Part shown: positions 1 to 64,000 of the stretch, one piece after another
Numbering within the stretch: the stretch's first letter is position 1
Layout of the letters: every line of letters begins with the position of its first letter
Program-made: the position numbers and the translations under genes
NCBI RefSeq assembly: GCF_003315415.1
Contig: NZ_QNSB01000003.1
Span: 340,687-404,686, forward strand
Direction: 5' to 3'
DNA: 64,000 bases
Source of the DNA: Brevibacterium sanguinis
Lineage (GTDB): Bacteria; Actinomycetota; Actinomycetes; Actinomycetales; Brevibacteriaceae
The notes under the pieces: model-generated
Databases searched by the model: none
Seen by the model: the letters and a program-made list of their open reading frames with translations, nothing else
What the model was told of the DNA's origin: nothing

Positions 1-2
1 GA

Positions 3-206
3 ATCGCATCATCGGAGGAAGTGCGGAACCGTCAGAAGCCGGAAGGACCGCCGCCCCGCAACTGGCAGGCGGAAGCTCTCGCATTGCAGAACGCTGGCAA
101 CGTCGAAGGGTTGAAAGCACTCGCTACGCAAGCGGCCAACCTGAAACTCGACACGGTGGTCAACGGCATTAACGGCATGATCCAGGCCATGACCGCGGAG
201 AGCTGA
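3..206 (+). CDS. C-terminal part of an unidentified phage protein, cut by the window edge
   Basis: The reading frame is open to the left edge and stops at 206. A GTG at 21 exists, but the GGAGG before it is only two bases away, too close to serve as its ribosome site, so I read this as the tail of a longer gene. The visible part is a short helical segment (ALALQNAG, ALATQAANLK) without a motif I recognise. It lies one base upstream of the next gene, so the two are probably co-transcribed. Position before methylation and replication genes suggests a recombination or early function, but this is not shown. Confidence 0.5.
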   Translation: MASSEEVRNRQKPEGPPPRNWQAEALALQNAGNVEGLKALATQAANLKLDTVVNGINGMIQAMTAES

Positions 207-207
207 C

Positions 208-558
208 GTGGAGCTTACGCCCGTCAAAATCGAGCAACACATTCTCGGATTGTCGAACCGGATCGCGAACTCCGCAGCTGTCTGCAACGACCGTTACCTC
301 GAGTTCCTCACTGCCGATCGTGAGTACGACCGGGCCTACGCTCAGGCGTTCATGAGTCATGACGGAGCGCAGGGGGAGAAACGGTACGCCGCCGAACTCG
401 CCACCACAGAGGAACGGGAACGCCGGGATGTTGCGGACGCCGCACACCGGTACGCAGACCGGCTCTCTAAAGCACTGCAGTCGGAGCTGCTGGCGTATCA
501 GTCACTCAACAAATCCCTGCTCGCCCAATACCAGGTGGCGGGAACCGGAGAACGGTAA
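208..558 (+). CDS. Small helical phage protein of unknown function
   Basis: A 116-residue, Glu/Arg-rich, mostly alpha-helical protein starting at GTG 208, directly after the previous stop. Heptad-like stretches (residues 55-110) suggest a coiled coil. Proteins of this size and character are common next to recombination genes in actinophages, but I cannot name the family. The gene ends just before a hairpin at 575-594, which separates it from the next unit. Confidence 0.65.
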   Translation: MELTPVKIEQHILGLSNRIANSAAVCNDRYLEFLTADREYDRAYAQAFMSHDGAQGEKRYAAELATTEERERRDVADAAHRYADRLSKALQSELLAYQSLNKSLLAQYQVAGTGER

Positions 559-574
559 CCACACACGAAACCAC

Positions 575-597
575 GGGTCGCCTACGGGCGGCCCTTT
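575..597 (+). terminator. Hairpin with short T tail before gene at 616
   Basis: An 8-bp stem (GGGTCGCC with GGCGGCCC, one G-T pair) closes a TACG tetraloop and is followed by TTT. It sits just upstream of the ribosome site CAGGAGAAAAC of the next gene. The same hairpin, T run and ribosome site layout recurs elsewhere in this prophage, so it may be a partial terminator or an mRNA processing or stability element. Confidence 0.5.
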
Positions 598-615
598 CGC
601 ATTTCAGGAGAAAAC

Positions 616-885
616 ATGAGCACTATCCCACCCACCCCTGTTGTCGTCGTCGAACCACAGACCAGCCTCAAGGAAAACTTCTACCACTTCTGCGTGCTGC
701 TCGTCGCCAGCATCCCTGTCACGTTGGCGTTCGCGGCGATCGCCTGGTGGCTCGGTCCGCTGATCTTCGAGGATGCGTACACGTTCTCGTTCTGGCAGAC
801 GTTCGCGCTGATCTTCTTTCTGCGGTGCATCGTCCCTCGCCCCATGTCTTTCCGGTACCAGCGTGGCCCGTGGGTGAAGCGGTGA
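616..885 (+). CDS. Small membrane protein
   Basis: 89 residues with two hydrophobic segments (about 25-45 and 58-72) separated by a short loop, so probably two membrane passes. A good ribosome site, CAGGAG, lies 8 bases before ATG. The C-terminus is basic (PWVKR), placing it probably in the cytoplasm. Its stop overlaps the GTG of the HNH gene. No family recognised; holin-like size, but it lies in the early region. Confidence 0.7.
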   Translation: MSTIPPTPVVVVEPQTSLKENFYHFCVLLVASIPVTLAFAAIAWWLGPLIFEDAYTFSFWQTFALIFFLRCIVPRPMSFRYQRGPWVKR

Positions 886-1271
886 CCATCCCCGCCCCCA
901 TGCTTCGTCAGCTTGTCCTCCGCGACAACCTCACATGCCAATGGTGCGGCATCGAATACCCGGCCTTGCGCGGTTACCCGATCGTCCCGCACCACCGCCG
1001 TAACCGCGGAGCCGGGGGAGGGGTGCACCAGTTAGCCGAACTCGTGCTCGTGTGCAGTTCGCATAACGGGGAGTTCGAGGACGGGCTCAGGGACGAACCC
1101 CTCGAACGAGGATTCCGCATCCCCCGCAACAACATCGTCAGCGCCGAGAATGTGCCACTCATCGACTACACAGGCACACCGTGGCTGCTCACCAACCGTG
1201 GCACCAGGATCAGAGGAGATAGTGATGTGCCCCCGACCCAAATTCCAGATCAAACGTCATGGACCCCATGA
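882..1271 (+). CDS. HNH endonuclease-like protein
   Basis: 129 residues. The GTG at 882 is chosen because it overlaps the previous TGA (GTGA coupling), the habit of this operon. The core has a CQWCG zinc knuckle near residue 20, a His-His pair (PHHRRNRGAGG) and a second CSSHN near residue 60, the layout of small HNH nucleases. Likely a nicking or repair nuclease acting on phage DNA. The C-terminal third is not part of the fold. HNH family assignment is fairly sure, the biological role is not. Confidence 0.75.
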   Translation: MTIPAPMLRQLVLRDNLTCQWCGIEYPALRGYPIVPHHRRNRGAGGGVHQLAELVLVCSSHNGEFEDGLRDEPLERGFRIPRNNIVSAENVPLIDYTGTPWLLTNRGTRIRGDSDVPPTQIPDQTSWTP

Positions 1272-1404
1272 GTGGAGGGTGTACCTCCTGCTGTGCGACG
1301 GGAGAGTGCATGTGACCACTGAGTCCACCGTGGATGCGGCGTTGACGGTCGCGTTGGACGAGATCGCGGCACGGAGACACAGGCCGATGGAGGTGACGGG
1401 GTGA
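1225..1404 (+). CDS. Small phage protein of unknown function
   Basis: 59 residues from ATG 1225, which has GAGGAG seven bases upstream. An alternative GTG at 1222 adds one residue. It overlaps the end of the HNH gene and its own stop overlaps the next GTG. The sequence (HEWRVYLLLCDGRVH, then a basic C-terminus) looks like a small beta-rich domain. No family recognised. Confidence 0.6.
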   Translation: MCPRPKFQIKRHGPHEWRVYLLLCDGRVHVTTESTVDAALTVALDEIAARRHRPMEVTG

Positions 1405-1670
1405 GCTTCATCCGCATCACCACCTACCACCCGGACGGCCGCATAGTCACGGGCGTCACTCAACAGGTGCACATCAGCGCACAGGAGGCGTTCGACCGGA
1501 GACTGGCGCGACTGAGGGTCGCACCGCAGGGGTTCGACGCCAACCGCGGGGACCTCACGATCCACCTCCACGCCACTGCCGTCGTCGAATACGAGCAGAT
1601 GCTCGAGTACGCCGAGACCCTCGACGGGCTCGACAACCACCAACCAGCACTGCCGATGGAGGCGAAATGA
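1401..1670 (+). CDS. Small phage protein of unknown function
   Basis: 89 residues starting at GTG 1401 (4-base overlap with the previous stop) and overlapping the next ATG by four bases. Predicted to be alpha/beta, no cysteine motif, no membrane segment. The tight coupling on both sides is the main support that it is translated. Confidence 0.65.
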   Translation: MSFIRITTYHPDGRIVTGVTQQVHISAQEAFDRRLARLRVAPQGFDANRGDLTIHLHATAVVEYEQMLEYAETLDGLDNHQPALPMEAK

Positions 1671-2230
1671 CCGAAGAATGGAAGCCAATTCCAGGCTGGG
1701 AGGGCGTCTACGAAGCGAGCTCGCTGGGCCGCATCAAGAGCCTCGCCCGCATCGTCCTCCGCGGCGGTCGTCCGATGAAGGTGGCCGAGAAGATTCTCAA
1801 GCCGAGTATCCACCACACTGGCTACCGGCGTGTGATCCTCACCCGCGGCGGGGGACGATCCGAACGCTTGGTGCACTCCGTGATCGCAGAGACTTTCCAC
1901 GGCCCGCGACCTGAAGGTTTGGAAGTCCGGCACCGCAACGGTGACAAGTCCGACAACTCCGCGGCGAACCTCGCCTACGGCACATCCGCGGAGAACAAGC
2001 AGGACATCCTCGACCACGGGCGACACCCGCTCAAGAACCGCACCCACTGCCCAGCTGGGCATGAGCTCGTCGGCGACAACCTGGTTGCATGGGAGCTCGA
2101 GCGCGGGCACCGGAAGTGCCGTGCCTGTGCGTGCGCTCACTCGAAGGTGCACCATCACCGTGAGCTCGCCCCGCATTTCCAGGCGATCGCGGACGGCTAC
2201 TACCAGGAGTTCGCAGGGGTGGCGGCGTGA
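1667..2230 (+). CDS. NUMOD4 / HNH homing-type endonuclease
   Basis: 187 residues. An N-terminal NUMOD4 motif (EEWKPIPGWEGVYEASSLGR, residues 3-22) is followed by an HNH core (VRHRNGDKSDNSAANLAYGT, about residues 87-106) with the expected His-Asn-Asn pattern. The C-terminal 60 residues hold a zinc-like set (HCPAGHE, CRACACAH). Such proteins are free-standing homing nucleases or packaging-linked nickases in phages. It sits directly upstream of, and overlaps, the cytosine methyltransferase gene. Confidence 0.85.
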   Translation: MTEEWKPIPGWEGVYEASSLGRIKSLARIVLRGGRPMKVAEKILKPSIHHTGYRRVILTRGGGRSERLVHSVIAETFHGPRPEGLEVRHRNGDKSDNSAANLAYGTSAENKQDILDHGRHPLKNRTHCPAGHELVGDNLVAWELERGHRKCRACACAHSKVHHHRELAPHFQAIADGYYQEFAGVAA

Positions 2231-3234
2231 GTGAGTTGACTGTGACTGACCTGTTCTCCGGCTTCGGTGGGTCGAGTGTCGGCCTCGAGCATGCTGGCTA
2301 CAAGACCGTGATCGCTGCGAACCACAACCCGCAGGCGGTCAAGAACCACCAGCTCAACCACCCGGACACTGAGCACCGGATCGCCAACCTCAGCGAGACC
2401 GATTTCCGCACGTTCCCGAGGACGAACCTCTGCTGGGCCTCCCCGTCGTGTGTCTGGCATACGCCGGCCGGTGGGCGGAAGAAGCTTCCCATCGTCGACG
2501 AGCTCCGACGCGAGGATGTTGGGGCAGTGGACAGGGCTACGGCGTTCGCTGTCGTCCAGGCAGCCGAGGTGCACGCCTACGAAGCGGTCATCGTTGAGAA
2601 CGTCCCGGAGTTCCGCGATTGGGTGCTGTATCAGCCGTGGATTGGGATGATGCGCGTGCTGGGATACCGAGTTCAGGAGACCGTCATCGACGCCTACGAC
2701 GTTGGCGCGGCTCAGTATCGGCGCCGTCTGTTCCTGGTGTTCACCGAGCATGGGGCTGTTGATCTGTCCCTGCCGGCCGCACCGCGGGTTCACGCCGATT
2801 CGATCCTCGAGCTCGGCGGGGAGAAGCGGGTCACGCGGCCCATGTACATCACCCCGCAACTCGAGCAGATCACCGAGGACGACGTGAGACACCTGGTGAT
2901 GTACCGGAAGAATGCTCGAGCGCATCGCGCGGACAGTCGGCCGCTGGCGACGATCACCACGTCCGGCACGCATCACGGCGTGGCATACCGCAGCCGCGGC
3001 GAATTCTTCTACCGGATGCTCAGCGCTCGTGAGCTCGCCCGCGGGCAGGGGTTCCCCGACGACTTCCAATTCGCTGGGACCGTCTCGGAGATCAAGCGCG
3101 GCATCGGAAACGCGGTCGCCGTCCCGGTCGCCCGATTCCTGGGGGAGAGAGTCGCACAGGTCCAGGGATGGGTCACCCCACCCGCCGCTCGTGACCTTGT
3201 GGCCGCGTGCGCCGAAACACTGGGGGCGGCGTGA
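2227..3234 (+). CDS. DNA C5-cytosine methyltransferase, atypical motif IV
   Basis: 335 residues. Motif I is DLFSGFGG (residues 8-15), motif VI is ENVPEF, motif VIII QYRRRLF, motif IX RELARGQGFP and motif X GIGNAVAVP, so all landmarks of Dcm-type enzymes are present. The catalytic loop reads ASPSC instead of PCQ: the nucleophile Cys is kept but the Pro before it is Ser, as in an ASPxC subgroup seen in phages. It transfers a methyl group from AdoMet to cytosine in DNA. No restriction endonuclease partner is visible, so it is probably an anti-restriction enzyme. Start GTG 2227 overlaps the previous stop. Confidence 0.9.
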   Translation: MSELTVTDLFSGFGGSSVGLEHAGYKTVIAANHNPQAVKNHQLNHPDTEHRIANLSETDFRTFPRTNLCWASPSCVWHTPAGGRKKLPIVDELRREDVGAVDRATAFAVVQAAEVHAYEAVIVENVPEFRDWVLYQPWIGMMRVLGYRVQETVIDAYDVGAAQYRRRLFLVFTEHGAVDLSLPAAPRVHADSILELGGEKRVTRPMYITPQLEQITEDDVRHLVMYRKNARAHRADSRPLATITTSGTHHGVAYRSRGEFFYRMLSARELARGQGFPDDFQFAGTVSEIKRGIGNAVAVPVARFLGERVAQVQGWVTPPAARDLVAACAETLGAA

Positions 3235-3992
3235 GCATCTACTACCAGGACGACAACGTGACCCTGTACCACGGGGACTGCGCCGAGGTGTTGCCCACCC
3301 TGGAGCCGGTGGAACACATCATCACAGACCCCCCCTACTCGGAGCACGTTCATTCGAGCGCCAGGTCGCGGAGGATGCAGGCGGCCAACGACAGGGGCGG
3401 ACGCTACGGAGCCGACATTCGACGAAACGTCGACCTCGGGTTCGACCATCTCGACCCGAGCCTTCGGGCCGCGTGTGCGGCCGAGTTCGCGAGGATCGCT
3501 ACACGGTGGGTGCTTGTGTTCTCTGACGTGGAATCCGACCACCTGTGGCGCGATGATCTGACCGCCGCCGGACTGGATTACGTGCGCACGGGCGCATGGA
3601 TCAAGATCGGCTCGACGCCCCAGTTCTCTGGCGACCGACCAGCTACCGGCTTCGAGGCAATCACCATCGCGCATCCGAAGGGGCGCAAACGGTGGAACGG
3701 CGGCGGGAAGCACGCCGTGTGGACGTTCCCGATCGTCCTCGACCGCGGGCGAACCGGTGGGGTCAGACTGCACACCACACAGAAGCCACAGGAACTCATG
3801 CACGAGCTCGTCGCCCAGTTCACCGACGAGGGCGAGACCATTCTGGACCCATTCGCCGGGAGCGGCACGACCCTTGCGGCGGCTCGAATGGTGGGGCGAA
3901 AATCCATCGGCATTGAGGCGAATGAACGGTACTGCGAGATCATCGCCCGCCGCCTCGACCAGGGCGTCCTCGACCTGGGAGGGATCGCATGA
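3231..3992 (+). CDS. Beta-class DNA amino-methyltransferase (N6-adenine or N4-cytosine)
   Basis: 253 residues from GTG 3231, which overlaps the TGA of the cytosine methyltransferase. The catalytic motif DPPY (residues 33-36) precedes the AdoMet-binding FAGSGTT (about residue 216), the order of beta-class enzymes. DPPY fits either N6-adenine or N4-cytosine methylation. Together with the upstream C5 methyltransferase it gives the phage two modifications, which would shield its DNA against several host restriction systems. Confidence 0.9.
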   Translation: MSIYYQDDNVTLYHGDCAEVLPTLEPVEHIITDPPYSEHVHSSARSRRMQAANDRGGRYGADIRRNVDLGFDHLDPSLRAACAAEFARIATRWVLVFSDVESDHLWRDDLTAAGLDYVRTGAWIKIGSTPQFSGDRPATGFEAITIAHPKGRKRWNGGGKHAVWTFPIVLDRGRTGGVRLHTTQKPQELMHELVAQFTDEGETILDPFAGSGTTLAAARMVGRKSIGIEANERYCEIIARRLDQGVLDLGGIA

Positions 3993-4411
3993 CCGCCTGC
4001 AAACTCGACGGTTGCGCGAAACCCGCCCACGCCCGTGGTTGGTGCATGAACCACTACAGCCAGTGGAACCGGGGCCAGACACCCACCCTGAACCCTCGCA
4101 ACACCGTCCCCGCGAGCAAGGTTCGACCGCACCTGTTGGAGTTGCGGAAACTCCGCAAGTGGCGGGCGTTGGCGGAAATGATTGGGTGCTCGGAGCGGAC
4201 TCTGATGACCCTGGCACGGCCTGACTCCAAACAGGTTGGGGTGAAGATCGCGGAGGCGATTCTCACTGAGGCGGGGATTGATTTGGATGTTTTGGATGAG
4301 GAACCGCAGCCGAAAATCTCGTGGCCGGAAGTCGCAGAGTACGCGAAAACCCCGGAGGGGCAGGAATTTATTGAGCAGTGCCGGACACTACGAACGGAGG
4401 AAGCAGCGTGA
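3989..4411 (+). CDS. Zinc-knuckle protein with predicted HTH
   Basis: 140 residues. The N-terminus carries a C-X4-C...C-X2-H pattern (CKLDGCAKPAHARGWCMNHY) often seen in small actinophage proteins. The middle (RKWRALAEMIGCSERTLMTL, about residues 54-73) looks like a helix-turn-helix. It may bind DNA as an early regulator. Base use turns less GC-rich near 4240-4300. Overlaps its neighbours by four bases on each side. Confidence 0.65.
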   Translation: MTACKLDGCAKPAHARGWCMNHYSQWNRGQTPTLNPRNTVPASKVRPHLLELRKLRKWRALAEMIGCSERTLMTLARPDSKQVGVKIAEAILTEAGIDLDVLDEEPQPKISWPEVAEYAKTPEGQEFIEQCRTLRTEEAA

Positions 4412-4635
4412 GCACCGAACTGGATGTGAGACCCACACCTACAGACCATGATGACGACGACAGCTACCTGCACACATGCTGCCCGCTGACGAACGGGCGA
4501 TGGGCGTTGTGCGGGAGGAACGTTGCCGCCGAACCATGGGTGGATGACTGTGACGTGACGGATGAGGAATGTCCCGCGTGCGACGAGTTCTACGAGACAG
4601 ACTTCTGTGCCCACTGTGCGATGGGGGCCGAATGA
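4408..4635 (+). CDS. Small cysteine-rich phage protein
   Basis: 75 residues from GTG 4408, overlapping the previous TGA. It is acidic at the N-terminus (HDDDDS) and has two Cys clusters: HTCCP near residue 21 and CPACDEF...DFCAHC near residues 55-70, which could bind one or two zinc ions. Function unknown. Confidence 0.6.
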   Translation: MSTELDVRPTPTDHDDDDSYLHTCCPLTNGRWALCGRNVAAEPWVDDCDVTDEECPACDEFYETDFCAHCAMGAE

Positions 4636-5081
4636 CTGAGTACCTGCTCGACATCTGGGTTCCCGGCAGACCTGTCCCGCAAGGGTCACTGTCCCGCAAC
4701 CGCGCCGGGGTCACCTATCAGAAGAAGTCCCTTGTGGATTGGCGGAACCTCATCAACCAAGCCGCTGCGGATTACACGGGCACATGGTTCGGGGAGTGGG
4801 CACCACTGGATGAACCTGTGGAGGTGATCGGCCGGTTCTACCTGCCCCGACCGAAGTCCGCGACCCGAGTTCACCCCACCGTGAGCCCGGATGTGGACAA
4901 GCTCGCGCGCGGTTTGTTGGATGCTCTCGCACCGAAGAGAAACCGGAAGATCGCAGACGGATCGTTCCTCGCGGACGATTCCCGTGTGATCCGACTCGAC
5001 GTGACGAAAACATACGCACACGGCCTCCCCGGCGACGGTGAGGTTCCTGGTGTGCGCGTGAAAGTGAGGAAGTACGAATGA
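4632..5081 (+). CDS. rusA: RusA-family Holliday junction resolvase
   Basis: 149 residues from ATG 4632 (ATGA overlap with the previous gene). The RusA signature is clear: an N-terminal GRPVPQGS, then PDVDKLARGLLDAL and DDSRV, giving the acidic residues (Asp) that bind magnesium in RusA. It would cut four-way junctions and branched replication intermediates before packaging. Length is close to that of E. coli RusA (about 120) with a slightly longer middle. Confidence 0.9.
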   Translation: MTEYLLDIWVPGRPVPQGSLSRNRAGVTYQKKSLVDWRNLINQAAADYTGTWFGEWAPLDEPVEVIGRFYLPRPKSATRVHPTVSPDVDKLARGLLDALAPKRNRKIADGSFLADDSRVIRLDVTKTYAHGLPGDGEVPGVRVKVRKYE

Positions 5082-5332
5082 TCACCGTGTACCAATCCCC
5101 GGGCTGCTCTGGCTGCCGGATGACGAAGATGGTCCTCGACCAGAAAGAGGTCACCTACGACACCGTTGACCTGACCCACAACGAAGGCGCGCTCCGTGCC
5201 GTGAAGTTCCTCGGCTACCAGAAAGCGCCTGTTGTCTGCGTCACCTACCCGGATGGGTCGAACGACCACTGGTATGGGTTCCGCCCGGACAAAATCCAGG
5301 AATACATCGACAAGACGAAGGGCGCAGCATGA
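5078..5332 (+). CDS. NrdH-like redoxin / glutaredoxin
   Basis: 84 residues with the thioredoxin fold. The active site is CSGC (residues 9-12, in the context SPGCSGC), close to the CxxC of NrdH redoxins. A cis-Pro candidate lies in KAPVVCV. It could supply electrons to host ribonucleotide reductase during phage DNA synthesis. Overlaps rusA by four bases. Confidence 0.8.
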   Translation: MITVYQSPGCSGCRMTKMVLDQKEVTYDTVDLTHNEGALRAVKFLGYQKAPVVCVTYPDGSNDHWYGFRPDKIQEYIDKTKGAA

Positions 5333-5487
5333 GCATCGGATTGAAAATCAACGACCCCGCTCTCAATGAGCGGATCAGGAACACGCCACAGGAGCGACAT
5401 CAAGCTTCGTTGGCGATCGTGTCCGCACTCCCGCGGGAGGACGCGCGGATGATGCTGGAAATGCTCGGGCTGACGGGAAGGGAGTAG
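5329..5487 (+). CDS. Tiny phage protein of unknown function
   Basis: 52 residues (MSIGLKINDPALNERIRN...), starting with an ATGA overlap on the redoxin stop. Probably helical and soluble. No motif recognised. Support comes from the coupling, the position in the operon and lack of competing frames. Confidence 0.5.
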   Translation: MSIGLKINDPALNERIRNTPQERHQASLAIVSALPREDARMMLEMLGLTGRE

Positions 5488-5489
5488 CA

Positions 5490-5666
5490 ATGGCACAGGT
5501 TGCAACAAAGGTCGAGCTGCTTCATGAGGTGGGCACTAGGTTCACTATTGGCGAGCTTCGGGACTTCATTGACCGCCTCGAGGCGGCCGAAAGCGACGAC
5601 GACCTCGCGGTCTCAATTTCCCCTGCGGTGGATTCGATCGTCATCACAGGCTATGTGGAGGGGTAG
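5490..5666 (+). CDS. Tiny acidic phage protein
   Basis: 58 residues from ATG 5490, with GGGAGTAG just before it as ribosome site. The centre (ELRDFIDRLEAAESDDDLAVSI) suggests one helix followed by strands. Its last base is the first base of the next GTG. Function unknown. Confidence 0.5.
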   Translation: MAQVATKVELLHEVGTRFTIGELRDFIDRLEAAESDDDLAVSISPAVDSIVITGYVEG

Positions 5667-6058
5667 TGAGCACTAGAAGCGTCAGGCCTCACGAGCATGC
5701 TTACTACAGCGCAGGCCGGTGGCTCCTGAATCAGCTCTATGTCATCGGCTGGCCGGATCTGGAAATCATCAAGGTAGGAACAACTTCAGTGGGGAGGCGG
5801 CGATACGGTCCGTTCCTTGCTCGGGGTGGAGAAATGCTCAGCCTCGCCTCGTATCCAAGCTGTGAGCACTTGGATGAGGAATCTCGCCTGCAGTCTGAAA
5901 TGAGGGCGCGGTGGCCGCCCGCATTCTCATCGAAGGTAGACGCATCCTCGGCGCTCGGCGGTCACGGTGGCGGGTACCTCGAATGCTTCCGCGTGCCGCT
6001 GTCCGATTGGCCGGAAGTGGTTGGGCTGCTGAGGGGAGTCAAGAATGGCGAAACTTAA
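5666..6058 (+). CDS. GIY-YIG / T5orf172-like protein
   Basis: 130 residues from GTG 5666. The segment LYVIGW...IIKVGTTSVGRRRYG resembles the YIG and arginine region of the T5orf172 (Mug113) branch of GIY-YIG nucleases, with a later Glu (EESRLQSEMRARW) that could be the metal ligand. The first Tyr of GIY is replaced, so catalytic activity is uncertain. Immediately upstream of the replication genes. Confidence 0.5.
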   Translation: MSTRSVRPHEHAYYSAGRWLLNQLYVIGWPDLEIIKVGTTSVGRRRYGPFLARGGEMLSLASYPSCEHLDEESRLQSEMRARWPPAFSSKVDASSALGGHGGGYLECFRVPLSDWPEVVGLLRGVKNGET

Positions 6059-6785
6059 GGGCCATCTGTTTGCTCGGCTGGCTCTAGATTACTTCGACCA
6101 CCCTAAGATTGCCGCACTTTCAGACTCGGCGATCGTCGCACATCTGGAGATGATCGTCTACTCCCGCAGGTATCTCACGGACGGCCTGATTCCGATGCGG
6201 GTGGCAATGCGCTACCCAGTGCCGACAGTAGACGAGTTGTGCTCGAATGATCCGTCGAATCCATCAGTGACGCGAAACGATGACGGTTCACTCATCCTTC
6301 ATGATTACGGGGATTTCCAGGAGCTCAAAAGCGATGTTGAGGATCGTCGCAGGTCAGGAAGGGATGCCGCCGAGAAGAGATGGTCGGGCAATGCGGGTGG
6401 CAATGCTAAGAGGAATGCCCCCGGCAATGCCCCGAGGAATACAGAGACAGAGACAGAGACAGAGACAGAGATACCCCCTATATCCCCCAAGGGGGACAAG
6501 ATGGAAGGTTTCGCCGAGTTCTGGGAAGTGTACCCACGGAAGGTCGCCAGGAAGGCGGCAATGGCAAAGTTCCCTAAATGCGTGAAGGAGGCTGGAGGCG
6601 TGCAGAAGCTCATCGACGCAGCCGAAGCCTACGCGCAGAGCGTGGAGGGGAGGCCGATTGAGAAGATCGCCCATCCCACCACCTGGCTCAACCAGGGCAG
6701 GTGGGACGACGAACTCACACTCAACCTCGACGATGAAAGGAGTTCAGGATGGAGCGATCCACTTCCGAGAGCGAACGCGCACTGA
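6045..6785 (+). CDS. Replication initiator / helicase loader
   Basis: 246 residues. The N-terminal half has a winged-helix look (FDHPKIAALSDSAIVAHLEM) and the C-terminal domain (FWEVYPRKVARKAAMAKFPK...HPTTWLNQGRWDDE) is typical of phage helicase loaders of the DnaD/DnaT kind. In between is a repetitive linker (GNAGGNAKRNAPGNAPRN then TE x5) encoded by tandem 12-bp and 6-bp DNA repeats that look like an origin. It overlaps dnaB by 37 bases, as expected for a loader and its helicase. Confidence 0.8.
   Translation: MAKLKGHLFARLALDYFDHPKIAALSDSAIVAHLEMIVYSRRYLTDGLIPMRVAMRYPVPTVDELCSNDPSNPSVTRNDDGSLILHDYGDFQELKSDVEDRRRSGRDAAEKRWSGNAGGNAKRNAPGNAPRNTETETETETEIPPISPKGDKMEGFAEFWEVYPRKVARKAAMAKFPKCVKEAGGVQKLIDAAEAYAQSVEGRPIEKIAHPTTWLNQGRWDDELTLNLDDERSSGWSDPLPRANAH
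6387..6446 (+). repeat. Five 12-bp iterons, candidate phage replication origin
   Basis: Five units start at 6387, 6399, 6411, 6423 and 6435, each exactly 12 bp apart. The consensus is (G/A)GCAATGC plus four variable bases: GGCAATGC, GGCAATGC, AGGAATGC, GGCAATGC, AGGAATAC. They lie inside the replication initiator gene, as the lambda iterons lie inside gene O. The protein made from them is a G/R-N-A-x linker. Seen directly; the origin role is inference. Confidence 0.65.
6441..6470 (+). repeat. Five tandem ACAGAG hexamers
   Basis: ACAGAG occurs five times without interruption, encoding (Thr-Glu)5. Because the unit is six bases, gain or loss of units keeps frame. It follows the iterons directly and leads into a stretch with C runs and ATA/TATA steps. 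It may be part of the origin (unwinding side) or only a flexible linker. Confidence 0.85.
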
Positions 6786-7990
6786 TCGGGTCCGTGCTCC
6801 TGTCGGGCGGCAAAGCCCTGGATGAGGTGTCCCTCGATCCGGAGGACTTCTACGAACCTCGCCATGAGAGTGTGTGGCGGATCTTCCTGGACATGCGCCG
6901 TCGTGGGGAGGCGATCGACACCGTGACCGTTAACCAGCGGGTGCAGTCGATCCCAGACCTGCGAGGGCAAGTGACTCCCGCAGAGTTGTACAGCTACACG
7001 CGGGACACCCCCACCACCGCGGCTGCTCCCGCGTACGCGAGGCATGTGGCCGAGTTGGCTACTCGCCGGCGTATCCGTATGGAGGCGTTGGCGATCGCAG
7101 ACATGGCCGTGGAGGCCGAGTCGGTGGGGGAGTTGGTGGATCAGGCTCGAGCACGGATCGAGCAGGCTGCGAGGGTGAACGTGTCTGCGGTGAAGCCGAT
7201 CGGGGCGACGATCATGCAGACGGTGCAGAACCTCCGCAAACCGATCATTTACACCCCAACACCGTGGACGAACCTCAACCATTTCATCGGCGGGTGGAGG
7301 CCAAGCAGCCTCTACGTCGTCGGCGCCCGCCCCGGTGGGGGGAAGTCCATCATGGGTGCGCAGGCCGCGATCAGCCTCACCGACTCAGGGGCGGTGGCGT
7401 TATGCAGTCTCGAAATGTCTGAGGAGGATCTGCAGTTGCGGATCATCTCGCAGAAATCGGGGGTGGACATGACTTCACTCTTGAACCGGTGCACCACGAA
7501 CCTTGAAATCGAGAAGGCGACCACTGCGGCGCAGAACCTTCTCAATGCGCCGTTGTTCATCAACGATCGGGCGGCAATGACGTTGAACGATGTGCGGTCG
7601 TTCGTTCGGTCGGTGGCCCGTCAGCAGAAGCTCGGCGGGGTGGTGGTGGACTACCTGCAACTCATGGAGGCGACGAGTAAGAAAGAGCGACACCTCGCGG
7701 TGGGGGAGCTGTCCCGCGGGTTGAAGCTCATGGCGAAGGAACTCCACGTTCCCGTGATCGCCTTGTCGCAGCTCAACCGGGGATCGGCCGATCGCCCGGA
7801 TAAGAAGCCGACTCTCTCGGACCTCCGGGAGTCTGGGTCGATCGAGCAGGACGCGGATGCTGTGATCCTCCTGCACCGGGAACACCACGAGTCGGACGAA
7901 CTGCATGTCAACGTCGCGAAGAACCGCCAAGGCCCGCCGGGATCACTCATCCTCGGCTGGCGTGGCCATAACTCGATGCTCACCGATTAG
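6749..7990 (+). CDS. dnaB: Replicative DNA helicase, DnaB family
   Basis: 413 residues. The N-terminal helical domain (ERALIGSVLLSGG...DFYEPRHESVWRIF) is followed by a RecA-type ATPase with Walker A GARPGGGKS near residue 191, Walker B-like VVVDYLQLM near 297, and SQLNR / DLRESGSIEQDAD motifs. It unwinds DNA at the phage fork as a hexamer. ATG 6749 has AAGGAGTTCAGG in front and lies within the end of the loader gene. Slightly shorter than bacterial DnaB (about 450). Confidence 0.95.
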   Translation: MERSTSESERALIGSVLLSGGKALDEVSLDPEDFYEPRHESVWRIFLDMRRRGEAIDTVTVNQRVQSIPDLRGQVTPAELYSYTRDTPTTAAAPAYARHVAELATRRRIRMEALAIADMAVEAESVGELVDQARARIEQAARVNVSAVKPIGATIMQTVQNLRKPIIYTPTPWTNLNHFIGGWRPSSLYVVGARPGGGKSIMGAQAAISLTDSGAVALCSLEMSEEDLQLRIISQKSGVDMTSLLNRCTTNLEIEKATTAAQNLLNAPLFINDRAAMTLNDVRSFVRSVARQQKLGGVVVDYLQLMEATSKKERHLAVGELSRGLKLMAKELHVPVIALSQLNRGSADRPDKKPTLSDLRESGSIEQDADAVILLHREHHESDELHVNVAKNRQGPPGSLILGWRGHNSMLTD

Positions 7991-7998
7991 GAGACCAA

Positions 7999-8220
7999 AT
8001 GGCATTGAAGGGTAAACCAAACCAGGCGCGAACCGGTGTCCTTGAGCGTTGGCTCGACAGTCTGTCGGATGACGACCGGGCGGAAGCGGAATCGTACCTG
8101 CGGGATGAGCACCATTACGGGCCGGTGAGCCTGATGAAGGCTTTCCGGCAGGACGGGTACAACGGATCTGAGGGGCCGATCAGGAGATGGCGGGAGGAGA
8201 ACCGTGGCGTTGAAGGGTAA
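7999..8220 (+). CDS. Small phage protein with HTH-like helices
   Basis: 73 residues, with TAGGAG before ATG 7999. The segment HYGPVSLMKAFRQDGYNGSEGPIRRWREEN reads like two or three DNA-binding helices. The first seven residues (MALKGKP) and their DNA are repeated at the start of the next gene, suggesting a local duplication. It overlaps that gene by 17 bases. Confidence 0.65.
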   Translation: MALKGKPNQARTGVLERWLDSLSDDDRAEAESYLRDEHHYGPVSLMKAFRQDGYNGSEGPIRRWREENRGVEG

Positions 8221-9004
8221 ACCGCGGCCACGTATTCAACCCGACATGCGGGAGCGGGTGCGCGTGCTCACGCTGGATATCGAGACTCGCCCTCATGAGG
8301 CGTACGTTTTCGGCCTGTGGAAGCAGGACATTGGTATCGCGAAGCTGATGGAGCGCGGGCATGTGATGTGTTTCGTCGCGAAATGGTACGGGGAGAAGGA
8401 AGTCATCTTCCGCTCCGACCACCATGACGGGCATGAGGCGATGATCCGCGCCGCCTGGGATCTGCTCAACGAGGCGGACCTCATCGTCACGTACAACGGC
8501 ATCTCGTTCGACATGCCTCACTTGAACCGGGAGTTCGCGCTGCTGGGACTCTCACCACCATCCCCGTACAAGGACATTGACCTGATTCGGGTGGTCAGGA
8601 AGCAGTTCAACTTCTCCTCGAATTCTCTCGCGAACGTCGTGGAGGAACTCGGCATCGGCTCGAAGATGGACACTGGCGGGTTCGAGCTCTGGCGCGGGTG
8701 CATGAACGACGACCCGAAAGCGTGGGCGAAGATGAAACGCTACAACGTTCGGGACGTGGCAATCACGGAACGCCTCTACGACCGTCTCCGGCCCTGGATC
8801 AAGGGCCACCCGCATTTGGGCATGTTCAGCGGCGACGAATGGTCATGCCCGAACTGCGGCAATCAGGACATTTCCACGAACCGTCAGGGCGAGGCGCACA
8901 CGTTCGTCCAACGGTACAAACAATTCCAGTGCCCGAAGTGTGGCACATGGATTCGATCGAATCGCCGGTTGCAGAACCCGGTGCAGACACGGCACTCACG
9001 CTAA
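8204..9004 (+). CDS. PolB/DnaQ-like 3'-5' exonuclease with zinc ribbon
   Basis: 266 residues from GTG 8204 with GGGAGGAG upstream. The RNase H-like exonuclease motifs are LTLDIETRP (Exo I), VTYNGISFDMPHL (Exo II) and RYNVRDVAITERLY (Exo III), so the metal-binding Asp/Glu residues are present. The C-terminus adds CPNCG...CPKCG, a zinc ribbon likely used for DNA binding. It resembles the exonuclease part of family B polymerases without a polymerase domain and may process replication or recombination ends next to dnaB and ssb. Confidence 0.85.
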   Translation: MALKGKPRPRIQPDMRERVRVLTLDIETRPHEAYVFGLWKQDIGIAKLMERGHVMCFVAKWYGEKEVIFRSDHHDGHEAMIRAAWDLLNEADLIVTYNGISFDMPHLNREFALLGLSPPSPYKDIDLIRVVRKQFNFSSNSLANVVEELGIGSKMDTGGFELWRGCMNDDPKAWAKMKRYNVRDVAITERLYDRLRPWIKGHPHLGMFSGDEWSCPNCGNQDISTNRQGEAHTFVQRYKQFQCPKCGTWIRSNRRLQNPVQTRHSR

Positions 9005-9024
9005 CCCCCGGACGGGGGTTCTTT
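9003..9024 (+). terminator. Hairpin upstream of ssb
   Basis: A 7-bp stem (AACCCCC with GGGGGTT, loop GGAC) followed by CTTTC, right after the exonuclease stop and before the ribosome site CAGGAGAAAAC. The CATTTCAGGAGAAAAC leader is the same as that before the gene at 616, so the unit hairpin plus leader is duplicated in this genome. Confidence 0.5.
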
Positions 9025-9042
9025 CATTTCAGGAGAAAACAC

Positions 9043-9498
9043 ATGGCAGACATCACCATCGTCGGAACGATCACCGAACCGGCGTTGCGTTTCACGCAGT
9101 CCGGCAAAGCAGTCCTCGGCTTTAGCCTTGCGGAGAACCATTCGAAGAAAGATCAGAACGGGCAGTGGCAGGACGACGGCACCACCTGGCGGAAGGTCAG
9201 CGTGTGGGACCGGAAAGCCGAAGCCCTCGCGGAGGTGCTGCAGAAGGGCGACCGGGTGATCGTGGTCGGGACGGAGCGGATGCGGGAGTTTGAGGCGAAG
9301 GACGGTTCGAAGGGCCAGTCGCTCGAGCTCAACGCCCGTGAGGTTGGGAAGGTGCCGAAACTGCAGAAGCAGGACCAGGGCGGCGGGTATCGGCAGGGCG
9401 GCTATACGGGGCAGGAGCATCAGCCGCAGGGTGGTTGGGCGCAGAACCCGCAAACCGATCCGTGGGCCAGTGGTCCGAGCGGGGAGCCCCCGTTCTGA
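9043..9498 (+). CDS. ssb: Phage single-stranded DNA-binding protein
   Basis: 151 residues from ATG 9043 (CAGGAG nine bases before it). The OB-fold residues are typical: ITIVGTITEPALRFTQSGKAVLGFSLAEN, then TTWRKVSVW and EVLQKGDRVIVVG. A Gly/Gln-rich linker leads to the acidic-aromatic tail PSGEPPF that recruits replication partners. Coats ssDNA at the phage fork. Distinct from the host SSB-like gene at 48552. Confidence 0.95.
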   Translation: MADITIVGTITEPALRFTQSGKAVLGFSLAENHSKKDQNGQWQDDGTTWRKVSVWDRKAEALAEVLQKGDRVIVVGTERMREFEAKDGSKGQSLELNAREVGKVPKLQKQDQGGGYRQGGYTGQEHQPQGGWAQNPQTDPWASGPSGEPPF

Positions 9499-9713
9499 TG
9501 GCCCGGTGCGCGGAATGCGGCAAGTCCTGGGGAGGGCGCAAGCCGGAGCATTGCACCGTCTGCCACGAAACGTTCTCGGGCACGACCGCTGGGGACAGGC
9601 ATCGTCGCGGAGAGTACCCGAATCGCTCATGCTCCACGGATGGATTGGTGCACAACCCGGATCGGGACGTGTGGCAACTGCCCGGAACGTGGGCGGAACG
9701 CGAACACAGCTAG
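9498..9713 (+). CDS. FDxHR-type putative zinc-binding phage protein
   Basis: 71 residues from ATG 9498, overlapping the ssb TGA by one base. CAECG and CTVCHETF give a four-Cys zinc site, followed by TAGDRHR, which matches the short zinc-binding actinophage proteins that carry an F-D-x-H-R-like signature. It follows ssb, so a role in DNA metabolism is possible. Family recognition is from memory. Confidence 0.65.
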   Translation: MARCAECGKSWGGRKPEHCTVCHETFSGTTAGDRHRRGEYPNRSCSTDGLVHNPDRDVWQLPGTWAEREHS

Positions 9714-9730
9714 AAAATGAGGCGATTACG

Positions 9731-9768
9731 AGCCCCGGACGACCTATGACTCGCCCGGGGTTCTTTTC
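9731..9768 (+). terminator. Probable intrinsic terminator after the ssb unit
   Basis: An outer stem AGCCCCGG with CCGGGGTT (8 bp including a G-T pair) encloses a 16-base loop and is followed by TTCTTTTC. It separates the replication genes from the following run of orphan genes. Confidence 0.55.
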
Positions 9769-9823
9769 GCCCCGTGTTCAACATTCCTGAACGCGCCCAG
9801 ATTTTGAACGGAAGAAGGAGATC

Positions 9824-10045
9824 ATGAAGGACACAAAACCTCTCGAGGGCAACCCGTTCGCGGACTATGCCACCCACCAGGGCTGCGCCGCGTCAGCCAC
9901 CCTCGCCCTCGCATTCGAGCAACGGACGGCGAATTTGATCGCAGTGACGAACCTGCGCCTCTCGGCGGGACTGGCTGGCGCGACCATCGACGCAGAGACG
10001 GACGCCCTGTACAACGCCCGCCTCGGCCTGACGGAGGAATCATGA
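9824..10045 (+). CDS. Orphan phage protein sharing modules with a paralogue
   Basis: 73 residues, strong ribosome site GAAGGAGATC before the ATG. The segment AASATLALAFEQR and the end RLGLTEES recur almost exactly in the gene at 10166, though the starts differ, so these genes look like shuffled copies. Soluble, helical. Function unknown. Confidence 0.6.
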   Translation: MKDTKPLEGNPFADYATHQGCAASATLALAFEQRTANLIAVTNLRLSAGLAGATIDAETDALYNARLGLTEES

Positions 10046-10173
10046 GCGACTTCATCCTCATCGTCATCGTCGCTTTGGCGGTCATCGCGTCGGTCTGGGC
10101 ACTCGTGATCAACATTCAGAACGGGCGAGAGCTCAAGAAGCAGCTTCGGAGATGGGAGAACCGAGATGACTGA
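10042..10173 (+). CDS. 43-residue single-pass membrane protein
   Basis: ATGA overlap with the previous stop. Residues 4-25 (FILIVIVALAVIASVWALVI) form one clear membrane helix and are followed by a basic, charged tail (KKQLRRWENRDD), so N-out, C-in topology is likely. Overlaps the next ATG by eight bases. Function unknown. Confidence 0.55.
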   Translation: MSDFILIVIVALAVIASVWALVINIQNGRELKKQLRRWENRDD

Positions 10174-10573
10174 CGACCTGACCGCCTGGTTGGCGGAACG
10201 CCGGGAGAAGCACCACGGAGGCTGGACGGGGCAGTGGTCGGCGGTCCTAGACGGCGACGATATGACACTGCACGCTGACGGTGCAGTCCCGTTCGATCTG
10301 GTTCGAAGCAAGGGAGGGGTGCACGAGTACCGAGGCGCAATCGAAGACCTTGCCGCCATCGTCGATGCCCAGTGTGTCGCGTCGGCCACCCTCGCTCTCG
10401 CATTCGAGCAACGGAGAGCCGCGGAGGAAGCTCGCACGGCGAACCTGATCGCGTACGTGGAGACGCTGCGTGATCCGGTCATCGTCACTGGCCTCAGTGA
10501 GGCGACGGTCAAAACCATCGGCCGCACTGCGAACACGATCCGCCCCCGCCTCGGCCTGACGGAGGAATCATGA
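10166..10573 (+). CDS. Orphan phage protein, mosaic paralogue of two neighbours
   Basis: 135 residues. The start MTDDLTAWLAER is nearly identical to the start of the gene at 11362, while the later part (VASATLALAFEQR ... RLGLTEES) matches the gene at 9824. It reads like a fusion of modules found separately nearby. IVDAQ/IVDAH is also shared with 11362. No known domain. Confidence 0.65.
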   Translation: MTDDLTAWLAERREKHHGGWTGQWSAVLDGDDMTLHADGAVPFDLVRSKGGVHEYRGAIEDLAAIVDAQCVASATLALAFEQRRAAEEARTANLIAYVETLRDPVIVTGLSEATVKTIGRTANTIRPRLGLTEES

Positions 10574-10773
10574 CCACGAAGCTCACCACCAGCCCATCCA
10601 CCGACGACCCGACCGTCATCATCGTGACCGCCGACAACGGCACGCACGTCGACGAGATTGGGCGCATCATCAACCACAACGGGGAGCGGGGCTTCCAGCC
10701 GGCGATCTTCTCCTCCTGGGGGTTGCGGGCCGATGTGCTCCGCCGCCTCGCCGACCTCGTGGAGGAATCATGA
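10570..10773 (+). CDS. Small orphan phage protein
   Basis: 67 residues, ATGA overlap on both sides. It ends in VEES encoded by GAGGAATCATGA, the same gene-end sequence found after several neighbours, which doubles as the ribosome site (GGAGGAA) for the next gene. Function unknown. Confidence 0.55.
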   Translation: MTTKLTTSPSTDDPTVIIVTADNGTHVDEIGRIINHNGERGFQPAIFSSWGLRADVLRRLADLVEES

Positions 10774-10970
10774 GTGACGCGGAGAAGATCATCGGCCGCC
10801 TTGAAGCCAAGTACGCGTGCCCCCGCGACTGCGAAGGCGCTGTGGAGATGACGACCGGAACCATCGACGGCGAGAGCGAACTCATGTACCGGTGCGATTC
10901 TTGCCCTGGCGCGTGGGACCAGGCTGGCAAGCCGTTGTATCGGCTCAGCGATCACGAGAAGGAATCATGA
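10770..10970 (+). CDS. Small zinc-ribbon-like phage protein
   Basis: 66 residues. Cys pairs at CPRDC (about residues 17-21) and CDSCPGAWD (about 42-50) suggest a zinc ribbon. It ends in KES and overlaps the next ATG. Function unknown. Confidence 0.55.
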   Translation: MSDAEKIIGRLEAKYACPRDCEGAVEMTTGTIDGESELMYRCDSCPGAWDQAGKPLYRLSDHEKES

Positions 10971-11365
10971 CCAACGCCCGCAGTGAGGCCCGGACCGTTA
11001 TCGAACACCGGTTCATCGTCCCTTGCGAGGAACCGCATGGTGGCGATTGGCAGGACTTCGGGGTCGCTCAGGCATGGGCCCAGACGAAGGCGGAAGAGCT
11101 TGGCCTGGACACGTCCTACGCGGACTGGTCCCGCATCCACGTCGAGGATGACCAGATCGTCATCGTCGTCACCGAACGGAAGTGCCCGAGCTTCGTGACC
11201 TCGTGCCGGTCCGCCGACTGCCCTGGCGAAGTCCGCCCAACCGTCGAACCGGCCCATTTCGCGGGTGGCATGGTGATAGGTGATCGGCTCGCCTATCAGT
11301 GCCGGACATGCGGTCGCATGTGGGACGCGGGCGGTCAGCCGATTGATGAAAGGCCCGCATCATGA
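10967..11365 (+). CDS. Phage protein with C-terminal zinc site
   Basis: 132 residues from ATG 10967 (ATGA overlap). The N-terminal 70 residues are alpha/beta (WAQTKAEELGLDTSYADWSRIHVEDDQIVIVV). The C-terminal part has CRSADC and CRTCGRMWDAGG, a ribbon like the one in the previous gene (GAWDQAGKP versus MWDAGGQP), so the two may be related. Confidence 0.6.
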   Translation: MTNARSEARTVIEHRFIVPCEEPHGGDWQDFGVAQAWAQTKAEELGLDTSYADWSRIHVEDDQIVIVVTERKCPSFVTSCRSADCPGEVRPTVEPAHFAGGMVIGDRLAYQCRTCGRMWDAGGQPIDERPAS

Positions 11366-11757
11366 CTGACGACCTCACCGCCTGGTTGGCGGAACGCAAG
11401 CGGGTTCACGCCGCGGCGACGGACGGGCCGTGGCACGCGATGGAGTTCGAGGACGCGCCCGGAGACTGGGGTGTCCCGATCATCGACGGCGGAGAGCCGG
11501 GGTCGATGAAGGCCCACGTGACCGCCTACGCCATGACGTTCGGGAACGTCCCGCAGACGAAGAAGGACGCCGAGTCCATCGTCGATGCCCACAACACCCT
11601 CCCGCGCTTGCTCGCCGCCGTCGAAGCGGTGCTTGGACTGCACACTCCCGAAGAGTACGCGCAAGGCCCGGACTACTGCTACGAGTGTGAGCACCGTTGG
11701 CCGTGCGCAACCGTAGAGGCGATCCGTGCCGCCCTGCTGGAAGGGGGCGAGTCGTGA
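11362..11757 (+). CDS. Orphan phage protein, paralogue of the gene at 10166
   Basis: 131 residues. The first 12 residues match the gene at 10166 at protein and DNA level; after that the two differ until a shared VDAH/VDAQ. The C-terminus has CYECEHRWPC, a possible zinc site. ATGA overlap with its upstream neighbour. Confidence 0.65.
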   Translation: MTDDLTAWLAERKRVHAAATDGPWHAMEFEDAPGDWGVPIIDGGEPGSMKAHVTAYAMTFGNVPQTKKDAESIVDAHNTLPRLLAAVEAVLGLHTPEEYAQGPDYCYECEHRWPCATVEAIRAALLEGGES

Positions 11758-11897
11758 ACTGCAAGCACTGCGGCGTGACGATCAAGCGCCACAACGCCAA
11801 GTACACGAACGGGTGGACGCACGATGGCGAGACGGTCGGAGTCTGGTGTCAACGGACCATGGCCGCACCGGAGGAAGGGGGCGAGGGGGATGAGTAA
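11754..11897 (+). CDS. 47-residue zinc-knuckle protein
   Basis: GTG 11754 overlaps the previous TGA. CKHCGVTIKRH near the start with a later GVWCQ gives one possible zinc site. Acidic tail. Function unknown. Confidence 0.45.
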   Translation: MNCKHCGVTIKRHNAKYTNGWTHDGETVGVWCQRTMAAPEEGGEGDE

Positions 11898-12132
11898 GTT
11901 CGGAATCCAGGCTGGCATCCTCCGTCCCGTCATCAGTGTGGGGCAGCTCAACAAGGACCGCACGGTCTTCACTCAGAAGGCCGACATGACCGATGAGGTC
12001 CTCCTGTCCGTCGCGGAGTACGCGATCAAGCACTTTGGCGGTGCGCTTGAGGCGACCTACGCCGGGGAGTCGGGGTCGAAACTCACGCTGAGGATTACGG
12101 CGAAGGAGGAGGTGTCTGATGTCGACGACTGA
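11890..12132 (+). CDS. Small orphan phage protein
   Basis: 80 residues from ATG 11890, with GGGGGCGAGGGGG upstream as ribosome site. No cysteine, alternating strands and one helix (EVLLSVAEYAIKHFGG). Overlaps both neighbours. Function unknown. Confidence 0.55.
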   Translation: MSKFGIQAGILRPVISVGQLNKDRTVFTQKADMTDEVLLSVAEYAIKHFGGALEATYAGESGSKLTLRITAKEEVSDVDD

Positions 12133-12562
12133 CAGGTGCTCGTGCCCGGATAGTTTCCGGGATGACCGACCGGGGATAGACCCTACCTGCCCCGCCCATG
12201 GTGACGTTGACGCGATCCTCGCCTCGGGACGGTACGTGGACCGGCGGGGAGTCCACTGGAAGGCACTCGCGGCGGGCCAGACGTGGGGTCGAGTCAATGA
12301 ATCCGGATTCGCTATCGGCGGCGTCATGCTCACCCCCGACCAGATGCGCTTGCTCATCGAACGGGATCGGCACCGGGACGAGTGCCCGGGACTGAACCGT
12401 TGCTGGAATCACCCAGTCCCGAAGGTCGCGCAGTCTCGGCTACTTAAGGACTGGATGGCGGTCTACGCGGCAAATGCCCCCGAACGGGACACCTGGTACC
12501 CCACCCTCGCGGAGGCGTTCGCCGCCGCCGAGAAACTAGTGAAAGGACAAGACAATGGCTGA
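12119..12562 (+). CDS. Phage protein with N-terminal Cys motif
   Basis: 147 residues. CSCPDSFRDDRPGIDPTCPAHGD is a Cys/His cluster that could bind zinc. The rest is soluble and mixed. It overlaps both neighbours. Not recognised. Confidence 0.6.
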   Translation: MSTTDRCSCPDSFRDDRPGIDPTCPAHGDVDAILASGRYVDRRGVHWKALAAGQTWGRVNESGFAIGGVMLTPDQMRLLIERDRHRDECPGLNRCWNHPVPKVAQSRLLKDWMAVYAANAPERDTWYPTLAEAFAAAEKLVKGQDNG

Positions 12563-12902
12563 GAGTTACAGCGAACTGAAAAATGATGTCGTCAATGACA
12601 TCGGGGCAACCAGTGCAGACATTCGCTTCGGTGTCCAGTGGGCGCTCGAATATCTCGACGAGCACCCTGCCGAGGCGCCTCCGCTGAGGGTCACGAAAAG
12701 TGAACTCTCGGCTGCGCTCAGCGGCTACGGCGAGGACTTCGGTGAGGCAGGAGTGGCGTACCGCCTCGGCATCGAGGTCGTCGTAGCCGGACCATACGTC
12801 GTCCGCCTCAACGACGGGGCGCTGTTCAATCGGGAAGCGTTCGACAGCGACTGGACTGTGACCGCGATCGTGACCGCACCGGGAGGTGACGACGGTGAGT
12901 GA
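12555..12902 (+). CDS. Acidic orphan phage protein
   Basis: 115 residues with GAAAGGACAAGACA upstream. Acidic, no Cys, mixed helices and strands. Overlaps the next gene by eight bases. Function unknown. Confidence 0.6.
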   Translation: MAESYSELKNDVVNDIGATSADIRFGVQWALEYLDEHPAEAPPLRVTKSELSAALSGYGEDFGEAGVAYRLGIEVVVAGPYVVRLNDGALFNREAFDSDWTVTAIVTAPGGDDGE

Positions 12903-13158
12903 GCACCTGACCGAGCGAGATTTGATCGTCGGGTTCGTCCTCCACATGGTCGATCAGGAGGGGCCGGAGTACCACGACGCCGCCATGCAGGACGCCAAGC
13001 GCATCCTCGCCCAGGTCCGCGCCGAGGCAAGGGCAGAAATCGTCAACAGCATCCGGTCAACCATCATCAAGGACGCGCTACCGGCGCTCGACTCGGCTCT
13101 CCTCCGCCTCGCACACGAACGCGCCGACCAGATCGAGAAGGAGGCTGGCCGTGGATGA
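12895..13158 (+). CDS. Small helical orphan phage protein
   Basis: 87 residues. I start it at GTG 12895, with GGGAGG eight bases before it, rather than at GTG 12886, which lies too close. Long amphipathic helix (AKRILAQVRAEARAEIVNSI). Function unknown. Confidence 0.55.
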   Translation: MSEHLTERDLIVGFVLHMVDQEGPEYHDAAMQDAKRILAQVRAEARAEIVNSIRSTIIKDALPALDSALLRLAHERADQIEKEAGRG

Positions 13159-13381
13159 GGACTACGTGCCGACAGAGCAGGACTTCATCGACGGCAATGT
13201 GACCAGCCCGGAGGAGGCTCGCCGCGGTCTCGCCCGAATCAAGGCGGACTCCCTGCGGGAAGCTGCGGATGCGCTCCCGGAACCGGTCGGCCTGCACTGC
13301 AACTCTGAGTGCCACGCGGCGGACAAGCTGGCGCTGAGAATCCGTGCTGACGGGATCGAGAAAGGGGATCGCCGTGGATGA
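13151..13381 (+). CDS. Small orphan phage protein
   Basis: 76 residues from GTG 13151 with AAGGAGG upstream. HCNSECHAADKLALRIRADGIEKG holds two Cys and two His. Both this gene and the next begin with the same GCCGTGGATGA junction, suggesting a duplicated gene boundary. Confidence 0.55.
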   Translation: MDEDYVPTEQDFIDGNVTSPEEARRGLARIKADSLREAADALPEPVGLHCNSECHAADKLALRIRADGIEKGDRRG

Positions 13382-13586
13382 GAAGCAACTGCGCCGCCGA
13401 ATCGAGTGCGTGATGATCAACGCGCAGAGCAGACACGGCGGCGACGGAACGTATCGAGCCGCCGCCCAGGCCGTCATCGACGACCTCGGGCTGACGGTGC
13501 GATCAATCCAGATGTGGGCTGACACTCAGGGCCAGTCCGGAGTGTCGCGGTTCCAGGTCGTCGGACGAGTGGAGGAGCAGGGATGA
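13374..13586 (+). CDS. Small orphan phage protein
   Basis: 70 residues from GTG 13374, overlapping the previous stop by eight bases. Basic N-terminal helix (VDEKQLRRRIECVMINAQ). Overlaps the next ATG by four. Function unknown. Confidence 0.5.
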   Translation: MDEKQLRRRIECVMINAQSRHGGDGTYRAAAQAVIDDLGLTVRSIQMWADTQGQSGVSRFQVVGRVEEQG

Positions 13587-13885
13587 ACTGGGACGAGAAG
13601 GCACAGGCGGAAGGCACACGCCGGCACCTGCCAATCGACAGACCGATCATGGTCAACGAGCTCTGCGCCGCGCAGGGAATCGTGGATGGTGCCCGTTGGC
13701 AACGCGAGCAGCTGAGCACCGACGAGGCCGTGGAGAGGCTTGCCCGCGGAATGTACAACGCGGACATGCGCCAGTCGTTCGAGGGGGACTGGATTCCCGA
13801 CTTCGCCAGCAGCGACAACCGGCAACGGGATGAATACCTTGCCCGCGCCCGTGCCGGGATTGATGCACTGCTGGGGGAATCGTGA
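13583..13885 (+). CDS. Small orphan phage protein
   Basis: 100 residues, ribosome site GAGGAGCAGGG before ATG. Two amphipathic helices (EAVERLARGMYNAD, RDEYLARARAGIDALL). Overlaps its neighbours by four bases. Function unknown. Confidence 0.55.
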   Translation: MNWDEKAQAEGTRRHLPIDRPIMVNELCAAQGIVDGARWQREQLSTDEAVERLARGMYNADMRQSFEGDWIPDFASSDNRQRDEYLARARAGIDALLGES

Positions 13886-14283
13886 ACGAGCGCACCGTCA
13901 CATACGAGATCGATATGCAACCCATACTCGATGCGGCCAAGGCGATGACGGACGCAATGCGGTCCTTCCGCACTCCCGCCGGGCTGTTGCAGTGGTTCGA
14001 ACCGCAAGCCACATGCAGGACGTGCAACGGAAGCTACCGTGTGAAGCTGCTCGAGTTTGATGTGCGCAGGATCTGCCCCGACTGCATGGCAGCATTCCAA
14101 CGCATCGCAGACTACTGGGATGGTCGCGGGGAAGAGGTCGCCAAGCTCATCAGTGCGATGGAGGACTCGCCGCCGACCGACTGGCCGCGATTCCACCTAT
14201 GGCTTGATCGGAAAGCTGCGCTCTGTGGCATCCGTTACGGCCGTCCCTGGCAGGAGCACGTGCGAGACCGGAGGGTGCTGTGA
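13882..14283 (+). CDS. Phage protein with one zinc-finger-like motif
   Basis: 133 residues. CRTCNGSYRVK (about residues 45-55) and CPDCMAAF (about 66-73) form a four-Cys site; the rest is helical. GTGA coupling to the next gene. Possibly nucleic-acid binding, not shown. Confidence 0.55.
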   Translation: MNERTVTYEIDMQPILDAAKAMTDAMRSFRTPAGLLQWFEPQATCRTCNGSYRVKLLEFDVRRICPDCMAAFQRIADYWDGRGEEVAKLISAMEDSPPTDWPRFHLWLDRKAALCGIRYGRPWQEHVRDRRVL

Positions 14284-14459
14284 CAGATCGCCCCGAATGG
14301 GTGCCCGATTGGGTGCCCGATGAGAACCTCGACTGGTACATCAACCACACGTTGCGTGCTCCGTGGGACGAGCTGCGGTTCTATCTCGACCGCCTGTTCG
14401 ACCCGGTGTGCGTGCGCATCTACCGGGTGATGGACTGGCTGGCGAGGAGACTCCCATGA
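14280..14459 (+). CDS. 59-residue Trp-rich phage protein
   Basis: GTG 14280 overlaps the previous TGA. It starts with a repeated WVPD motif (PEWVPDWVPDENLDW) and is rich in aromatic and basic residues. A hydrophobic/amphipathic C-terminus could sit at a membrane. ATGA coupling to the next gene. Confidence 0.45.
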   Translation: MTDRPEWVPDWVPDENLDWYINHTLRAPWDELRFYLDRLFDPVCVRIYRVMDWLARRLP

Positions 14460-14644
14460 TTCCGTGCGGTCGTGGTGTGTGCGCCGCCGAGGATGGTCAC
14501 GACGGAACATGCGCGGAAGCCTCAGGGTGGGCTTACGAACCCCCGGACGAGGAGACGTTGGTGATGATGCTGGACGCGGCACGCCGGGACGGGTGGAGAG
14601 CCCACGACAGACACATGCGGCTACTGCGGGGAGACGTGACGTGA
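14456..14644 (+). CDS. 62-residue orphan phage protein
   Basis: ATG 14456 overlaps the previous stop. CGRGVCAAEDGHDGTC near the start is a compact Cys/His cluster. GTGA coupling to the next gene. Function unknown. Confidence 0.45.
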   Translation: MIPCGRGVCAAEDGHDGTCAEASGWAYEPPDEETLVMMLDAARRDGWRAHDRHMRLLRGDVT

Positions 14645-14823
14645 ACCGGTGGGAGTACGCATGGTTCCAGTACCACCTACGGCGCCGTAGACGACGAGAG
14701 TACCAACCATCGAAACCCCACCCCGTAGATATCCCGTTGCAAGCAATAGCTCACGGGATCGCGTGGGTGATCAACCATCGAAGCCGCCTCCGGGTGGCTT
14801 TTCTCATGAGGAGCAGGAAATGA
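14641..14823 (+). CDS. Doubtful 60-residue basic protein
   Basis: GTG 14641 overlaps the previous TGA, and the end overlaps the next ATG, which supports translation. The start (WEYAWFQYHLRRRRRREY) is very basic. However a terminator-like hairpin (14781-14803) lies inside its last 14 codons, so the real product may be shorter or absent. Confidence 0.35.
   Translation: MNRWEYAWFQYHLRRRRRREYQPSKPHPVDIPLQAIAHGIAWVINHRSRLRVAFLMRSRK
14781..14803 (+). terminator. Hairpin with T run before gene at 14820
   Basis: AAGCCGCC pairs with GGTGGCTT around a TCCG loop, followed by TTCTCATGAGGAGCAGGAA. Same hairpin, T run and ribosome site layout as at 575, 9003, 26400 and 40844. Confidence 0.55.
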
Positions 14824-14978
14824 CTGCACTAGTCCCAGGCTGGTCGTACACCACCGACCAGGTGAAAGTGATGCTCAACGAAGCGTACCGGGCGGGGTTC
14901 GTTGACGGGAAGGAAGCGGAACGGCGTCATCGGGAGGTGACCCGTGAGCGCATTGCAAGAAGTGGCGGACTTCGCTGA
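14820..14978 (+). CDS. 52-residue orphan phage protein
   Basis: ATG 14820 has GAGGAGCAGGAA directly upstream. One amphipathic helix (TDQVKVMLNEAYRAGFVDGKEAERR). Overlaps the next gene by 35 bases, longer than usual here. Function unknown. Confidence 0.45.
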   Translation: MTALVPGWSYTTDQVKVMLNEAYRAGFVDGKEAERRHREVTRERIARSGGLR

Positions 14979-15207
14979 GTCGCAACGGGAGAGACTATGC
15001 CACGCAATCACAGCGACCATCGACCACCTCCACTCCGACGAGGGTTGCAACCGCCCCGCTGAGGAGTGTGTGGCGTGGGAGATGGAACACGCACTGCGGA
15101 TGGTCGACTACTACGCGGTCACGCTCGGCACACCGTGGCATGTCGCGGTGAAGTTCATGGCGGACTCGTATGAGCGGGCACTCGCGAAACTGGAAGGAGA
15201 GATCTGA
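14944..15207 (+). CDS. Small helical orphan phage protein
   Basis: 87 residues from GTG 14944, GGGAGGTGACCC upstream. Helical, with a Cys/His-containing centre (HLHSDEGCNRPAEECV). Its last base is the first base of the next ATG. Function unknown. Confidence 0.55.
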   Translation: MSALQEVADFAESQRERLCHAITATIDHLHSDEGCNRPAEECVAWEMEHALRMVDYYAVTLGTPWHVAVKFMADSYERALAKLEGEI

Positions 15208-15488
15208 TGCCTGACTACAGCGTTCGACCGACCGCCGCACCCGGGAAGCTCGAGCACCGCACTCTGGTCGCCGCAGCTGATTGGTTCATGAATCACATCG
15301 GCGGTTGGCGACCCATCCGCGACATGCCCCTCACCACTGTGGGGTGTCTCGTGGATATCCTCGACCGCCGCCGAATCCACACTGGCCTGACCGTGCAGGG
15401 AATCTCCCACCACGGGGGCCTGGTGTACATCTACACGCGGTTCGGGGTTCTCGCATCCGACGACATGAAATGGAGGCCACATGAGTGA
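15207..15488 (+). CDS. Small orphan phage protein
   Basis: 93 residues with AAGGAGAGATCTG upstream. Contains a beta-rich end (VQGISHHGGLVYIYTRFGVLAS). Overlaps the next gene by eight bases. Function unknown. Confidence 0.55.
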   Translation: MPDYSVRPTAAPGKLEHRTLVAAADWFMNHIGGWRPIRDMPLTTVGCLVDILDRRRIHTGLTVQGISHHGGLVYIYTRFGVLASDDMKWRPHE

Positions 15489-15735
15489 TTATGTTCCGAG
15501 CATCCGAGTGGTGCGGTCCATGTACAACCTGGGAAGCCAGAAACTCCTCACCGATAACGGCTACTACCGGACGACAGAGAACCTGTCGGAGGAGTTTAAT
15601 CGGTTTCTCGCCCACATTCGAGCCAAAGCGTGGGAAGAGGGCAAAGCAACAGCATTGAACTACGCCGTTCGCGACGACAACGGCGTGACGCTCAGCCTGA
15701 ACCACCCCAACCCCTACCGATCGGAGGCCGAGTGA
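15481..15735 (+). CDS. Small orphan phage protein
   Basis: 84 residues, ribosome site GGAGGCCAC before ATG. Tyr-rich start, helical centre. GTGA coupling to the next gene. Function unknown. Confidence 0.55.
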   Translation: MSDYVPSIRVVRSMYNLGSQKLLTDNGYYRTTENLSEEFNRFLAHIRAKAWEEGKATALNYAVRDDNGVTLSLNHPNPYRSEAE

Positions 15736-16406
15736 CCGACCCCGCCCACATCCGCCGCCTGTGCGACAGCATCCACGATGCTCTCGCCCTCGCGGAGCAC
15801 CCGCCCTCATCCAGCGGCACACCATCCGGCGGAGTGGGACAATCCAGGCCACCCATACCCACAACCATCCTGAGCGCGAAGGAGGATCTGAAAGCGAAAC
15901 TCGTGTCGTGGGCGCGGATGATCGGGGAGGATGGAGAGTTCGTCATCGACTGTGATGACGACACACTGTCCATCGCTGCGTGGGTGTACACCAAAGCGGA
16001 CTGGTTGGCCGACCATCCCGCCGCCGACGACTTCGTTGACGAGATCGACGAATGCGTGCGGGCACTACGGAGACCATACGCGAGCAAGGAAGAGAGGTTC
16101 CTCGTCACCGTTATGGCGGGTGTTCGCGTCTACGCCTACCCGTGGGAGAGAACGGTTCTGCTGCCGGACGGAACCGTGGGGGACACGTACCAGCTTCGGC
16201 AGGAGCTGTACCAGCGAACGCGTAAGGAGATCCTTCCCGCCGCGAACGTGTCTGCCGTGCTCGACAAGATCTTCGGCATGGAAGTATCGGCGGATGCGAT
16301 TAGGAAGGCGGCGAAGCGGGGGACACTCGAGAAGCGTCCGGAGGGGTTCTTGGTCGAACGTGTGATCGAACGATTCGGATTGGAACCGAAACATGTTGCA
16401 ATCTGA
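15732..16406 (+). CDS. Last gene of the early operon; 224-residue protein of unknown function
   Basis: GTG 15732 overlaps the previous TGA. The N-terminal part is variable; from residue 40 it is a folded alpha/beta protein. The C-terminal part (VSADAIRKAAKRGTLEKRPEGFLVERVIERFG) looks like a helix-turn-helix DNA-binding region. As the last gene before a promoter-like site, terminator and tRNAs, it may be an early-to-late switch regulator, but this is only positional inference. Confidence 0.65.
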   Translation: MTDPAHIRRLCDSIHDALALAEHPPSSSGTPSGGVGQSRPPIPTTILSAKEDLKAKLVSWARMIGEDGEFVIDCDDDTLSIAAWVYTKADWLADHPAADDFVDEIDECVRALRRPYASKEERFLVTVMAGVRVYAYPWERTVLLPDGTVGDTYQLRQELYQRTRKEILPAANVSAVLDKIFGMEVSADAIRKAAKRGTLEKRPEGFLVERVIERFGLEPKHVAI

Positions 16407-16424
16407 TTCGTGTCCTGCTACTCT
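16396..16424 (+). promoter_or_regulatory. Candidate promoter overlapping the end of the early operon
   Basis: TTGCAA and TACTCT are separated by 17 bases, a reasonable sigma70-type match. Transcription would begin near 16431 and meet the terminator at 16467-16499, so it would give an RNA of about 70 bases or, on readthrough, the tRNA region. Confidence 0.4.
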
Positions 16425-16466
16425 GTGATAAGTGGGTCTTTTTTGGCTCACAGCAACAACATTGCT

Positions 16467-16499
16467 CCCAGTCGTCCTAACGGATTGGCTGGGTTTTTT
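16467..16499 (+). terminator. Intrinsic terminator after the early operon
   Basis: CCCAGTCG pairs with TGGCTGGG (8 bp with two G-T pairs) and is followed by TTTTTT. The 16500-16637 stretch after it holds no gene I can support. Confidence 0.75.
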
Positions 16500-16637
16500 C
16501 GTGCCCGGACCTGTTGGCGCAGGTTCGGGATCAGGACGACGCGCCTAACCCGCGTCACCCCTGAGTCAACCGAGCACCGGGCGATTCGCTACCGCAGGAT
16601 GCAAGGTTCCAGTTTCCGGGTCTGGTCAAAACCGGGT

Positions 16638-16701
16638 GCCGACGTGAGGTTAATTGGCAACCTCCCTGCGGGGTATGCGGGTTCGACTCCCGTCGTCGGC
16701 A
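16638..16701 (+). tRNA. tRNA-like sequence with truncated anticodon arm (64 nt)
   Basis: The acceptor halves GCCGACG and CGTCGGC pair perfectly, with A as discriminator. A D arm (AGGT...ACCT) and a T arm (GCGGG-TTCGACT-CCCGT) are present. The centre, however, is only about 16 bases, too short for a normal anticodon arm plus variable loop; at best CCC-TGC-GGG can pair. It is probably a degenerate tRNA or tRNA-like element and no anticodon can be assigned. CCA is not encoded. Confidence 0.45.
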
Positions 16702-16756
16702 CGGATGCTCACGCATTCCAGCCCACCTCGTCGGGCTGACCAAATAGGCGGGGCAT

Positions 16757-16832
16757 ATCGTCGTAGCTCAACTGGGAGAGCAACGGTCTCCAAAACCGTA
16801 GGTTCCGGGTTCGAATCCCGGCGGCGGTGCCA
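16757..16832 (+). tRNA. tRNA-Trp (anticodon CCA)
   Basis: Acceptor ATCGTCG pairs with CGGCGGT (two G-T pairs). The anticodon arm is ACGGT-CTCCAAA-ACCGT, giving CCA, and the T arm CCGGG-TTCGAAT-CCCGG is perfect. Discriminator G fits tRNA-Trp, and CCA (16830-16832) is encoded. Phage-borne, between the early and late regions. Confidence 0.95.
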
Positions 16833-16833
16833 A

Positions 16834-16908
16834 TCCCCTGTGGTCCAACAGGCAAGACGCTCGGCTCTGGACCGAGAAATGCGCGTTCGAATCGTGCTGG
16901 GGGAGCCA
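16834..16908 (+). tRNA. tRNA-Gln (anticodon CTG)
   Basis: Acceptor TCCCCTG pairs with TGGGGGA; anticodon arm CTCGG-CTCTGGA-CCGAG gives CTG; T arm GCGCG-TTCGAAT-CGTGC. Discriminator G and encoded CCA (16906-16908). The D stem is weak (3 bp), common in Gln tRNAs. One base separates it from tRNA-Trp, so both are probably cut from one transcript. Confidence 0.93.
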
Positions 16909-16924
16909 AAAGAATCGAGGCCCA

Positions 16925-17107
16925 ATGATGCGCAGCAAGCAGATGCATCTGGAAATCAACACCGACAGCATCGAAGTTGATGACTGCCCGACGTGCGGGG
17001 AGCATCGTCTGGCCCGGTTCGAGGTTGTGGCCATGAACATCGACGGGGTGGGCACACTCACCCAACTCACCCGCTGCTACTCGTGCAATCCGATTGAGGG
17101 GTCATGA
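16925..17107 (+). CDS. 60-residue zinc-ribbon protein
   Basis: CPTCGEH near residue 21 and CYSCN near residue 51 form a zinc ribbon. It starts 16 bases after tRNA-Gln, with GAATCGAGG as weak ribosome site, and its end overlaps the next ATG. Function unknown. Confidence 0.6.
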   Translation: MMRSKQMHLEINTDSIEVDDCPTCGEHRLARFEVVAMNIDGVGTLTQLTRCYSCNPIEGS

Positions 17108-17319
17108 CCACATACAACATCGCCGGCAACGAGGTGGAGCTCAACCTCGAGGACGGCGACTGCCTCATGGGCGTCATCGTCATCGGCCTCGTGAAACGAT
17201 TGGAGGGTGACGGTGAGGGGATCGTCATGAACGCCTCCGATGGTCTGGGCTGGATAACGCAGCGGGGCATGCTCGACACCGCACAGGAGTACGTCGGGAT
17301 CGCCGATGAGCAGGACTGA
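17104..17319 (+). CDS. Small phage protein, paralogue of the gene at 17675
   Basis: 71 residues, ATGA overlap with the previous stop. It aligns along its length with the product at 17675 (both have a NI...L.LED start, an IVI strand, a Gly-rich turn and a GM...AxEY end). Acidic alpha/beta domain. Function unknown. Confidence 0.6.
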   Translation: MTTYNIAGNEVELNLEDGDCLMGVIVIGLVKRLEGDGEGIVMNASDGLGWITQRGMLDTAQEYVGIADEQD

Positions 17320-17479
17320 ACGCCGCGACAAGTATGACCACCCCATCCGTGATGGGGAGTGGAACCGTCGATGCTACGAACGCCACTGCGACTACTGCGG
17401 GACGGGAATCTTCCGACGCGCACACCACAGGGCCGAACGCCGGCGGGAACGGAATCTCATCGAGGAACAGCGCGACTGA
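17306..17479 (+). CDS. 57-residue basic zinc-knuckle protein
   Basis: ATG 17306 overlaps the previous gene by 14 bases. Very basic, with CDYCG and RAHHRAERRRER, so nucleic-acid binding is likely. No family recognised. Confidence 0.5.
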   Translation: MSRTERRDKYDHPIRDGEWNRRCYERHCDYCGTGIFRRAHHRAERRRERNLIEEQRD

Positions 17480-17617
17480 TTCCGCACACACCACAGACGG
17501 TTAGTGCCGAACCGCACCTACCGAGTACCACTAATCCCGCAATATCAGGGCATCCCGCCCACCCATGATCGTTCCATCACCGCCGCTCCCGAAAGGTTGA
17601 GCGCGAGTGGAACGCTT

Positions 17618-17653
17618 GGCCCGCCTTGCCGACTCCTTCCGACAAGGCGGGCC
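17618..17653 (+). promoter_or_regulatory. Strong hairpin upstream of gene at 17675
   Basis: GGCCCGCCTTG pairs perfectly with CAAGGCGGGCC (11 bp) around a 14-base loop. No T run follows, so it is more likely an mRNA-stabilising or regulatory hairpin than a terminator. The remaining bases of the 17480-17674 gap show no gene. Confidence 0.5.
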
Positions 17654-17674
17654 TCGACCACTTAGGAGAACGTC

Positions 17675-17893
17675 GTGGACATCAACATCGGCAACCTTGA
17701 CCTGACAATGGATCTCGCCGAGGACCAACACCCCGTCGACGCCATAGTCATCGTCCGCACCGAAAGAGTCCACGACAACGGACACATGAGCGAGGGCGTC
17801 CTCTACACCACCACAGGAACCGGGATGACCACCCTGCTCGGCATGATGAACATGGCGGAACGCTACCTCACCGCAGGGCTCGAGATCGAGTAA
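17675..17893 (+). CDS. Small phage protein, paralogue of the gene at 17104
   Basis: 72 residues from GTG 17675 with TTAGGAGAACGTC upstream. Same overall plan as the product at 17104: acidic N-terminus, IVIVR strand, Gly-Thr-Gly turn and final helix GMMNMAERYL. A duplicated pair with the 57-residue gene in between. Confidence 0.6.
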   Translation: MDINIGNLDLTMDLAEDQHPVDAIVIVRTERVHDNGHMSEGVLYTTTGTGMTTLLGMMNMAERYLTAGLEIE

Positions 17894-17897
17894 TGCC

Positions 17898-18059
17898 ATG
17901 GACCCGTTCGATGGGGGATACCGAGACATGTACTGCAAGCTCGGCCTCCACACCCTCACACCCTGCACCTACTGCGGGTACACCACACCCACACCACCAA
18001 GCACCACCCCCGCAGTGGACACCACGTCGTTCATGGACGGGTTGAGTGATCGGGGGTAG
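17898..18059 (+). CDS. 53-residue protein with a zinc-like motif
   Basis: MYCKLGLHTLTPCTYCGYTT gives one Cys/His cluster, followed by a Pro/Thr-rich linker. The ribosome site is weak (CGAG), so translation probably depends on coupling to the upstream gene. Doubtful but no other frame fits the space. Confidence 0.4.
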   Translation: MDPFDGGYRDMYCKLGLHTLTPCTYCGYTTPTPPSTTPAVDTTSFMDGLSDRG

Positions 18060-18061
18060 AC

Positions 18062-18358
18062 GTGCCCACGCTGCGCAATGGCCACAGTTACGTCCAACGC
18101 CGTGACGCACTAAAGAGAGTAGCCCGCAAGAAGGACCTCCCCTGCCACCTATGCGGCAACCCCATTGACTACACACTTCCATACACAGACCGCATGAGCT
18201 TCACCGCCGACCACGAAGACGCAGTAGCGGCAGGCGGAAGCATGACAGGACCACTCAAGCCCGCACACAGGTCATGCAACAGCAGGAGAGGGAAGAAGAG
18301 CCTCGACGAATACCGAGCAGGCATGATCCAACGACCAGGAGTGAGCACAGCATGGTAA
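18062..18358 (+). CDS. HNH endonuclease next to the terminase genes
   Basis: 98 residues from GTG 18062. CHLCG (about 28-32), ADHEDAVAAGG (about 50-60) and HRSCNSRRGKK complete the HNH metal-binding fold. In many siphophages an HNH protein of this type works with the terminase in cutting concatemers during packaging; its place just before the terminase genes supports that role here. Confidence 0.85.
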   Translation: MPTLRNGHSYVQRRDALKRVARKKDLPCHLCGNPIDYTLPYTDRMSFTADHEDAVAAGGSMTGPLKPAHRSCNSRRGKKSLDEYRAGMIQRPGVSTAW

Positions 18359-18510
18359 CAATCCCCGAAGGGTACATCATCGCCCGCACACACCCGCCAC
18401 GAGGCATCGAAAGCGCAGCACTCCACCGAGCCGTCGCGCACATCATCCGGTTCATCCGTGGCTCAAGCGAAGGCGGGCTGACGCAACGGGACGTGATGCT
18501 CGCGAACTGA
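18352..18510 (+). CDS. 52-residue phage protein
   Basis: ATG 18352 overlaps the end of the HNH gene. Mixed helix (ALHRAVAHIIRFIRG). Its end is followed by about 120 bases holding promoter and operator-like sequence before the terminase genes. Function unknown. Confidence 0.5.
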   Translation: MVTIPEGYIIARTHPPRGIESAALHRAVAHIIRFIRGSSEGGLTQRDVMLAN

Positions 18511-18559
18511 CCCCACCCCGTCGCCCCTCCCCGCCCGGTCGCTCCGTCGCCGTGCCGCA

Positions 18560-18623
18560 TTGACGTGTTTTTTCCACACGGTCTAAACCTTCGTCTAGAC
18601 CGAAGTCTCGGCTCTATCGTCTA
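18560..18623 (+). promoter_or_regulatory. Candidate late promoter / operator with GTCTA repeats
   Basis: TTGACG at 18560 could be a -35 element. GTCTA occurs at 18581, 18593 and 18619, the second inside the palindrome CTTCG-TCTAGAC-CGAAG. The packaging and head operon begins eleven bases after the last copy. No convincing -10 sequence at the standard distance, so a phage-specific activator may act here. Inference. Confidence 0.4.
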
Positions 18624-18633
18624 GGAGGTGCTC

Positions 18634-19050
18634 ATGGTTCGCGAGCTGCTTCCGTGTGGCACTTTCGCCGCTTACCTCCGGCATCGGAAGGCCGGCGAGG
18701 ATGCGTGTGAGCCGTGCAAGCAGGCAATGAGGGATCAGAAGTCGTCCCGCGATCGGAAGAAGAAGCTCGAGGCGGGGGAGGCTCGGTTGAAGCTGGTCCC
18801 GGCTGGCACTGATCCGAGTCCTGCTTCTGGCCCTGAGACTGATCCGCTGACTGTCGCTCGAGAGAACCTCGGGATCATCGAGGCCACTTTGAAGAACCCG
18901 TTGACTCCTGCTGGGTCTATTGCTCCGTTGACTAAACGTCGCGAGGAGCTGGTGGAGCGGATTCGCAAACTGGACGGCAAGACGGAGGTGAGCGTTCTTG
19001 ACCAGCTCGCCGAACGTCGGAAGAACCGGATCGCAGGTTCCGCGAATTGA
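18634..19050 (+). CDS. Terminase small subunit
   Basis: 138 residues; ATG 18634 has TAGGAGG upstream (a GTG at 18628 lies too close). The N-terminal part (CGTFAAYLRHRKAGEDACEPCKQAMRDQK) carries the His/Cys signature common in actinophage small terminases, then a helical, charged oligomerisation part. It recognises the packaging site on phage DNA and hands it to the large subunit, whose gene overlaps this one. Confidence 0.75.
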   Translation: MVRELLPCGTFAAYLRHRKAGEDACEPCKQAMRDQKSSRDRKKKLEAGEARLKLVPAGTDPSPASGPETDPLTVARENLGIIEATLKNPLTPAGSIAPLTKRREELVERIRKLDGKTEVSVLDQLAERRKNRIAGSAN

Positions 19051-20524
19051 ACATGTCCCTCTCTGGCACACGTCGGCGGGGGATGATGCGATCGATCTCG
19101 CCGCTGCCGTTGGCCTGATCATGCACCCCTGGCAGGAGCGTGTCCTCCGGGGGGCTTTGGGTGAGCGTAAAGACGGTAAGTGGTCGGCGTCTCGTGTCGG
19201 TTTGGTGGTGCCTCGGCAGAACGGGAAGAACGCGATCCTGGAGGCTCGTGAGCTCGCTGGACTGTTCCTGTTCGGTGAGGAACTGATCACTCACACAGCC
19301 CACCAGTTTCGCACCTCGAAGAACTCGATGACTTCGTTGATGAACCGGATGAAATCTTGCCCGGACCTGATGAAACTCGTCGAAGGGTATGAGGGGCCGG
19401 ATCAGTCGATTCGCGATATTGACGGTTTCAAGGTTGGCAACAACCCCGGCATCTATTTGCGGAACGGTCGTTCTATCCAGTACGCGACTCGCTCCGGTGA
19501 TGCTGGGCGCGGGTTCTCCGGTGACGTGGTGATTTACGACGAGGCGTATGCGCTGACTGCCGCCGAAATGGGTGCTTTGAAGCCGACGATGGCCGCGAAG
19601 TCCATGCATGGAAACCCGCAGGAGTGGTACACGTCCTCTGCCGGGAAAGTGACTTCCGAGTATCTCCTTTCGCTACGAGACCAGGGCAAGGCGGCCGAAG
19701 CCGAGAGACTGGCGTATTTCGAATGGTCCGCCGACGATGATGCTGAAATCGGTGACGTGGATTCCTGGTATGAGGCGAATCCGTCGCTCGGGATTCTCAT
19801 CACCGAGGAGTTCGTTCGGGAAGAGCTCGAGGATCTTGGGAAAACCGCGGACGGTGAGGAAGAGTTCCGCCGCGAACGTCAAGGCATCTGGTCGAAGGTT
19901 GAAGGGGAAGTGGTTTTCCCCAACTGGCATGCGTGCGCCGATGAGGTCATGGTGCAAGCCCGCGTTAATGGGGAGCTCATTGACCAGTCGTTCACGACAG
20001 TCACGTTCGCTGTAGACATTCCCCCCGATCGCAGTTCAGCGTCCATTGTCGCTTGCGGCACTCGCCCGGATAACACCTTCTTTGTGGAGGTTGTTGACCG
20101 CCGCGATGGGACCGAGTGGGTGGCTGAGACCATCCGGGCGATGGTTGAACGGCAGGCCGCGAAAGGGTCTCGAGCGGGCGTGTTCGCCCTCGGTTCCGGT
20201 GCAGCTCAAGCCCTAGTTGAAGAGTTTCGCCGCCACCGCGTTCGCGTGGTTTTCGTGGGCGACCGAGAATATGCGGCCGCGTGCGGCACACTGTTCGATC
20301 TGACCGAGCAGAGCCTTGTGGCTCACTCGTCGCAGCCGGAATTGAACGCTGCGGTGGATGCGGCGAAGAAGAAGTTCCTCGGGGACAACCTGTGGAAGCT
20401 GACTCGTCAGTCCACCGTGTCCGATATTTCCCCGCTGGTGGCCACGGTCCTTGCCGCTCTTGGTGCTCAGAAGCGCCGTCCGACTGAGAAGAAGCCTCGC
20501 CGACGCGGGTCTGTGTTCGCCTAG
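18998..20524 (+). CDS. terL: Terminase large subunit
   Basis: 508 residues. ATPase motifs: VVPRQNGKNAI (Walker A, about residue 68) and VVIYDEAY (Walker B, about 177). The nuclease half contains the acidic residues of AVDIPPDRSSASIV and the C-terminal DAAKKKF. It drives DNA into procapsids and cuts the concatemer. The likely start is TTG 18998 with GGAGG nine bases upstream, overlapping the small subunit by 53 bases. Same type as Terminase_1 proteins. Confidence 0.93.
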   Translation: MTSSPNVGRTGSQVPRIEHVPLWHTSAGDDAIDLAAAVGLIMHPWQERVLRGALGERKDGKWSASRVGLVVPRQNGKNAILEARELAGLFLFGEELITHTAHQFRTSKNSMTSLMNRMKSCPDLMKLVEGYEGPDQSIRDIDGFKVGNNPGIYLRNGRSIQYATRSGDAGRGFSGDVVIYDEAYALTAAEMGALKPTMAAKSMHGNPQEWYTSSAGKVTSEYLLSLRDQGKAAEAERLAYFEWSADDDAEIGDVDSWYEANPSLGILITEEFVREELEDLGKTADGEEEFRRERQGIWSKVEGEVVFPNWHACADEVMVQARVNGELIDQSFTTVTFAVDIPPDRSSASIVACGTRPDNTFFVEVVDRRDGTEWVAETIRAMVERQAAKGSRAGVFALGSGAAQALVEEFRRHRVRVVFVGDREYAAACGTLFDLTEQSLVAHSSQPELNAAVDAAKKKFLGDNLWKLTRQSTVSDISPLVATVLAALGAQKRRPTEKKPRRRGSVFA

Positions 20525-20532
20525 GAGGTGTC

Positions 20533-21927
20533 ATGGTTTCCCTGAAAGAGGACGACCGTAAGGTTGTTGAGACTCTCTGGCGAAGAATCGCTGACCGGAA
20601 AGCACGTAATGAGCTCCGCTCGGAGTATGTGGAGGGTGAGCGGGTTCTGACGAAGATGGGGTTCTCCATTCCCCCGGGGATGGAGTCTCTGCAGCTGGCG
20701 GTGGGGTGGCCGCGCAAAACGTGTGAAGTGAAGTCGTCTCGGCTGGTCCCTGACGGGTTCTCGGCCAGGGTTGAAACACCCCTCATGGATGACCTCGATG
20801 ACGTGTTCTTCTCAAATCAGGGGGAAGTCGTTGAGCGGCTGGCTATTGACGCGGCGGTGAAGCATGGCGTGTCGTTCGTGTTCACCACTCGAGGTGACGA
20901 GTCGGTTGGTGAGCCGGCTGAGCTTATGACTGTGCGAACGGCGCTAAGTGCCTCCGCGATCGTTGACCCTCGATCGAGGCAGACCAAGTATGCGGTTGAA
21001 ATTCTGGACAACACGCGCCTGAACTTTTACAAACCTGGTTCAGTCGTGGAGTGCGAGCGAACCAGTGGGGATTGGCGCGTTCTCGCTGCGTATCCGACCG
21101 GCACGAAACGAGTCCTGTGCACCCCTTATGTTTACGGGTGGTCGGTGGAGAAGCCGTTCGGTAGTTCCGCTGTCACTCGACCTCTGATGGGGTTCACGGA
21201 TGGGGCGGTGAGGGTTCTACTCCGGCAGGAAGTCTCGGCTGAGTTCTATTCCGCCCCGCGCCTTGCCGCGCTGGGGGCCGATGAGTCAGTGTTCATGGAT
21301 CAGGACGGGAACATCCGTCCAGCATGGGCCGCGATCATGGGTTCCGTGTGGGCTGTCCCGGATGAAGAGGACGAGATCACTGGGGAGCGGAGCCGGGTTG
21401 AGCTTCACAGTCTCCCGCAAATGTCGATGCAACCACATTCGGATCAGTTGCGCACGATAGCGCAGATGGTGTCTGGGGAAACGACTATCCCCCTCTCGTA
21501 TCTGGGTGTGATGCAGGATTCCAACCCCACCTCTGCTGAGGCTGTGGAGGCGCATGAGATTGATCTTGTGCGTGTCACACGGAACCAGTTCCCGTTCCTC
21601 GGGGCGGGGCGCGAACAGTTGGCGCTGGATGTTCTCACACTCCGCCACGGTGACCTTGACGAAGCGGCGCGGAAAGACCTGAGGGGCTTGAAAGCCCGAT
21701 GGGTGGACCCCCGCTACAAGAGTGTGGTGGAGCAGTCGCAGTTCGTGGCACAGCAGGTCGGGTCGGGGAATTTCCAACCCGGCACTGAGGCCACTTTGGC
21801 GCAGCTGCCGATCACCGCCGAGGATGCTCGCCGCATTGCCGAGGAGAACCGCAGGGCTGCGGGCTCGAGCGTGATCGAACGGCTGGTCGGTCAGGCCGAA
21901 ACCCCAGATACCCCCCCCCGAGAGTGA
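20533..21927 (+). CDS. Portal protein, SPP1 gp6-like, frame broken near the C-terminus
   Basis: 464 residues in this frame, ribosome site TAGGAGG. It forms the dodecameric ring through which DNA enters the capsid. The conserved portal core is complete (IPLSYLGVMQDSNPTSAEAVEAHEIDL is typical). The frame stops at 21925 right after a run of nine C, but the +1 frame goes on for 58 codons that look like the normal portal C-terminus. Either one extra C, a programmed +1 shift, or a real mutation explains this. Confidence 0.9.
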   Translation: MVSLKEDDRKVVETLWRRIADRKARNELRSEYVEGERVLTKMGFSIPPGMESLQLAVGWPRKTCEVKSSRLVPDGFSARVETPLMDDLDDVFFSNQGEVVERLAIDAAVKHGVSFVFTTRGDESVGEPAELMTVRTALSASAIVDPRSRQTKYAVEILDNTRLNFYKPGSVVECERTSGDWRVLAAYPTGTKRVLCTPYVYGWSVEKPFGSSAVTRPLMGFTDGAVRVLLRQEVSAEFYSAPRLAALGADESVFMDQDGNIRPAWAAIMGSVWAVPDEEDEITGERSRVELHSLPQMSMQPHSDQLRTIAQMVSGETTIPLSYLGVMQDSNPTSAEAVEAHEIDLVRVTRNQFPFLGAGREQLALDVLTLRHGDLDEAARKDLRGLKARWVDPRYKSVVEQSQFVAQQVGSGNFQPGTEATLAQLPITAEDARRIAEENRRAAGSSVIERLVGQAETPDTPPRE

Positions 21928-22096
21928 CGTAGACGAGTTGGCGAAGAGGATCACGGCGTTCGGCACGTTGATCCGTGCCGGTGTGAAACCTGATTCGGCA
22001 GTGGAAGCCGCGGGCTTGCCGCCAATGGAGTTCTACCCAGGACAACCGGTGACGATTCGTGAGGCCGAGGAGGATTCGGGTGGCAACGAAAAGTGA
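21920..22096 (+). CDS. Portal C-terminal extension in the +1 frame
   Basis: From GAG 21920 the frame reads ESDVDELAKRITAFG..., AVEAAGLPPMEF, QPVTIREAEE and stops at 22094-22096. The G-x-L...P-V-T ending fits the C-termini of actinophage portals. No start codon or ribosome site precedes it, so it is not a separate gene. It joins the portal frame if one of nine C at 21911-21919 is skipped or absent. Confidence 0.65.
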   Translation, partial: ESDVDELAKRITAFGTLIRAGVKPDSAVEAAGLPPMEFYPGQPVTIREAEEDSGGNEK

Positions 22097-22697
22097 TGTC
22101 GTCCGTTTCCGCCTCGCACAGGAAGAGCTCGAACGGTTCCTGAAACGCGATATCAGGATTTTATGGTCTCGCGTCAAGGGTTCATCTCCTGACACGATCC
22201 GGGATGCGTTTCTCGAAGCAACGCCATCCCTTGTGGGGCGGTATGGGGGAGCTGCCGCCGTTGTTGGGGCCGAGTACTTTGAGGGGCTTACCGGGCTTAG
22301 TGCGGTTCTTGCTGAACCGATCCCGGACGAGGCGGTGCAGGCATCGGTGAGGTTCTTCGCCGGGGGATTGTACGACAACAACCCGAATGGTGCGCTGAAC
22401 GGTTTCCTCACCTCGGGGTCGAGGCACATGCTCCAATACGGCCGCTCCACGGTGTACGAATCCACTCGATCCGCTCCCGGATGGGGTTATGCGCGGGTTC
22501 CTGAGGCTGGGGCGTGCAAGTGGTGTCTCATGCTGTCCTCTCGAGGTGCCGTGTATGCCACGGAACGTTCCGCGGGCGGTGAGGGCAACGACTTCCACGA
22601 TGACTGCCGGTGCGACCCCACTGTCGCGAAATCCGATGACGACCTTCCGTATGACGTGAAGGGTCTGTACGAAACCTATCTCCGAGGCGAGTTGTAG
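22080..22697 (+). CDS. MuF-like capsid maturation / minor head protein
   Basis: 205 residues from GTG 22080 (AGGAGG upstream), overlapping the portal extension. The C-terminal MuF domain is visible: EAGACKWCLMLSSRGAVY and the HDDCRC cluster. MuF proteins sit at the portal vertex and help head assembly. No toxin domain is attached. Confidence 0.85.
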   Translation: MATKSDVVRFRLAQEELERFLKRDIRILWSRVKGSSPDTIRDAFLEATPSLVGRYGGAAAVVGAEYFEGLTGLSAVLAEPIPDEAVQASVRFFAGGLYDNNPNGALNGFLTSGSRHMLQYGRSTVYESTRSAPGWGYARVPEAGACKWCLMLSSRGAVYATERSAGGEGNDFHDDCRCDPTVAKSDDDLPYDVKGLYETYLRGEL

Positions 22698-22798
22698 CCT
22701 CCCCAATGTCTTTGCGCGGGTCTCCCGCCAATGCGGTTAACGCCCTCCGTTATGGGCGGTCTTATGCGCACCTGCCGCCTGCAGGGGAAAGGAAAGTC

Positions 22799-22966
22799 AT
22801 GTCCGAGTCAAAATCATTAGCTGAGACCTACGCCGACTTCTACAAGGAGCTTCAGGATCAGGGGTTTTCTCCTGACGATGCGATCTGGTTCACCCGGAGG
22901 GCTTTCGAGGTGGAAGCGGGCGGCACCGACACGATCCTTGGTGCCCCTCGGATGGGAGGTCTGTAA
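22799..22966 (+). CDS. 55-residue phage protein
   Basis: ATG 22799 has AAAGGAAAG upstream. The sequence (ETYADFYKELQDQGFSPDDAIWFTRRAFE) is a short helical protein found between MuF and scaffold genes in many actinophages. Its last base is the first base of the scaffold ATG. Function unknown. Confidence 0.55.
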   Translation: MSESKSLAETYADFYKELQDQGFSPDDAIWFTRRAFEVEAGGTDTILGAPRMGGL

Positions 22967-23475
22967 TGGGTGACTTGAACGTGGACGATACCGCAGTTGC
23001 GGGAGACAAAACGGAAGCGAAGCCGGAGTTCAAGCCGATCGAATCGCAGGACGACCTGAACCGAATCGTCCAGGAACGTCTGGCTCGGGAACGTGCCAAA
23101 TACTCCGACTATGACGAAATCAAGGCTCGGGCCGCGAAACTCGATGAAATCGAGGCCGCTAATCAGTCGGACCTCGAGAAAGCGATCGCACGCGCCGAAG
23201 CCGCTGAGAAACGCGCCGAGGAAATCGAGAGAGCCAAGACCGAGGCAGAACGCGCTGTTCTGGTGGAGCGAATCGCATCCACCAAGGGCGTCCCGTCCCG
23301 GTATTTGACCGGCGACACCGAGGAAGAGCTCAAGAAGTCGGCTGACGAGTTCCTCTCGGACCTCGAAAAGCTTTCCCCTCGAGGCTATGTTCCCACCGCT
23401 GGCACCGGCGACCCCACTGCTTCCGCTGACGATATTCAGCTCGCGAAAGAAAGAGCTGCCAAGTACAAAATTTAG
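22966..23475 (+). CDS. Capsid scaffolding protein
   Basis: 169 residues. Acidic start, long coiled coil (about 45-105: KARAAKLDEIEAANQSDLEK...), basic helical end (LAKERAAKYKI) that would contact the capsid protein. Size, charge pattern and place before the decoration and capsid genes are those of scaffold proteins. Confidence 0.85.
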   Translation: MGDLNVDDTAVAGDKTEAKPEFKPIESQDDLNRIVQERLARERAKYSDYDEIKARAAKLDEIEAANQSDLEKAIARAEAAEKRAEEIERAKTEAERAVLVERIASTKGVPSRYLTGDTEEELKKSADEFLSDLEKLSPRGYVPTAGTGDPTASADDIQLAKERAAKYKI

Positions 23476-23484
23476 GAGAAATCC

Positions 23485-23829
23485 ATGGTTGATCTTCAGC
23501 CTTACGATGGCACTCCTGTCACCGGTTCCAAGCTGTCCTGGCTCGGATCGCGTGAAGGTGTTGCTACCGCCCGAACTGGAACCCTGGCGGGGTTCACGGG
23601 CGTTGTCCGTTCCGGCACTCCCGTCGCCGAGGTTGCAGGCGAGTACGTCGCCTACGACTCCGCGACGAACACTCTCGCCGGTTTCGTCCTCCACGACACC
23701 GCGATCCGTGAGGGCCGTGACACCCCCACCGCGATTCTTGATCGTGGTCGTATCCGCGTCGACCGCCTCCCGGTCGCTTTCACCCCGCCTACCGACAAGG
23801 GTCGGTTCGCGTTCGTCTCGGACTCCTGA
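23485..23829 (+). CDS. Head decoration-like protein
   Basis: 114 residues with TAGGAGAAATCC upstream. Beta-rich and Gly/Thr-rich (GTLAGFTGVVRSGTPVAEV...), without Cys. Position between scaffold and major capsid matches the capsid-stabilising decoration proteins. Family assignment is from size, fold type and position. Confidence 0.6.
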   Translation: MVDLQPYDGTPVTGSKLSWLGSREGVATARTGTLAGFTGVVRSGTPVAEVAGEYVAYDSATNTLAGFVLHDTAIREGRDTPTAILDRGRIRVDRLPVAFTPPTDKGRFAFVSDS

Positions 23830-23845
23830 AAGGTAGGTGCAGAAA

Positions 23846-24826
23846 ATGGCTCTTTGGGATGACATTATCAAGCCCGCGACACTGACCGTGTTCGCCCGCG
23901 AGATCGTCGACCGCTACGACGGCGACGGGCTCCTTGCCGACATTTTCCCGAACGTCGGCGTCGATGACGTTGTGTTCGAATGGAACCAGGGTGAGCGCCT
24001 CAATGAGGTCGCTGAGTACCGCGCCTTCGACACTGAAACGCCGATCGGCGACCAGGCGGGGGAGGGAACTCGCATTGCGAAGCTCGCCCCGGTTGGCCTG
24101 AAGAAACTGTTTGGTGAGTATGAGCAGATCCGCAAGTCTGCTCGCAACTCTCCTGAGACCGTTCAGGCCGCTGCGGAGCGGAAGGCCGCTGAGGTGGCGA
24201 AGGCGACCGTGAACCGCGTTGCACTCCTCCGCGGTGAAGCGCTCGCCACCGGCCGTCTCGCGATCAACGAGAACGAGTTCAAGCAGACGGTCGACTTCGG
24301 GCGACGTGCCGATTTCACTGTCACTGCCGCGAACCCGTGGGGAGGCGCGAGCCCCGATCCTCTGAGCGACATTGAGCAGTGGGTGACCGCATACTCTGAC
24401 GCGAACGGGGAAGCCCCTGATCGTCTGATCATGTCGCGGAAGGCCGCTGTCGCACTGACGAAGGCGATCTATGCGGGCCTGACCAATCCTGGTCCCGTGT
24501 TCACGCAGTCGAACGCCAGCGAAATCCTCGTCGGCAATGGGTTCCCTCCGATCACCGTCAACGATCGACAGTTCGCTGGCCGCCGTCTGATCCCGGATAA
24601 CGTGGCAGTCCTCGCGTCGACCAACGGTGCGGGTGCTACCCCGTGGGGTACGACCGTTGAGGCGACCGATCCTCGGTACAAGATGCCGGCGAACGTCGAG
24701 CTGCCGGGTCTCGTGGTTGGCGCTTACGACCAGGATGATCCGAACGTGAAGTGGATTCGGGCGAACGCGATCGCCCTGCCGATCCTCGGCAACCCGGATC
24801 TGACTCTCGCCGCGACCGTGCTCTGA
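23846..24826 (+). CDS. Major capsid protein, HK97 fold
   Basis: 326 residues from ATG 23846 (AGGTAGG eight bases before; GTG 23837 is possible but too close). Contains the region AKLAPVGLKKLFGEYEQIRK and the SDIEQWVTAYSDANG...RLIMSRKAAVAL spine typical of the cap-E/HK97-type actinophage capsids. Builds the icosahedral shell. Confidence 0.9.
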   Translation: MALWDDIIKPATLTVFAREIVDRYDGDGLLADIFPNVGVDDVVFEWNQGERLNEVAEYRAFDTETPIGDQAGEGTRIAKLAPVGLKKLFGEYEQIRKSARNSPETVQAAAERKAAEVAKATVNRVALLRGEALATGRLAINENEFKQTVDFGRRADFTVTAANPWGGASPDPLSDIEQWVTAYSDANGEAPDRLIMSRKAAVALTKAIYAGLTNPGPVFTQSNASEILVGNGFPPITVNDRQFAGRRLIPDNVAVLASTNGAGATPWGTTVEATDPRYKMPANVELPGLVVGAYDQDDPNVKWIRANAIALPILGNPDLTLAATVL

Positions 24827-24827
24827 T

Positions 24828-24992
24828 ATGCCGAAGATCAGGAACGACCTTGAGGGGTCGGTCATGGTCGCGGGGAAGATTCTGATGGCCGGTGACACCG
24901 TGCCTGCCGGGGTGAAGGTTGATTCTCGTCTCCTCGCCCCGGCACGCCACCGGAAGGGAGATCCTGATGGGCCAGTGGGTGACTCCAAGTGA
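24828..24992 (+). CDS. 54-residue head-region protein
   Basis: ATG 24828, one base after the capsid stop. Short, basic C-terminus. Small genes of this kind between capsid and first connector are usual in siphoviruses. Overlaps the connector gene by 26 bases. Function unknown. Confidence 0.5.
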   Translation: MPKIRNDLEGSVMVAGKILMAGDTVPAGVKVDSRLLAPARHRKGDPDGPVGDSK

Positions 24993-25368
24993 CGTGAAGG
25001 ACCGTTGGGTTCTTCCCGGCGATTTCCCTGGCACTGACGCTCAGATCGAAACGAAAATCACAGACGCTGAGGATCTGGTGCTCACCGGATACCCGGATAT
25101 TGGGGACCGCATCGCGGCAGGGAATCTCCGCGTGGAGACTGTGCGGCGCATTGTTGCTGGGGTGGTAATCCGTTTCTTCCGCAACCCGGAAGGGATACGC
25201 ACCACCTCGTCCACGACCGGCCCGTTCGCCGTCGGGTCCACCATCACCCACGGTGGGGATGAGCCGGGGGAGCTGTATTTGTCGGACGCTGACCGGGTTG
25301 CACTGTCCGGGCGGACGATGACGAAGAAGGCTTTCACGATTTCCACGATCCCTAAGGGGTGGCCGTGA
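24967..25368 (+). CDS. Head-tail connector protein 1 (adaptor)
   Basis: 133 residues, AAGGGAG before ATG 24967. WVTPSDVKDRWVLPGDFPGTDAQIETKITDAEDLVL followed by helices and a beta hairpin is the pattern of gp6/gp15-type adaptors that bind the portal ring. Gene order supports it. Confidence 0.8.
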   Translation: MGQWVTPSDVKDRWVLPGDFPGTDAQIETKITDAEDLVLTGYPDIGDRIAAGNLRVETVRRIVAGVVIRFFRNPEGIRTTSSTTGPFAVGSTITHGGDEPGELYLSDADRVALSGRTMTKKAFTISTIPKGWP

Positions 25369-25694
25369 GATTTCAGCACTCCCTCACGGTCACCCGCATC
25401 CGGGGCGGTTATATCGGCAAGGACGGGACGCGCGTTCCTGAGACTAGGACCGATTTGACCGGATTCGCTTTCGCGCCCGGTGTTACGTCTGAGAACAACC
25501 AGTACCGCACTGATGTGCACACGAAAGGCGAACTGTTCGGCCCATTCGGGGTGGACTTTCGGGAAACCGATCGTGTGATCCTCCCCGATCCGTTCGGCGG
25601 CGAATGGACAGTCGTGGGTGACCCGCAGAACTGGCTTAACCCTTACACGGGGGAGAAGGCCGGTTCTGTCACTGAGCTGTCGAAAGGTGCGTGA
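25365..25694 (+). CDS. Head-tail connector protein 2 (stopper-like)
   Basis: 109 residues from GTG 25365 (GTGA overlap, AAGGGG upstream; GTG 25359 is an alternative). Beta-rich with the DRVILPDPFGGEWTVVGDPQNW signature typical of stopper proteins. Closes the connector after DNA filling. Confidence 0.75.
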   Translation: MRFQHSLTVTRIRGGYIGKDGTRVPETRTDLTGFAFAPGVTSENNQYRTDVHTKGELFGPFGVDFRETDRVILPDPFGGEWTVVGDPQNWLNPYTGEKAGSVTELSKGA

Positions 25695-26020
25695 TGGGGA
25701 AACTCAAATACACCCCCAACCGCAACGGTGTCCGTGAGCTTGCACAGTCTGATGGTGTGGGCAACGCCTGCTATCAGGCGGGTAAAGCCGTGGAAGCAGC
25801 GGCTCGCGCAGTTCCGCTCCCGAGCGCATCAGCCCGGCAGGCCACATCGTACCGGAACTCATTCGGAACGGAACGGGCAGACGTGACCATGGCGACGACT
25901 GGTGAAAAGCGAGCGGGTGCGATAGTGTACAACGATCACCGTTTGGAACGCATTTTCGGCGGCAAATCGCGTGCCCTGTATTCCGCGATCCAGGCCATTG
26001 ACGGGATGGAGATCACATGA
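25694..26020 (+). CDS. Neck protein, HK97 gp10-like
   Basis: 108 residues. YTPNRNGVRELAQSDGVGNACYQAGKAVEAAAR and HRLERIFGG resemble gp10-type neck proteins at the head-tail joint. ATG 25694 is chosen, GTG 25691 is possible. Place in the operon fits. Confidence 0.7.
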   Translation: MGKLKYTPNRNGVRELAQSDGVGNACYQAGKAVEAAARAVPLPSASARQATSYRNSFGTERADVTMATTGEKRAGAIVYNDHRLERIFGGKSRALYSAIQAIDGMEIT

Positions 26021-26382
26021 TTCACCCTAATGTGCGGAAAGCTCTCGTGGAGATCATCGAAAGTCTTCAGCCCGGCATCGCGTATTCCCGTCTGCAATCA
26101 GATTTTCAGGAGCATCTTCCCGCGATCCTCGTCAAAGCCGAGCAGAACGACGGCGACTATCTGGCGACTCACCGTGTCCAGCTCGAGTACTACCACCAGG
26201 ACATGAATGACTGTGAGGATCTCGCCCGCACTATCGAGGCCCACCTCATGAACGCCCCTCACCAAACCAGTGTGGGGATGATCGACAGTGTGAGGCGTGA
26301 AACGAACCTGCGGGAAATCCCGTACACGGAGCAGGTGGTCATGTACACGTCCAGCGTGTTCGTTGACACTCGCTGCATCTGA
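26017..26382 (+). CDS. Tail terminator protein
   Basis: 121 residues, ATGA overlap. HLPAILVKAEQNDGDYLATHRVQLEYYH and EDLARTIEAHLMNAPHQ are typical of gpU-like tail terminators that cap the tail tube. Last gene before a hairpin and the major tail protein. Confidence 0.75.
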   Translation: MIHPNVRKALVEIIESLQPGIAYSRLQSDFQEHLPAILVKAEQNDGDYLATHRVQLEYYHQDMNDCEDLARTIEAHLMNAPHQTSVGMIDSVRRETNLREIPYTEQVVMYTSSVFVDTRCI

Positions 26383-26399
26383 TCCGCAAATTCTTCTCA

Positions 26400-26425
26400 G
26401 GCACTCCTTTTCTGGGGTGCCTTTT
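26400..26425 (+). terminator. Hairpin between neck genes and major tail protein
   Basis: GGCACTCC pairs with GGGGTGCC (8 bp, one G-T) around TTTTCT, followed by TTTT. It stands directly before the ribosome site CAGGAGG of the major tail gene, so it could trim 3' ends and keep tail tube mRNA stable. Confidence 0.65.
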
Positions 26426-26442
26426 CCTTTCAGGAGGCATCC

Positions 26443-27111
26443 ATGGCCACTATGGCCGAGCTGAAAAACGGAGCGCACAATGCGTCTCTGATCCGCAAGA
26501 TTCTCAACAGTGTGAGCTTCATTGCTCCGCTGACCACCACTCTCCCCGAGACCTACTTCACCACTGGTGGGGCTCTCGCCGCTGCGCCGGTCGGGTTCCT
26601 GCCGATGGGTATCGTCGGCAAGGACGACGGCTACAATTTCGCCGCCGACCAGGATTCGGAAGAGGTTGAGGGGCACGGTTACACGTCCCCGGTCCGCATC
26701 GACATCACTTCCGCTCAGCGGACGATGCAGGCGACGTTCCTCGAGACCCGGAAGGAAACCCTCGAGCAGGCGCTCGGCGTGGACCTGTCCGGCATCACTC
26801 CTGGCGCGAACGGTGAGATCGAGTTCATTGAGCCGGAACTGCCGGTGCAGAAGCATGTCCGCATGGTCAACATCGGTTCTGATGGGGCCGGCGACCAGGA
26901 GTGGTTCCTCATCAAAGAGTACCCGTACTGCAAGGTCACTGAGATTGGTGACATGTCGTGGTCCGCGTCGGACGCACTGCAGTACGAACTCACCTACACG
27001 GCGTTCCCTGACCCTGTTCTGGGGTACTCGGTGCGCAACTTCATCGGCGGTCCCGGCGCGATCAAGGCGCTCGAGGATATGGGCTTCCCTGCCTACACGC
27101 CGACTCCCTGA
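26443..27111 (+). CDS. Major tail protein
   Basis: 222 residues with strong ribosome site TTTCAGGAGGCATCC. Beta-rich; DDGYNFAADQDSEEVEGHGYTSPVRIDITS and SWSASDALQYELTYTAF are hallmarks of siphovirus tail tube proteins. Forms the stacked hexamer rings of the tail. Confidence 0.88.
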   Translation: MATMAELKNGAHNASLIRKILNSVSFIAPLTTTLPETYFTTGGALAAAPVGFLPMGIVGKDDGYNFAADQDSEEVEGHGYTSPVRIDITSAQRTMQATFLETRKETLEQALGVDLSGITPGANGEIEFIEPELPVQKHVRMVNIGSDGAGDQEWFLIKEYPYCKVTEIGDMSWSASDALQYELTYTAFPDPVLGYSVRNFIGGPGAIKALEDMGFPAYTPTP

Positions 27112-27182
27112 TTGTCTGGGCCGTGCGTTTCGTCAGGTGTACGCACGGCCCGGACTCACCTCACACCTGGCTAGGAGATGTC

Positions 27183-27383
27183 ATGCCAAAGACCCCCGAA
27201 GAGACACACGACAAGGGCACCCTTGTCGTCACCCCGACCGTCGCTGAGAACCGGTCGGCTCAGCCGGAGAAGGTTCATTCGTCCAGGCGATTCGTCTTGC
27301 GGAAGGGCGATCACACCATCACCACCACGATCCCGTCTGAGGCTTACCAGCTGCAGGCGCACGGGTACACCGAAGAGAAGTAA
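27183..27383 (+). CDS. 66-residue tail-region protein
   Basis: ATG 27183 with TAGGAGATGTC upstream. Contains a beta-rich centre (RRFVLRKGDHTITTTIPSEA) and ends next to the chaperone gene. Typical of small accessory genes between tail tube and chaperone genes. Function unknown. Confidence 0.55.
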   Translation: MPKTPEETHDKGTLVVTPTVAENRSAQPEKVHSSRRFVLRKGDHTITTTIPSEAYQLQAHGYTEEK

Positions 27384-27401
27384 CGAAAGGAAACACCTGA
27401 C

Positions 27402-27731
27402 ATGGCAAAGAACGACTCCGTTCAGATCGATTTCAGCCTCGACAAGCTCGACCTCCCCGAGGAGGCGCGGCCGTATCGGTTCCCATTCCGGGGGAAGAAC
27501 TTCGAGACCGTGGATCTCGCGGAACTCTCCTTCGACGCGATGGAGAAGGCGATGACCGCCTACCATCAGACGGACTCTCCTCGCCCCGTCATTGATCTTC
27601 TCCTGGGCGACCAGGCGAAGGATTTTTGGGCGAAGAAACCTTCTGTCTGGCAGGTGAAGGCGATCGGTGACAAGCTCGTCCCGGTGATGACTGCGCTTGT
27701 CGGTGAGCCGGGGGAATCCGACGACTCCTAA
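27402..27731 (+). CDS. Tail assembly chaperone, short (G-like) form
   Basis: 109 residues with ACGAAAGGAAAC upstream. FSLDKLDLPEEARPYRFPFRGKNFETVDLAELSFD is typical of the first tail chaperone in actinophages. It coats the tape measure before the tube forms. Near its end CCG GGG GAA (27708-27716) is a slippery site for a -1 shift into the second chaperone. Confidence 0.85.
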   Translation: MAKNDSVQIDFSLDKLDLPEEARPYRFPFRGKNFETVDLAELSFDAMEKAMTAYHQTDSPRPVIDLLLGDQAKDFWAKKPSVWQVKAIGDKLVPVMTALVGEPGESDDS

Positions 27732-28192
27732 ACCAGTGCGGAAGATTCCGCGCCGAGATTAGGGCGGACTTCCAGCAGGTTTACGGAGTCGATCTGCACC
27801 AGATGTGGCGCACCCGCCAGGGGGTCCGAATCCTTGACCTCCTGGACGGGCTGCCCCGCAACTCCCGTTACCGTAAAGCGGTCCTCAACGATCCCGAGGT
27901 TGCGAAAGCGATCGTCGACCGGGAGGAAGAGGCCGAGAAGAACGGTGACCCGACCCCGGAGTTCGAGTGGGAGATCGACGAGTACAGTCCCGTCATCATC
28001 GCTGTGCAACGCCTCGAACGGCTATTGGATGAGCTCGCGGTTCGCGCCGATCAGCAGTTGCGGGGGAAGAAGTCGAAACGGAAACCTCGACCTCTCCCGA
28101 AGCTCCGCTCGGCGATCGAGGCTGAGCGCGCATCGAGGCGGAACGCTCGGGCGAATTCCATCATCGAACGCTTCACGCCGTGGGCGTCATAA
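27714..28192 (+). CDS. Tail assembly chaperone, -1 frame extension (GT-like)
   Basis: The -1 frame is open from before the slippery site to the stop at 28190-28192 and reads IRRLLNQCGRFRAEIRADF..., YGVDLHQMWRTRQGVRILDL..., ending in a basic tail. It has no start codon with ribosome site, so it is made as a fusion with the first chaperone (about 263 residues in total). This arrangement is conserved in long-tailed phages. The exact shift point (GGG at 27711-27713) is inferred. Confidence 0.8.
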
Positions 28193-28194
28193 GG

Positions 28195-28225
28195 AAAGCG
28201 GCCAGCATCATTGCTGGCCGCTTTT
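28195..28225 (+). terminator. Bidirectional terminator between chaperone and TM2 genes
   Basis: AAAGCGGCCAGCA pairs with TGCTGGCCGCTTT (13 bp, loop TCAT). A T run follows on the + strand and an A run precedes on the left, so it can stop transcription from both converging sides. Confidence 0.85.
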
Positions 28226-28226
28226 C

Positions 28227-28466
28227 TCAGGAGATCCCGACTGCGCGTTGAGCGTTGATCTGTTTCGTCTCGCCCTGGATGGTGAAGCACGAATACAGGG
28301 TGCCGACTCCCAGGAATCCGACGGTCAGTAGGAACAAAACTCCCTTGCCGATCTTGCCGATATAGAAGTACTGCAACCCTGCGATCGCGACGAAACCAAC
28401 GAGGGCGAGAACCAGGGCAATCCCCCCGTCTTTCGGCGGTAGGGCCGGGCCATAGCCATTTGACAT
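28227..28466 (-). CDS. TM2-domain membrane protein, prophage moron
   Basis: 79 residues on the - strand, against the direction of all surrounding tail genes. AAGGAGCTTGAA precedes the ATG. Two membrane helices (about 17-33 and 42-58) are joined by GLQYFYIGKIGKG, the TM2-domain hallmark. The gene has its own upstream space and a strong shared terminator, so it is probably expressed in the lysogen rather than during tail assembly. A surface or superinfection-exclusion function is plausible but unproven. Confidence 0.8.
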   Translation of the reverse strand: MSNGYGPALPPKDGGIALVLALVGFVAIAGLQYFYIGKIGKGVLFLLTVGFLGVGTLYSCFTIQGETKQINAQRAVGIS

Positions 28467-28647
28467 TTCAAGCTCCTTACTAGCTTTGCGGACTCTCCAA
28501 GAGTAGTCCCCTTTACCCCGAAGCGGGTCACGAACATGTAACACCCCCGGACGCCGAGAGCGACCGGGGGTGAGCCGCCAGTAAGGGACGGCGATCACAA
28601 CCTTATACGTCCGGCGACCTGACGCGCCACTGCTGCCGGGAGGTTCC

Positions 28648-31600
28648 ATGGCTATTGGTAAAGCGTACGTCGAGATCATCCCGGACCTCAGAGGCATCCA
28701 CAAGGAAACGAAGAAGGGCCTGCAGGGCGTCGAATCCGAGTTCGACCAGACTGGGAAGAGGTCTGGCGGGCGGTTCTCCAAGGGGCTCGGGGCTGTAGCC
28801 AAGGCTGGTGCGGTTGGTGCCGCGGTTGGTATTGGTGCCGCATTCGGAACGGCCCTCACTAAAGGTTTCGGCCGCCTCGAGGCTATTGACACTGCGGAGG
28901 CCAAGCTTCGCGGCCTCGGCCATTCTGCGGAATCCATTGCCTCCCTGATGGACTCGGCCACGAAGGCTGTCAAGGGGACGGCGTTCGGCCTGGATGAGGC
29001 GGCTGGTGTCGCGGCGATCCTCTCCGGTGCTGGCGTGAAAGCCGGTCAGCAGATGACCGACTCCCTGACGCTCGTCGCGGATGCGGCGTTCATCGGTGGT
29101 TCGACCCTTGACGAAATGGGCGCGATTTTCGGCAAGGTCGCCGCGAAGGGGAAGCTCGACGGCGAAGTTATGGCGCAGCTTCTCGAGCGTCAGATCGGCA
29201 TCCTCCCCGCCCTCGCAGACCACTACAACGTGTCCCGCGAAGAGGCCTCGAAAATGGTCTCCGAGGGGAAGGTCTCGTTCCAGGATTTCGCGACCGTCAT
29301 GGAGGATCTGGTCGGAGGTGCCGCTCAGCGCTCCGGGGAGACATTCTCCGGGGCAATGAGCAACCTTGGTGCGGCCATGGGTCGTCTCGGCGGAACCCTG
29401 CTGTCTCCGTTTATGGATGGAGCGAAGGGCGGTATCGGTCAACTGACCGCGCTCCTTGATTCCATTGAGCTCGCTCTCCGGCCGGTCATGGCCGCTTTTG
29501 GTGATTGGCTGAACGGCATTGACTGGGCGGCCGTCGGTGCCGTGTTCAAACCCCTCGTCGATGGGTTCATGGCGATGGCTCCTGCAGCGGGCGAGTTGTG
29601 GTCTAATCTCTCCCCGCTGGGCGCGGCCTTCAAGATCCTGCAGCCGTCACTTCCCATTCTTGCGCAGGCGTTTGGGCAGATCGCAGGCACCATCGGCGGG
29701 GCGCTGTCGACTGCACTCCAAGCGATCATGCCTCTTTGGGGGCAGATCCTTAACGTCCTCGGGCAAGCGTTCTTCAACGTTCTGGGCGCGGTGATTCCGC
29801 TGGTTGTGATGCTGGCGCAGATGCTCGGGCCGATCCTCTCTGTCGTGCTGCAGACCATGGCGCCCATCATTCAGGTTGTCATCCAGGTTTTCACTAGCCT
29901 GTTCACCGCTCTCATACCGATCACGAACATCGTGATGGGCCTCGTCATGTCTCTGCTTCCGCCGCTGATGGGCCTGTTCATGGCTCTGGCTCCGATCATC
30001 CGACTGGTCGGAACGATCGTGGCGTTCCTCGCACAGATCGTGGGTACGATCCTGGTGACGGCGATCAATTTCTTGATGCCGATCATTCGGGTTCTCATCA
30101 ACGTCCTGTCCGTGATCCTGGTGACGGCAATCAAGATCGTGACCGCCGTGATCACGGGCCTCGTGTGGTTCGTGCAGAACATTCTCGCCCCCGCGTTCGT
30201 GTGGTTGTGGCAGAACGTTCTCGTCCCGGTATGGAACGGCATCAAAATCGCAGTTGCTGCTGTGGTGGCGTGGTTCCAAACCTATGTTGCGCCAGTCATC
30301 CAGGCCGTCATCAACGCGCTGGGAACGATTTTCAGCTGGCTGTACCGCAACATCATCCTGCCCGTGTTTACCGGCATCAGGATTGCGATAGCAGTCTTCT
30401 GGTCGATCGCCTCCGCGATTTTCCGTGCCGTGGTGACGTTCGTGCGCACAGTCCTCGCGCCTGTGTTCAACTTCCTTTGGCAGATCGTGAAGATCGCGTT
30501 CCAGTTCATCAAGAGCGCGATCCAAGTGTTCTGGGCGATTGCGAAGATCATTTTCCAGGCGATTGTCACGTTCGTCCGCGATGTTCTCGCGCCCATTTTC
30601 ACATGGTTGTATAACACGATCATCAAACCGGTCTGGGAGGGCATTAAAACCGCGATCAACACGGCGTGGACGTTCATCAAAACGTACATCCTCGCTCCTA
30701 TGATCGCGTACGTTCGGGATACTCTTGCACCAATTTTCACATGGTTCAAAGACACGATCATCACGCCAGCGTGGAATGGTATCAAATCCGCGATTGACAC
30801 GGTGTGGACGTTCATTCGTGACAAGATTTTCACGCCACTCAAGGACGCGATCAAGAACACTGTCCCGAAAGCGTTTGAATCTGGTACTGACGCGATCGGT
30901 AAAGCGTGGGACAAACTCAAAGAGGTTGCACGTAAACCGGTTGAGTTCGTCATCAACAAGATCATCAACGACGGAATCATTGGCGGCTGGAACACGATCG
31001 CCAAGAAGTTCGGCGCGGACGAGGTTGACAAAATCAAACTCGGTTTCGCATCGGGCGGCAAGGTGTGGGGACCGGGGACGGAAACCTCCGACTCGATTCC
31101 TGCACGACTGTCCCGCAACGAGCATGTGTGGACTGCGAAAGAGGTCCGCGCTGCTGGCGGTCATGGTGCTATTTACGCCATGCGCCGTGCCGCCTTGCGG
31201 GGCAGCCTTGTCCCCGGTTTCGCGTCTGGCGGCACCCTGTCGGATGCTGCCCGCTGGTGGCAGGCCAAGGGCGCAAGGATCACAGAATTCGGGGCGTGGG
31301 GTCAGAGAGTTGGGCGACATTCGCCCAACTCGCTCCATTACTCGGGTCAGGCGTTCGACGCTAATTATGGTCCGGGTGGAGAGAACGCCACTGAGAAAAG
31401 GTTCTTCGATAAGTGGATGCCGGAATTCCGGTCCCTGTTCAAGGGAATCGGAGTTATCTGGCGAGCTGCCGGGCATTTTAATCACGCGCATTTCGACACT
31501 TCCGGTGGAGGAAAAGTCGGATCTGGTGGCGGTGGCGAGGGCGGTTTGTCCCTCGATTTCATCACTCAACCGTTCAAGGATCTTATCGAGAAAGTTGCGG

Positions 31601-32313
31601 CGGGCGTTGGTGATTCCCCGTTCGGTGGCCTCATCGGGTCCGGCGCGAAGAAGATCATCGAAATGCCCATCAAATGGATCACGGACAACATTTCGAAGTT
31701 CGTTGACTGGGCTGGGGATGTCGCCGACTTCACCACCGAATATGTGGGCAAGGGAATTGCCCGCGGCAAGGGCATGGCGTGGGCAACCTCGAAGGGCTGG
31801 CCGCTTGACGGTGCACGGTGGAAGGCTCTCGATTTCATCGTTGGTCACGAATCCTCGTGGAATCCGAAAGCGAAAAATCCTCGATCCACGGCTAGTGGTT
31901 TGGGCCAGTTCATCAATGCGACATCTCGCCAGTACCTTGGTTCGGCCCCCATGTCGAAGTTCGGCGTGTGGGACCAGCTCGACGCGATCGTGAAATACAC
32001 CGACGATCGTTACGGGGGTCTCGGTAAAGCGATGGCGTTCTGGCAGTCCCACCGTTACTACAAGGACGGCGGTGCAGTGAACCCGACCCTGTACGACACG
32101 GGCGGATGGTTGCAGCCGGGACTCACCACTGTCCTCAACGCGACCGGGAAGCCGGAGGCGGTGTTCACGCAGGACCAGCTTTCGATGCTGTCTGGTGGGG
32201 GTGCGCCGATCTTCCACTTCCACATCGATGGCCGTCAGTCCGACGACAAGATCATCTCCGATCTGCGGTACGAGATGAACCGCCAATTCTCGGGAGGCAA
32301 GTATGGCCGGTGA
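28648..32313 (+). CDS. Tape measure protein with M15-like peptidase and lytic transglycosylase domains
   Basis: 1,221 residues, GGGAGG before the ATG. It sets tail length. N-terminal helical core (AIGKAYVEIIPDLRGIHKETK), a long hydrophobic multi-helix region (about 330-550) with Trp-rich repeats to about 730, then two wall-active modules. Near residue 895, LHYSGQAFDANYG and later HFNHAHFD resemble D,D/L,D-peptidases of the M15 group. Near 1065, VGHESSWNPKAKN...ASGLGQFI is a soluble lytic transglycosylase core with Glu as catalyst. Both would open the peptidoglycan for DNA entry. Confidence 0.93.
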   Translation: MAIGKAYVEIIPDLRGIHKETKKGLQGVESEFDQTGKRSGGRFSKGLGAVAKAGAVGAAVGIGAAFGTALTKGFGRLEAIDTAEAKLRGLGHSAESIASLMDSATKAVKGTAFGLDEAAGVAAILSGAGVKAGQQMTDSLTLVADAAFIGGSTLDEMGAIFGKVAAKGKLDGEVMAQLLERQIGILPALADHYNVSREEASKMVSEGKVSFQDFATVMEDLVGGAAQRSGETFSGAMSNLGAAMGRLGGTLLSPFMDGAKGGIGQLTALLDSIELALRPVMAAFGDWLNGIDWAAVGAVFKPLVDGFMAMAPAAGELWSNLSPLGAAFKILQPSLPILAQAFGQIAGTIGGALSTALQAIMPLWGQILNVLGQAFFNVLGAVIPLVVMLAQMLGPILSVVLQTMAPIIQVVIQVFTSLFTALIPITNIVMGLVMSLLPPLMGLFMALAPIIRLVGTIVAFLAQIVGTILVTAINFLMPIIRVLINVLSVILVTAIKIVTAVITGLVWFVQNILAPAFVWLWQNVLVPVWNGIKIAVAAVVAWFQTYVAPVIQAVINALGTIFSWLYRNIILPVFTGIRIAIAVFWSIASAIFRAVVTFVRTVLAPVFNFLWQIVKIAFQFIKSAIQVFWAIAKIIFQAIVTFVRDVLAPIFTWLYNTIIKPVWEGIKTAINTAWTFIKTYILAPMIAYVRDTLAPIFTWFKDTIITPAWNGIKSAIDTVWTFIRDKIFTPLKDAIKNTVPKAFESGTDAIGKAWDKLKEVARKPVEFVINKIINDGIIGGWNTIAKKFGADEVDKIKLGFASGGKVWGPGTETSDSIPARLSRNEHVWTAKEVRAAGGHGAIYAMRRAALRGSLVPGFASGGTLSDAARWWQAKGARITEFGAWGQRVGRHSPNSLHYSGQAFDANYGPGGENATEKRFFDKWMPEFRSLFKGIGVIWRAAGHFNHAHFDTSGGGKVGSGGGGEGGLSLDFITQPFKDLIEKVAAGVGDSPFGGLIGSGAKKIIEMPIKWITDNISKFVDWAGDVADFTTEYVGKGIARGKGMAWATSKGWPLDGARWKALDFIVGHESSWNPKAKNPRSTASGLGQFINATSRQYLGSAPMSKFGVWDQLDAIVKYTDDRYGGLGKAMAFWQSHRYYKDGGAVNPTLYDTGGWLQPGLTTVLNATGKPEAVFTQDQLSMLSGGGAPIFHFHIDGRQSDDKIISDLRYEMNRQFSGGKYGR

Positions 32314-33184
32314 GGTTTTCTGGGCCGAGATGAACGGGTACAGGTTCTCCGTCAATGACGATTTCTTCGCCCGGAAACTTGACCTCGGGACGCTGGATTG
32401 GCGGACGCAGGACGTGGACCGTCCGGGCGGTGATGGCAGGATTTTCGGTCGCGATTACGCGAACCCGGGAACCGTGATCATCACCGCCCATTCCACCGCC
32501 GGCACAGCGGCTGAGGCTCGCGAGAACCTGCGGGGCTTGGCTGCCGCGTGGCGGTGGTCTGAGCATCGTGACGATCCGGGCGCGTACACGTACCTGAAAC
32601 TGGTCCTCGAGGGCGTTGAGGGCGTGATCTACGGTCGCCCGAGAAAGTTCACGCCTGAGCTCGGCACTGCCGGGTACAGGGCGGGGGGTCAGGGCGCAAC
32701 CCTCGAGTTCGTCCCTCTGACGGATCTCATTTTCGACCTGAACGGCTTCTCGAACAACATCCACATCTCAATCCTACCCAACCAATCACTGGGGCTCGAG
32801 TTCCCTGCCATTGCCCCGTTCTTCTTCGAGGGGGAGCAGACGCAACGGCAGGGGCAGATCGTCAACGACTCCCTCGTCCCCGTCCCGTTCCGGGTCGCGT
32901 TTCACGGCCCGGTGATCGACCCGGCTGTGACTTCGACTGTCGGCGGGTGGGAGATCGGTCTCGAAACCACGATCCCCTACGACCAGACGATCATCGTGGA
33001 CACTCTCGCGAACACTGTCACTCGGGAATCCGATGGTGCGTCGTTTGCGGACACCCTCACTTACCAATCTGACCTTTCGGCCCGACTCGCTCCTGGTGCT
33101 CAGGAGGTCGTGTTTTCGGGCAGGGATTCGACCAACACCGCATCCGTGGATGTGTCGTGGTCGGATGCCGTCAACGGCTTCTAG
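32303..33184 (+). CDS. Distal tail (Dit) protein
   Basis: 293 residues, overlapping the tape measure by 11 bases. The start (FWAEMNGYRFSVNDDFFARKLDLGTLDWRTQDVDRPGGDG) and ending beta domain are those of Dit/minor tail proteins that connect the tube to the tip. Fixed gene order after the tape measure supports this. Confidence 0.8.
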   Translation: MAGEVFWAEMNGYRFSVNDDFFARKLDLGTLDWRTQDVDRPGGDGRIFGRDYANPGTVIITAHSTAGTAAEARENLRGLAAAWRWSEHRDDPGAYTYLKLVLEGVEGVIYGRPRKFTPELGTAGYRAGGQGATLEFVPLTDLIFDLNGFSNNIHISILPNQSLGLEFPAIAPFFFEGEQTQRQGQIVNDSLVPVPFRVAFHGPVIDPAVTSTVGGWEIGLETTIPYDQTIIVDTLANTVTRESDGASFADTLTYQSDLSARLAPGAQEVVFSGRDSTNTASVDVSWSDAVNGF

Positions 33185-33193
33185 GAGGCACAC

Positions 33194-34216
33194 ATGGCAG
33201 TTGATCCAGTTCCTTGGGCCGTTCACGGCGCGAAACATTCGGCTGATGTTGCACGGCAGTCCCTCCATGATTCAGTGACCGGCGCCGCGGGTGTGAGTCA
33301 TCCTGATTCTCTCCTGGTGCAGGCTACCCCCACACCGTCTGGTCAGGTGCGTGTCGCTCCCGGTGGGGCTCTCATTGAGAACGTCTACACGGGCGGCGCG
33401 GGGCAAACTTATTCGTTCCGCAATGCGACGGAGACTCTGGTGTCCGTTCCGGCATCGGATTCGACTGGCGCGAAAACCTGGTACATCGTCGCGCAGATCG
33501 AAGATCCACAGTTCGGTGGGCCAACTCCGGCGGACAAACTCGCCGGCCCTTACTCGTTTCTGCGGTGCATCTCGAGCACTCTCGTCACGAAGCCGACAGA
33601 GTACCTGGCGAAGGTCGTCGTCCCGGCATCTACGGCGACGATTACTGGGGCAATGATCACGGACATGCGCAAGCTCGCGCAGCCGCAACGCAAACCCCGC
33701 ACCCTCGCCCGCCCTCGTGTCGCGGCCGATGGCACGGCCGCCAACGCTCTCCTTGCCCGTGAGCCTCGGGGTGAGTATTTCCCCGGCGGTGGCGGGTACA
33801 ACAACGGCGGCACGGTCCTTGTCCCAGAGTGGGCGCGGAGTGTCATCATCGATGCCCGGTGGATGAGCGTGCGTTACGACGGCGCGAAGCGCGGTTGGGG
33901 TTCGTTTTGGGTTGAGTACGGCGACGAGTGGCGTGCAGGAACGTGGCCGGGGTCACAGGACTACGAGTACGCGACTCAGAAGTTCATGTGGGACCAGCCG
34001 GAGAACTCCGCAACCATGCGCACCAATTGGATGCTCATGGACGTTGGGGCAATCCCGGCGAAGTACCGCGGCAAGACAATTCAGTTCATCTTCAAGGGTG
34101 CGAACTCGTCTAGCACCTCCGCGCAAACCTCGACGGCCTCAATGGATTCCATGAGTGGGCTCGGGATGAAGCTCGAGTTTACGCAGGAACCCGCCAACTG
34201 GCAGGGCTTTAACTGA
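33194..34216 (+). CDS. Minor tail / baseplate protein
   Basis: 340 residues with TAGGAGGCACAC upstream. N-terminal half (HPDSLLVQATPTPSGQVRVAPGGALIENVY) is a baseplate-type domain, C-terminal half a beta-rich domain that may contact the cell. Its last base is the first base of the next ATG. Confidence 0.7.
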   Translation: MAVDPVPWAVHGAKHSADVARQSLHDSVTGAAGVSHPDSLLVQATPTPSGQVRVAPGGALIENVYTGGAGQTYSFRNATETLVSVPASDSTGAKTWYIVAQIEDPQFGGPTPADKLAGPYSFLRCISSTLVTKPTEYLAKVVVPASTATITGAMITDMRKLAQPQRKPRTLARPRVAADGTAANALLAREPRGEYFPGGGGYNNGGTVLVPEWARSVIIDARWMSVRYDGAKRGWGSFWVEYGDEWRAGTWPGSQDYEYATQKFMWDQPENSATMRTNWMLMDVGAIPAKYRGKTIQFIFKGANSSSTSAQTSTASMDSMSGLGMKLEFTQEPANWQGFN

Positions 34217-35331
34217 TGAAACGCGGCTGGAAACACCACCTGTTTCAGGCGGTCGGTGACGGGCAGATCACCCCTGTTGCCTGGGATATCCCGATCACTG
34301 GTGCGACGGTCACTCGTGACCTGTCTGGCCCGTCCGTGTTTGGTGGGTCGTTGCAGCCGGAGATCCCCCGCTTGATGCGGGACGGGGAAACTCTGATTGC
34401 CAACTGGAAGTCGGTCATCGTCTCCGAACGCGACGGGGTTATTCAGGGTGTGTCGATCGTCCGGGATTCCCCGGTCGATGAGCAGGTGATGACCATCGAC
34501 GGTATCGGCTTCGCCGGCTACCCGACAGGGCTGCCGTTCGTGGACGAGTTCAAAGGCATCCGGGTTGATCCGATTGACATGGTGCGCAAAATCTGGGACC
34601 ACCTGCAATCCCGACCCCAAGGGGATTTGGGTGTGGCGGTGGATGACACTACTTCCTCGGCCACGATCGGCACTGAGGAACGCGACGTGTCGTTCGAAAC
34701 ATCGGAGGGTGAGTCGGTGGAGTTCGAGGCGGGACCGTATGTGCTCGCCTGGTGGAAAACCGACGACTGCGGGAAAGAGATCGACGACCTCGCAGAGTAC
34801 ACGCCGTTCGACTACCGGATGGAACATGCCTGGGCGGACGACCGGAACTCGTTCACGTCGTTCCTGCGCATCGGCACCCCAAAAATCGGTGTCCGCCGTA
34901 AAGCGAGATTCGTTGTCGGCGTGAACGTTATCAGTCACCCGAACATTGACCGCGCGGGTGAGGACTACGCGAACGAGGTGTTGTGTCTCGGCTCAGGGGA
35001 GTCGTCCAAGATGCGCAAAGGCACCGCCACTCGAGTCACCGACCGTCTGCGTCGTGCCGTGGTGATCGCGGATAAATCGAAACGCTCCAACTCGGCTGCG
35101 GAGAAGCTCGCCGCATCCGAACTCAAATACCGCATGGGCGACCCCGACATCACGGAAATCACTGTCATTGATCACGGTCTCGCAAGGTTCGGGACGTGGG
35201 AACTCGGGGATGAAGTGCTCGTCACCATCCCTGCCGGTTGGTTGGGGCGGCAGGACATGTGGTGCCGCATCGTCACCGAGCGGTGGGACTGCGACAAGGA
35301 CCAGATGAGTCTGACCCTGCAAAAAGTCTAG
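34216..35331 (+). CDS. Tail tip hub protein (Gp37-like)
   Basis: 371 residues. Contains WDIPITGATVTRDLSGPSVFGGSLQPEIPRL, typical of actinophage tail hub/Gp37-like proteins, and an alpha/beta core found in tail endopeptidase hubs. Forms the central tip under the Dit ring. No peptidase residues can be named with certainty. Confidence 0.75.
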   Translation: MKRGWKHHLFQAVGDGQITPVAWDIPITGATVTRDLSGPSVFGGSLQPEIPRLMRDGETLIANWKSVIVSERDGVIQGVSIVRDSPVDEQVMTIDGIGFAGYPTGLPFVDEFKGIRVDPIDMVRKIWDHLQSRPQGDLGVAVDDTTSSATIGTEERDVSFETSEGESVEFEAGPYVLAWWKTDDCGKEIDDLAEYTPFDYRMEHAWADDRNSFTSFLRIGTPKIGVRRKARFVVGVNVISHPNIDRAGEDYANEVLCLGSGESSKMRKGTATRVTDRLRRAVVIADKSKRSNSAAEKLAASELKYRMGDPDITEITVIDHGLARFGTWELGDEVLVTIPAGWLGRQDMWCRIVTERWDCDKDQMSLTLQKV

Positions 35332-35340
35332 GAGGACTGT

Positions 35341-38300
35341 ATGTCTGCTGCTGAGCGTGAACTGAAACGACTGGCGAAAGAGCTCGCGAATCTCAAGCGT
35401 GAGGTTGTTTCTCGTCGCGGTCCGCAGCTGGACTACACATCCGTCGAGGACGGCGGGAACGTCACGTTCAAGAACCCTGACGGTAGTGTTGCGGCGATTG
35501 TCGGTGGGCAGGATGACGGCTCGAACACGATCAACGTCATCTCTGGCCCCACTCCTGCCACGCCGACGACTCCCGAGGTATCCATGGATCATGGCGCCCT
35601 CATTGTCCGCTGGGACGGTGGGTTCGTTGATGCCCTGGTGGCGAACGCTGATTGGTCGCGCACCGAGATCCACGCATCGACAGACCCGGCGTTCATTCCG
35701 TCGCGGGCGACTGCTCGCGGGTCCGTGGTCGCGGCTTCCGGTGGCGAGGTCACCATCGGTGTCGAGAAGGGCCCCTGGACTGTCTGCCTGGTGGCGTGGT
35801 CGCAGGCGGGGAAAATGTCTGCCCCGTCCGACCCTGTCACGGTGGAGGTTCCGGGGTATGGGGATATTGTGCTCGCGGAGATCGATGCCGCGCAAACCCG
35901 GATCGACAACGCCCGCGCCATGCTGGTGGAGGGTCAGGAAACCCTCGGCGAGAAGTTGGATGCGGCGGATGCGGAACTGTCGTCTCTGCGCACCACCCTG
36001 ACCGAACTGGACTCCACAACCCTCCCGGCGCTCCGGCAGGATTTGGATGCGGCCGAGGGGCGACTGGTCACGGCTGAGGGCAAGATCACTGCCGCCGAGC
36101 AGGAACTCGATGGAATCCCCGGTCAGATCAGCACCGCCCGTCAGCAGGCTATCGACGCGGCCATGTCGGAGATCGACACGGTGGAAGCGTCTCTCATCAC
36201 CTCGATCGACAAGAAGCTCACATGGTCCCTGTCCGACCCGCCAGTGGTGTTCACTGGTCCGCTGGATGCGACGTGGGTGAAAGTGTCCTCGTTCGGTTCG
36301 GGTGGGCGGAAGATCGGTGAGTGGCGGTGGAACGGCAACGTGTGGGTGAAGCACACCACGGACGGGTCGGTCCTCGTCAACGTGGATGCCGCGAGCATCA
36401 ACACCGGGTTCCTCGATGTGGCGAACCGTATCCGAGCTGGGGCGATCGCCGCTGACAAGGTGCTCGTCGGTGCGGGGCGCAACATCATCCCCTGGGCGCA
36501 AGTCCTCTCCGGGGCGGGTGTCGCACCACACTCGAATGACTCGTCGTTCGGTGCCGGAACACTTACCATCGGTGCCCCGGACTCCACTCGTGGCGTCCCC
36601 AACCACCTGCTGCACAACCGCACCACCGCTGACCCTGGCGTTGAGCGGTTCATCCTCCGACTGGCCCCCGCACCGTTCACGGGGGGAGTGTCGGACCGGT
36701 TCGCAGTTTCCGGGGGCACGTGGACGTTCCGGGTGCGCGGGTACACGGACGTGGCGAACCTCGATGCGAAGCTCGCCCTGGTCTGGTACAAAGCCGACAC
36801 CACGTATGGCGGTGAGGTCCGAACACCCGCTATCCGTCTCACCGCCCAGCCTCAAACTCTGAGCATCAGCATCACCTTGCCTGATGATGCGGCGTACATC
36901 ATCCCTCGCATGCGAACCAATCAGCCGGGGGAAACGCACTGGGTGGGTGCTGAACTCGCCCTCGCTGTCGGAGGCACGTTCATAGAGCCGGAGGGCATCC
37001 AGACTCCGCATCTGGCCGCTGACGTGATGAACGTGTCCAACCTCAAAGCGGGTGTCGCCGCGATCGCTGAGGCTGTGGTGCAGAAGATTGCCGCGTCCAC
37101 TGCCTCGATCCAGCAGGCGGATATCAAGAACCTGTTCGTCACCGGCACGTCGTCCTTGAGCACGGTGGTAGCTGAGCAGATCGCCGCCGACACCGCGCAG
37201 TTCATCGAACTCGAGGTCGGCAACCTGGTCGCGGGTACGGGCACAATGGACCAGGCGACGATCCAGAAGCTCTTCACCGACGTGGTGGTGGCTAGCATGG
37301 CTATGGCCGAGCAGTTCATCGGCTCCAACGCGATCCTCGACGAGTCCGTGACCGCCCCGAAGATCGTCGCGTCCGAGGAACTGTGGGCGAAACTCGGGCA
37401 GTTCGTGCTCGTGCGGGCTGAGCAGATCGCGGCGGATGCGATTGACGGCAAAGTCATCACCGCGCCCACCATCCAGACGGGTCGGACCGGTGCACGTATC
37501 GTCCTCGACCCCGGCGGTTTCAAGTCGCACCGCTCCGACGATTCGTTGCGCGCATTCTTCCCCACCGACAGCGACCAAGCGTTCGTCGATGCCGATTTCA
37601 CCGCTCGGTCCCTGACCGCGATCGGTGACGTGTCCCTACGGTCCGCCACCACTGTCGAATCCGGTGGTGGGTCGCTCACCATCGGGTCGGGCGTCACCGA
37701 TCCGGCCTCACCCGCCTCGATCTCGCCGTGGTACGAGCAGGTCCACCCACCCGCCCTCGGTCAGGATGAGACCCCGTACGGTCTCGCCTGGGCGGATGGG
37801 AAGTTCTGGCGGTACGTGGACGTGTCCGGTACTGACGCGGGTGACCGAGTGGAGGGTATCGACCCGGCCACGGGCAATGTGACCGCGACTATCCCAATGA
37901 CGAATAGATACTGGGCGTCGTTCGGGCTCACCGCGATCGGCACCCGACTCTACCTCCTGGGCCAGAAATCCGAGGGCGACAGCAACTGGTCGACCGGCCT
38001 ACGCTACAAGGCATTCGTCCGCATCTACGAGACGACCGGCGCCTACGTTGGGGAGTGGGAGTACACGCAGATCGGATGGTCCGACACCAACCGCCTCGTG
38101 TACCGTCCCGGCATCGGCACAGACGGCACCAACATCATCATCGCGCAGTGCGACGACCTCGGTGCGCTCAGGTGGAGGAAATTCAATCCCACCACTGGTG
38201 CGCTCATCAGCGAGCACTCCAACAGCAGTGACCGCACCAAATCCGACATTGCGGGCATCTACCTGGGGGCCGCCGACTGGGGCACCACGTATGCCGTGGT

Positions 38301-39237
38301 CGGGAAGAAGTCGAATCAGAAGCTCGAGGTGTTCAACCCGGACGGGACGTGGGCGGGCGCGGACCTTACCGTCTCAGCACTCGGTTCCATTCAGGGGCTG
38401 TGCTGGGACGGGGCGAGGTTCTGGACCATCGACGATTCGGGGGTCATCACCCGCTACGAGTCTGCGCAGCACGGCAACAAAACCAACCCCTGGTGGCTCA
38501 GCTACACGTACACGGATGGGTCGGGGCATGAGACTCGGGTGGGACCGGTCGCGGAGTTCCAGTGGCCGCGCCGGTCGGGTCTGATGGTGTCGATCCCGGA
38601 TGCCCCGCAGGGGGCGACTGGGGCACGCATCTACTGGGGCCAGTCCGCCACGGAGCCGACGCCCTCCGCGCTGCACCAGGTGGAAGTGGCGTTGAACACG
38701 AAGTACCGTCTGGCGCCCAGCGCGGCGGCGTTCGCCATGACCACCCCAGCCCCGCCAGCCGAGAACACGTTCCCCGCCGCGACGCCCGCCGAGGTGAAAT
38801 CGACGTTCGGCGGGTTCGTGGTCCGCGGCGACGGGTCCGGAACATGGGGTCCGCTGACGTTCAACCCGGACGGGACCATGACGTCATCGGCGGTTCCAGC
38901 CTGGGTTCCTATCACCTCTTTCGCCAGCGGTTTCACGGCGGCGGCGTTCGGTTTCGCGCCCGCCTACCGGGTGTGGCCGGACGGAAAGGTAGAGTGGCGT
39001 GGAGCGATCACGGGCAACATCACCGGATTCTCGGCGGACCTGTTCACACTGCCCGCAGCCACGATTCCCGCCCAGGCGTGCCAGGATAGGGTGACGACGA
39101 ACGCAGTCAACGGGATCGACGCGGTGACGAGGTGCGAGTTCCGCCCCGAGGCCGCACCGACCCAATTTCGTGTGTACAGAGGGAGCGGCGACAGGACATG
39201 GGTATCACTCGACAGGTGCGGTTACTACAAGTTGTAG
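35341..39237 (+). CDS. Large minor tail protein / tail fibre, probable receptor binder
   Basis: 1,298 residues with TAGGAGGACTGT upstream. Starts with a coiled coil (AAERELKRLAKELANLKREV), an Ig/FN3-like part, a second coiled coil (about 180-290), a carbohydrate-binding-like beta domain (about 380-530), a long alpha-rich stalk (about 550-720), then a propeller-like region (about 790-1010) with repeated WADGKFW / DGARFW elements and a final fibre tip. Likely determines host adsorption. Confidence 0.8.
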   Translation: MSAAERELKRLAKELANLKREVVSRRGPQLDYTSVEDGGNVTFKNPDGSVAAIVGGQDDGSNTINVISGPTPATPTTPEVSMDHGALIVRWDGGFVDALVANADWSRTEIHASTDPAFIPSRATARGSVVAASGGEVTIGVEKGPWTVCLVAWSQAGKMSAPSDPVTVEVPGYGDIVLAEIDAAQTRIDNARAMLVEGQETLGEKLDAADAELSSLRTTLTELDSTTLPALRQDLDAAEGRLVTAEGKITAAEQELDGIPGQISTARQQAIDAAMSEIDTVEASLITSIDKKLTWSLSDPPVVFTGPLDATWVKVSSFGSGGRKIGEWRWNGNVWVKHTTDGSVLVNVDAASINTGFLDVANRIRAGAIAADKVLVGAGRNIIPWAQVLSGAGVAPHSNDSSFGAGTLTIGAPDSTRGVPNHLLHNRTTADPGVERFILRLAPAPFTGGVSDRFAVSGGTWTFRVRGYTDVANLDAKLALVWYKADTTYGGEVRTPAIRLTAQPQTLSISITLPDDAAYIIPRMRTNQPGETHWVGAELALAVGGTFIEPEGIQTPHLAADVMNVSNLKAGVAAIAEAVVQKIAASTASIQQADIKNLFVTGTSSLSTVVAEQIAADTAQFIELEVGNLVAGTGTMDQATIQKLFTDVVVASMAMAEQFIGSNAILDESVTAPKIVASEELWAKLGQFVLVRAEQIAADAIDGKVITAPTIQTGRTGARIVLDPGGFKSHRSDDSLRAFFPTDSDQAFVDADFTARSLTAIGDVSLRSATTVESGGGSLTIGSGVTDPASPASISPWYEQVHPPALGQDETPYGLAWADGKFWRYVDVSGTDAGDRVEGIDPATGNVTATIPMTNRYWASFGLTAIGTRLYLLGQKSEGDSNWSTGLRYKAFVRIYETTGAYVGEWEYTQIGWSDTNRLVYRPGIGTDGTNIIIAQCDDLGALRWRKFNPTTGALISEHSNSSDRTKSDIAGIYLGAADWGTTYAVVGKKSNQKLEVFNPDGTWAGADLTVSALGSIQGLCWDGARFWTIDDSGVITRYESAQHGNKTNPWWLSYTYTDGSGHETRVGPVAEFQWPRRSGLMVSIPDAPQGATGARIYWGQSATEPTPSALHQVEVALNTKYRLAPSAAAFAMTTPAPPAENTFPAATPAEVKSTFGGFVVRGDGSGTWGPLTFNPDGTMTSSAVPAWVPITSFASGFTAAAFGFAPAYRVWPDGKVEWRGAITGNITGFSADLFTLPAATIPAQACQDRVTTNAVNGIDAVTRCEFRPEAAPTQFRVYRGSGDRTWVSLDRCGYYKL

Positions 39238-39980
39238 GAGTGCTCATGTCCCTTATCCTCGCCACCGTCGCGGGAATCGCATGCGCCCCGAAACCCAGCG
39301 GCCCCGTCGTTGACGCCGAGTACCCCATCCTCGCCGCCCACCGGGGTGGGTCGCACGTATGGCCGCAGAACACCATGACTGCGTTCCGTGCCGCGCTCGC
39401 CGCCCGCCCCGGTGTCGCGTTGGAGACGGACGTGCGGGCACTCAAGGATGGGACGCTCGTGCTCGCTCACTACGACACCGTGGACCAGATCAGCGCGAAC
39501 GGCGAGACGGGCCGCGTCGCCGACATGACCCCGGCACAATGGTCAGCTCTCAGGATCAAGAGCCCCACCGGAGGTACCTCCGCACCCGCCGCGACCCTCA
39601 ACGACCTCCTCACTGAGTACGGGGGCACGGACACGGTGCTCGTCATCGAGGTGAAAGACCCCGCGCTCGTCAACGCGTTCATCGAAGCCGTGTGGCCGCA
39701 CCGTCAGCAGGTGATCGCACAGTCGTTCGACCCTGCCACAGTGAAGCGGCTCGTGAAATCCGGCCTCCACGTGCTGCAGCTCGGGGACTACTCCACCGTG
39801 CAGCTCATCCCCGGCATCCACTCCGTGGGCGTGCAGACTCTCAACATCACCCCCGACCTCATCAGCAGAGCGCACGAACAGGGCGCGAAAGTGTGGGCGT
39901 GGGGTAATGAGGTCACCACCGCGCAGTACGCGGCGCACGACCGTGGCCTCGACGGTTACATGGTCAACGACCCGCGCTGA
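39198..39980 (+). CDS. Glycerophosphodiester phosphodiesterase, possible lipoprotein
   Basis: 260 residues from ATG 39198, overlapping the fibre gene; a second start at ATG 39246 has a better ribosome site (TAGGAG) but shortens the signal. GDPD signature: AAHRGGSHVWPQNT, LETDVRALKDGTLVLAHYDT, IEVKD and a C-terminal TIM-barrel end (MVNDPR). The usual Glu of PENT is Gln. The N-terminus has Arg residues, a hydrophobic core and a Cys after GIA, so a secreted lipoprotein is possible. It could cut teichoic-acid-like glycerol phosphates. Confidence 0.85.
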   Translation: MGITRQVRLLQVVGVLMSLILATVAGIACAPKPSGPVVDAEYPILAAHRGGSHVWPQNTMTAFRAALAARPGVALETDVRALKDGTLVLAHYDTVDQISANGETGRVADMTPAQWSALRIKSPTGGTSAPAATLNDLLTEYGGTDTVLVIEVKDPALVNAFIEAVWPHRQQVIAQSFDPATVKRLVKSGLHVLQLGDYSTVQLIPGIHSVGVQTLNITPDLISRAHEQGAKVWAWGNEVTTAQYAAHDRGLDGYMVNDPR

Positions 39981-39996
39981 ACCCACCCACTTACTA

Positions 39997-40022
39997 GGGG
40001 TTGCCTTCCAAGGTAACCCCTC
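39997..40022 (+). terminator. Hairpin after the GDPD gene
   Basis: GGGGTTGCCT pairs with AGGTAACCCC (10 bp, one G-T) around TCCA. Flanking ACTA and CCTAGT can extend it. No long T run, so it may be a processing or stability hairpin. Confidence 0.5.
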
Positions 40023-40047
40023 CTAGTCGTACCCTCAGGAGGCCCCA

Positions 40048-40485
40048 ATGCCTGACCGACTCATCCGCTGGGCCACCCACGGCCGCGCTTCCCCCGGACC
40101 GAAACAGGTGTTCGTGTTCACCCTCGGCCTGTATACGGCACTGCGGGGTCTCATCCTCATGGGCATGGACACCCTCCGCCCCGGCTTGGGTTTCATCACC
40201 GACGTGCTGCCCCTCCACTGGTGGGGGTGGGCATGGCTGGCGGTGGGACTCTACGCGATCGGCGGGGCAGTCACCCGACACTACGTCATCCCACTCATCC
40301 CCATCGCCGTCATGTCAGCACTCTGGGCCACCTCCTACACCGTGTCCTGGGGTGCGCAAGGCTTCGCGGGCCTCGGCTGGTACGCCGCGGCCGGATACCT
40401 CGTGCAGGCCGTCGCCTGCCTGGTGGTGGTCCGACTGATCGACCCACCGGAGGTGGGACTGACCGGAGGGGGTGAGGATGATTGA
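40048..40485 (+). CDS. Polytopic membrane protein of the lysis module
   Basis: 145 residues with CAGGAGGCCCC upstream. Four hydrophobic segments (about 20-45, 55-75, 82-98, 105-125), so a four-pass membrane protein. Such proteins accompany lysis genes in actinophages; function not known. Confidence 0.65.
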   Translation: MPDRLIRWATHGRASPGPKQVFVFTLGLYTALRGLILMGMDTLRPGLGFITDVLPLHWWGWAWLAVGLYAIGGAVTRHYVIPLIPIAVMSALWATSYTVSWGAQGFAGLGWYAAAGYLVQAVACLVVVRLIDPPEVGLTGGGEDD

Positions 40486-40852
40486 TTGGCTCCCCACCAT
40501 AATCGTCGGTCTCCTCGGCGTCGGCGCCACCTACCTGGGTGTGGTCCTCACCCGCCGCTCCAACCGCGACACGAACCGGGTGCAGCAGGACCAGCTCAAG
40601 CTGCAGTCCAGGGACAACCTCATCGACGACTACCAGGAGCAGCTGGCTCGGACAGACGCGAAGATCAGCGCACTCGAGGCCAGGGTCGCCGCGCAGGACG
40701 CGAAGATCGAATCCCAGGGGGAGCAGATCCGCAAGCTGCAGGTCAGCGATTGGGCGCTCCGCAGGTATGTGTACCGCCTCATCGACTTCATCCGGGCACA
40801 CGGTCTCGAACCGCCAGAGCCGCCCGAACCCGTCTCACTCGACGCCCCGTAG
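40478..40852 (+). CDS. Membrane-anchored coiled-coil protein, holin- or spanin-like
   Basis: 124 residues from ATG 40478 with GGAGGGGG upstream. One N-terminal membrane helix (TIIVGLLGVGATYLGVVL) is followed by a coiled coil (about 30-95) and a Pro-rich end. It could regulate the holin or link to the cell wall; place between membrane protein and endolysin supports a lysis role. Confidence 0.65.
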   Translation: MIDWLPTIIVGLLGVGATYLGVVLTRRSNRDTNRVQQDQLKLQSRDNLIDDYQEQLARTDAKISALEARVAAQDAKIESQGEQIRKLQVSDWALRRYVYRLIDFIRAHGLEPPEPPEPVSLDAP

Positions 40853-40864
40853 CCCGGGGCTTTT
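40844..40864 (+). terminator. Hairpin with T run before the endolysin gene
   Basis: GCCCCG pairs with CGGGGC around TAGCC and is followed by TTTT. Overlaps the end of the upstream gene. Same hairpin, T run and ribosome site layout as elsewhere. Confidence 0.6.
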
Positions 40865-40887
40865 CTCATGCCTCAATTGGAGGACCA

Positions 40888-41916
40888 ATGGCCATGATGC
40901 CTGGAGCCGTCGACCGGCGGCTCGCCAACCAATCCCGACAGGGCCGCATGCGTGACTACCAGGGCGTGTGTCTTCACACGATGGTGGGGACGCTGCGCGG
41001 CACCGACTCGATGTTCCGCAGCGGCGGGACCGTGGGCACCGAGTCCCACTTCGGTGTCGGCGCGGACGGCACCATCTACCAGTGGGTGGACACTGCCTAC
41101 AGCGCGGACGCGAACTACCGAGGGTCCGCCTACGTCATCTCGATTGAGACCGAGGACCACGGGCCGGCGTTCGGGAAGTGGAACACGTCCGGGGACAACG
41201 TGCCCGAGTGGACACCGGCACAGATCCGAGCAATGGCGCGGATCATCGCCTGGGCGCACAAGGAACACGGCATCCCGATCCGGCAGATGAAGTCCGTCAC
41301 CGAACGCGGTGTCGGCTATCACGCGATGGGTGTTCCCCGGAACGGCCTGCCCAGTAAGTACATGGGCACCAAATACCAGTGGTCGAAGTACGCGGGGAAA
41401 GTCTGCCCCGGCCGCAAACGAATCGCGCAGATCCCCGCCGTCGTGCGCCTCGCCGCCGGCGGAACCGCACCAGCCGAAACCACCACAGAGGAAGGAATCC
41501 TCGGCATGACCGACAGGATCGACCAAACCTACACGAAACGGCAGGGAGTCAAGGGCGACTGGTCCGCCCGACACCTGCGCACCGAAGACAAGACCGGCCA
41601 CTACACCATCGCCGATGGACCCTGCGATTTCGGTGCGACCATCAAGTTCGACGTCGTGGACCTCAAGCCCGGAGAAACCGCGTACGTGTTCCTCGCCGAG
41701 TGCATGTACAAGAAGGGCAAGCCCACCACCGTGTCCCGTGAGCTCGCGATCGTGACAGCACGCGAGAACGGTCCGTACTCCATGACGGGACTGTGGAACC
41801 TGTACGACCAGTACAAGGGCCAGTCTCCACGCGCGCGCCTGGTCGTGAAAACCAGGGCCAAGAACATGGGCGTCGAGAACGTCGTCGTCTCGGGACTCAA
41901 GAGCAAGGGGAAGTGA
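40888..41916 (+). CDS. Endolysin, N-acetylmuramoyl-L-alanine amidase
   Basis: 342 residues from ATG 40888 with GGAGGACCA upstream. Amidase_2/PGRP fold: zinc ligands likely His of GVCLHTM, His of GYHAMG and Cys of KVCPGRKR; the core includes SHFGVGADGTIYQWVD and VISIETEDHG. A Thr/Glu linker near residue 195 leads to a beta-rich C-terminal domain, probably for wall binding. Releases progeny once the holin opens the membrane. Confidence 0.9.
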   Translation: MAMMPGAVDRRLANQSRQGRMRDYQGVCLHTMVGTLRGTDSMFRSGGTVGTESHFGVGADGTIYQWVDTAYSADANYRGSAYVISIETEDHGPAFGKWNTSGDNVPEWTPAQIRAMARIIAWAHKEHGIPIRQMKSVTERGVGYHAMGVPRNGLPSKYMGTKYQWSKYAGKVCPGRKRIAQIPAVVRLAAGGTAPAETTTEEGILGMTDRIDQTYTKRQGVKGDWSARHLRTEDKTGHYTIADGPCDFGATIKFDVVDLKPGETAYVFLAECMYKKGKPTTVSRELAIVTARENGPYSMTGLWNLYDQYKGQSPRARLVVKTRAKNMGVENVVVSGLKSKGK

Positions 41917-42266
41917 TGAGCACCTACGCAACGAAGGAATTCTGGGTCGCCACCGGGGAGCGGGCACTCAAGACTGCCGCGCAGACCGCGATCGCCCTGA
42001 TCGGCACCGACCAGACGGGCATCCTCACCCTCGACTGGGGGCAGATTGTCTCGGTCACTGCGACCGCCGTGGTCCTGTCGGTCCTCACGTCTCTCGTCGG
42101 TGGTGCGGCGGGCTCCGGCCCATCGTTCACCAAGGCTGAGGTGACCGTCAACCAGACGGAGGCTCCACCGTCGATCGTCGGTGAGGAAGCGTTCTTCGAT
42201 GACCAGGACGAGGTTCTGGAAACCGACGATACCCCGCCGCCCGCCGGGTACGAGCCCCGGCACTGA
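41916..42266 (+). CDS. Holin, r1t-like
   Basis: 116 residues, ATG overlapping the endolysin TGA by one base. YATKEFWVATGERALKTAAQTAIALIG and the next hydrophobic helix VSVTATAVVLSVLTSLVGG match the r1t-type holins of actinophages. Acidic soluble tail. It forms membrane lesions at a set time. Confidence 0.85.
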   Translation: MSTYATKEFWVATGERALKTAAQTAIALIGTDQTGILTLDWGQIVSVTATAVVLSVLTSLVGGAAGSGPSFTKAEVTVNQTEAPPSIVGEEAFFDDQDEVLETDDTPPPAGYEPRH

Positions 42267-42271
42267 GAACT

Positions 42272-42305
42272 GGCCCCCGTCGCATCCGTGCGGCGGGGGC
42301 CTTTT
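42272..42305 (+). terminator. Strong terminator at the end of the late operon
   Basis: GGCCCCCGTCGCA pairs with TGCGGCGGGGGCC (13 bp, one G-T) around TCCG, followed by TTTT. It closes the lysis module and isolates the small cassette that follows. Confidence 0.9.
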
Positions 42306-42382
42306 GTGGTAGAAGGTTTGCCTAACTCAGGCTGAGCAAAGCTGTGCAATAATGAGCTAGCAAGGCGTTCAAGGGAGACTGC

Positions 42383-42610
42383 ATGGGTTACTGGAAGAGA
42401 CATCAGAAGCCCGACCTTGAGGACGTTCTGCAGCAGTTCCATGACGCTGGGTGGTCGATCGAGGATCCGCCAAAGTACTACACAGTCAAGTGTCCATGCG
42501 GATACCACATGCGACAAATTCACCTAACCCCCAGCAACAGGCACTATGCTAATCAAGCACTCAAGTGGATGAACCGACAAGAGTGCATGCAACCCCAGGA
42601 GCAGAGATGA
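42383..42610 (+). CDS. HicA-like small protein, first gene of a two-gene cassette
   Basis: 75 residues, AAGGGAGACTGC before the ATG. DLEDVLQQFHDAGWSIEDPPKYYTVKCPCGYHMRQIHLTPSN is laid out like HicA mRNA interferases: a helix, a strand pair and a conserved His/Pro-Ser-Asn turn, here with an added CPC. It overlaps the next gene by four bases. The pair stands alone between two terminators with a possible own promoter, so it is probably expressed in the lysogen. Toxin or defence function is inference. Confidence 0.7.
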   Translation: MGYWKRHQKPDLEDVLQQFHDAGWSIEDPPKYYTVKCPCGYHMRQIHLTPSNRHYANQALKWMNRQECMQPQEQR

Positions 42611-42927
42611 GACTCATCGGTATAGGCATGAAGATCCATGTCGATGGAGACGCTCGTGCCCAGCTGCGCGAGCAATTCGACGCGGTGATGGAGGAATTGC
42701 TGTTCCTTGAAGCGCGCGACAAGATCATCATGGACCCGGCGGTGTCAGTGGACCTGGCGGCGGGGGACATGGAGATAGAGGTTGCCGTACATGCGGAGAC
42801 CGCAGAAGAGGGTGAGCGCATCGCTCGGCGCGAGATCGAGCGGGCGCTTGAGGATGCGGGAAAGCAATCATCCCACATGCACTACGTCAACAGCGGGAAC
42901 CACAGCGAGCTTCTCGAGCCAGCCTGA
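42607..42927 (+). CDS. Partner protein of the HicA-like cassette
   Basis: 106 residues, ATGA overlap with the upstream gene. Alpha/beta with an acidic surface (MEELLFLEARDKIIMDPAVSVDLAAGDMEIEVAVHAETAEEGERI), like a ferredoxin-like fold. If the first gene is a toxin this could be its antitoxin, although it does not look like HicB. I cannot name the family. Confidence 0.65.
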   Translation: MRLIGIGMKIHVDGDARAQLREQFDAVMEELLFLEARDKIIMDPAVSVDLAAGDMEIEVAVHAETAEEGERIARREIERALEDAGKQSSHMHYVNSGNHSELLEPA

Positions 42928-42944
42928 CCGCACCCCCAGACACT

Positions 42945-42971
42945 GCCCCCACCCTCGCGGTGGGGGCTTTT
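42945..42971. terminator. Bidirectional terminator between convergent genes
   Basis: GCCCCCACC pairs with GGTGGGGGC (9 bp) around CTCGC; TTTT follows on the right. It separates the cassette from the convergent - strand genes. Confidence 0.85.
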
Positions 42972-42972
42972 C

Positions 42973-43545
42973 TCATGCCCCCTTGATCCCGAACGGGTCG
43001 TCGGGGCGTCGTTTGTAGGCGCGGATGAAGTTGTCGACGGCGGCGTAAGTGCGCCCGAGGAGCTCGGCGCGTTGCGCAATGGTGAGATCGGTCCGCGTGT
43101 ATGCGACCTCAGCGTCGGCACCAGTCCACTCCTGCCCGTGGTGTGTGGCTGTGGCACGGGTGCGGTCGTTGCGATCCCGCAGGTAGATGCGCATCGCCTC
43201 CGCACACTTATCACACGGGCAGCCCTGCTGGTATCCGAGAGTCGTCCCGTGCTCCGCGGTGACCGGGCGTGACAGTCGCCGTTCCCGCTCGGCGCGCTTG
43301 TACTCACGGAACGCCGGCCCACACACCTCGCAGCGGCAGCCGCGGGTGATGAACGCCCCTGGTCGACCGTGAGGCCACTCTCTGTGCGGGTGCGGCACAC
43401 CCCACTGTTTGAGCCAGCGTTCCAGCGTGCTCGACGCAATCCCTAGGTCGGCGGCGATCGCTCGGATCGTTTCCCCGGCCTCGCGCCGTGCCGTGACCTC
43501 GGCTCGCATTGCCTCCCGCTCCTCTTTCGTCCAGAACCGCTTCAT
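42973..43545 (-). CDS. HTH protein with duplicated zinc motif
   Basis: 190 residues; the start overlaps the stop of the upstream gene (ATGA). An N-terminal HTH (GETIRAIAADLGIASSTLERWLKQWG) resembles resolvase/MarR-like recognition helices. Then the same motif occurs twice: GAFITRGCRCEVCGPAFREY and GYQQGCPCDKCAEAMRIY, each ending in R-x-R-x-x-R. Probably a DNA-binding regulator or accessory factor expressed from the prophage. The C-terminal part contains a second possible HTH (AELLGRTYAAVDNFIRAYKR). Confidence 0.7.
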   Translation of the reverse strand: MKRFWTKEEREAMRAEVTARREAGETIRAIAADLGIASSTLERWLKQWGVPHPHREWPHGRPGAFITRGCRCEVCGPAFREYKRAERERRLSRPVTAEHGTTLGYQQGCPCDKCAEAMRIYLRDRNDRTRATATHHGQEWTGADAEVAYTRTDLTIAQRAELLGRTYAAVDNFIRAYKRRPDDPFGIKGA

Positions 43546-43889
43546 CGCCCCTTCCCGAGGGCTTTGCGGATTGTGTCCCTGGCAACCCCAGATTCGTTGG
43601 CCATGGCGTTCTCGGACATGCCGAGGATGGACGAGCCGATCACCGCGCCCCGCAGTTCGTCCATTGCGGCGCGTTCGGCGGCTTTCGCGGCCTGCCATGC
43701 CTGGGACAAGCCGACGAGGGTATCGTCTCCGAGGATGACCTGCGCGGCCCCGGAGAACGCCCGCTCCCGGTCGTCGGTGGAGTCGGGGTAGGTTTCAGTC
43801 ACCTTGTCGGCGGCGCGGACGAGTTGGTCGCGCTGGTCCTCGGTGACCTCAGTGTCGCCGAGCCATGCGGTGAGCTCGTGGGGTTCCAT
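43542..43889 (-). CDS. HTH-type prophage regulator candidate
   Basis: 115 residues. I choose ATG at 43889, seven bases after AAAGGA, over ATG at 43895. The C-terminus ILGMSENAMANESGVARDTIRKALGK is a clear helix-turn-helix. The N-terminal 80 residues are acidic and helical. Coupled to the downstream HTH/zinc gene; could repress the nearby palindromic promoters, but no evidence beyond position. Confidence 0.7.
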   Translation of the reverse strand: MEPHELTAWLGDTEVTEDQRDQLVRAADKVTETYPDSTDDRERAFSGAAQVILGDDTLVGLSQAWQAAKAAERAAMDELRGAVIGSSILGMSENAMANESGVARDTIRKALGKGR

Positions 43890-43901
43890 GATCATGTCCT
43901 T

Positions 43902-44234
43902 TCAGGCGGCGTCGCTGCAGACGCAGTAGTCGATGTGGCACTCGGTGGCTTCCTCGCCGCCCATCGCCTGAGCGAAAGCATCACCCTCGGGGGTGCGGTG
44001 CGCGGGGAGGTCGTGAAGGAGGTTGTCGAGTCGAGCGTCGGCGGCTTCGTAGAGGGCGCGGGCGATACCTTCACCGCGCCGGTCTTCGTTGACCGTGATG
44101 TTGCTGATCGTCTCGGTGTCGATGGTGACGTAGAGCTCACCGATCCGCTCGCCGTTCTCGACGGCGAACCAGCGGTGGTAGTCGCCGACCTCGGTGTAGT
44201 AGGGGCCGGTGGTGTATTCGATGCTGTAGATCAT
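43902..44234 (-). CDS. GNAT-like acetyltransferase domain protein
   Basis: 110 residues from ATG at 44234 with GGGAAGG upstream. ISNITVNEDRRGEGIARALYEAADARL is GNAT motif A (R-x-G-x-G/A pocket for acetyl-CoA). The domain is shorter than usual (about 140-150) and its N-terminal strands are few, so it may be a mini-GNAT. First gene of the - strand operon, directly behind one of the twin promoters. Confidence 0.65.
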   Translation of the reverse strand: MIYSIEYTTGPYYTEVGDYHRWFAVENGERIGELYVTIDTETISNITVNEDRRGEGIARALYEAADARLDNLLHDLPAHRTPEGDAFAQAMGGEEATECHIDYCVCSDAA

Positions 44235-44263
44235 GGTCTCGTCCTTCCCGAGTTCCTGTTGTT

Positions 44264-44300
44264 GTGTACTACTATACACTGGCTGTGTAGATCTGCACAA
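44264..44300 (-). promoter_or_regulatory. - strand promoter with two palindromic operators (copy 1)
   Basis: On the - strand TTGTGC (44295-44300) and TATAGT (44271-44276) are 18 bases apart. GTGTA-CTACTA-TACAC (44264-44279) covers the -10 and TGTGTAGATCTGCACA (44284-44299) covers the -35. Both are inverted repeats with GTGTA-type half sites. A near copy exists at 44692-44728. Confidence 0.75.
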
Positions 44301-44332
44301 CATGCGCGGGGAAATTCTTTCGCGGGACTGGG

Positions 44333-44662
44333 TCAGTTGTGGACGAAATCTTCGGCGGCGTTGTAGTGGCCACAGGAGTAGCAGCGACCCTCGGCACCGT
44401 AGGCGTGCGTGTGAGCGCGGCGGTTCTTCTTGGGGTAGGCGGCCGAGTAACGGACTCCGTTCTCCCACTCGCGGACACCGGAGAGAGCGGGGCCGATCGC
44501 GACCATCTTGGTCTCACCGTCGGCTTTGGTGACCTCGACCTCGCCGCCCTTGGTGATGATGTCGGCGGGGCCGACGACCATCCACGGGGAGTCGATGTTC
44601 TGCCGGGTGAAAACGCACTTGCCGGCGGCGACCTGAGCTTTGATTGCGGTGAGGTTTGCCAT
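44333..44662 (-). CDS. Prophage protein of unknown function with C-terminal zinc motif
   Basis: 109 residues, GGGAAGGCAAGACA before the ATG. Beta-rich domain (CVFTRQNIDSPWMVVGPADIITKGGEVEV) and a CYSCGHYN knuckle near the end. Own promoter directly upstream with twin operators, so it is probably a lysogenic gene. No family recognised. Confidence 0.65.
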   Translation of the reverse strand: MANLTAIKAQVAAGKCVFTRQNIDSPWMVVGPADIITKGGEVEVTKADGETKMVAIGPALSGVREWENGVRYSAAYPKKNRRAHTHAYGAEGRCYSCGHYNAAEDFVHN

Positions 44663-44691
44663 TGTCTTGCCTTCCCTAGTTCCTGGTGTAT

Positions 44692-44728
44692 GTGTACTAC
44701 TCTACACCCACTGTAGAGATCTACACAA
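44692..44728 (-). promoter_or_regulatory. - strand promoter with two palindromic operators (copy 2)
   Basis: TTGTGT (44723-44728) and TAGAGT (44699-44704), 18 bases apart on the - strand. GTGTACTACTCTACAC (44692-44707) overlaps the -10; TGTAGAGATCTACACA (44712-44727) overlaps the -35. Same layout, spacing and AGATCT core as copy 1, and the same AGGAACT-GGGAAGG leader follows. Confidence 0.75.
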
Positions 44729-44763
44729 TACCCGATTGGGACAAAACATCAGACGACCCGATA

Positions 44764-44804
44764 CCGTATCTGCCCGTATCCTCCGTATATACGTTTACGA
44801 TACG
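44764..44804. repeat. CGTAT repeats near attR, candidate integrase arm sites
   Basis: CCGTAT occurs at 44764, 44774 and 44783 (about 10 bp, one helical turn, apart) and GATACG in inverse direction at 44799. Repeated short sites on one DNA face beside an attachment core are typical of integrase arm-binding or excisionase sites. The integrase itself is outside the window. Confidence 0.5.
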
Positions 44805-44925
44805 CTTTGCCCCGAGTTCGGCACCCCGCTAGAACACTAATCGAACACGCCGAACTCAGCGTTTGTCCAGGTCATGAGGGTTGCTGAACGTCTGCGTAGA
44901 CTGTAGAAACCACGTCGGAATCGAA

Positions 44926-44971
44926 CGAAATGCGAAGCGGTAGGTCGCGGGTTCGAGCCCCGCCGGGGGCG
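44926..44971 (+). other. attR: 3' part of a host tRNA, probably tRNA-Arg
   Basis: GCGGG-TTCGAGC-CCCGC is a perfect T arm, followed by acceptor half CGGGGGC and discriminator G at 44971. The variable loop AGGTC and the 3' side of an anticodon stem (GCGGT) precede it, but the 5' tRNA half is missing: upstream sequence is phage-like. This is the duplicated tRNA end left by integration. A GCCCCCG acceptor and CG in the anticodon position suggest tRNA-Arg (inference). The 44830-44925 and 44972-45092 stretches hold no gene. Confidence 0.8.
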
Positions 44972-45092
44972 CTCGCATGCCCGCGGCCGGGAACCGGTCG
45001 CTGCCGAATCGCTGTCATCGAGCACGGCTTTTGCGCGTGCCACGGCGTGGCAATTGGTGTGTCGCTGTGAAAACGGACAGAGTGGATGCGTG

Positions 45093-46790
45093 ATGATAGA
45101 CAGGAAGAGTGCGGTGACGCCGCCCGTGGGTCAGGCCCTGAGCGACATAGCGAAGCGGGTGACCGAGACCCGGTTCACCTTGGAGACGGAGGACTCCCCG
45201 GAGGGGCACCGGCTTCATCGTCAGCTCTCCTCGGAGCTCACCGATTACCTCCTGCCGCGACTCGGCCGGACCAGGCCCCCATTCCTCATCGCCGTCGGCG
45301 GCTCGACGGGTGCGGGGAAGTCGACGCTGGTCAACTCCCTCGTCGGGCGCGCGATCAGCCCGGCCGGAGTGCGACGCCCGACGACGGGCAATCCCATCGT
45401 CGTCCACAACCCGGCCGACGCGGCGTTCTTCGCCTCCCCGCACTTCCTCGGCGACCTCCCGCGCAGCACCGAACCCGGCACCGAGGGCCCGGCGGTCATC
45501 CTCGTCCCCGAGGAGCGGATGCCGTCCGGCACGGCCATCCTCGACTGCCCCGACATCGACTCGGTGGCCGAGTCCAACCGCTTCCTCGCCCGGCGCATCC
45601 TCATGGCAGCCGACCTGTGGCTGTTCGTGACCACCGCGAACCGCTACGCCGACGCCGCCCCCTGGGCGCTCCTGCGGGACGCGGCCGACCGTCGGACCTC
45701 GGTCGCGATCGTTCTCGACAGGGTTCCGCCCGAGGCGAACCGCGAGGTCCGACACCATCTCTCGAGCCTGCTCTCCGACGCGGGACTGAAGAGCTCTCCC
45801 ATCTTCTCCGTCGCCGAGCTCGGTCTCGAGGACGGACTCCTGCCGCACTCGGCGATCTACCCCATCCGGTCCTGGATCGATGAGGTGAGCAGCGAGCCCG
45901 AGGCGCAGGAGCGGATCCGGCGTCGGACCCTCGACGGCTCGATCGCGGCGCTGTCGGCCCGGGTGGCGTCGCTCGCGGACTTCGCCGAGTCCCAGGAGAG
46001 CGCCTTGGAGGCGCTGCACCACCGCCTCGACGCGAACTTCCGCGCCGCCCACGACGGCCTGGTCGAGGTGTTCTCGGACGGCCGAGTCCTCCACGGAGAG
46101 GTCAATGCCCGGTGGCAGGACTTCGTCGGCACCGGACAGCTCTTCCGGGGTCTGGAGCCGACGATGGCGCGCATGCGCGATCGGATCTCTGCCGCGGTCA
46201 CCGGCAAGCGCGACGCTGCCGCACCCCTGCACATCGCGATCCTCCGCAGCGCGGCCATCTCCCTGCGCGAACGTGCGGTGGCCGTCGTCGACGCCGTCAA
46301 CACCGACTGGCAGCACCAGCCGGGCGGGGCCGCCCTCGTCGCCGCGCATCCCGAGCTGCGGGCCGTCTCCGCCGGTCTCGAGGACGCGGTCAAGTCCGCC
46401 GTCAGCGACTGGTCGCACGATGTCGAAGCGCTCGTCAGGGACATCGGCCAGGGCCGGAAGTCGAAGGCCCGAATCCTGTCGTTCGGGGTCGCCGGCGTGT
46501 GCGCGGTCCTCGAGTACGCGGCCTTCTGGGATCCCGCACGCTCGACCTCTTCCGGGCAGAACCCGCAGAGCGGCGCCCATGTCGCCCGCAGCCTCGCCGC
46601 GACGATCTTCGGCGATGAGGAGGCGGCCGCGCTCATCGCCTCGATCAGGGACCGGTTCCTCACCCGGGCGGCGGGCATCGTCGGCGGATGCCGACAGCCC
46701 TTTGACCATGCACTAGGACAATCTGCGATCCCGGCTCGACAGTCCGGCACCCTGCGTGCCGCCGGCGATCGCCTGGAGGTCGCACTGTGA
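45093..46790 (+). CDS. Dynamin-like / GTPase, first of a pair
   Basis: 565 residues from ATG 45093 (GTG 45090 possible). G1 motif GGSTGAGKST near residue 70, G3 region LDCPDID, and a long helical C-terminal half with a hydrophobic segment (ILSFGVAGVCAVLEYAAFW, about 470). Host gene, first after attR, overlapping the second GTPase gene by four bases. Paired dynamin-like GTPases in actinobacteria act at membranes and septa. The G4 motif is not obvious, so nucleotide specificity is unsure. Confidence 0.75.
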   Translation: MIDRKSAVTPPVGQALSDIAKRVTETRFTLETEDSPEGHRLHRQLSSELTDYLLPRLGRTRPPFLIAVGGSTGAGKSTLVNSLVGRAISPAGVRRPTTGNPIVVHNPADAAFFASPHFLGDLPRSTEPGTEGPAVILVPEERMPSGTAILDCPDIDSVAESNRFLARRILMAADLWLFVTTANRYADAAPWALLRDAADRRTSVAIVLDRVPPEANREVRHHLSSLLSDAGLKSSPIFSVAELGLEDGLLPHSAIYPIRSWIDEVSSEPEAQERIRRRTLDGSIAALSARVASLADFAESQESALEALHHRLDANFRAAHDGLVEVFSDGRVLHGEVNARWQDFVGTGQLFRGLEPTMARMRDRISAAVTGKRDAAAPLHIAILRSAAISLRERAVAVVDAVNTDWQHQPGGAALVAAHPELRAVSAGLEDAVKSAVSDWSHDVEALVRDIGQGRKSKARILSFGVAGVCAVLEYAAFWDPARSTSSGQNPQSGAHVARSLAATIFGDEEAAALIASIRDRFLTRAAGIVGGCRQPFDHALGQSAIPARQSGTLRAAGDRLEVAL

Positions 46791-48373
46791 ACGACTCGAC
46801 TCAGACCGAGATCCGACGCCTCGCGGACGGGATCCGACACTCGCTCTCCCTGGGCGAGGACAAGCTCGGCGCCGACACCCGCGCCGAGGCGAGCCGGCTG
46901 CTCGACCGAGCCGAGGACCGCCTGGGCCTGGGGGAGGACTTCACCGTCGTCGCGTTCGCCGGCTCGACCGGTTCCGGGAAGTCATCCCTCTTCAACGCCG
47001 TCGCGGGGCTCGAGATCGCTCGGGTCGGCGTGCGTCGGCCCACCACCGCCCGGCCCACGGCTTGTGTGTGGGGAGAGGGCGGAACGGACGTCCTCGACTG
47101 GCTCCATGTGCCCGAGCGGAGCCGAACCTGGCGCGAATCCGCACTCGACGGCGATGATCAGCGCCGGCTCCACGGGCTCATCCTCCTCGACCTGCCCGAC
47201 CACGACTCCACCGCCGTCGAGCACCGCGTCGAGTCGGATCGGCTCGTGGGTCTCGTCGACGTCGTCTTCTGGGTCGTCGACCCGCAGAAGTACGCGGACT
47301 TCACCCTCCACTCGGAATACCTGACGAAGCTCGCCGAGAACAGCTCGAACATGGTCGTCGTGCTCAACCAGATCGACAAGCTCAGCCCGGAGGAGCAGAC
47401 CGCCGCCGTCGAGCACCTGAGGCAGCTCCTCGTCGCCGACGGGCTCACGGACACCGAGGTGCGAACCGCCTCGGCGCTCACCCGCGAGGGGATCCCACAG
47501 ATCCGCTCGATCCTCGCCGACACCCTCGACTCGAAGCAGGCGGCCGGCGTCCGGCTGCTCTCCGACATGCAGTCGATGGCCCGCCGGATCCAGGGGGAGC
47601 TGGGCGAGCCGGTGCCGGCGCCGAACGAACTGCCCGGGGCCTCGCGCCTCGTCGAGACGATGGCCGATGCCGCCGGCGTCGAGGCCGTCGTCCAGACCGT
47701 CCACGACGACTACATGCGCCGGGCCTATCGGAAGACCGGCTACCCGGTCCTCGCCTGGGCGCAGCGCAACGCTCCCGACCCGCTGGGCGCGAAGCACGGT
47801 CTCACTCGTGAGGAGCTCATCCGCGCTTCCGTTCCCGCCACCAGCCGGGCGCAGAGCTCCCACGTGCGACTCATGGCCCACGAACTCGTCACCGAATCGG
47901 TCTCCACCCTCCCGCTGCCGTGGCAGAAGGCCGTCGCCGAGGCGGAGAAGACGAGCACCGACGAGCTTGCCGAGACCCTCGACTCGGCCGTCACCGCTGT
48001 GGACATCCAGCGGCAGACTCCCGGTTGGTGGTCGCTGGCCCATGCGCTCCAGATCATGTTCTTCGTCGCGACGATCCTCGGGCTCCTGGGTCTCATCGCC
48101 CAGGCGGTCGTCGCGGTCGCGGCGCCGTCGGCGCTGCCCGGCTGGAGCTGGGCGGTGACCGGGGGACTGCTCGTCCTCGGGGTCGTCGGCTCGCTCGTGA
48201 CCTCTCTGGTCGCGAAGACGGCGCGGATCAGGGGCGCGGACGCCGCGGCCCGGGACGTCGACTCGCGTCTGCGCGGCGCGGTCGGCCAGGTGGCCGAGAG
48301 CTCGTATCTCCAACCGGTCATCGCCGTCGTCGACGACCACCGTCAGGCCTACGAGAGGCTCCGCGTCCACTGA
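46787..48373 (+). CDS. Dynamin-like / YfjP-type GTPase with membrane hairpin, second of a pair
   Basis: 528 residues. GSTGSGKSS (G1, about 60-68), VRRPTTARPT (G2 region), DLPDHDS (G3) and NQID (G4) give a complete GTPase. Two membrane helices lie near the C-terminus (about 420-440 and 450-475). It probably works with its upstream neighbour as a heteromeric membrane-remodelling pair, comparable to DynA/DynB of Streptomyces (comparison is inference). Confidence 0.8.
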   Translation: MNDSTQTEIRRLADGIRHSLSLGEDKLGADTRAEASRLLDRAEDRLGLGEDFTVVAFAGSTGSGKSSLFNAVAGLEIARVGVRRPTTARPTACVWGEGGTDVLDWLHVPERSRTWRESALDGDDQRRLHGLILLDLPDHDSTAVEHRVESDRLVGLVDVVFWVVDPQKYADFTLHSEYLTKLAENSSNMVVVLNQIDKLSPEEQTAAVEHLRQLLVADGLTDTEVRTASALTREGIPQIRSILADTLDSKQAAGVRLLSDMQSMARRIQGELGEPVPAPNELPGASRLVETMADAAGVEAVVQTVHDDYMRRAYRKTGYPVLAWAQRNAPDPLGAKHGLTREELIRASVPATSRAQSSHVRLMAHELVTESVSTLPLPWQKAVAEAEKTSTDELAETLDSAVTAVDIQRQTPGWWSLAHALQIMFFVATILGLLGLIAQAVVAVAAPSALPGWSWAVTGGLLVLGVVGSLVTSLVAKTARIRGADAAARDVDSRLRGAVGQVAESSYLQPVIAVVDDHRQAYERLRVH

Positions 48374-48403
48374 GGCGCACAGGTGCGCGCACTCGTGCCC
48401 GAA

Positions 48404-48438
48404 TGCCCTGTGGACGGGCAGCCCCCGTCCACAGGGCA
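48404..48438. terminator. Terminator-like hairpin after the GTPase pair
   Basis: TGCCCTGTGGACGGG pairs perfectly with CCCGTCCACAGGGCA (15 bp, loop CAGCC). The T content after it is modest (CTCTGCTGTCCT). Good end signal for the GTPase operon. Confidence 0.7.
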
Positions 48439-48551
48439 CTCTGCTGTCCTCGACACCTCACCCTGGTCGGACGCTCAATGGGTATCGATCGCCGCTGGGC
48501 CGTCCGGCGCAGCGGCGGTGAGCCCACCGACGAGCACTCAGGGAGCAGACG

Positions 48552-49196
48552 ATGTCGAACATTCCGATCAACCTCAGCGGCACATTGGCCGCAGACCCGC
48601 AGAGCAGGACTCTGCCCTCGGGGCGCGCGTGCGCCTCGTTCCGTCTCGCCGTCAACCACTGGCGGCTGGAGCGATCGACCGGGGAGTTCCTCGATGACGG
48701 GACCTCATGGTTCGCCGTCGACTGCTACGGGCAGCTCGCGAGCAACGTGTCGATGTCCCTGCGGCAGGGAATGATGGTCATGGTGCAGGGCGGGCTGCGG
48801 ATCAGGGAGTGGTCGACCGAGGAGAGATCCGGGCGCACCCCGACGATCGTCGCCGAGCACATCGGACCCGACCTCCGCTACGGGACCGCGAACTATCAGA
48901 AGTCGAGCGGTCAGAGGCCGACCACTGCGTCCTCCCAGACCTCCGGACAGCAGTCGGCCCAGCCGTCGGGCTGGGATGGTCTGGACGATCCGCCGGCCGC
49001 GGCGGGAACCTCCGCGGGGCTGCCGGCGCACATGGCCGAGGACTCCGAGCGCGATGACGAGGGGTTGTCGCCGGTCGTCGACGTCGGGGAGGCGTCTGCC
49101 GATCCCGTCGCCGACGCCGACTCGAGCGACTCTCCCGCGCGCTCCGAGGACGAGGAGATCGCCCGCACGACCGCTGCGGCTGCCGCCCCGTTCTGA
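48552..49196 (+). CDS. Single-stranded DNA-binding protein paralogue
   Basis: 214 residues with AGGGAGCAGACG upstream. The OB fold is recognisable (INLSGTLAADPQSRTLPSGRACASFRLAVN, TSWFAVDCYGQLASNV). The tail is long, acidic and Ala-rich, ending in AAPF rather than the classic DDDIPF, so partner binding may differ. The main host SSB is probably elsewhere with rpsF/rplI; this looks like an SsbB-type second copy. Confidence 0.85.
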   Translation: MSNIPINLSGTLAADPQSRTLPSGRACASFRLAVNHWRLERSTGEFLDDGTSWFAVDCYGQLASNVSMSLRQGMMVMVQGGLRIREWSTEERSGRTPTIVAEHIGPDLRYGTANYQKSSGQRPTTASSQTSGQQSAQPSGWDGLDDPPAAAGTSAGLPAHMAEDSERDDEGLSPVVDVGEASADPVADADSSDSPARSEDEEIARTTAAAAAPF

Positions 49197-49315
49197 GCTT
49201 GTGCCCGACGGCCCGGGTGTCGCCCCGGGCGTCGGCGGGACGACTGGCCTCGGCGGCGATGGGCGGATCGGCTAGAGTGTGACTGTTCATCGTTCCCCTC
49301 CCGCCGAGGTTGTCC

Positions 49316-49936
49316 ATGCGTCTCATCCACCTGCCGGGTCTCGCCGCTCTGACGATCGCGCTGTCCGGCTGTTCGCTGCTGGGCTTCGGCGCCGACGACG
49401 TCCCGGAGCCTGTGCGGACCCCGCAGCCGCAGCAGGCCGAGGTCGACAAGGTGATCGCCGCCCTCGAGCCCCTCACCGGCGACGAGAAGGCGGAGGTGAC
49501 GACGGAGGAGTTCTTCGACACCATGATCGATGCCGGCTACGAGCCCGAGCAGCTCGAGGCGACCCTCGACGCGTCGCCGCTGGGCAACGAGGTCCCCGCG
49601 AAGATGTTCGGGGTCAGGACCGACAAGGGCTGCGTCATCGGTGAGATCCGCAAGGGCAAGGCCAGTGCCGAGCTCATGAAGCCGACGGAGTCGACGGGCT
49701 CCTGCCTCTTCGGCGACGTCGATCGCCCGGAGGGAGTCGAGGCTCCCAAGGGCGAGGAGCGCTCGAAGGACGGCGACGACAACGGCGCCGGCCATCTTCC
49801 GGGCGAGGACATCAACGGCAGGACCGAGAGCCCCGCTCCCACCGAAGGAGGGTCGGGATCCGACAGCTCATCGGGCGGTTCGTCCGGGTCGGAGGGCGAT
49901 TCGTCGGGCGAGGCGCCTTCCCTCGGCGGCGGCTGA
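49316..49936 (+). CDS. Lipoprotein of unknown function
   Basis: 206 residues from ATG 49316 (GAGG six bases before). A signal peptide with lipobox LSGC (Cys near residue 19) predicts a lipid-anchored exported protein. The folded part (about 40-125) has two Cys that could pair (GCVIGEI, GSCLFGD). The C-terminal 75 residues are a low-complexity Gly/Ser/Glu linker. TAGAGT at 49273 is a possible -10. Confidence 0.75.
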   Translation: MRLIHLPGLAALTIALSGCSLLGFGADDVPEPVRTPQPQQAEVDKVIAALEPLTGDEKAEVTTEEFFDTMIDAGYEPEQLEATLDASPLGNEVPAKMFGVRTDKGCVIGEIRKGKASAELMKPTESTGSCLFGDVDRPEGVEAPKGEERSKDGDDNGAGHLPGEDINGRTESPAPTEGGSGSDSSSGGSSGSEGDSSGEAPSLGGG

Positions 49937-50037
49937 GCCCCAGGCTCGTTCGAGCCCTGCCCGAATCGTCGCCAGGACTCGGCAGGCGAGACTCGGCGGG
50001 TGGTCGCCGAGGCTCGACGTTCCCGGCGCCGGATCAA

Positions 50038-50068
50038 TTGGCACTCGAGTGCGCTCTGCCGGTAATCT
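50038..50068 (+). promoter_or_regulatory. Candidate ettA promoter, suggests a leaderless mRNA
   Basis: TTGGCA (50038-50043) and TAATCT (50063-50068) are 19 bases apart. The ATG at 50078 lies only nine bases after the -10, where transcription should begin, and there is no ribosome site. Leaderless messages are frequent in actinobacteria. Confidence 0.5.
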
Positions 50069-50077
50069 GGGGCCACT

Positions 50078-51760
<1,683 letters not shown>

Positions 51761-51798
51761 GTCGGTCGGCCGTCCACATGCGGCGGCCCTGAGCGACC

Positions 51799-51836
51799 AG
51801 AGGAATGCCCCGGTGGTCTCACCGGGGCATTCCTCT
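51799..51836. terminator. Strong terminator between convergent ettA and tesB
   Basis: AGAGGAATGCCCCGGTG pairs perfectly with CACCGGGGCATTCCTCT (17 bp, loop GTCT). Works for both converging genes. Confidence 0.9.
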
Positions 51837-51838
51837 GC

Positions 51839-51890
51839 TCTCGCCGCGCGATCGGGATCGTGATTCTCGCCGCGCGATCGGGACCGTGAT
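51839..51890. repeat. Two tandem 26-bp repeats at the end of tesB, third copy in the gene end
   Basis: TCTCGCCGCGCGATCGGGAY (plus CGTGAT) stands at 51839 and 51865, differing by one base. A third, diverged copy starts at 51891 and contains the tesB stop codon and last codons (VRIKR). It looks like tandem duplication of the gene's 3' edge. Confidence 0.85.
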
Positions 51891-51892
51891 TC

Positions 51893-52795
51893 TCACCGTT
51901 TGATCCGGACCATGCCCTCCTGGGCGACGGTGGCGAGGAGCTCACCGTCGCGGGAGAAGATCCGGCCGTAGCCGAGCCCGCGACCTCCCCGTGCCGCGGG
52001 CGACTCCTGGACGTAGAGCATCCACTCGTCGACCCGGACCCTCCGGTGCCACCACATCGCATGGTCGAGGCTCGCGACGCGCAGCCCGGGAGTCGTCCAG
52101 TTGAGCCCCTGGCGGCGCAGGGAGGGTTCGAGGAGGTTGTAGTCGCTGGCATAGGCGAGGGCCGCCGCGTTGAGCACCGGGTCGTCGCCGAAGGGCGCGC
52201 ACGTGCGGAACCAGACGTGCTGATGGCTGAGCTCGGGGTCATCGGGCGTGTTGTAGTAGAGCGGGTGCTCGACCGGCCGGATCTCGAAGGGGCGCTTGTT
52301 GATCCATTCTGTGACGTGCGGGGAGTCGTGTCCGGCGAGGACGTCGCGGATCTCGGGGCAGTCCTCGGGGTCGGGCAGACCCTGCGGCATCGTCTCGGAA
52401 TGCTCGAGTCCCTCCTGCTCGTCCTGGAACGAGGCGATGAGGGAGAGGATCGGGGCGTCCTTCTGATAGGCGTGGACCCGCCTGGCGGAGAACGACCTGC
52501 CGTCGCGGAGCCGCTCGACGCCGAACTCGATCGGTTCGGCCACGTCGCCTGCGCGCAGGAAGTACCCGTGGAGGGAATGGATGAGACGGGCCTCGGGCAT
52601 GGTCCGAGCCGCGGCGACGATGCACTGGGCGAGCACCTGCCCGCCGAACACCCTGCCGTCGGGCTTGTACTGGCTGCGCCCGAGGAAGTGATCGCTCTCG
52701 CGTGAGGTCGAGGCGGACTCGACCGCTTCGAGGTCGAGCAGGTCCCGCAGCTCGGCGACCAGCATCTCGGGTGTCGGCTTCTCGTCAGCGCTCAC
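51893..52795 (-). CDS. tesB: Acyl-CoA thioesterase II
   Basis: 300 residues from GTG at 52795, which has GGAGG five bases upstream (a TTG at 52807 would add four residues). Double hotdog fold: the N-terminal part contains GRVFGGQVLAQCIVAAARTM and HSLHGYFLRAGD, the C-terminal part has CAPFGDDPVLNAAALAYASDY and SLDHAMWWHRRVRVDEWMLY with the catalytic Asp of the second hotdog. Hydrolyses acyl-CoA in fatty acid turnover. Confidence 0.93.
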   Translation of the reverse strand: MSADEKPTPEMLVAELRDLLDLEAVESASTSRESDHFLGRSQYKPDGRVFGGQVLAQCIVAAARTMPEARLIHSLHGYFLRAGDVAEPIEFGVERLRDGRSFSARRVHAYQKDAPILSLIASFQDEQEGLEHSETMPQGLPDPEDCPEIRDVLAGHDSPHVTEWINKRPFEIRPVEHPLYYNTPDDPELSHQHVWFRTCAPFGDDPVLNAAALAYASDYNLLEPSLRRQGLNWTTPGLRVASLDHAMWWHRRVRVDEWMLYVQESPAARGGRGLGYGRIFSRDGELLATVAQEGMVRIKR

Positions 52796-53009
52796 TCGGT
52801 CCTCCAACCGGTTCCGTCGTCATGTCTCAGGTGATCCTATCGTGCGGCCGGGGCAGAGCTTCCCGCCCGGCCCATTCGTGCTCGCGGCAGCTCGACGCGG
52901 CCGGTCCATCGGCGCCCGGGATCCCGGTCAGTGCCATGGAGCCCTGGCCGGCTCTCGGGAGCAGACGTCCGGGATCGGACGTGAGCTGGTCGGATGGCAT
53001 GATGGAGGG

Positions 53010-53549
53010 ATGTGCACCCGTCCCGTCAATCCCCTCCTCACCGATTTCACCCGAGTCCTCATGGAGCTGCGCTGGGGTGATCTCGATGCCTACGGACACG
53101 TCAACAACGTCACTCAGCTGCGTCTGCTCGAAGAGGCCCGCGTCCGCGCCCTCGGCTCTCCGACCCACACGAGCGACGCCGCGGCCGCGGTCGGGCGGTA
53201 CGGGATCGCCGACTCCGTCTCGGGCATCGACATCCCTCCGATCTTCGCCCGCGCCTCGGCGACGACCGAGCTCCTCGTGGCCGCCCACTCCATCGAGTAC
53301 CGCGCTCCGATCCGCTACCGGCCGGGCCCGATCGCCGTCGACCTCGTCATCAGCGAGGTGCGGCCGGCCTCCGTGACGATCGGCTACGTCGTCGCCGAGC
53401 CCGACGGTTCCCTGGCCTATACAGTGGCCGAGACAGTCATCGCCTTCATCGACCGGTCCACCGCGCGTCCGCGTCGACTCAGCCCGGAGGAGACCGAGGC
53501 CATGGAATCGATCGCCCAGCCGTCCGTGCCGCTGCGGAGCCGCCGATGA
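53010..53549 (+). CDS. Hotdog-fold acyl-CoA thioesterase (4HBT type)
   Basis: 179 residues. LRWGDLDAYGHVNNVTQLRLLEEAR is the 4HBT active-site helix with Asp as catalyst; IEYRAPIRYRPGPIAVDLVI is the matching strand. ATG 53010 follows GGAGGG almost directly, so initiation may be leaderless or at another codon. Diverges from tesB, overlaps the next gene by four bases. Confidence 0.85.
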   Translation: MCTRPVNPLLTDFTRVLMELRWGDLDAYGHVNNVTQLRLLEEARVRALGSPTHTSDAAAAVGRYGIADSVSGIDIPPIFARASATTELLVAAHSIEYRAPIRYRPGPIAVDLVISEVRPASVTIGYVVAEPDGSLAYTVAETVIAFIDRSTARPRRLSPEETEAMESIAQPSVPLRSRR

Positions 53550-54235
53550 CGACCCTCGACGTCGCCGATCCGCTCGCGCTCAAGGACCTCGCCGCATTCA
53601 CCTCCCTGGCCCATCGCCTCGATCCCGACGGGGCGATGCGGCTGCACGTGTCCGCCTCCGTGCTCGTCGTCACCGTCGCACCGCTCTACCCGCACGGCAT
53701 CGGCGACTCCACGCCGCTCGTCCTCGCGATGCGGATGCTGCGCCTGCGCGGCTCCGAGCTCGACGGCCTCGACGAGGTGGTGCCGCTGACGAACCTCAAG
53801 GACAGGTTCGCTCGCGAGGAGAACGGCACCTCGCTGCCTCTGCCGCCTAACTCGGTCCTCGTCTCGTGGACGGGGATCGCACCGCCGAAGGGCGGCTGGA
53901 GCGCAGTGGATGAGCTCTCGGGCGAGGTCCTCCGGCGCACCGCCGAGGCGGGCATCGCCGAGGTCAGTGCGGGCACTCCGGAGTCGGCAGGATCGCATGC
54001 CGTCAAGGCACTGCGCTCGCGGGTGTGGTCGAAGCCGATGATCGCCGAGGCGGGCACCGCGGTGCCCGGTGGTCTCGCGTTCGCGGCCGCCGGGCTGCGG
54101 TTCGTCCCCGAGTCCGGGTCCGGCTCCGGGCCCGGTTCCACCGCCGGGCCTGAGCAGTACCCTGTGATGGCGTCACCCGGCTGGCTCCGCGTGGTCGCTC
54201 CCGGGGGTCATCTGCTCACCCGCTCAGTGGGGTGA
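53546..54235 (+). CDS. Conserved-looking actinobacterial protein of unknown function
   Basis: 229 residues, ATGA overlap with the thioesterase. Alpha/beta with no membrane segment or cofactor motif; begins LKDLAAFTSLAHRLDPDGAMRLHVS. Gly/Ser-rich loop near residue 195 (ESGSGSGPGST). Co-transcribed with the thioesterase, so perhaps a related process. No family recognised. Confidence 0.75.
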   Translation: MTTLDVADPLALKDLAAFTSLAHRLDPDGAMRLHVSASVLVVTVAPLYPHGIGDSTPLVLAMRMLRLRGSELDGLDEVVPLTNLKDRFAREENGTSLPLPPNSVLVSWTGIAPPKGGWSAVDELSGEVLRRTAEAGIAEVSAGTPESAGSHAVKALRSRVWSKPMIAEAGTAVPGGLAFAAAGLRFVPESGSGSGPGSTAGPEQYPVMASPGWLRVVAPGGHLLTRSVG

Positions 54236-54266
54236 TCGGCAGCCGGTTCCGCCGGTGACCGCGAGT

Positions 54267-54285
54267 TCCCGCGCCGGGCGCGGGA
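54267..54285. terminator. Hairpin between convergent genes
   Basis: TCCCGCGC pairs with GCGCGGGA around CGG. No T run; probably a weak terminator or stability hairpin between 53546 (+) and 54296 (-). Confidence 0.45.
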
Positions 54286-54295
54286 GCCGCGCGGA

Positions 54296-54697
54296 TCAGA
54301 CCTCGTGGCCGGCGGTGTTGACCATCGCCGTGGCCGCGCGCTGGAAGTAGTCCCAGAAGACCTCCTCGTAGAGAGGGGGAAGGGCGACATCGTCGAGGGC
54401 CGCCCTCATGCACCTGAGCCAGCGGTCGCGGGCGCTGAAGTCGATCGGGTACGGGAAGTGGCGCATCCGCAGCCGGGGATGACCGCGCTCGTCCTGATAG
54501 GTCGAGGGTCCGCCGAAGTACTGCTCGAGGAACGTCTGCAGGCGGTGCTTGGCCCCGGCCAGCTCCTGGCCCTCGGGGTACATCGCGATGAGGACCTCGT
54601 CGCGGGAGACATGGTCATAGAACACGTCGACGAGGCGGGTGAACGTCGGGTGCCCGCCCACCGCGGCGAAGATCGTGTCGTTGGTCGCAGTGCTCAC
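54296..54697 (-). CDS. glbO: Truncated hemoglobin, group II (trHbO)
   Basis: 133 residues from GTG at 54697. Tyr B10 in LVDVFYDHV, proximal His in RMRHFPYPID and Trp G8 in RDRWLRCM are present, with the usual truncated globin length. Binds oxygen or detoxifies NO/peroxide near the respiratory chain. Next to mscS and pepN, as in several actinobacteria. Confidence 0.93.
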   Translation of the reverse strand: MSTATNDTIFAAVGGHPTFTRLVDVFYDHVSRDEVLIAMYPEGQELAGAKHRLQTFLEQYFGGPSTYQDERGHPRLRMRHFPYPIDFSARDRWLRCMRAALDDVALPPLYEEVFWDYFQRAATAMVNTAGHEV

Positions 54698-54703
54698 GTC
54701 GTC

Positions 54704-55876
54704 TCAGTCCCTCTTGCCGGTTCTCGAGCCGCCGGTCGGATCGCCGGTCTCGTCGGGACCATTGTCCCTGGTCCGCGACGCCGTCGCCCGCCTGTCCGCA
54801 TCGCGTCGGTCACCGTGGTCGCCGCCGCGCCCGGACGAGCCGTCACCGTGCGCCTCGTGTCCCTCCGAGTCGTGGTGGTGCGCGGCCTCGGTGGTCTCGT
54901 TGGTGGCGGCGATCTTGATCGCCTCTGTCGGGTCGGGCAGGGTCCGGAACACGGTCTCCTGGGTGATCGGGATCTGGATGCCGCGACGGTCCATCTGCCT
55001 CTTGAGCTCGGCCCGGAAGGCGCGGGCGACCATCCACTGCTGGTTGGGCTTGGTCTTGAGCACCGTGCGCACGACCTGGGATTCGGCCGAGAGGGACTCG
55101 ACGCCCCAGATCTCCGGCTTCTCGAGGATCGCGTCGGCGACCTCGGGATCCTTCTCGACCGCCTCCGTGGTCGCGGCGATGATCTCGGAGTAGGTGTCCA
55201 TCGTCGTGTTGTAGGCGATGGGGATGTCGAGGACGGCTCGCGCCCAGCCCTGGGACTGGTTGCCGACCCGCAGGATCTCACCGTTGCGCACGTGCCACAG
55301 AGTGCCGTCGAGCCCGCGGACCTGGGTGATCCGCAGCCCCACGTCCTCGACGGTGCCGATCGCCTCGCCGAGGTCGACGGTGTCGCCGATCCCGTACTGG
55401 TCCTCGACGACCATGAAGAATCCGGAGAGGTAGTCCTTGACGAGCGCCTGCGCACCGAAGCCGATGGCGACACCGGCGACACCCGCGGAGGCGAGGATCG
55501 GACCGAGATTGAACTCGAGCTCGGTGAGGATCATGAGGACGGCGACGACGACGATGAAGATCGACGAGACCGACGACAGCATCCGGCCGACGGTGTTGGC
55601 GCGCTGAGCACGTCGCTCGCGGACGATCTCGGGTTCGAAACCAGAGAGCTGAGCCTGCATGTTCGAGGCCGAGAAACGGTTCCGCGAGGTCTTCGAGCTT
55701 CCCACTGTTCCCTTGGCGACGCCGGCGGCGAACCTGCGGATGAGCAGGCGCACCATGAAGTTGAGCACGATCGCCATGACGATGATGAGGAAGATGCGCA
55801 GCGGAGCCCCGAGGAGGAACTCCCACTGGAAATCCGATGCGGTGTCGAGCACTGAAGTGAGAACGTCGTAAGTCAT
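54704..55876 (-). CDS. MscS-family mechanosensitive channel
   Basis: 390 residues from ATG at 55876 (GTG 55885 also in frame). Three membrane helices (about 22-45, 100-118, 125-150) end in the pore helix GPILASAGVAGVAIGFGAQALVKDYLSGFFMVVEDQYGIGD, then the beta domain (VEDVGLRITQVRGLDGTLWHVRNGEI) and a His/Asp/Arg-rich low-complexity tail (from about 330). Releases solutes on hypo-osmotic shock. Confidence 0.93.
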   Translation of the reverse strand: MTYDVLTSVLDTASDFQWEFLLGAPLRIFLIIVMAIVLNFMVRLLIRRFAAGVAKGTVGSSKTSRNRFSASNMQAQLSGFEPEIVRERRAQRANTVGRMLSSVSSIFIVVVAVLMILTELEFNLGPILASAGVAGVAIGFGAQALVKDYLSGFFMVVEDQYGIGDTVDLGEAIGTVEDVGLRITQVRGLDGTLWHVRNGEILRVGNQSQGWARAVLDIPIAYNTTMDTYSEIIAATTEAVEKDPEVADAILEKPEIWGVESLSAESQVVRTVLKTKPNQQWMVARAFRAELKRQMDRRGIQIPITQETVFRTLPDPTEAIKIAATNETTEAAHHHDSEGHEAHGDGSSGRGGDHGDRRDADRRATASRTRDNGPDETGDPTGGSRTGKRD

Positions 55877-55889
55877 GATGCCCACGACT

Positions 55890-58544
55890 CTAACGACTGA
55901 AGGTCAACGCCCGCTCGGAATGCCTGGACACTTCCTGAGCCCGCAGGGCCCGCTGCGCATCGGCGAGGTTCTCGCGCATGAGCCGCACGAGCCCCTTCGG
56001 AGCGGCCGGGTGATCGGCCAGCCACTGCCGCGCCTGGTCCACGGTCCGCTCGGAGGCCGGAGGGAACAGCCGCTGGGTCATGGTCTGGGCCATCTCCAGC
56101 GTTCGCGTCTCCCACCATCCCGACACCCGCTGGAAGTACTCGGAGGCGAAGTCGTGGAGAGGCTGTCCGGCGGCGATGAGCTCGCCGTCGGGCAGCTGCA
56201 GTCCGCGGGCGAAGCCGATCGCCAGGGCACCGAGCTCGGAGTTGGGCAGATCGATGTCGTCGATCATCCGGGTGAACGCCCAGGTCTTCGCCTCGGTGGT
56301 GGGTCGGGCGCTGCGGGCGGTCGCGGCCTGCCGCTGACCCGTGGCACTCGGATCGGCCTCGACCGCCGAGGTGATGGCCTCCTCGGTGCAGGCGTCCCGA
56401 CCGGCCAGGGCGATGAGGATCTGCCACCGCAGGTCCGTGTCGAGGGCGATGCCGAAGACCTCTCCCTCCTCGAGGTCGAGCCACGACTGCAGTCGGGAGA
56501 TCTGCTCCTCGGTGCGCGCGTGCCGGACGAATCCCTGGACGAACTGGAACGCCTGGTCGGTGCCGGAGGCGATGGTGCCGAGGAGGTCGAGCAGACGATC
56601 GGCGACATCGGCATGGGCCCGAGCCCGATCGGCGGGAGGCAGATAGGCTCCCACCGCCGTGTCGAGCTGCCGCATCTGCATGAGCAGTCCCGAGGAGTGG
56701 GTGATCGCGGCGAGATGGGTGAGGACGACGTCGATGTACTCCTGGACGGGTCGGTCACCGTCGCGCACACCGTCCCAAAGGGTGTTGAGGATGAGCAGCT
56801 GGGTGAGGGAGTCCTCGAAGTCGCCGAGGCGCTCGCCCGCCACGCGCATGCTCTCGGGATCGAACCTGACCTTCGCATACGTGAGGTCCGCGTCGTTGAC
56901 GACGATGACATCGGGCTTGGCGACGCCGCGCGCCTCGGCGACGGTCGCCTCGGCGGAATCGATGTCGAGGGGGAACGAATGGGTCCGCACGAGCCGCCCC
57001 GATCCGTCGTCGGAGTAGAAGCCGATGGCCAGCCGATGCGGCCGCAGGGACGGGACCGGCTGGTCCTCGAGGATCCACGGCTCCTGGGTCACCCGCAGCG
57101 CGGAGACGACCTCGCCGGCGTCCGTCGACTCGGTGTCCACCTCGGCGGTGATGAGGTTGATCCCCGACTCCTCGAGCCACAGCCTCGACCAGGTGCCCAG
57201 ATCACGGCCGCTCGTCGCCTCGAGCTCGTCGAGGAGGTCGGCGAGCTCGGTGTTCGACCACGCGTGCCGGTGGAAGTAGGTCGTGAGACCGGCGAAGAAC
57301 TCCGCGCGCCCGACCCAGGCGACGAGCTGCTTGAGGACGGAGGCGCCCTTGGCGTAGGTGATGCCGTCGAAGTTGACCTCGACATCGGCGAGATCCTCGA
57401 TGGGAGCGACGATCGGATGGGTGCTCGGCAGCTGATCCTGCCGGTAGGCCCACGACTTCTCTATCGTCGCGAACGTCGTCCACGCCTCGGCGAACCGGGT
57501 CGCCTCGGCGGTCGCCAGCGTCGACATGAACTCCGCGAAGGACTCGTTGAGCCACAGGTCGTTCCACCAGCGCATCGTCACGAGGTCGCCGAACCACATG
57601 TGGGCGAGCTCGTGGAGCACGGTCACGGCCCGTCGTTCGACGAGCGCCTCGGTCGGTCGGGAGCGGAAGATGTAGTTCTCGAGGATCGTCACCGCACCGG
57701 CGTTCTCCATCGCTCCGGCGTTGAACTCGGGGACGAAGAGCTGGTCGTACTTCTCGAACGGATAGGCGGTGCCGAACTCGCGTTCGAAGAACTCGAAGCC
57801 GGCACGGGTGATCGCGAAGAGGTTCTCGGCGTCGAGGTGCTCGAACAGCGAGGCACGGCAGTAGAGACCGAGCGGAACCGGGGAGCCGTCGGAGGAGACG
57901 AGCTCGGAGTGGACGCTCCTGTAGGGGCCGGCGACGATCGCGGTGATGTAGGAGGAGATCGGAGTCGTCGGCGCGAACTGCCAGACCGAAGTGTCGGGGA
58001 TCGGCTTCTCGCCGAGGTCGGCGAAGACCTCGGAGGGGTCGGCCGGGGTCGGGGTCGGGGAGTTCGACACCACGGTCCAGTGGTCCGGGGCGACGACGGT
58101 GAACGAGAACGAGGCCTTGAGGTCCGGCTGCTCGAACACGGGGAAGACGCGCCGGGCGTCGGGAACCTCGAACTGCGTGTACAGATAGGTCTCGTCGTCG
58201 ATCGGGTCGACGAACCGATGCAGCCCCTCGCCGGTGTTCATGTAGTGGAAATGGGCGTCGATGACGAGCTCGTTCTCCGCGGCGAGCCCCGGCAGAGTGA
58301 TGCGAGCGGGGGAGACGACCTCGGCGATCTCGAGGTCGAGGCCGTTGAGCTGGATGCGCTCGACGCTCGCGGTGATCGCGTCGATGAACGACGTCGACCC
58401 CTCGGCGGCGGTGAAGCGGGTGCGGGAGCGAACTCGGAAGTGCTCGCCGCGTCCGTCGAGCACCAGGACGATCTCGTAGCTCGAGACGTCGACGAGCGAC
58501 GCACGGGTCTGGGCTTCCTCGCGGGTGAGGTTGTGGTGGGGCAC
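55890..58544 (-). CDS. pepN: Aminopeptidase N (M1 family)
   Basis: 884 residues. GTG at 58544 is chosen because CGGAGG lies six bases before it, and because NLTREEA follows at the distance usual for actinobacterial PepN; ATG 58559 would overlap its own ribosome site. Substrate motif GAMEN and zinc motif HELAHMWFGDLVTMRWWNDLWLNESFAEF are intact. The C-terminal ERAP1-like helical domain is complete. Removes N-terminal residues from peptides in the cytoplasm. Confidence 0.96.
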   Translation of the reverse strand: MPHHNLTREEAQTRASLVDVSSYEIVLVLDGRGEHFRVRSRTRFTAAEGSTSFIDAITASVERIQLNGLDLEIAEVVSPARITLPGLAAENELVIDAHFHYMNTGEGLHRFVDPIDDETYLYTQFEVPDARRVFPVFEQPDLKASFSFTVVAPDHWTVVSNSPTPTPADPSEVFADLGEKPIPDTSVWQFAPTTPISSYITAIVAGPYRSVHSELVSSDGSPVPLGLYCRASLFEHLDAENLFAITRAGFEFFEREFGTAYPFEKYDQLFVPEFNAGAMENAGAVTILENYIFRSRPTEALVERRAVTVLHELAHMWFGDLVTMRWWNDLWLNESFAEFMSTLATAEATRFAEAWTTFATIEKSWAYRQDQLPSTHPIVAPIEDLADVEVNFDGITYAKGASVLKQLVAWVGRAEFFAGLTTYFHRHAWSNTELADLLDELEATSGRDLGTWSRLWLEESGINLITAEVDTESTDAGEVVSALRVTQEPWILEDQPVPSLRPHRLAIGFYSDDGSGRLVRTHSFPLDIDSAEATVAEARGVAKPDVIVVNDADLTYAKVRFDPESMRVAGERLGDFEDSLTQLLILNTLWDGVRDGDRPVQEYIDVVLTHLAAITHSSGLLMQMRQLDTAVGAYLPPADRARAHADVADRLLDLLGTIASGTDQAFQFVQGFVRHARTEEQISRLQSWLDLEEGEVFGIALDTDLRWQILIALAGRDACTEEAITSAVEADPSATGQRQAATARSARPTTEAKTWAFTRMIDDIDLPNSELGALAIGFARGLQLPDGELIAAGQPLHDFASEYFQRVSGWWETRTLEMAQTMTQRLFPPASERTVDQARQWLADHPAAPKGLVRLMRENLADAQRALRAQEVSRHSERALTFSR

Positions 58545-58691
58545 GGGTGTCCTCCGCATCGGGACCGGATGTTCTTCGCCATTCTGTCATGGACGCCGTC
58601 GGTGGCCCCTGCGGCGGGTGCGGGAGAACCGGGACAACCCGCCCGTCGACGACTCGGCTCGGAGCGCATCGAGGCGATCCGCCCGAACGCA

Positions 58692-58721
58692 TTCATCGTC
58701 GCCGCCCGGGCTTGATAAATT
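58692..58721 (+). promoter_or_regulatory. Candidate promoter of the DsbA-family gene
   Basis: TTCATC and TAAATT, 18 bases apart, with the unusually AT-rich TTGATAAATT standing out in this GC-rich host region. Located in the space between divergent pepN and the gene at 58771. Confidence 0.4.
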
Positions 58722-58770
58722 GGGCTCGATCACGGGTGAGTGCCCGCGACGGCTGCGACCGAGGAGTGCA

Positions 58771-59376
58771 ATGACCAGAGAGACCCTTGACCTGTGGTTC
58801 GACATCGCCTGCCCCTGGGCCTGGATGACGTCCCGCTGGGCGCTGGAGGTCGCGCAGGTGCGCGACGTCGAGGTGAAGTTCCACGTGATGAGCCTCAACA
58901 TCCTCAACCGTGAGCGCGATCTCGATCCCGACTACCGCGCGCTCATGGACCGAGCCCTGTCCCCGATGCGCGTCGTCACCGCTGCGATCGCCGAGCACGG
59001 CGATGAGATCGCCGAACCCCTCTACACCGCGATCGGCACCCGCGTGCACCCGGGAGGGGAGACGGACTTCGACAAGGCCACCGCCGAGGCGCTCGCGGAG
59101 CTGGGCCTGCCCGCCGAGCTGATGGCGTACGGAGACCGGGACGACTACGACGCCGCTCTGCAGTCCTCCCACGACGAGGGCCTCGCTCTCGTGGGCGCGG
59201 ACGTGGGCACCCCGATCTGCCGGGTCGCGGGCACCGCGTTCTTCGGCCCGGTCGTGACTCCGGCGCCCAAGGGAGAGGATGCCGGCCGCCTCTTCGACGG
59301 AGTCGTCGCCGTCGCCTCCACACCCGGCTTCTACGAGCTCAAGCGCACCCGCGACCAGGGGCCGATCTTCGACTGA
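58771..59376 (+). CDS. DsbA-family oxidoreductase, mycothiol-dependent nitroreductase-like
   Basis: 201 residues from ATG 58771 with GAGGAG upstream. LDLWFDIACPWAWMTSRWALE is the start of DsbA/HCCA-like proteins of the Rv2466c kind; GTPICRVAGTAFFGPVVTP contains the cis-Pro region. The usual CPWC active site is CPWA here, so only one Cys remains, which fits a monothiol mechanism with mycothiol rather than disulfide exchange (inference). Cytoplasmic, no signal peptide. Confidence 0.85.
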   Translation: MTRETLDLWFDIACPWAWMTSRWALEVAQVRDVEVKFHVMSLNILNRERDLDPDYRALMDRALSPMRVVTAAIAEHGDEIAEPLYTAIGTRVHPGGETDFDKATAEALAELGLPAELMAYGDRDDYDAALQSSHDEGLALVGADVGTPICRVAGTAFFGPVVTPAPKGEDAGRLFDGVVAVASTPGFYELKRTRDQGPIFD

Positions 59377-59429
59377 TCAGTTCTCTGCCACCACCAGTTC
59401 TCATCCACCACCAGCTCGAAGGAGCATCC

Positions 59430-59903
59430 ATGAAGGTTCACCTCGGCACCGACCACGCCGGATTCGCATTCAAAGAGGTCCTCAAGGCCCACCTCGGCGA
59501 GGCCGGGCACCAGGTCGTCGATCACGGCGCGTTCGAATACGACGCTCAGGACGACTACCCCGCATTCTGCATCGAGGCCGCCCAGGGCGTTGTCGACGAC
59601 CGCACCGCCGGCGAGGACGCCCTGGGCGTCGTCATCGGCGGATCGGGCAACGGCGAGCAGATGGCGGCGAACAAGGTCAGGGGAGCGCGGGCCGCGCTCG
59701 CCTGGAACCCGGAGATCGCGAGGCTGGCCCGCCAGCACAACGACGCCCAGATCGTGTCGGTCGGCGCTCGCCAGCATTCCGAGGAGGAGGCGATCGCGAT
59801 CGTCGACGCCTTCCTCGCCGAGCCGTTCTCCGGCGACGACCGCCACCAGCGTCGGATCGGCATCATGGCCGACTACGAGGAGAAGGGCCGGGACGCGTTG
59901 TGA
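59430..59903 (+). CDS. rpiB: Ribose-5-phosphate isomerase B
   Basis: 157 residues with GAAGGAGCATCC upstream. GTDHAGFAFKE, VVIGGSGNGEQMAANKVRGARAAL and the C-terminal HQRRIG are the RpiB signatures; the anion-hole GSGNG and the catalytic Glu/Ser type of the actinobacterial group are recognisable. Interconverts ribose 5-phosphate and ribulose 5-phosphate. Overlaps the next gene by four bases. Confidence 0.96.
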   Translation: MKVHLGTDHAGFAFKEVLKAHLGEAGHQVVDHGAFEYDAQDDYPAFCIEAAQGVVDDRTAGEDALGVVIGGSGNGEQMAANKVRGARAALAWNPEIARLARQHNDAQIVSVGARQHSEEEAIAIVDAFLAEPFSGDDRHQRRIGIMADYEEKGRDAL

Positions 59904-61012
59904 GGATCACGGGCGCGGTGCTGCGGGAGATGGGCCGGGAGCGCCCCTATGCCGGCTCGCGTCCGCTGGCCATCGAGGAGCTCGAGCTCGACGAGCCCGG
60001 TCCCGGCGAGGTGCTCATCCGGCTGACCGCGGCCGGGGTCTGCCACTCCGACCTCTCCGTCGTCGACGGGAACCGGCCTCGGCCGCTGCCGATGCTCCTC
60101 GGGCATGAGGGTGCCGGCATCGTCGAGACCCTCGGGCCCGGCGTGGACGACCTCAGCGTCGGGCAGTCGGTGGTGACCGTGTTCCTGCCGCGCTGCGGGG
60201 AATGCGCGAACTGTCGCACCGACGGCAAGCTTCCGTGCACTCCCGGCAGCGCGACGAACGCGGCCGGGACTCTGCCGTTCGACGGACACGAGGTGCGCCT
60301 CCACGACGCTTCCGGCACCGAGGTGCTCCACCACCTCGGCGCCTCCGTCTTCGCGACCCACGCGGTCGTCAATCGCGCCTCGCTCGTCCCGATCGGGGCC
60401 GACGTGCCCGCGCCGATCGCCGCGGTGCTGGGCTGCGCGGTGCTCACCGGCGGGGGAGCCGTGCTCAACGCCGGAGCCCCGCGCGCCCAGGACGAGGTGA
60501 TGATCGTCGGACTCGGCGGCGTCGGGATGGCCGCGCTGCTCACGGCCCTGAGCATCGAGACCGCCGGAGTGATCGGGGTCGACGCGAATCCCGACAAGCT
60601 CGAGCGGGCCCGGGAGCTCGGCGCCACCGAGGTCTTCACCCCCGACCAGCTCGGCGACCGGAAGGCCGCGGTCGTCGTCGAATGCGCGGGCCATCCGCGC
60701 GCCTTCGAGACCGCCTTCACCGCGACCGCCGTGGGCGGCACCACCGTCACGGTCGGGCTGCCGGCCCCCGACGCGGTCTCCCGGATCACCCCGGTGACGC
60801 TGACGGCTGAGGCCCGGACGGTGATCGGCTCCTATCTCGGTTCGGCCGTTTCCAGCCGGGACATCCCCGTCTACGCGCAGCTGTGGAGGGAGGGCAAGCT
60901 GCCCGTCGAGGAGCTCATCTCCGACACCATCGGACTGCACGAGATCAACGCGGCCTTCGACGCCCTGGCCGAGGGAACCGTCGTGCGGCAGATCATCGAC
61001 TTCCGGCGGTGA
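59900..61012 (+). CDS. Zinc-dependent alcohol dehydrogenase (MDR family)
   Basis: 370 residues from GTG 59900, overlapping the rpiB TGA. GVCHSDLSVVDG and GHEGAGIVETLG give the catalytic zinc ligands, CGECANCRTDGKLPC the structural zinc, and VGLGGVGMAALL the NAD(P) Rossmann motif. Resembles class III-like or mycothiol-dependent formaldehyde dehydrogenases, but substrate cannot be told. Converges on the DUF222 gene. Confidence 0.92.
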   Translation: MRITGAVLREMGRERPYAGSRPLAIEELELDEPGPGEVLIRLTAAGVCHSDLSVVDGNRPRPLPMLLGHEGAGIVETLGPGVDDLSVGQSVVTVFLPRCGECANCRTDGKLPCTPGSATNAAGTLPFDGHEVRLHDASGTEVLHHLGASVFATHAVVNRASLVPIGADVPAPIAAVLGCAVLTGGGAVLNAGAPRAQDEVMIVGLGGVGMAALLTALSIETAGVIGVDANPDKLERARELGATEVFTPDQLGDRKAAVVVECAGHPRAFETAFTATAVGGTTVTVGLPAPDAVSRITPVTLTAEARTVIGSYLGSAVSSRDIPVYAQLWREGKLPVEELISDTIGLHEINAAFDALAEGTVVRQIIDFRR

Positions 61013-61042
61013 CCAGGAGGCCCGGCGAGGAGCGCGCAAGCG

Positions 61043-62578
61043 TCACGTCGCGGCGATGAGAAGGTGCGAGAGGAGCTGCAGCTCGACCTGACTGGGGACA
61101 GGATCAGGATCCGCCTCCATGAGGCTCTGCGATGGCGACGGTCGACCTAGTCGCTGTGGGGGAGCGGGCGGGGGTCGTTCCGGTCGCGGCGCGGGAGCGG
61201 GCGGCGGTCGGGACGGGAGTGCGGCGGGTGGAGGCGCGAGTGCCCGCGGCGGCCTCTCGGGCTCGAGAAACCCGCCCAGGGTCTGTCGCCAGTCCCGGGC
61301 ACCGGCAGGTGTGTTCAGCGACCGCCGAGGAACCCGCATCCGGGTCACGAACGGGCGCGGCCCCACTCGGTAACTGCGGCCTGCGGGGGTCGAGACCTCC
61401 AAGCCGCCCTCAGCGGACCGATGACTCCATCCGGGATGCTCCTTCGCGTAATTGCAGCTGGCGCAGAGCCCGCTGGCGTTGTCCCAGGTGGTGGAGCCAC
61501 CCTGGGCTACGGGGACGGCATGGTCGGCGTGCTTGATGCGGGCATCGCACCACGGCGTCCTGCAGACATCGTCTCGGAAGACGACCATTCGTCGCAGTTG
61601 GCCCGAGAATTCGCGCCGCTTCGACTCCATCCCCACCAACTGGTTCTCCGTGGGAGAGGTGAACAAGCGACGGAGGAACACTCGCGCCTCGTTCGCGGCG
61701 ATCATCTCGCGCGCTGTCCGGCTCGGCACCGGGCCGAACCCGGGCAACCACGCGGGGACCGGCCCGGAGTCAATGAGGGAATCGACGTCGATGACAACAT
61801 TCACCTCCACGGGGACCGCTGCAGCGTCCGCCTGTCCGGTCGCCCGTTCGACGAGGAGGTCTGCCATCACCTGGGAATGGGTGCGCCCCTCGGCGGCTCC
61901 TGCCGCGACTGCGGTGTCGGCGGCAGTCCTCAGTCCTTCATAGACGGCCACCGCCTGGAGTAACGGCAGGGTCGCACTGACACGTCCCAGGCCGTGGCGG
62001 GTCGGCGACATCGTCACCCGCCGCTGTCCTGCCGCGCGAGCGGCCTGCTCACCGGCAGCATCCGCGGCGATTTCGGCAGCCAGAGCACGAGCTTCGTTGC
62101 GCAATGTGGTGAGGCCGACCTCGGGCAGGGTGGTCCGCATCCGGCGGTCGACGCGGCGGCGCTGCTCGGCAGTGAGATCGGCGGTCTCATCGACGATGAT
62201 CTGGGCCTTCGCCTCGCTGATGACTCCGCTGCTCAGCGCCGCGAACGTCGCGGGCAGCTCGGCGGTGAGGACGCGAGCCGTGGTGAGGAACTTCCGGCCC
62301 GTCCCCGGACTCGTCCTCCTCGCCAGGCCGATCTCGTCCCCGGCACGTCTGCCCTGTTGGGCGGCGGGGACGTCGTTGGACCTGTCACGGGTGCGGCGTA
62401 GCTGGTCGAACGCGACCGCTTCACGGGCTTGGGCACCGGTGAGAGCCGCTTTGAGCTCTTCGAACGCGGTGATCCGGTCCAGCGCCTCGCATTCGGTGGC
62501 GCCAGGCGGAAGCGAGCGGAGGAGCGCACCGAGCCGGTCCACCTCGGCGAGGGCGTCGATCGCGTGCTGTGCCTCCAT
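61043..62578 (-). CDS. DUF222 / 13E12-type protein with HNH nuclease domain
   Basis: 511 residues. The N-terminal DUF222 region (about 20-300) is followed by the HNH: CRTPWCDARIKHADHAVPVAQGGSTTWDNASGLCASCNYAKEHPGW (residues quoted in parts: CRTPWC, DHAVPVAQGG, CASCNYAKE). A Pro-rich C-terminal tail (about 440-490) follows. This is the multi-copy actinobacterial 13E12 repeat family; its role is unknown, sometimes viewed as mobile-like. Usually present in several copies per genome. Confidence 0.92.
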   Translation of the reverse strand: MEAQHAIDALAEVDRLGALLRSLPPGATECEALDRITAFEELKAALTGAQAREAVAFDQLRRTRDRSNDVPAAQQGRRAGDEIGLARRTSPGTGRKFLTTARVLTAELPATFAALSSGVISEAKAQIIVDETADLTAEQRRRVDRRMRTTLPEVGLTTLRNEARALAAEIAADAAGEQAARAAGQRRVTMSPTRHGLGRVSATLPLLQAVAVYEGLRTAADTAVAAGAAEGRTHSQVMADLLVERATGQADAAAVPVEVNVVIDVDSLIDSGPVPAWLPGFGPVPSRTAREMIAANEARVFLRRLFTSPTENQLVGMESKRREFSGQLRRMVVFRDDVCRTPWCDARIKHADHAVPVAQGGSTTWDNASGLCASCNYAKEHPGWSHRSAEGGLEVSTPAGRSYRVGPRPFVTRMRVPRRSLNTPAGARDWRQTLGGFLEPERPPRALAPPPAALPSRPPPAPAPRPERPPPAPPQRLGRPSPSQSLMEADPDPVPSQVELQLLSHLLIAAT

Positions 62579-62654
62579 GGTCCGACTCTAGTCGGAGGCA
62601 CTGACACAGGATTCCGCGTCGTCGGACAGGGCCACTTGGCGGTGCTGACTCCGG

Positions 62655-63464
62655 TCACTCCGCGGCGCTGAGCAGCGGTGCGACCTTCGCGGAATGCCAC
62701 ACGTAGAAGGTGGTGCCGGTCTTCATCCTCCGGGCCTTGGCCAGACCGTCGTCGAGGGCGACCTGGGTCGCGGCCTTGTCCGCGCGCAGCCCCAGTTGCT
62801 CGAGGCGCCGGCCGACGGCGATCGATGACAGTCCGAGCTCCTGCCCGATCTCCGTCTGCGTCGCCCACGGGCCCTTCCTCCTGCGCTTCTTCGTTCCGGC
62901 GTCGTGCTGAGACGTGGTGCCCGCATCGCGGCGGGGCTTCGTGCCCGCCTCGGCGCCGGTCGGCCGCCAGTCGATCTCGTGGTGGCCCGTGACCCGCAGG
63001 GTGTCGGCACGACGATCGGCGAATCGGGCGGAGAGGAGATCGGCGGCGGTGTTGAGGGGATGGGCGTTGGTCTCGTCATGGCCCGGGACCCAGACGAACG
63101 ACACCGGGGCCGACCGCGCCGCGATGAGGTCGAGGATCGCGTAGATGAGGTCGAGGTTCTTCTTGCCGGCCGCCTTGGCGGGGTCCCGTCGCCATGCCGG
63201 CGCCCACTTCGTGATGCAGTTGATGGCGTACTGACTGTCGGACTCGATGACGAGAGCGGTGTCGGGGTGGTCGGCGAGGGCCATCCTGATGGCGGTGAGC
63301 TCGGCGACGTTGTTGGTCTCCCGGATCCACGATCCCGCGGCGTAGTTCCCGTGCTCATCGATCCAGGCCCAGCCTGCCGGGCCCGGGTTCTTCCTCGCCG
63401 CTCCGTCGGTGCCGATCCGCAATGCCGAAGTCTCCTGCGTGGCTGATCGCGCAGTCCCGACCAT
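62655..63464 (-). CDS. rnhA: Ribonuclease HI with C-terminal HTH-like domain
   Basis: 269 residues from ATG at 63464 (GGAAGG ten bases upstream); an in-frame extension further upstream runs into tRNA-Pro and is not used. Catalytic residues: Asp in RIGTDGAARKNPGPAGWAW, Glu in NNVAELTAIRMAL, Asp in VIESDSQYAINC and the final HPLNTAADLLSARFAD. After residue 150 a basic linker leads to TEIGQELGLSSIAVGRRLEQLGL, a helix-turn-helix. Degrades RNA in RNA:DNA hybrids. Confidence 0.93.
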   Translation of the reverse strand: MVGTARSATQETSALRIGTDGAARKNPGPAGWAWIDEHGNYAAGSWIRETNNVAELTAIRMALADHPDTALVIESDSQYAINCITKWAPAWRRDPAKAAGKKNLDLIYAILDLIAARSAPVSFVWVPGHDETNAHPLNTAADLLSARFADRRADTLRVTGHHEIDWRPTGAEAGTKPRRDAGTTSQHDAGTKKRRRKGPWATQTEIGQELGLSSIAVGRRLEQLGLRADKAATQVALDDGLAKARRMKTGTTFYVWHSAKVAPLLSAAE

Positions 63465-63557
63465 GTGTCCCATCCCTTCCGTCGGCGGAGCGATCCGACT
63501 CCGCTCATGCCCGTTGTCGGGCCTCGTCCGCTGTTCGACTGTGCCGACAGGCACAGA

Positions 63558-63591
63558 AGAAGCCGCTCGGACCGGAGTCCGAACGGCTTCT
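63558..63591 (-). terminator. Terminator of tRNA-Pro
   Basis: AGAAGCCG...CGGCTTCT: 15-bp stem (one mismatch) with loop CGGA on the + strand numbering. It lies directly 3' of tRNA-Pro on the - strand, followed by a short T/C tract. Confidence 0.75.
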
Positions 63592-63597
63592 CGTTCG

Positions 63598-63671
63598 TCG
63601 GGATGACAGGATTTGAACCTGCGACCCTCTGTTCCCAAAACAGATGCGCTACCAAGCTGCGCCACATCCCG
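63598..63671 (-). tRNA. tRNA-Pro (anticodon TGG)
   Basis: Acceptor CGGGATG pairs with CATCCCG; anticodon arm TCTGT-TTTGGGA-ACAGA gives TGG; T arm GCAGG-TTCAAAT-CCTGT. Discriminator A, CCA not encoded. 74 bases. Confidence 0.96.
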
Positions 63672-63785
63672 CGACGAAGACAATCTAACCACAGCCCCGA
63701 CACCGATGCACGTCAGCGCCGACGGTCCGAGCGAATGGGAGGCGGGTCACAGATCCCATTGTGACGCAGGTCATCGGGAGTCGAT

Positions 63786-63815
63786 TTGTCGACCGGGTCG
63801 GGGCTCGACTATAGT
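63786..63815 (+). promoter_or_regulatory. Promoter of tRNA-Gly
   Basis: TTGTCG (63786-63791) and TATAGT (63810-63815), 18 bases apart; transcription would start just before the tRNA at 63830. Confidence 0.65.
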
Positions 63816-63829
63816 CATATTCGCAGCAC

Positions 63830-63903
63830 GGGGATGTAGCTCAATGGTAGAGCCTCAGTCTTCCAAACTGATGGTGCGGGTTCGATTCCCGTCATCCCCT
63901 CCA
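63830..63903 (+). tRNA. tRNA-Gly (anticodon TCC)
   Basis: Acceptor GGGGATG pairs with CATCCCC; anticodon arm TCAGT-CTTCCAA-ACTGA gives TCC; T arm GCGGG-TTCGATT-CCCGT. Discriminator T, encoded CCA at 63901-63903. Confidence 0.96.
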
Positions 63904-63911
63904 CGTGTCCT

Positions 63912-63957
63912 GAGTCGCGACATCGTTGACAGACGATGTCGCGACTTGGGACTTTTT
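63912..63957 (+). terminator. Terminator of tRNA-Gly
   Basis: GTCGCGACATCGT (63914-63926) pairs perfectly with ACGATGTCGCGAC (63933-63945) around TGACAG, with A-T and G-T extensions, and TTTTTT follows at 63953. Confidence 0.92.
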
Positions 63958-64000
63958 TGTGGGTTCACTCCTGGAATCAGATACCGTCCTGGTTGTCGTG

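Follow-up and report, generated by a model that had tools for sequence, protein, structure and literature searches.

A putative replication origin in the linker-coding sequence of a predicted phage initiator gene of Brevibacterium sanguinis

The initiator gene and its repeats

The DNA analysed here, which we call the window, is a 64,000-nucleotide stretch of the 3.77-Mb genome of Brevibacterium sanguinis. It contains a predicted replication initiator gene in the company of RusA, DnaB, DNA polymerase exonuclease-subunit and SSB genes, an arrangement typical of phage replication modules. An IMG/VR viral contig of 52 kb (L002) encodes an identical initiator protein, and on this ground we treat the region as a prophage. 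Among named phages, the best match to the initiator in our search was Brevibacterium phage Rousseau, at 51.7% protein identity. Upstream of the replication genes lie two adjoining DNA methyltransferase genes (2227-3992), the first C5-type and the second N6/N4-type; tRNA genes for Trp (CCA) and Gln (CTG) stand at 16757-16908 with one base between them. The features of the initiator locus are:

6045..6785, + strand, predicted replication initiator / helicase-loader gene, 246 aa (ORF, PHROG 'replication initiation protein' families, homologues)
6045..6383, + strand, N-terminal domain, residues 1-113, predicted to bind DNA (AlphaFold2, BFVD fold matches)
6387..6442, + strand, five 12-bp iterons, starting at 6387, 6399, 6411, 6423 and 6435 (sequence, core positions)
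6441..6473, + strand, hexamer tract ACA(GAGACA)4GAGATA, purine-rich on the coding strand (Tandem Repeats Finder, sequence)
6483..6496, + strand, inverted repeat TCCCCCAAGGGGGA, candidate hairpin (stem search 3' of the tract)
6510..6719, + strand, C-terminal domain, residues 156-225, one of several C-terminus kinds behind the same tract (AlphaFold2)
6749..7990, + strand, DnaB-like replicative helicase, its start overlapping the initiator gene (Pfam DnaB_C 9e-72; phrog_19)

The window protein matches 14 PHROG families, among them replication-initiation families; none of the 14 is O-like. Pfam gave no family at E <= 0.1 and thus no match to Rep_3, another Rep family, DnaD or DUF1376, and a search of solved structures gave no match at E <= 0.1. 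Structure comparison with the PDB returned 43 matches, none of them at E <= 0.001. Comparison with BFVD returned 39 at E <= 0.001, mainly phage relatives and including named HTH proteins, replisome organizer proteins and DUF1376. In the AlphaFold2 model, block-mean pLDDT is 75-96 over residues 11-110 and the C-terminal domain is confident, and residues 120-148 of the linker fall below 50 and are disordered. It is this disordered linker that the iterons and the tract encode, which places direct repeats inside the initiator coding sequence.

The original prediction had described five 12-bp units in perfect phase. Their 12-bp steps are exact throughout, but only four carry a full core (GGCAATGC at 6387, 6399 and 6423; AGGAATGC at 6411), the fifth unit, at 6435, being the variant AGGAATAC. 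The ACAGAG hexamers described as following at once do so: Tandem Repeats Finder reports 5.2 copies with 100% matches at 6441-6471, and the run 3' of the hexamer tract is ATACCCCCTATATCCCCCAAGGGGGAC. Across the whole 64 kb, GAGACAGAGACAGAGACA with up to 3 mismatches has four overlapping matches against 0.03 expected, all in the tract, which is also the sole match to (GAGACA)3. The 11 nt of iteron sequence at 6396-6406, GGTGGCAATGC, occur a second time without mismatch 196 bp upstream at 6200-6210, in the N-terminal part of the gene; they are read there in another frame (V-A-M-R), within a motif found again in homologues.

Read in frame, the tract consists of GAG ACA codons. In 12 neighbouring ORFs, Thr is spelled ACA 14 times out of 120 and Asn is spelled AAT 8 times out of 70; with the codon use of these ORFs, the chance of five ACA plus five GAG codons is P = 3e-6 and that of five AAT codons P = 2e-5. 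The 6-bp periodicity of the tract was matched by 24 of 20,000 synonymous recodings. For the iterons there is no such excess: their 12-bp periodicity holds at 27 of 45 positions, synonymous recodings average 28.0, and 15,517 of 20,000 reach 27. The iteron periodicity in the window is thus not above the level implied by the peptide, and the window alone is no proof of selection on the iterons as DNA.

At 48% GC, against 55-62% in the rest of the gene, the tract is not A+T-rich. Cumulative GC skew over the window has no minimum at 6.4 kb, contrary to the skew signal that the original prediction had expected here. A coarse test for internal dyad symmetry of the iterons gave no inverted repeat pairs of 10 or more within 6200-6700. 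The candidate hairpin is unremarkable when taken alone, as stems of 6 or more occur in 328 of 4264 45-bp segments of the 64 kb.

Tract and iterons in related initiator genes

The initiator has 287 homologues, and we read the 120 listed. ETET stands behind the linker in 119 of these 120. In the 20 residues before it, identity is 0.395 at lag 4 and 0.396 at lag 8 (n=118), against 0.217 and 0.007 in a control stretch; the linker peptides themselves vary (SNAx, SHGK and others) despite this four-residue period. Behind the shared N-terminus, linker and tract, these proteins (P0001-P0120) end in several kinds of C-terminus; the sorting was by rough patterns and may divide a single domain. Such variety suggests domain swapping directly behind the ETETETE tract. 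At 21 loci of the window initiator type, all 75 Thr codons of the tract are ACA and all 71 Glu codons are GAG, and ACA accounts for 51 of 306 Thr codons elsewhere in the same genes. Some of these loci are near-duplicates; one (L003, with an EEEE tract) adds no codons, and L104-L111 were retrieved by a peptide pattern that allows any codon.

Among named phages, we fetched 13 loci from 219 matching records. GAGACA repeats are present at 8 of the 13, in phages of Brevibacterium, Gordonia, Mycobacterium and Curtobacterium hosts (L092 and L093 are near-identical). All eight are coded GAG ACA and have differing iterons upstream, for example the 12-bp-spaced AATCGCATG type in Rousseau and GCTAAGCGACCC in Typha. 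The remaining five, which include a Gordonia phage, comprise a GAGAGA-type tract (L102), C-rich tracts (L096, L100, L101) and one locus where none was seen (L103). Judged by eye, four of 12 further named phages have a RAGRNA-type tract (Cr-LKS3, DC33, PhiPLPE and PBR31), and Silvergun has two GATACA copies. The 18-mer (GAGACA)3 occurs in 2 of 396 sampled genomes of the phylum, both times inside a gene of the window initiator type. A scan of genome contigs with the patterns [AT]ETETETE and DHPKI..LS matched at least 587 stretches, from which one relative was kept.

Other repeats occupy the same place in other initiators. Actinobacterial initiators with a TWFKVDD-like N-terminus (L096, L100, L101, L350, L446, L455) have pyrimidine-rich tandem tracts there (CCCGT, CCCGA, CCCATC), followed by hairpins of 8-11 bp in L096, L101, L350 and L455. 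Initiators with an MRIRTIKPEFW-like N-terminus (L351, L451, L458, L461) have GGGGAACA-like repeats. In the initiator gene of Aggregatibacter phage S1249 (L349), GGTATGCCAGCAGATAGCACA is repeated in tandem as three perfect 21-bp units, with a fourth, near-identical one past a short insertion; the gene has neither 11-12 bp iterons nor a GAGACA tract.

A second family of initiators was retrieved by N-terminal patterns only, and the best 80 of 585 loci were kept as a sample. Four were dropped for ORFs below 100 codons, and the other 76 gave 58 loci after removal of redundancy. Over the iterons of this family codon identity is 0.84-1.00, and for the last iteron together with the tract it is 0.99-1.00, compared with 0.38-0.85 outside them and about 0.4 expected from codon use. 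Amino-acid conservation in the tract is 0.71-0.86, lower than in most of the N-terminus. RAGRNA hexamers are present in sense at all 58 loci with their wobble bases fixed, and the amino-acid-changing position 5 is C in 227, G in 93, A in 37 and T in 4 of 361 hexamers, 205 of which are GAGACA. The RAGRNA motif itself fixes positions 2, 3 and 6. In a profile of 57 loci anchored on the first three tract bases only, the wobble bases through position 26 are all at 1.00, against C 0.79 at position 4, G 0.49 at 10, C 0.74 at 16 and C 0.63 at 22.

We also scanned viral contigs blindly for the 18-mer (GAGACA)3. Like the other pattern scan of viral contigs, this yielded a sample of at least 120 stretches. 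They held 122 tracts, of which 87 are non-redundant, 83 lie with ORFs of at least 120 codons and 80 have long enough flanks. In this sample a single PHROG replication protein family is matched by 50 of the 83 ORFs and an O-like family by 17. As controls we used 58 ORFs with ETETETET in other codons, where no family exceeds 7; these encode head proteins and proteases, and also replication initiation proteins (phrog_1408, 7 of 58). Their ETETETET is written in mixed codons in 30 ORFs, in pure GAAACA in 12 and in other pure codes in 16. Since the controls include initiators, the tract has other spellings, GAAACA being an example. Our own N-terminal profiles match 61 of the 83 ORFs (13 window type, 49 second type, one both) and 1 of the 58 controls; the PHROG result is the independent one, because the scan itself supplied 23 of the 26 sequences used for the second profile. 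Non-initiators among the 83 include a P22-type portal (L329, by sequence) and a 1538-residue low-complexity protein (L323). On this sequence evidence, (GAGACA)3 falls mostly in initiator genes. The window-type and second-type N-termini gave no alignment in profile comparison. The C-termini of the two families are remotely similar (64 columns, probability 97), so there is some relationship between the families, and it may be this domain that the tract accompanies.

The reading frame of the tract is not constant. Among the 87 non-redundant tracts, 77 read as ETET, 6 as DRDR and 4 as RQRQ, and some lie outside genes. Four pairs of homologous initiators have the tract in different frames (L264 and L279, 48% identity; L339 and L279, 50%; L188 and L237, 45%; L182 and L141, 30%), and L182 matches the N-terminal profile of the window family. 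In the 48 bp upstream of the tract, identity at lag 11 is 0.472 (n=80) against 0.292 in a control stretch (n=77), and at lag 22 it is 0.420 against 0.259. All three groups of ORFs, those with a match to one or other profile and those with none, show the lag-11 signal (0.50, 0.47 and 0.40). The best lag is 11 or 22 at 52 of 80 loci, compared with 22 of 77 in the control, and 12 or 24 at 10 of 80. A period of four codons, which had been thought to keep the protein in frame, thus describes the 12-bp steps of the window but not most blind-scan loci; 11 bp is not a whole number of codons, and this spacing is therefore not a peptide repeat. Conservation in relatives at the DNA level, proposed as a check on the original prediction, is clearly positive in codon identity, in the frame changes and in the invariant ACA codons. 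In the relatives, these sequence comparisons show selection on DNA rather than on protein for both tract and iterons.

Hairpins and likeness to known origins

Of 85 sites, 20 have a perfect stem of at least 7 bp within 45 bp 3' of the tract; two control stretches gave 1 and 0. The stems differ in sequence, and the loop is often CTAACG. A CTAACG loop with a stem of 5 or more was found at 16 of 564 sites (12 different stem-loops, with duplicates among the loci), whereas seven control loops gave 0 to 8 of 704 to 1468. Eleven of these 16 stand behind a RAGRNA or CCCGN tract, and similar hairpins are also found behind other tract types (CCCGT, CCCGA, GGGGAACA). In the second family the signal is weak, with stems of 5 or more directly 3' of the tract at 26 of 54 loci; four control stretches gave 13, 3, 2 and 12 of the 54. 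Hairpins with the CTAACG loop and differing, internally complementary stems stand directly 3' of the tract in L284, L336, L188, L104, L110, L126, L096 and L455; on the opposite strand they would form a GTTA loop.

The lambda origin, in gene O (NC_001416), is like the window in having repeats inside the initiator gene and then a strand-asymmetric, purine-rich stretch. A helicase-handling gene comes next in both, P in lambda and DnaB itself in the window. The lambda plan of the original prediction survives to this extent, with iterons in an initiator-like linker, a special tract directly after them and the helicase gene next; an A+T-rich region like that of lambda and an O-like protein family are not part of it. 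Lambda has four annotated 18-bp iterons 20-24 bp apart, unlike the 12 bp of the window and the 11 bp of most blind-scan loci, and the lambda iterons are dyadic. Its post-iteron stretch is A-rich and, in the region read, without a GAGACA array, whereas the window tract is not A+T-rich; the window initiator matches none of the O-like PHROG families. A review (PMC5043065) describes the A+T-rich region of lambda as having almost all purines on one strand and transcription from PR as required.

Actinobacteriophage genes annotated as 'RepA-like replication initiator' (Gordonia phage CheeseTouch, L092; Curtobacterium phage Kithara, L099; others) have a homologous N-terminus, iterons, a GAG ACA tract and DnaB downstream as in the window, but other iteron sequences (GCTAAGC/GCTAGC types). 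The stretches fetched from these phages contain no annotated origin. For another RepA group, in some mycobacterial phages, PMC7157519 suggests that the origin lies within repA or a short distance upstream of it, and reports that repeated motifs were not found in the interval from the tail genes to parS-L. Rep_3-type iteron plasmids are also alike in having phased direct repeats of initiator sites and an adjacent region that is opened (PMC5043065), but the window protein is without a Pfam Rep family and the window iterons lie inside coding sequence. Our literature search, in open-licence papers, found no description of a GAGACA tract among the papers listed.

A proposed origin and its alternatives

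We propose that the linker of the predicted initiator encodes a replication origin of the lambda-type plan, composed of iterons, GAGACA tract and possibly a hairpin, and from the sequence comparisons we put the probability of this reading at roughly 0.76. The origin function of the stretch and the roles of tract and hairpin are what we infer. Copies of the initiator, bound through their N-terminal domain, would gather on the phased iterons and put the duplex under strain, and the adjoining purine-rich GAGACA tract would open for helicase loading. Transcription through the operon probably aids this opening, because the purine strand of the tract is the RNA-like strand; the pyrimidine-rich CCCGT/CCCGA tracts on the coding strand of some related actinobacterial initiators weaken this transcription-hybrid step. 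One strand would then be captured, and the C-terminal domain would hand over the phage DnaB encoded next. The iterons, which differ between phages, would provide replicon specificity, with tract and hairpin as the common parts. Being common, these are likely read by a shared factor, such as host or helicase machinery, a shared C-terminal fold or physical properties of the strands. It is close to an even bet, in our estimation, that this arrangement is a modular phage origin found across initiators with unrelated N-termini in several bacterial phyla. Such an origin would combine interchangeable 11-12 bp iterons with a common RAGRNA tract (mostly GAGACA) and often a hairpin, lie inside coding sequence in any frame, and have a tract and hairpin that shared replication machinery recognises.

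A flexible acidic linker that grows by replication slippage could produce DNA repetition as a by-product of recent duplication, with no role for the DNA itself. The low complexity and low pLDDT of the linker, the perfect hexamer copies and an iteron periodicity in the window at the level implied by the peptide are all consistent with slippage. It is nonetheless very improbable, given that variation falls on the amino-acid-changing base and spares the wobble bases, that homologues read the tract in another frame, that an 11-bp period is impossible as a peptide repeat and that ETETETET outside the GAGACA set is in mixed codons in 30 of 58 ORFs. We judge it improbable, too, that the tract serves recombination, as a junction where a short DNA word in common lets phages swap C-terminal helicase-interaction domains. 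Several kinds of C-terminal sequence do stand behind the same N-terminus, linker and tract, but a junction leaves unexplained the phased iterons before the tract, the hairpin after it, and the combination of a free position 5 with fixed wobble bases. C-terminal swapping may instead be a by-product of the word's conservation.

Alternatively, the element could act in RNA, as an antitermination or processing site of the early operon unrelated to replication. The tract is in sense at all 58 loci retrieved by N-terminus, and together with the hairpins that follow at 20 of 85 sites it could act in this way. The tie to replication-initiator genes, the protein-binding-like phased repeats upstream and the lack of any Rfam match at gathering threshold in 5600-8000 argue otherwise and leave such a role only a slight chance. 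In a further alternative, which we consider unlikely, the origin is the same and the tract is its priming site: the TGTCTC repeats of the template strand carry 5'-CTG-3', and the hairpin would hold primase. CTG is the start trinucleotide of gammaproteobacterial DnaG and may not be that of an actinobacterial primase. According to PMC5204125, E. coli and P. aeruginosa primase prime at CTG, and CTA/TTA is used in several Firmicutes. Each GAGACA repeat, the spelling of 205 of 361 hexamers, provides a template-strand CTG, and a hairpin does follow the tract. With C at position 5 in just 227 of 361 hexamers, however, the template CTG is not invariant.

The start of phage replication is rarely evident from sequence, and a short origin signature in initiator genes would locate many. 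Our comparisons suggest a shared origin element beyond the replicon-specific iterons, and swaps of iterons and tracts would make testable the long-standing question of how strands come to open and helicase to load once iterons are bound. The sequence is also a clear case of DNA function overriding protein coding, in which the silent base is fixed and the base that changes the amino acid is free.
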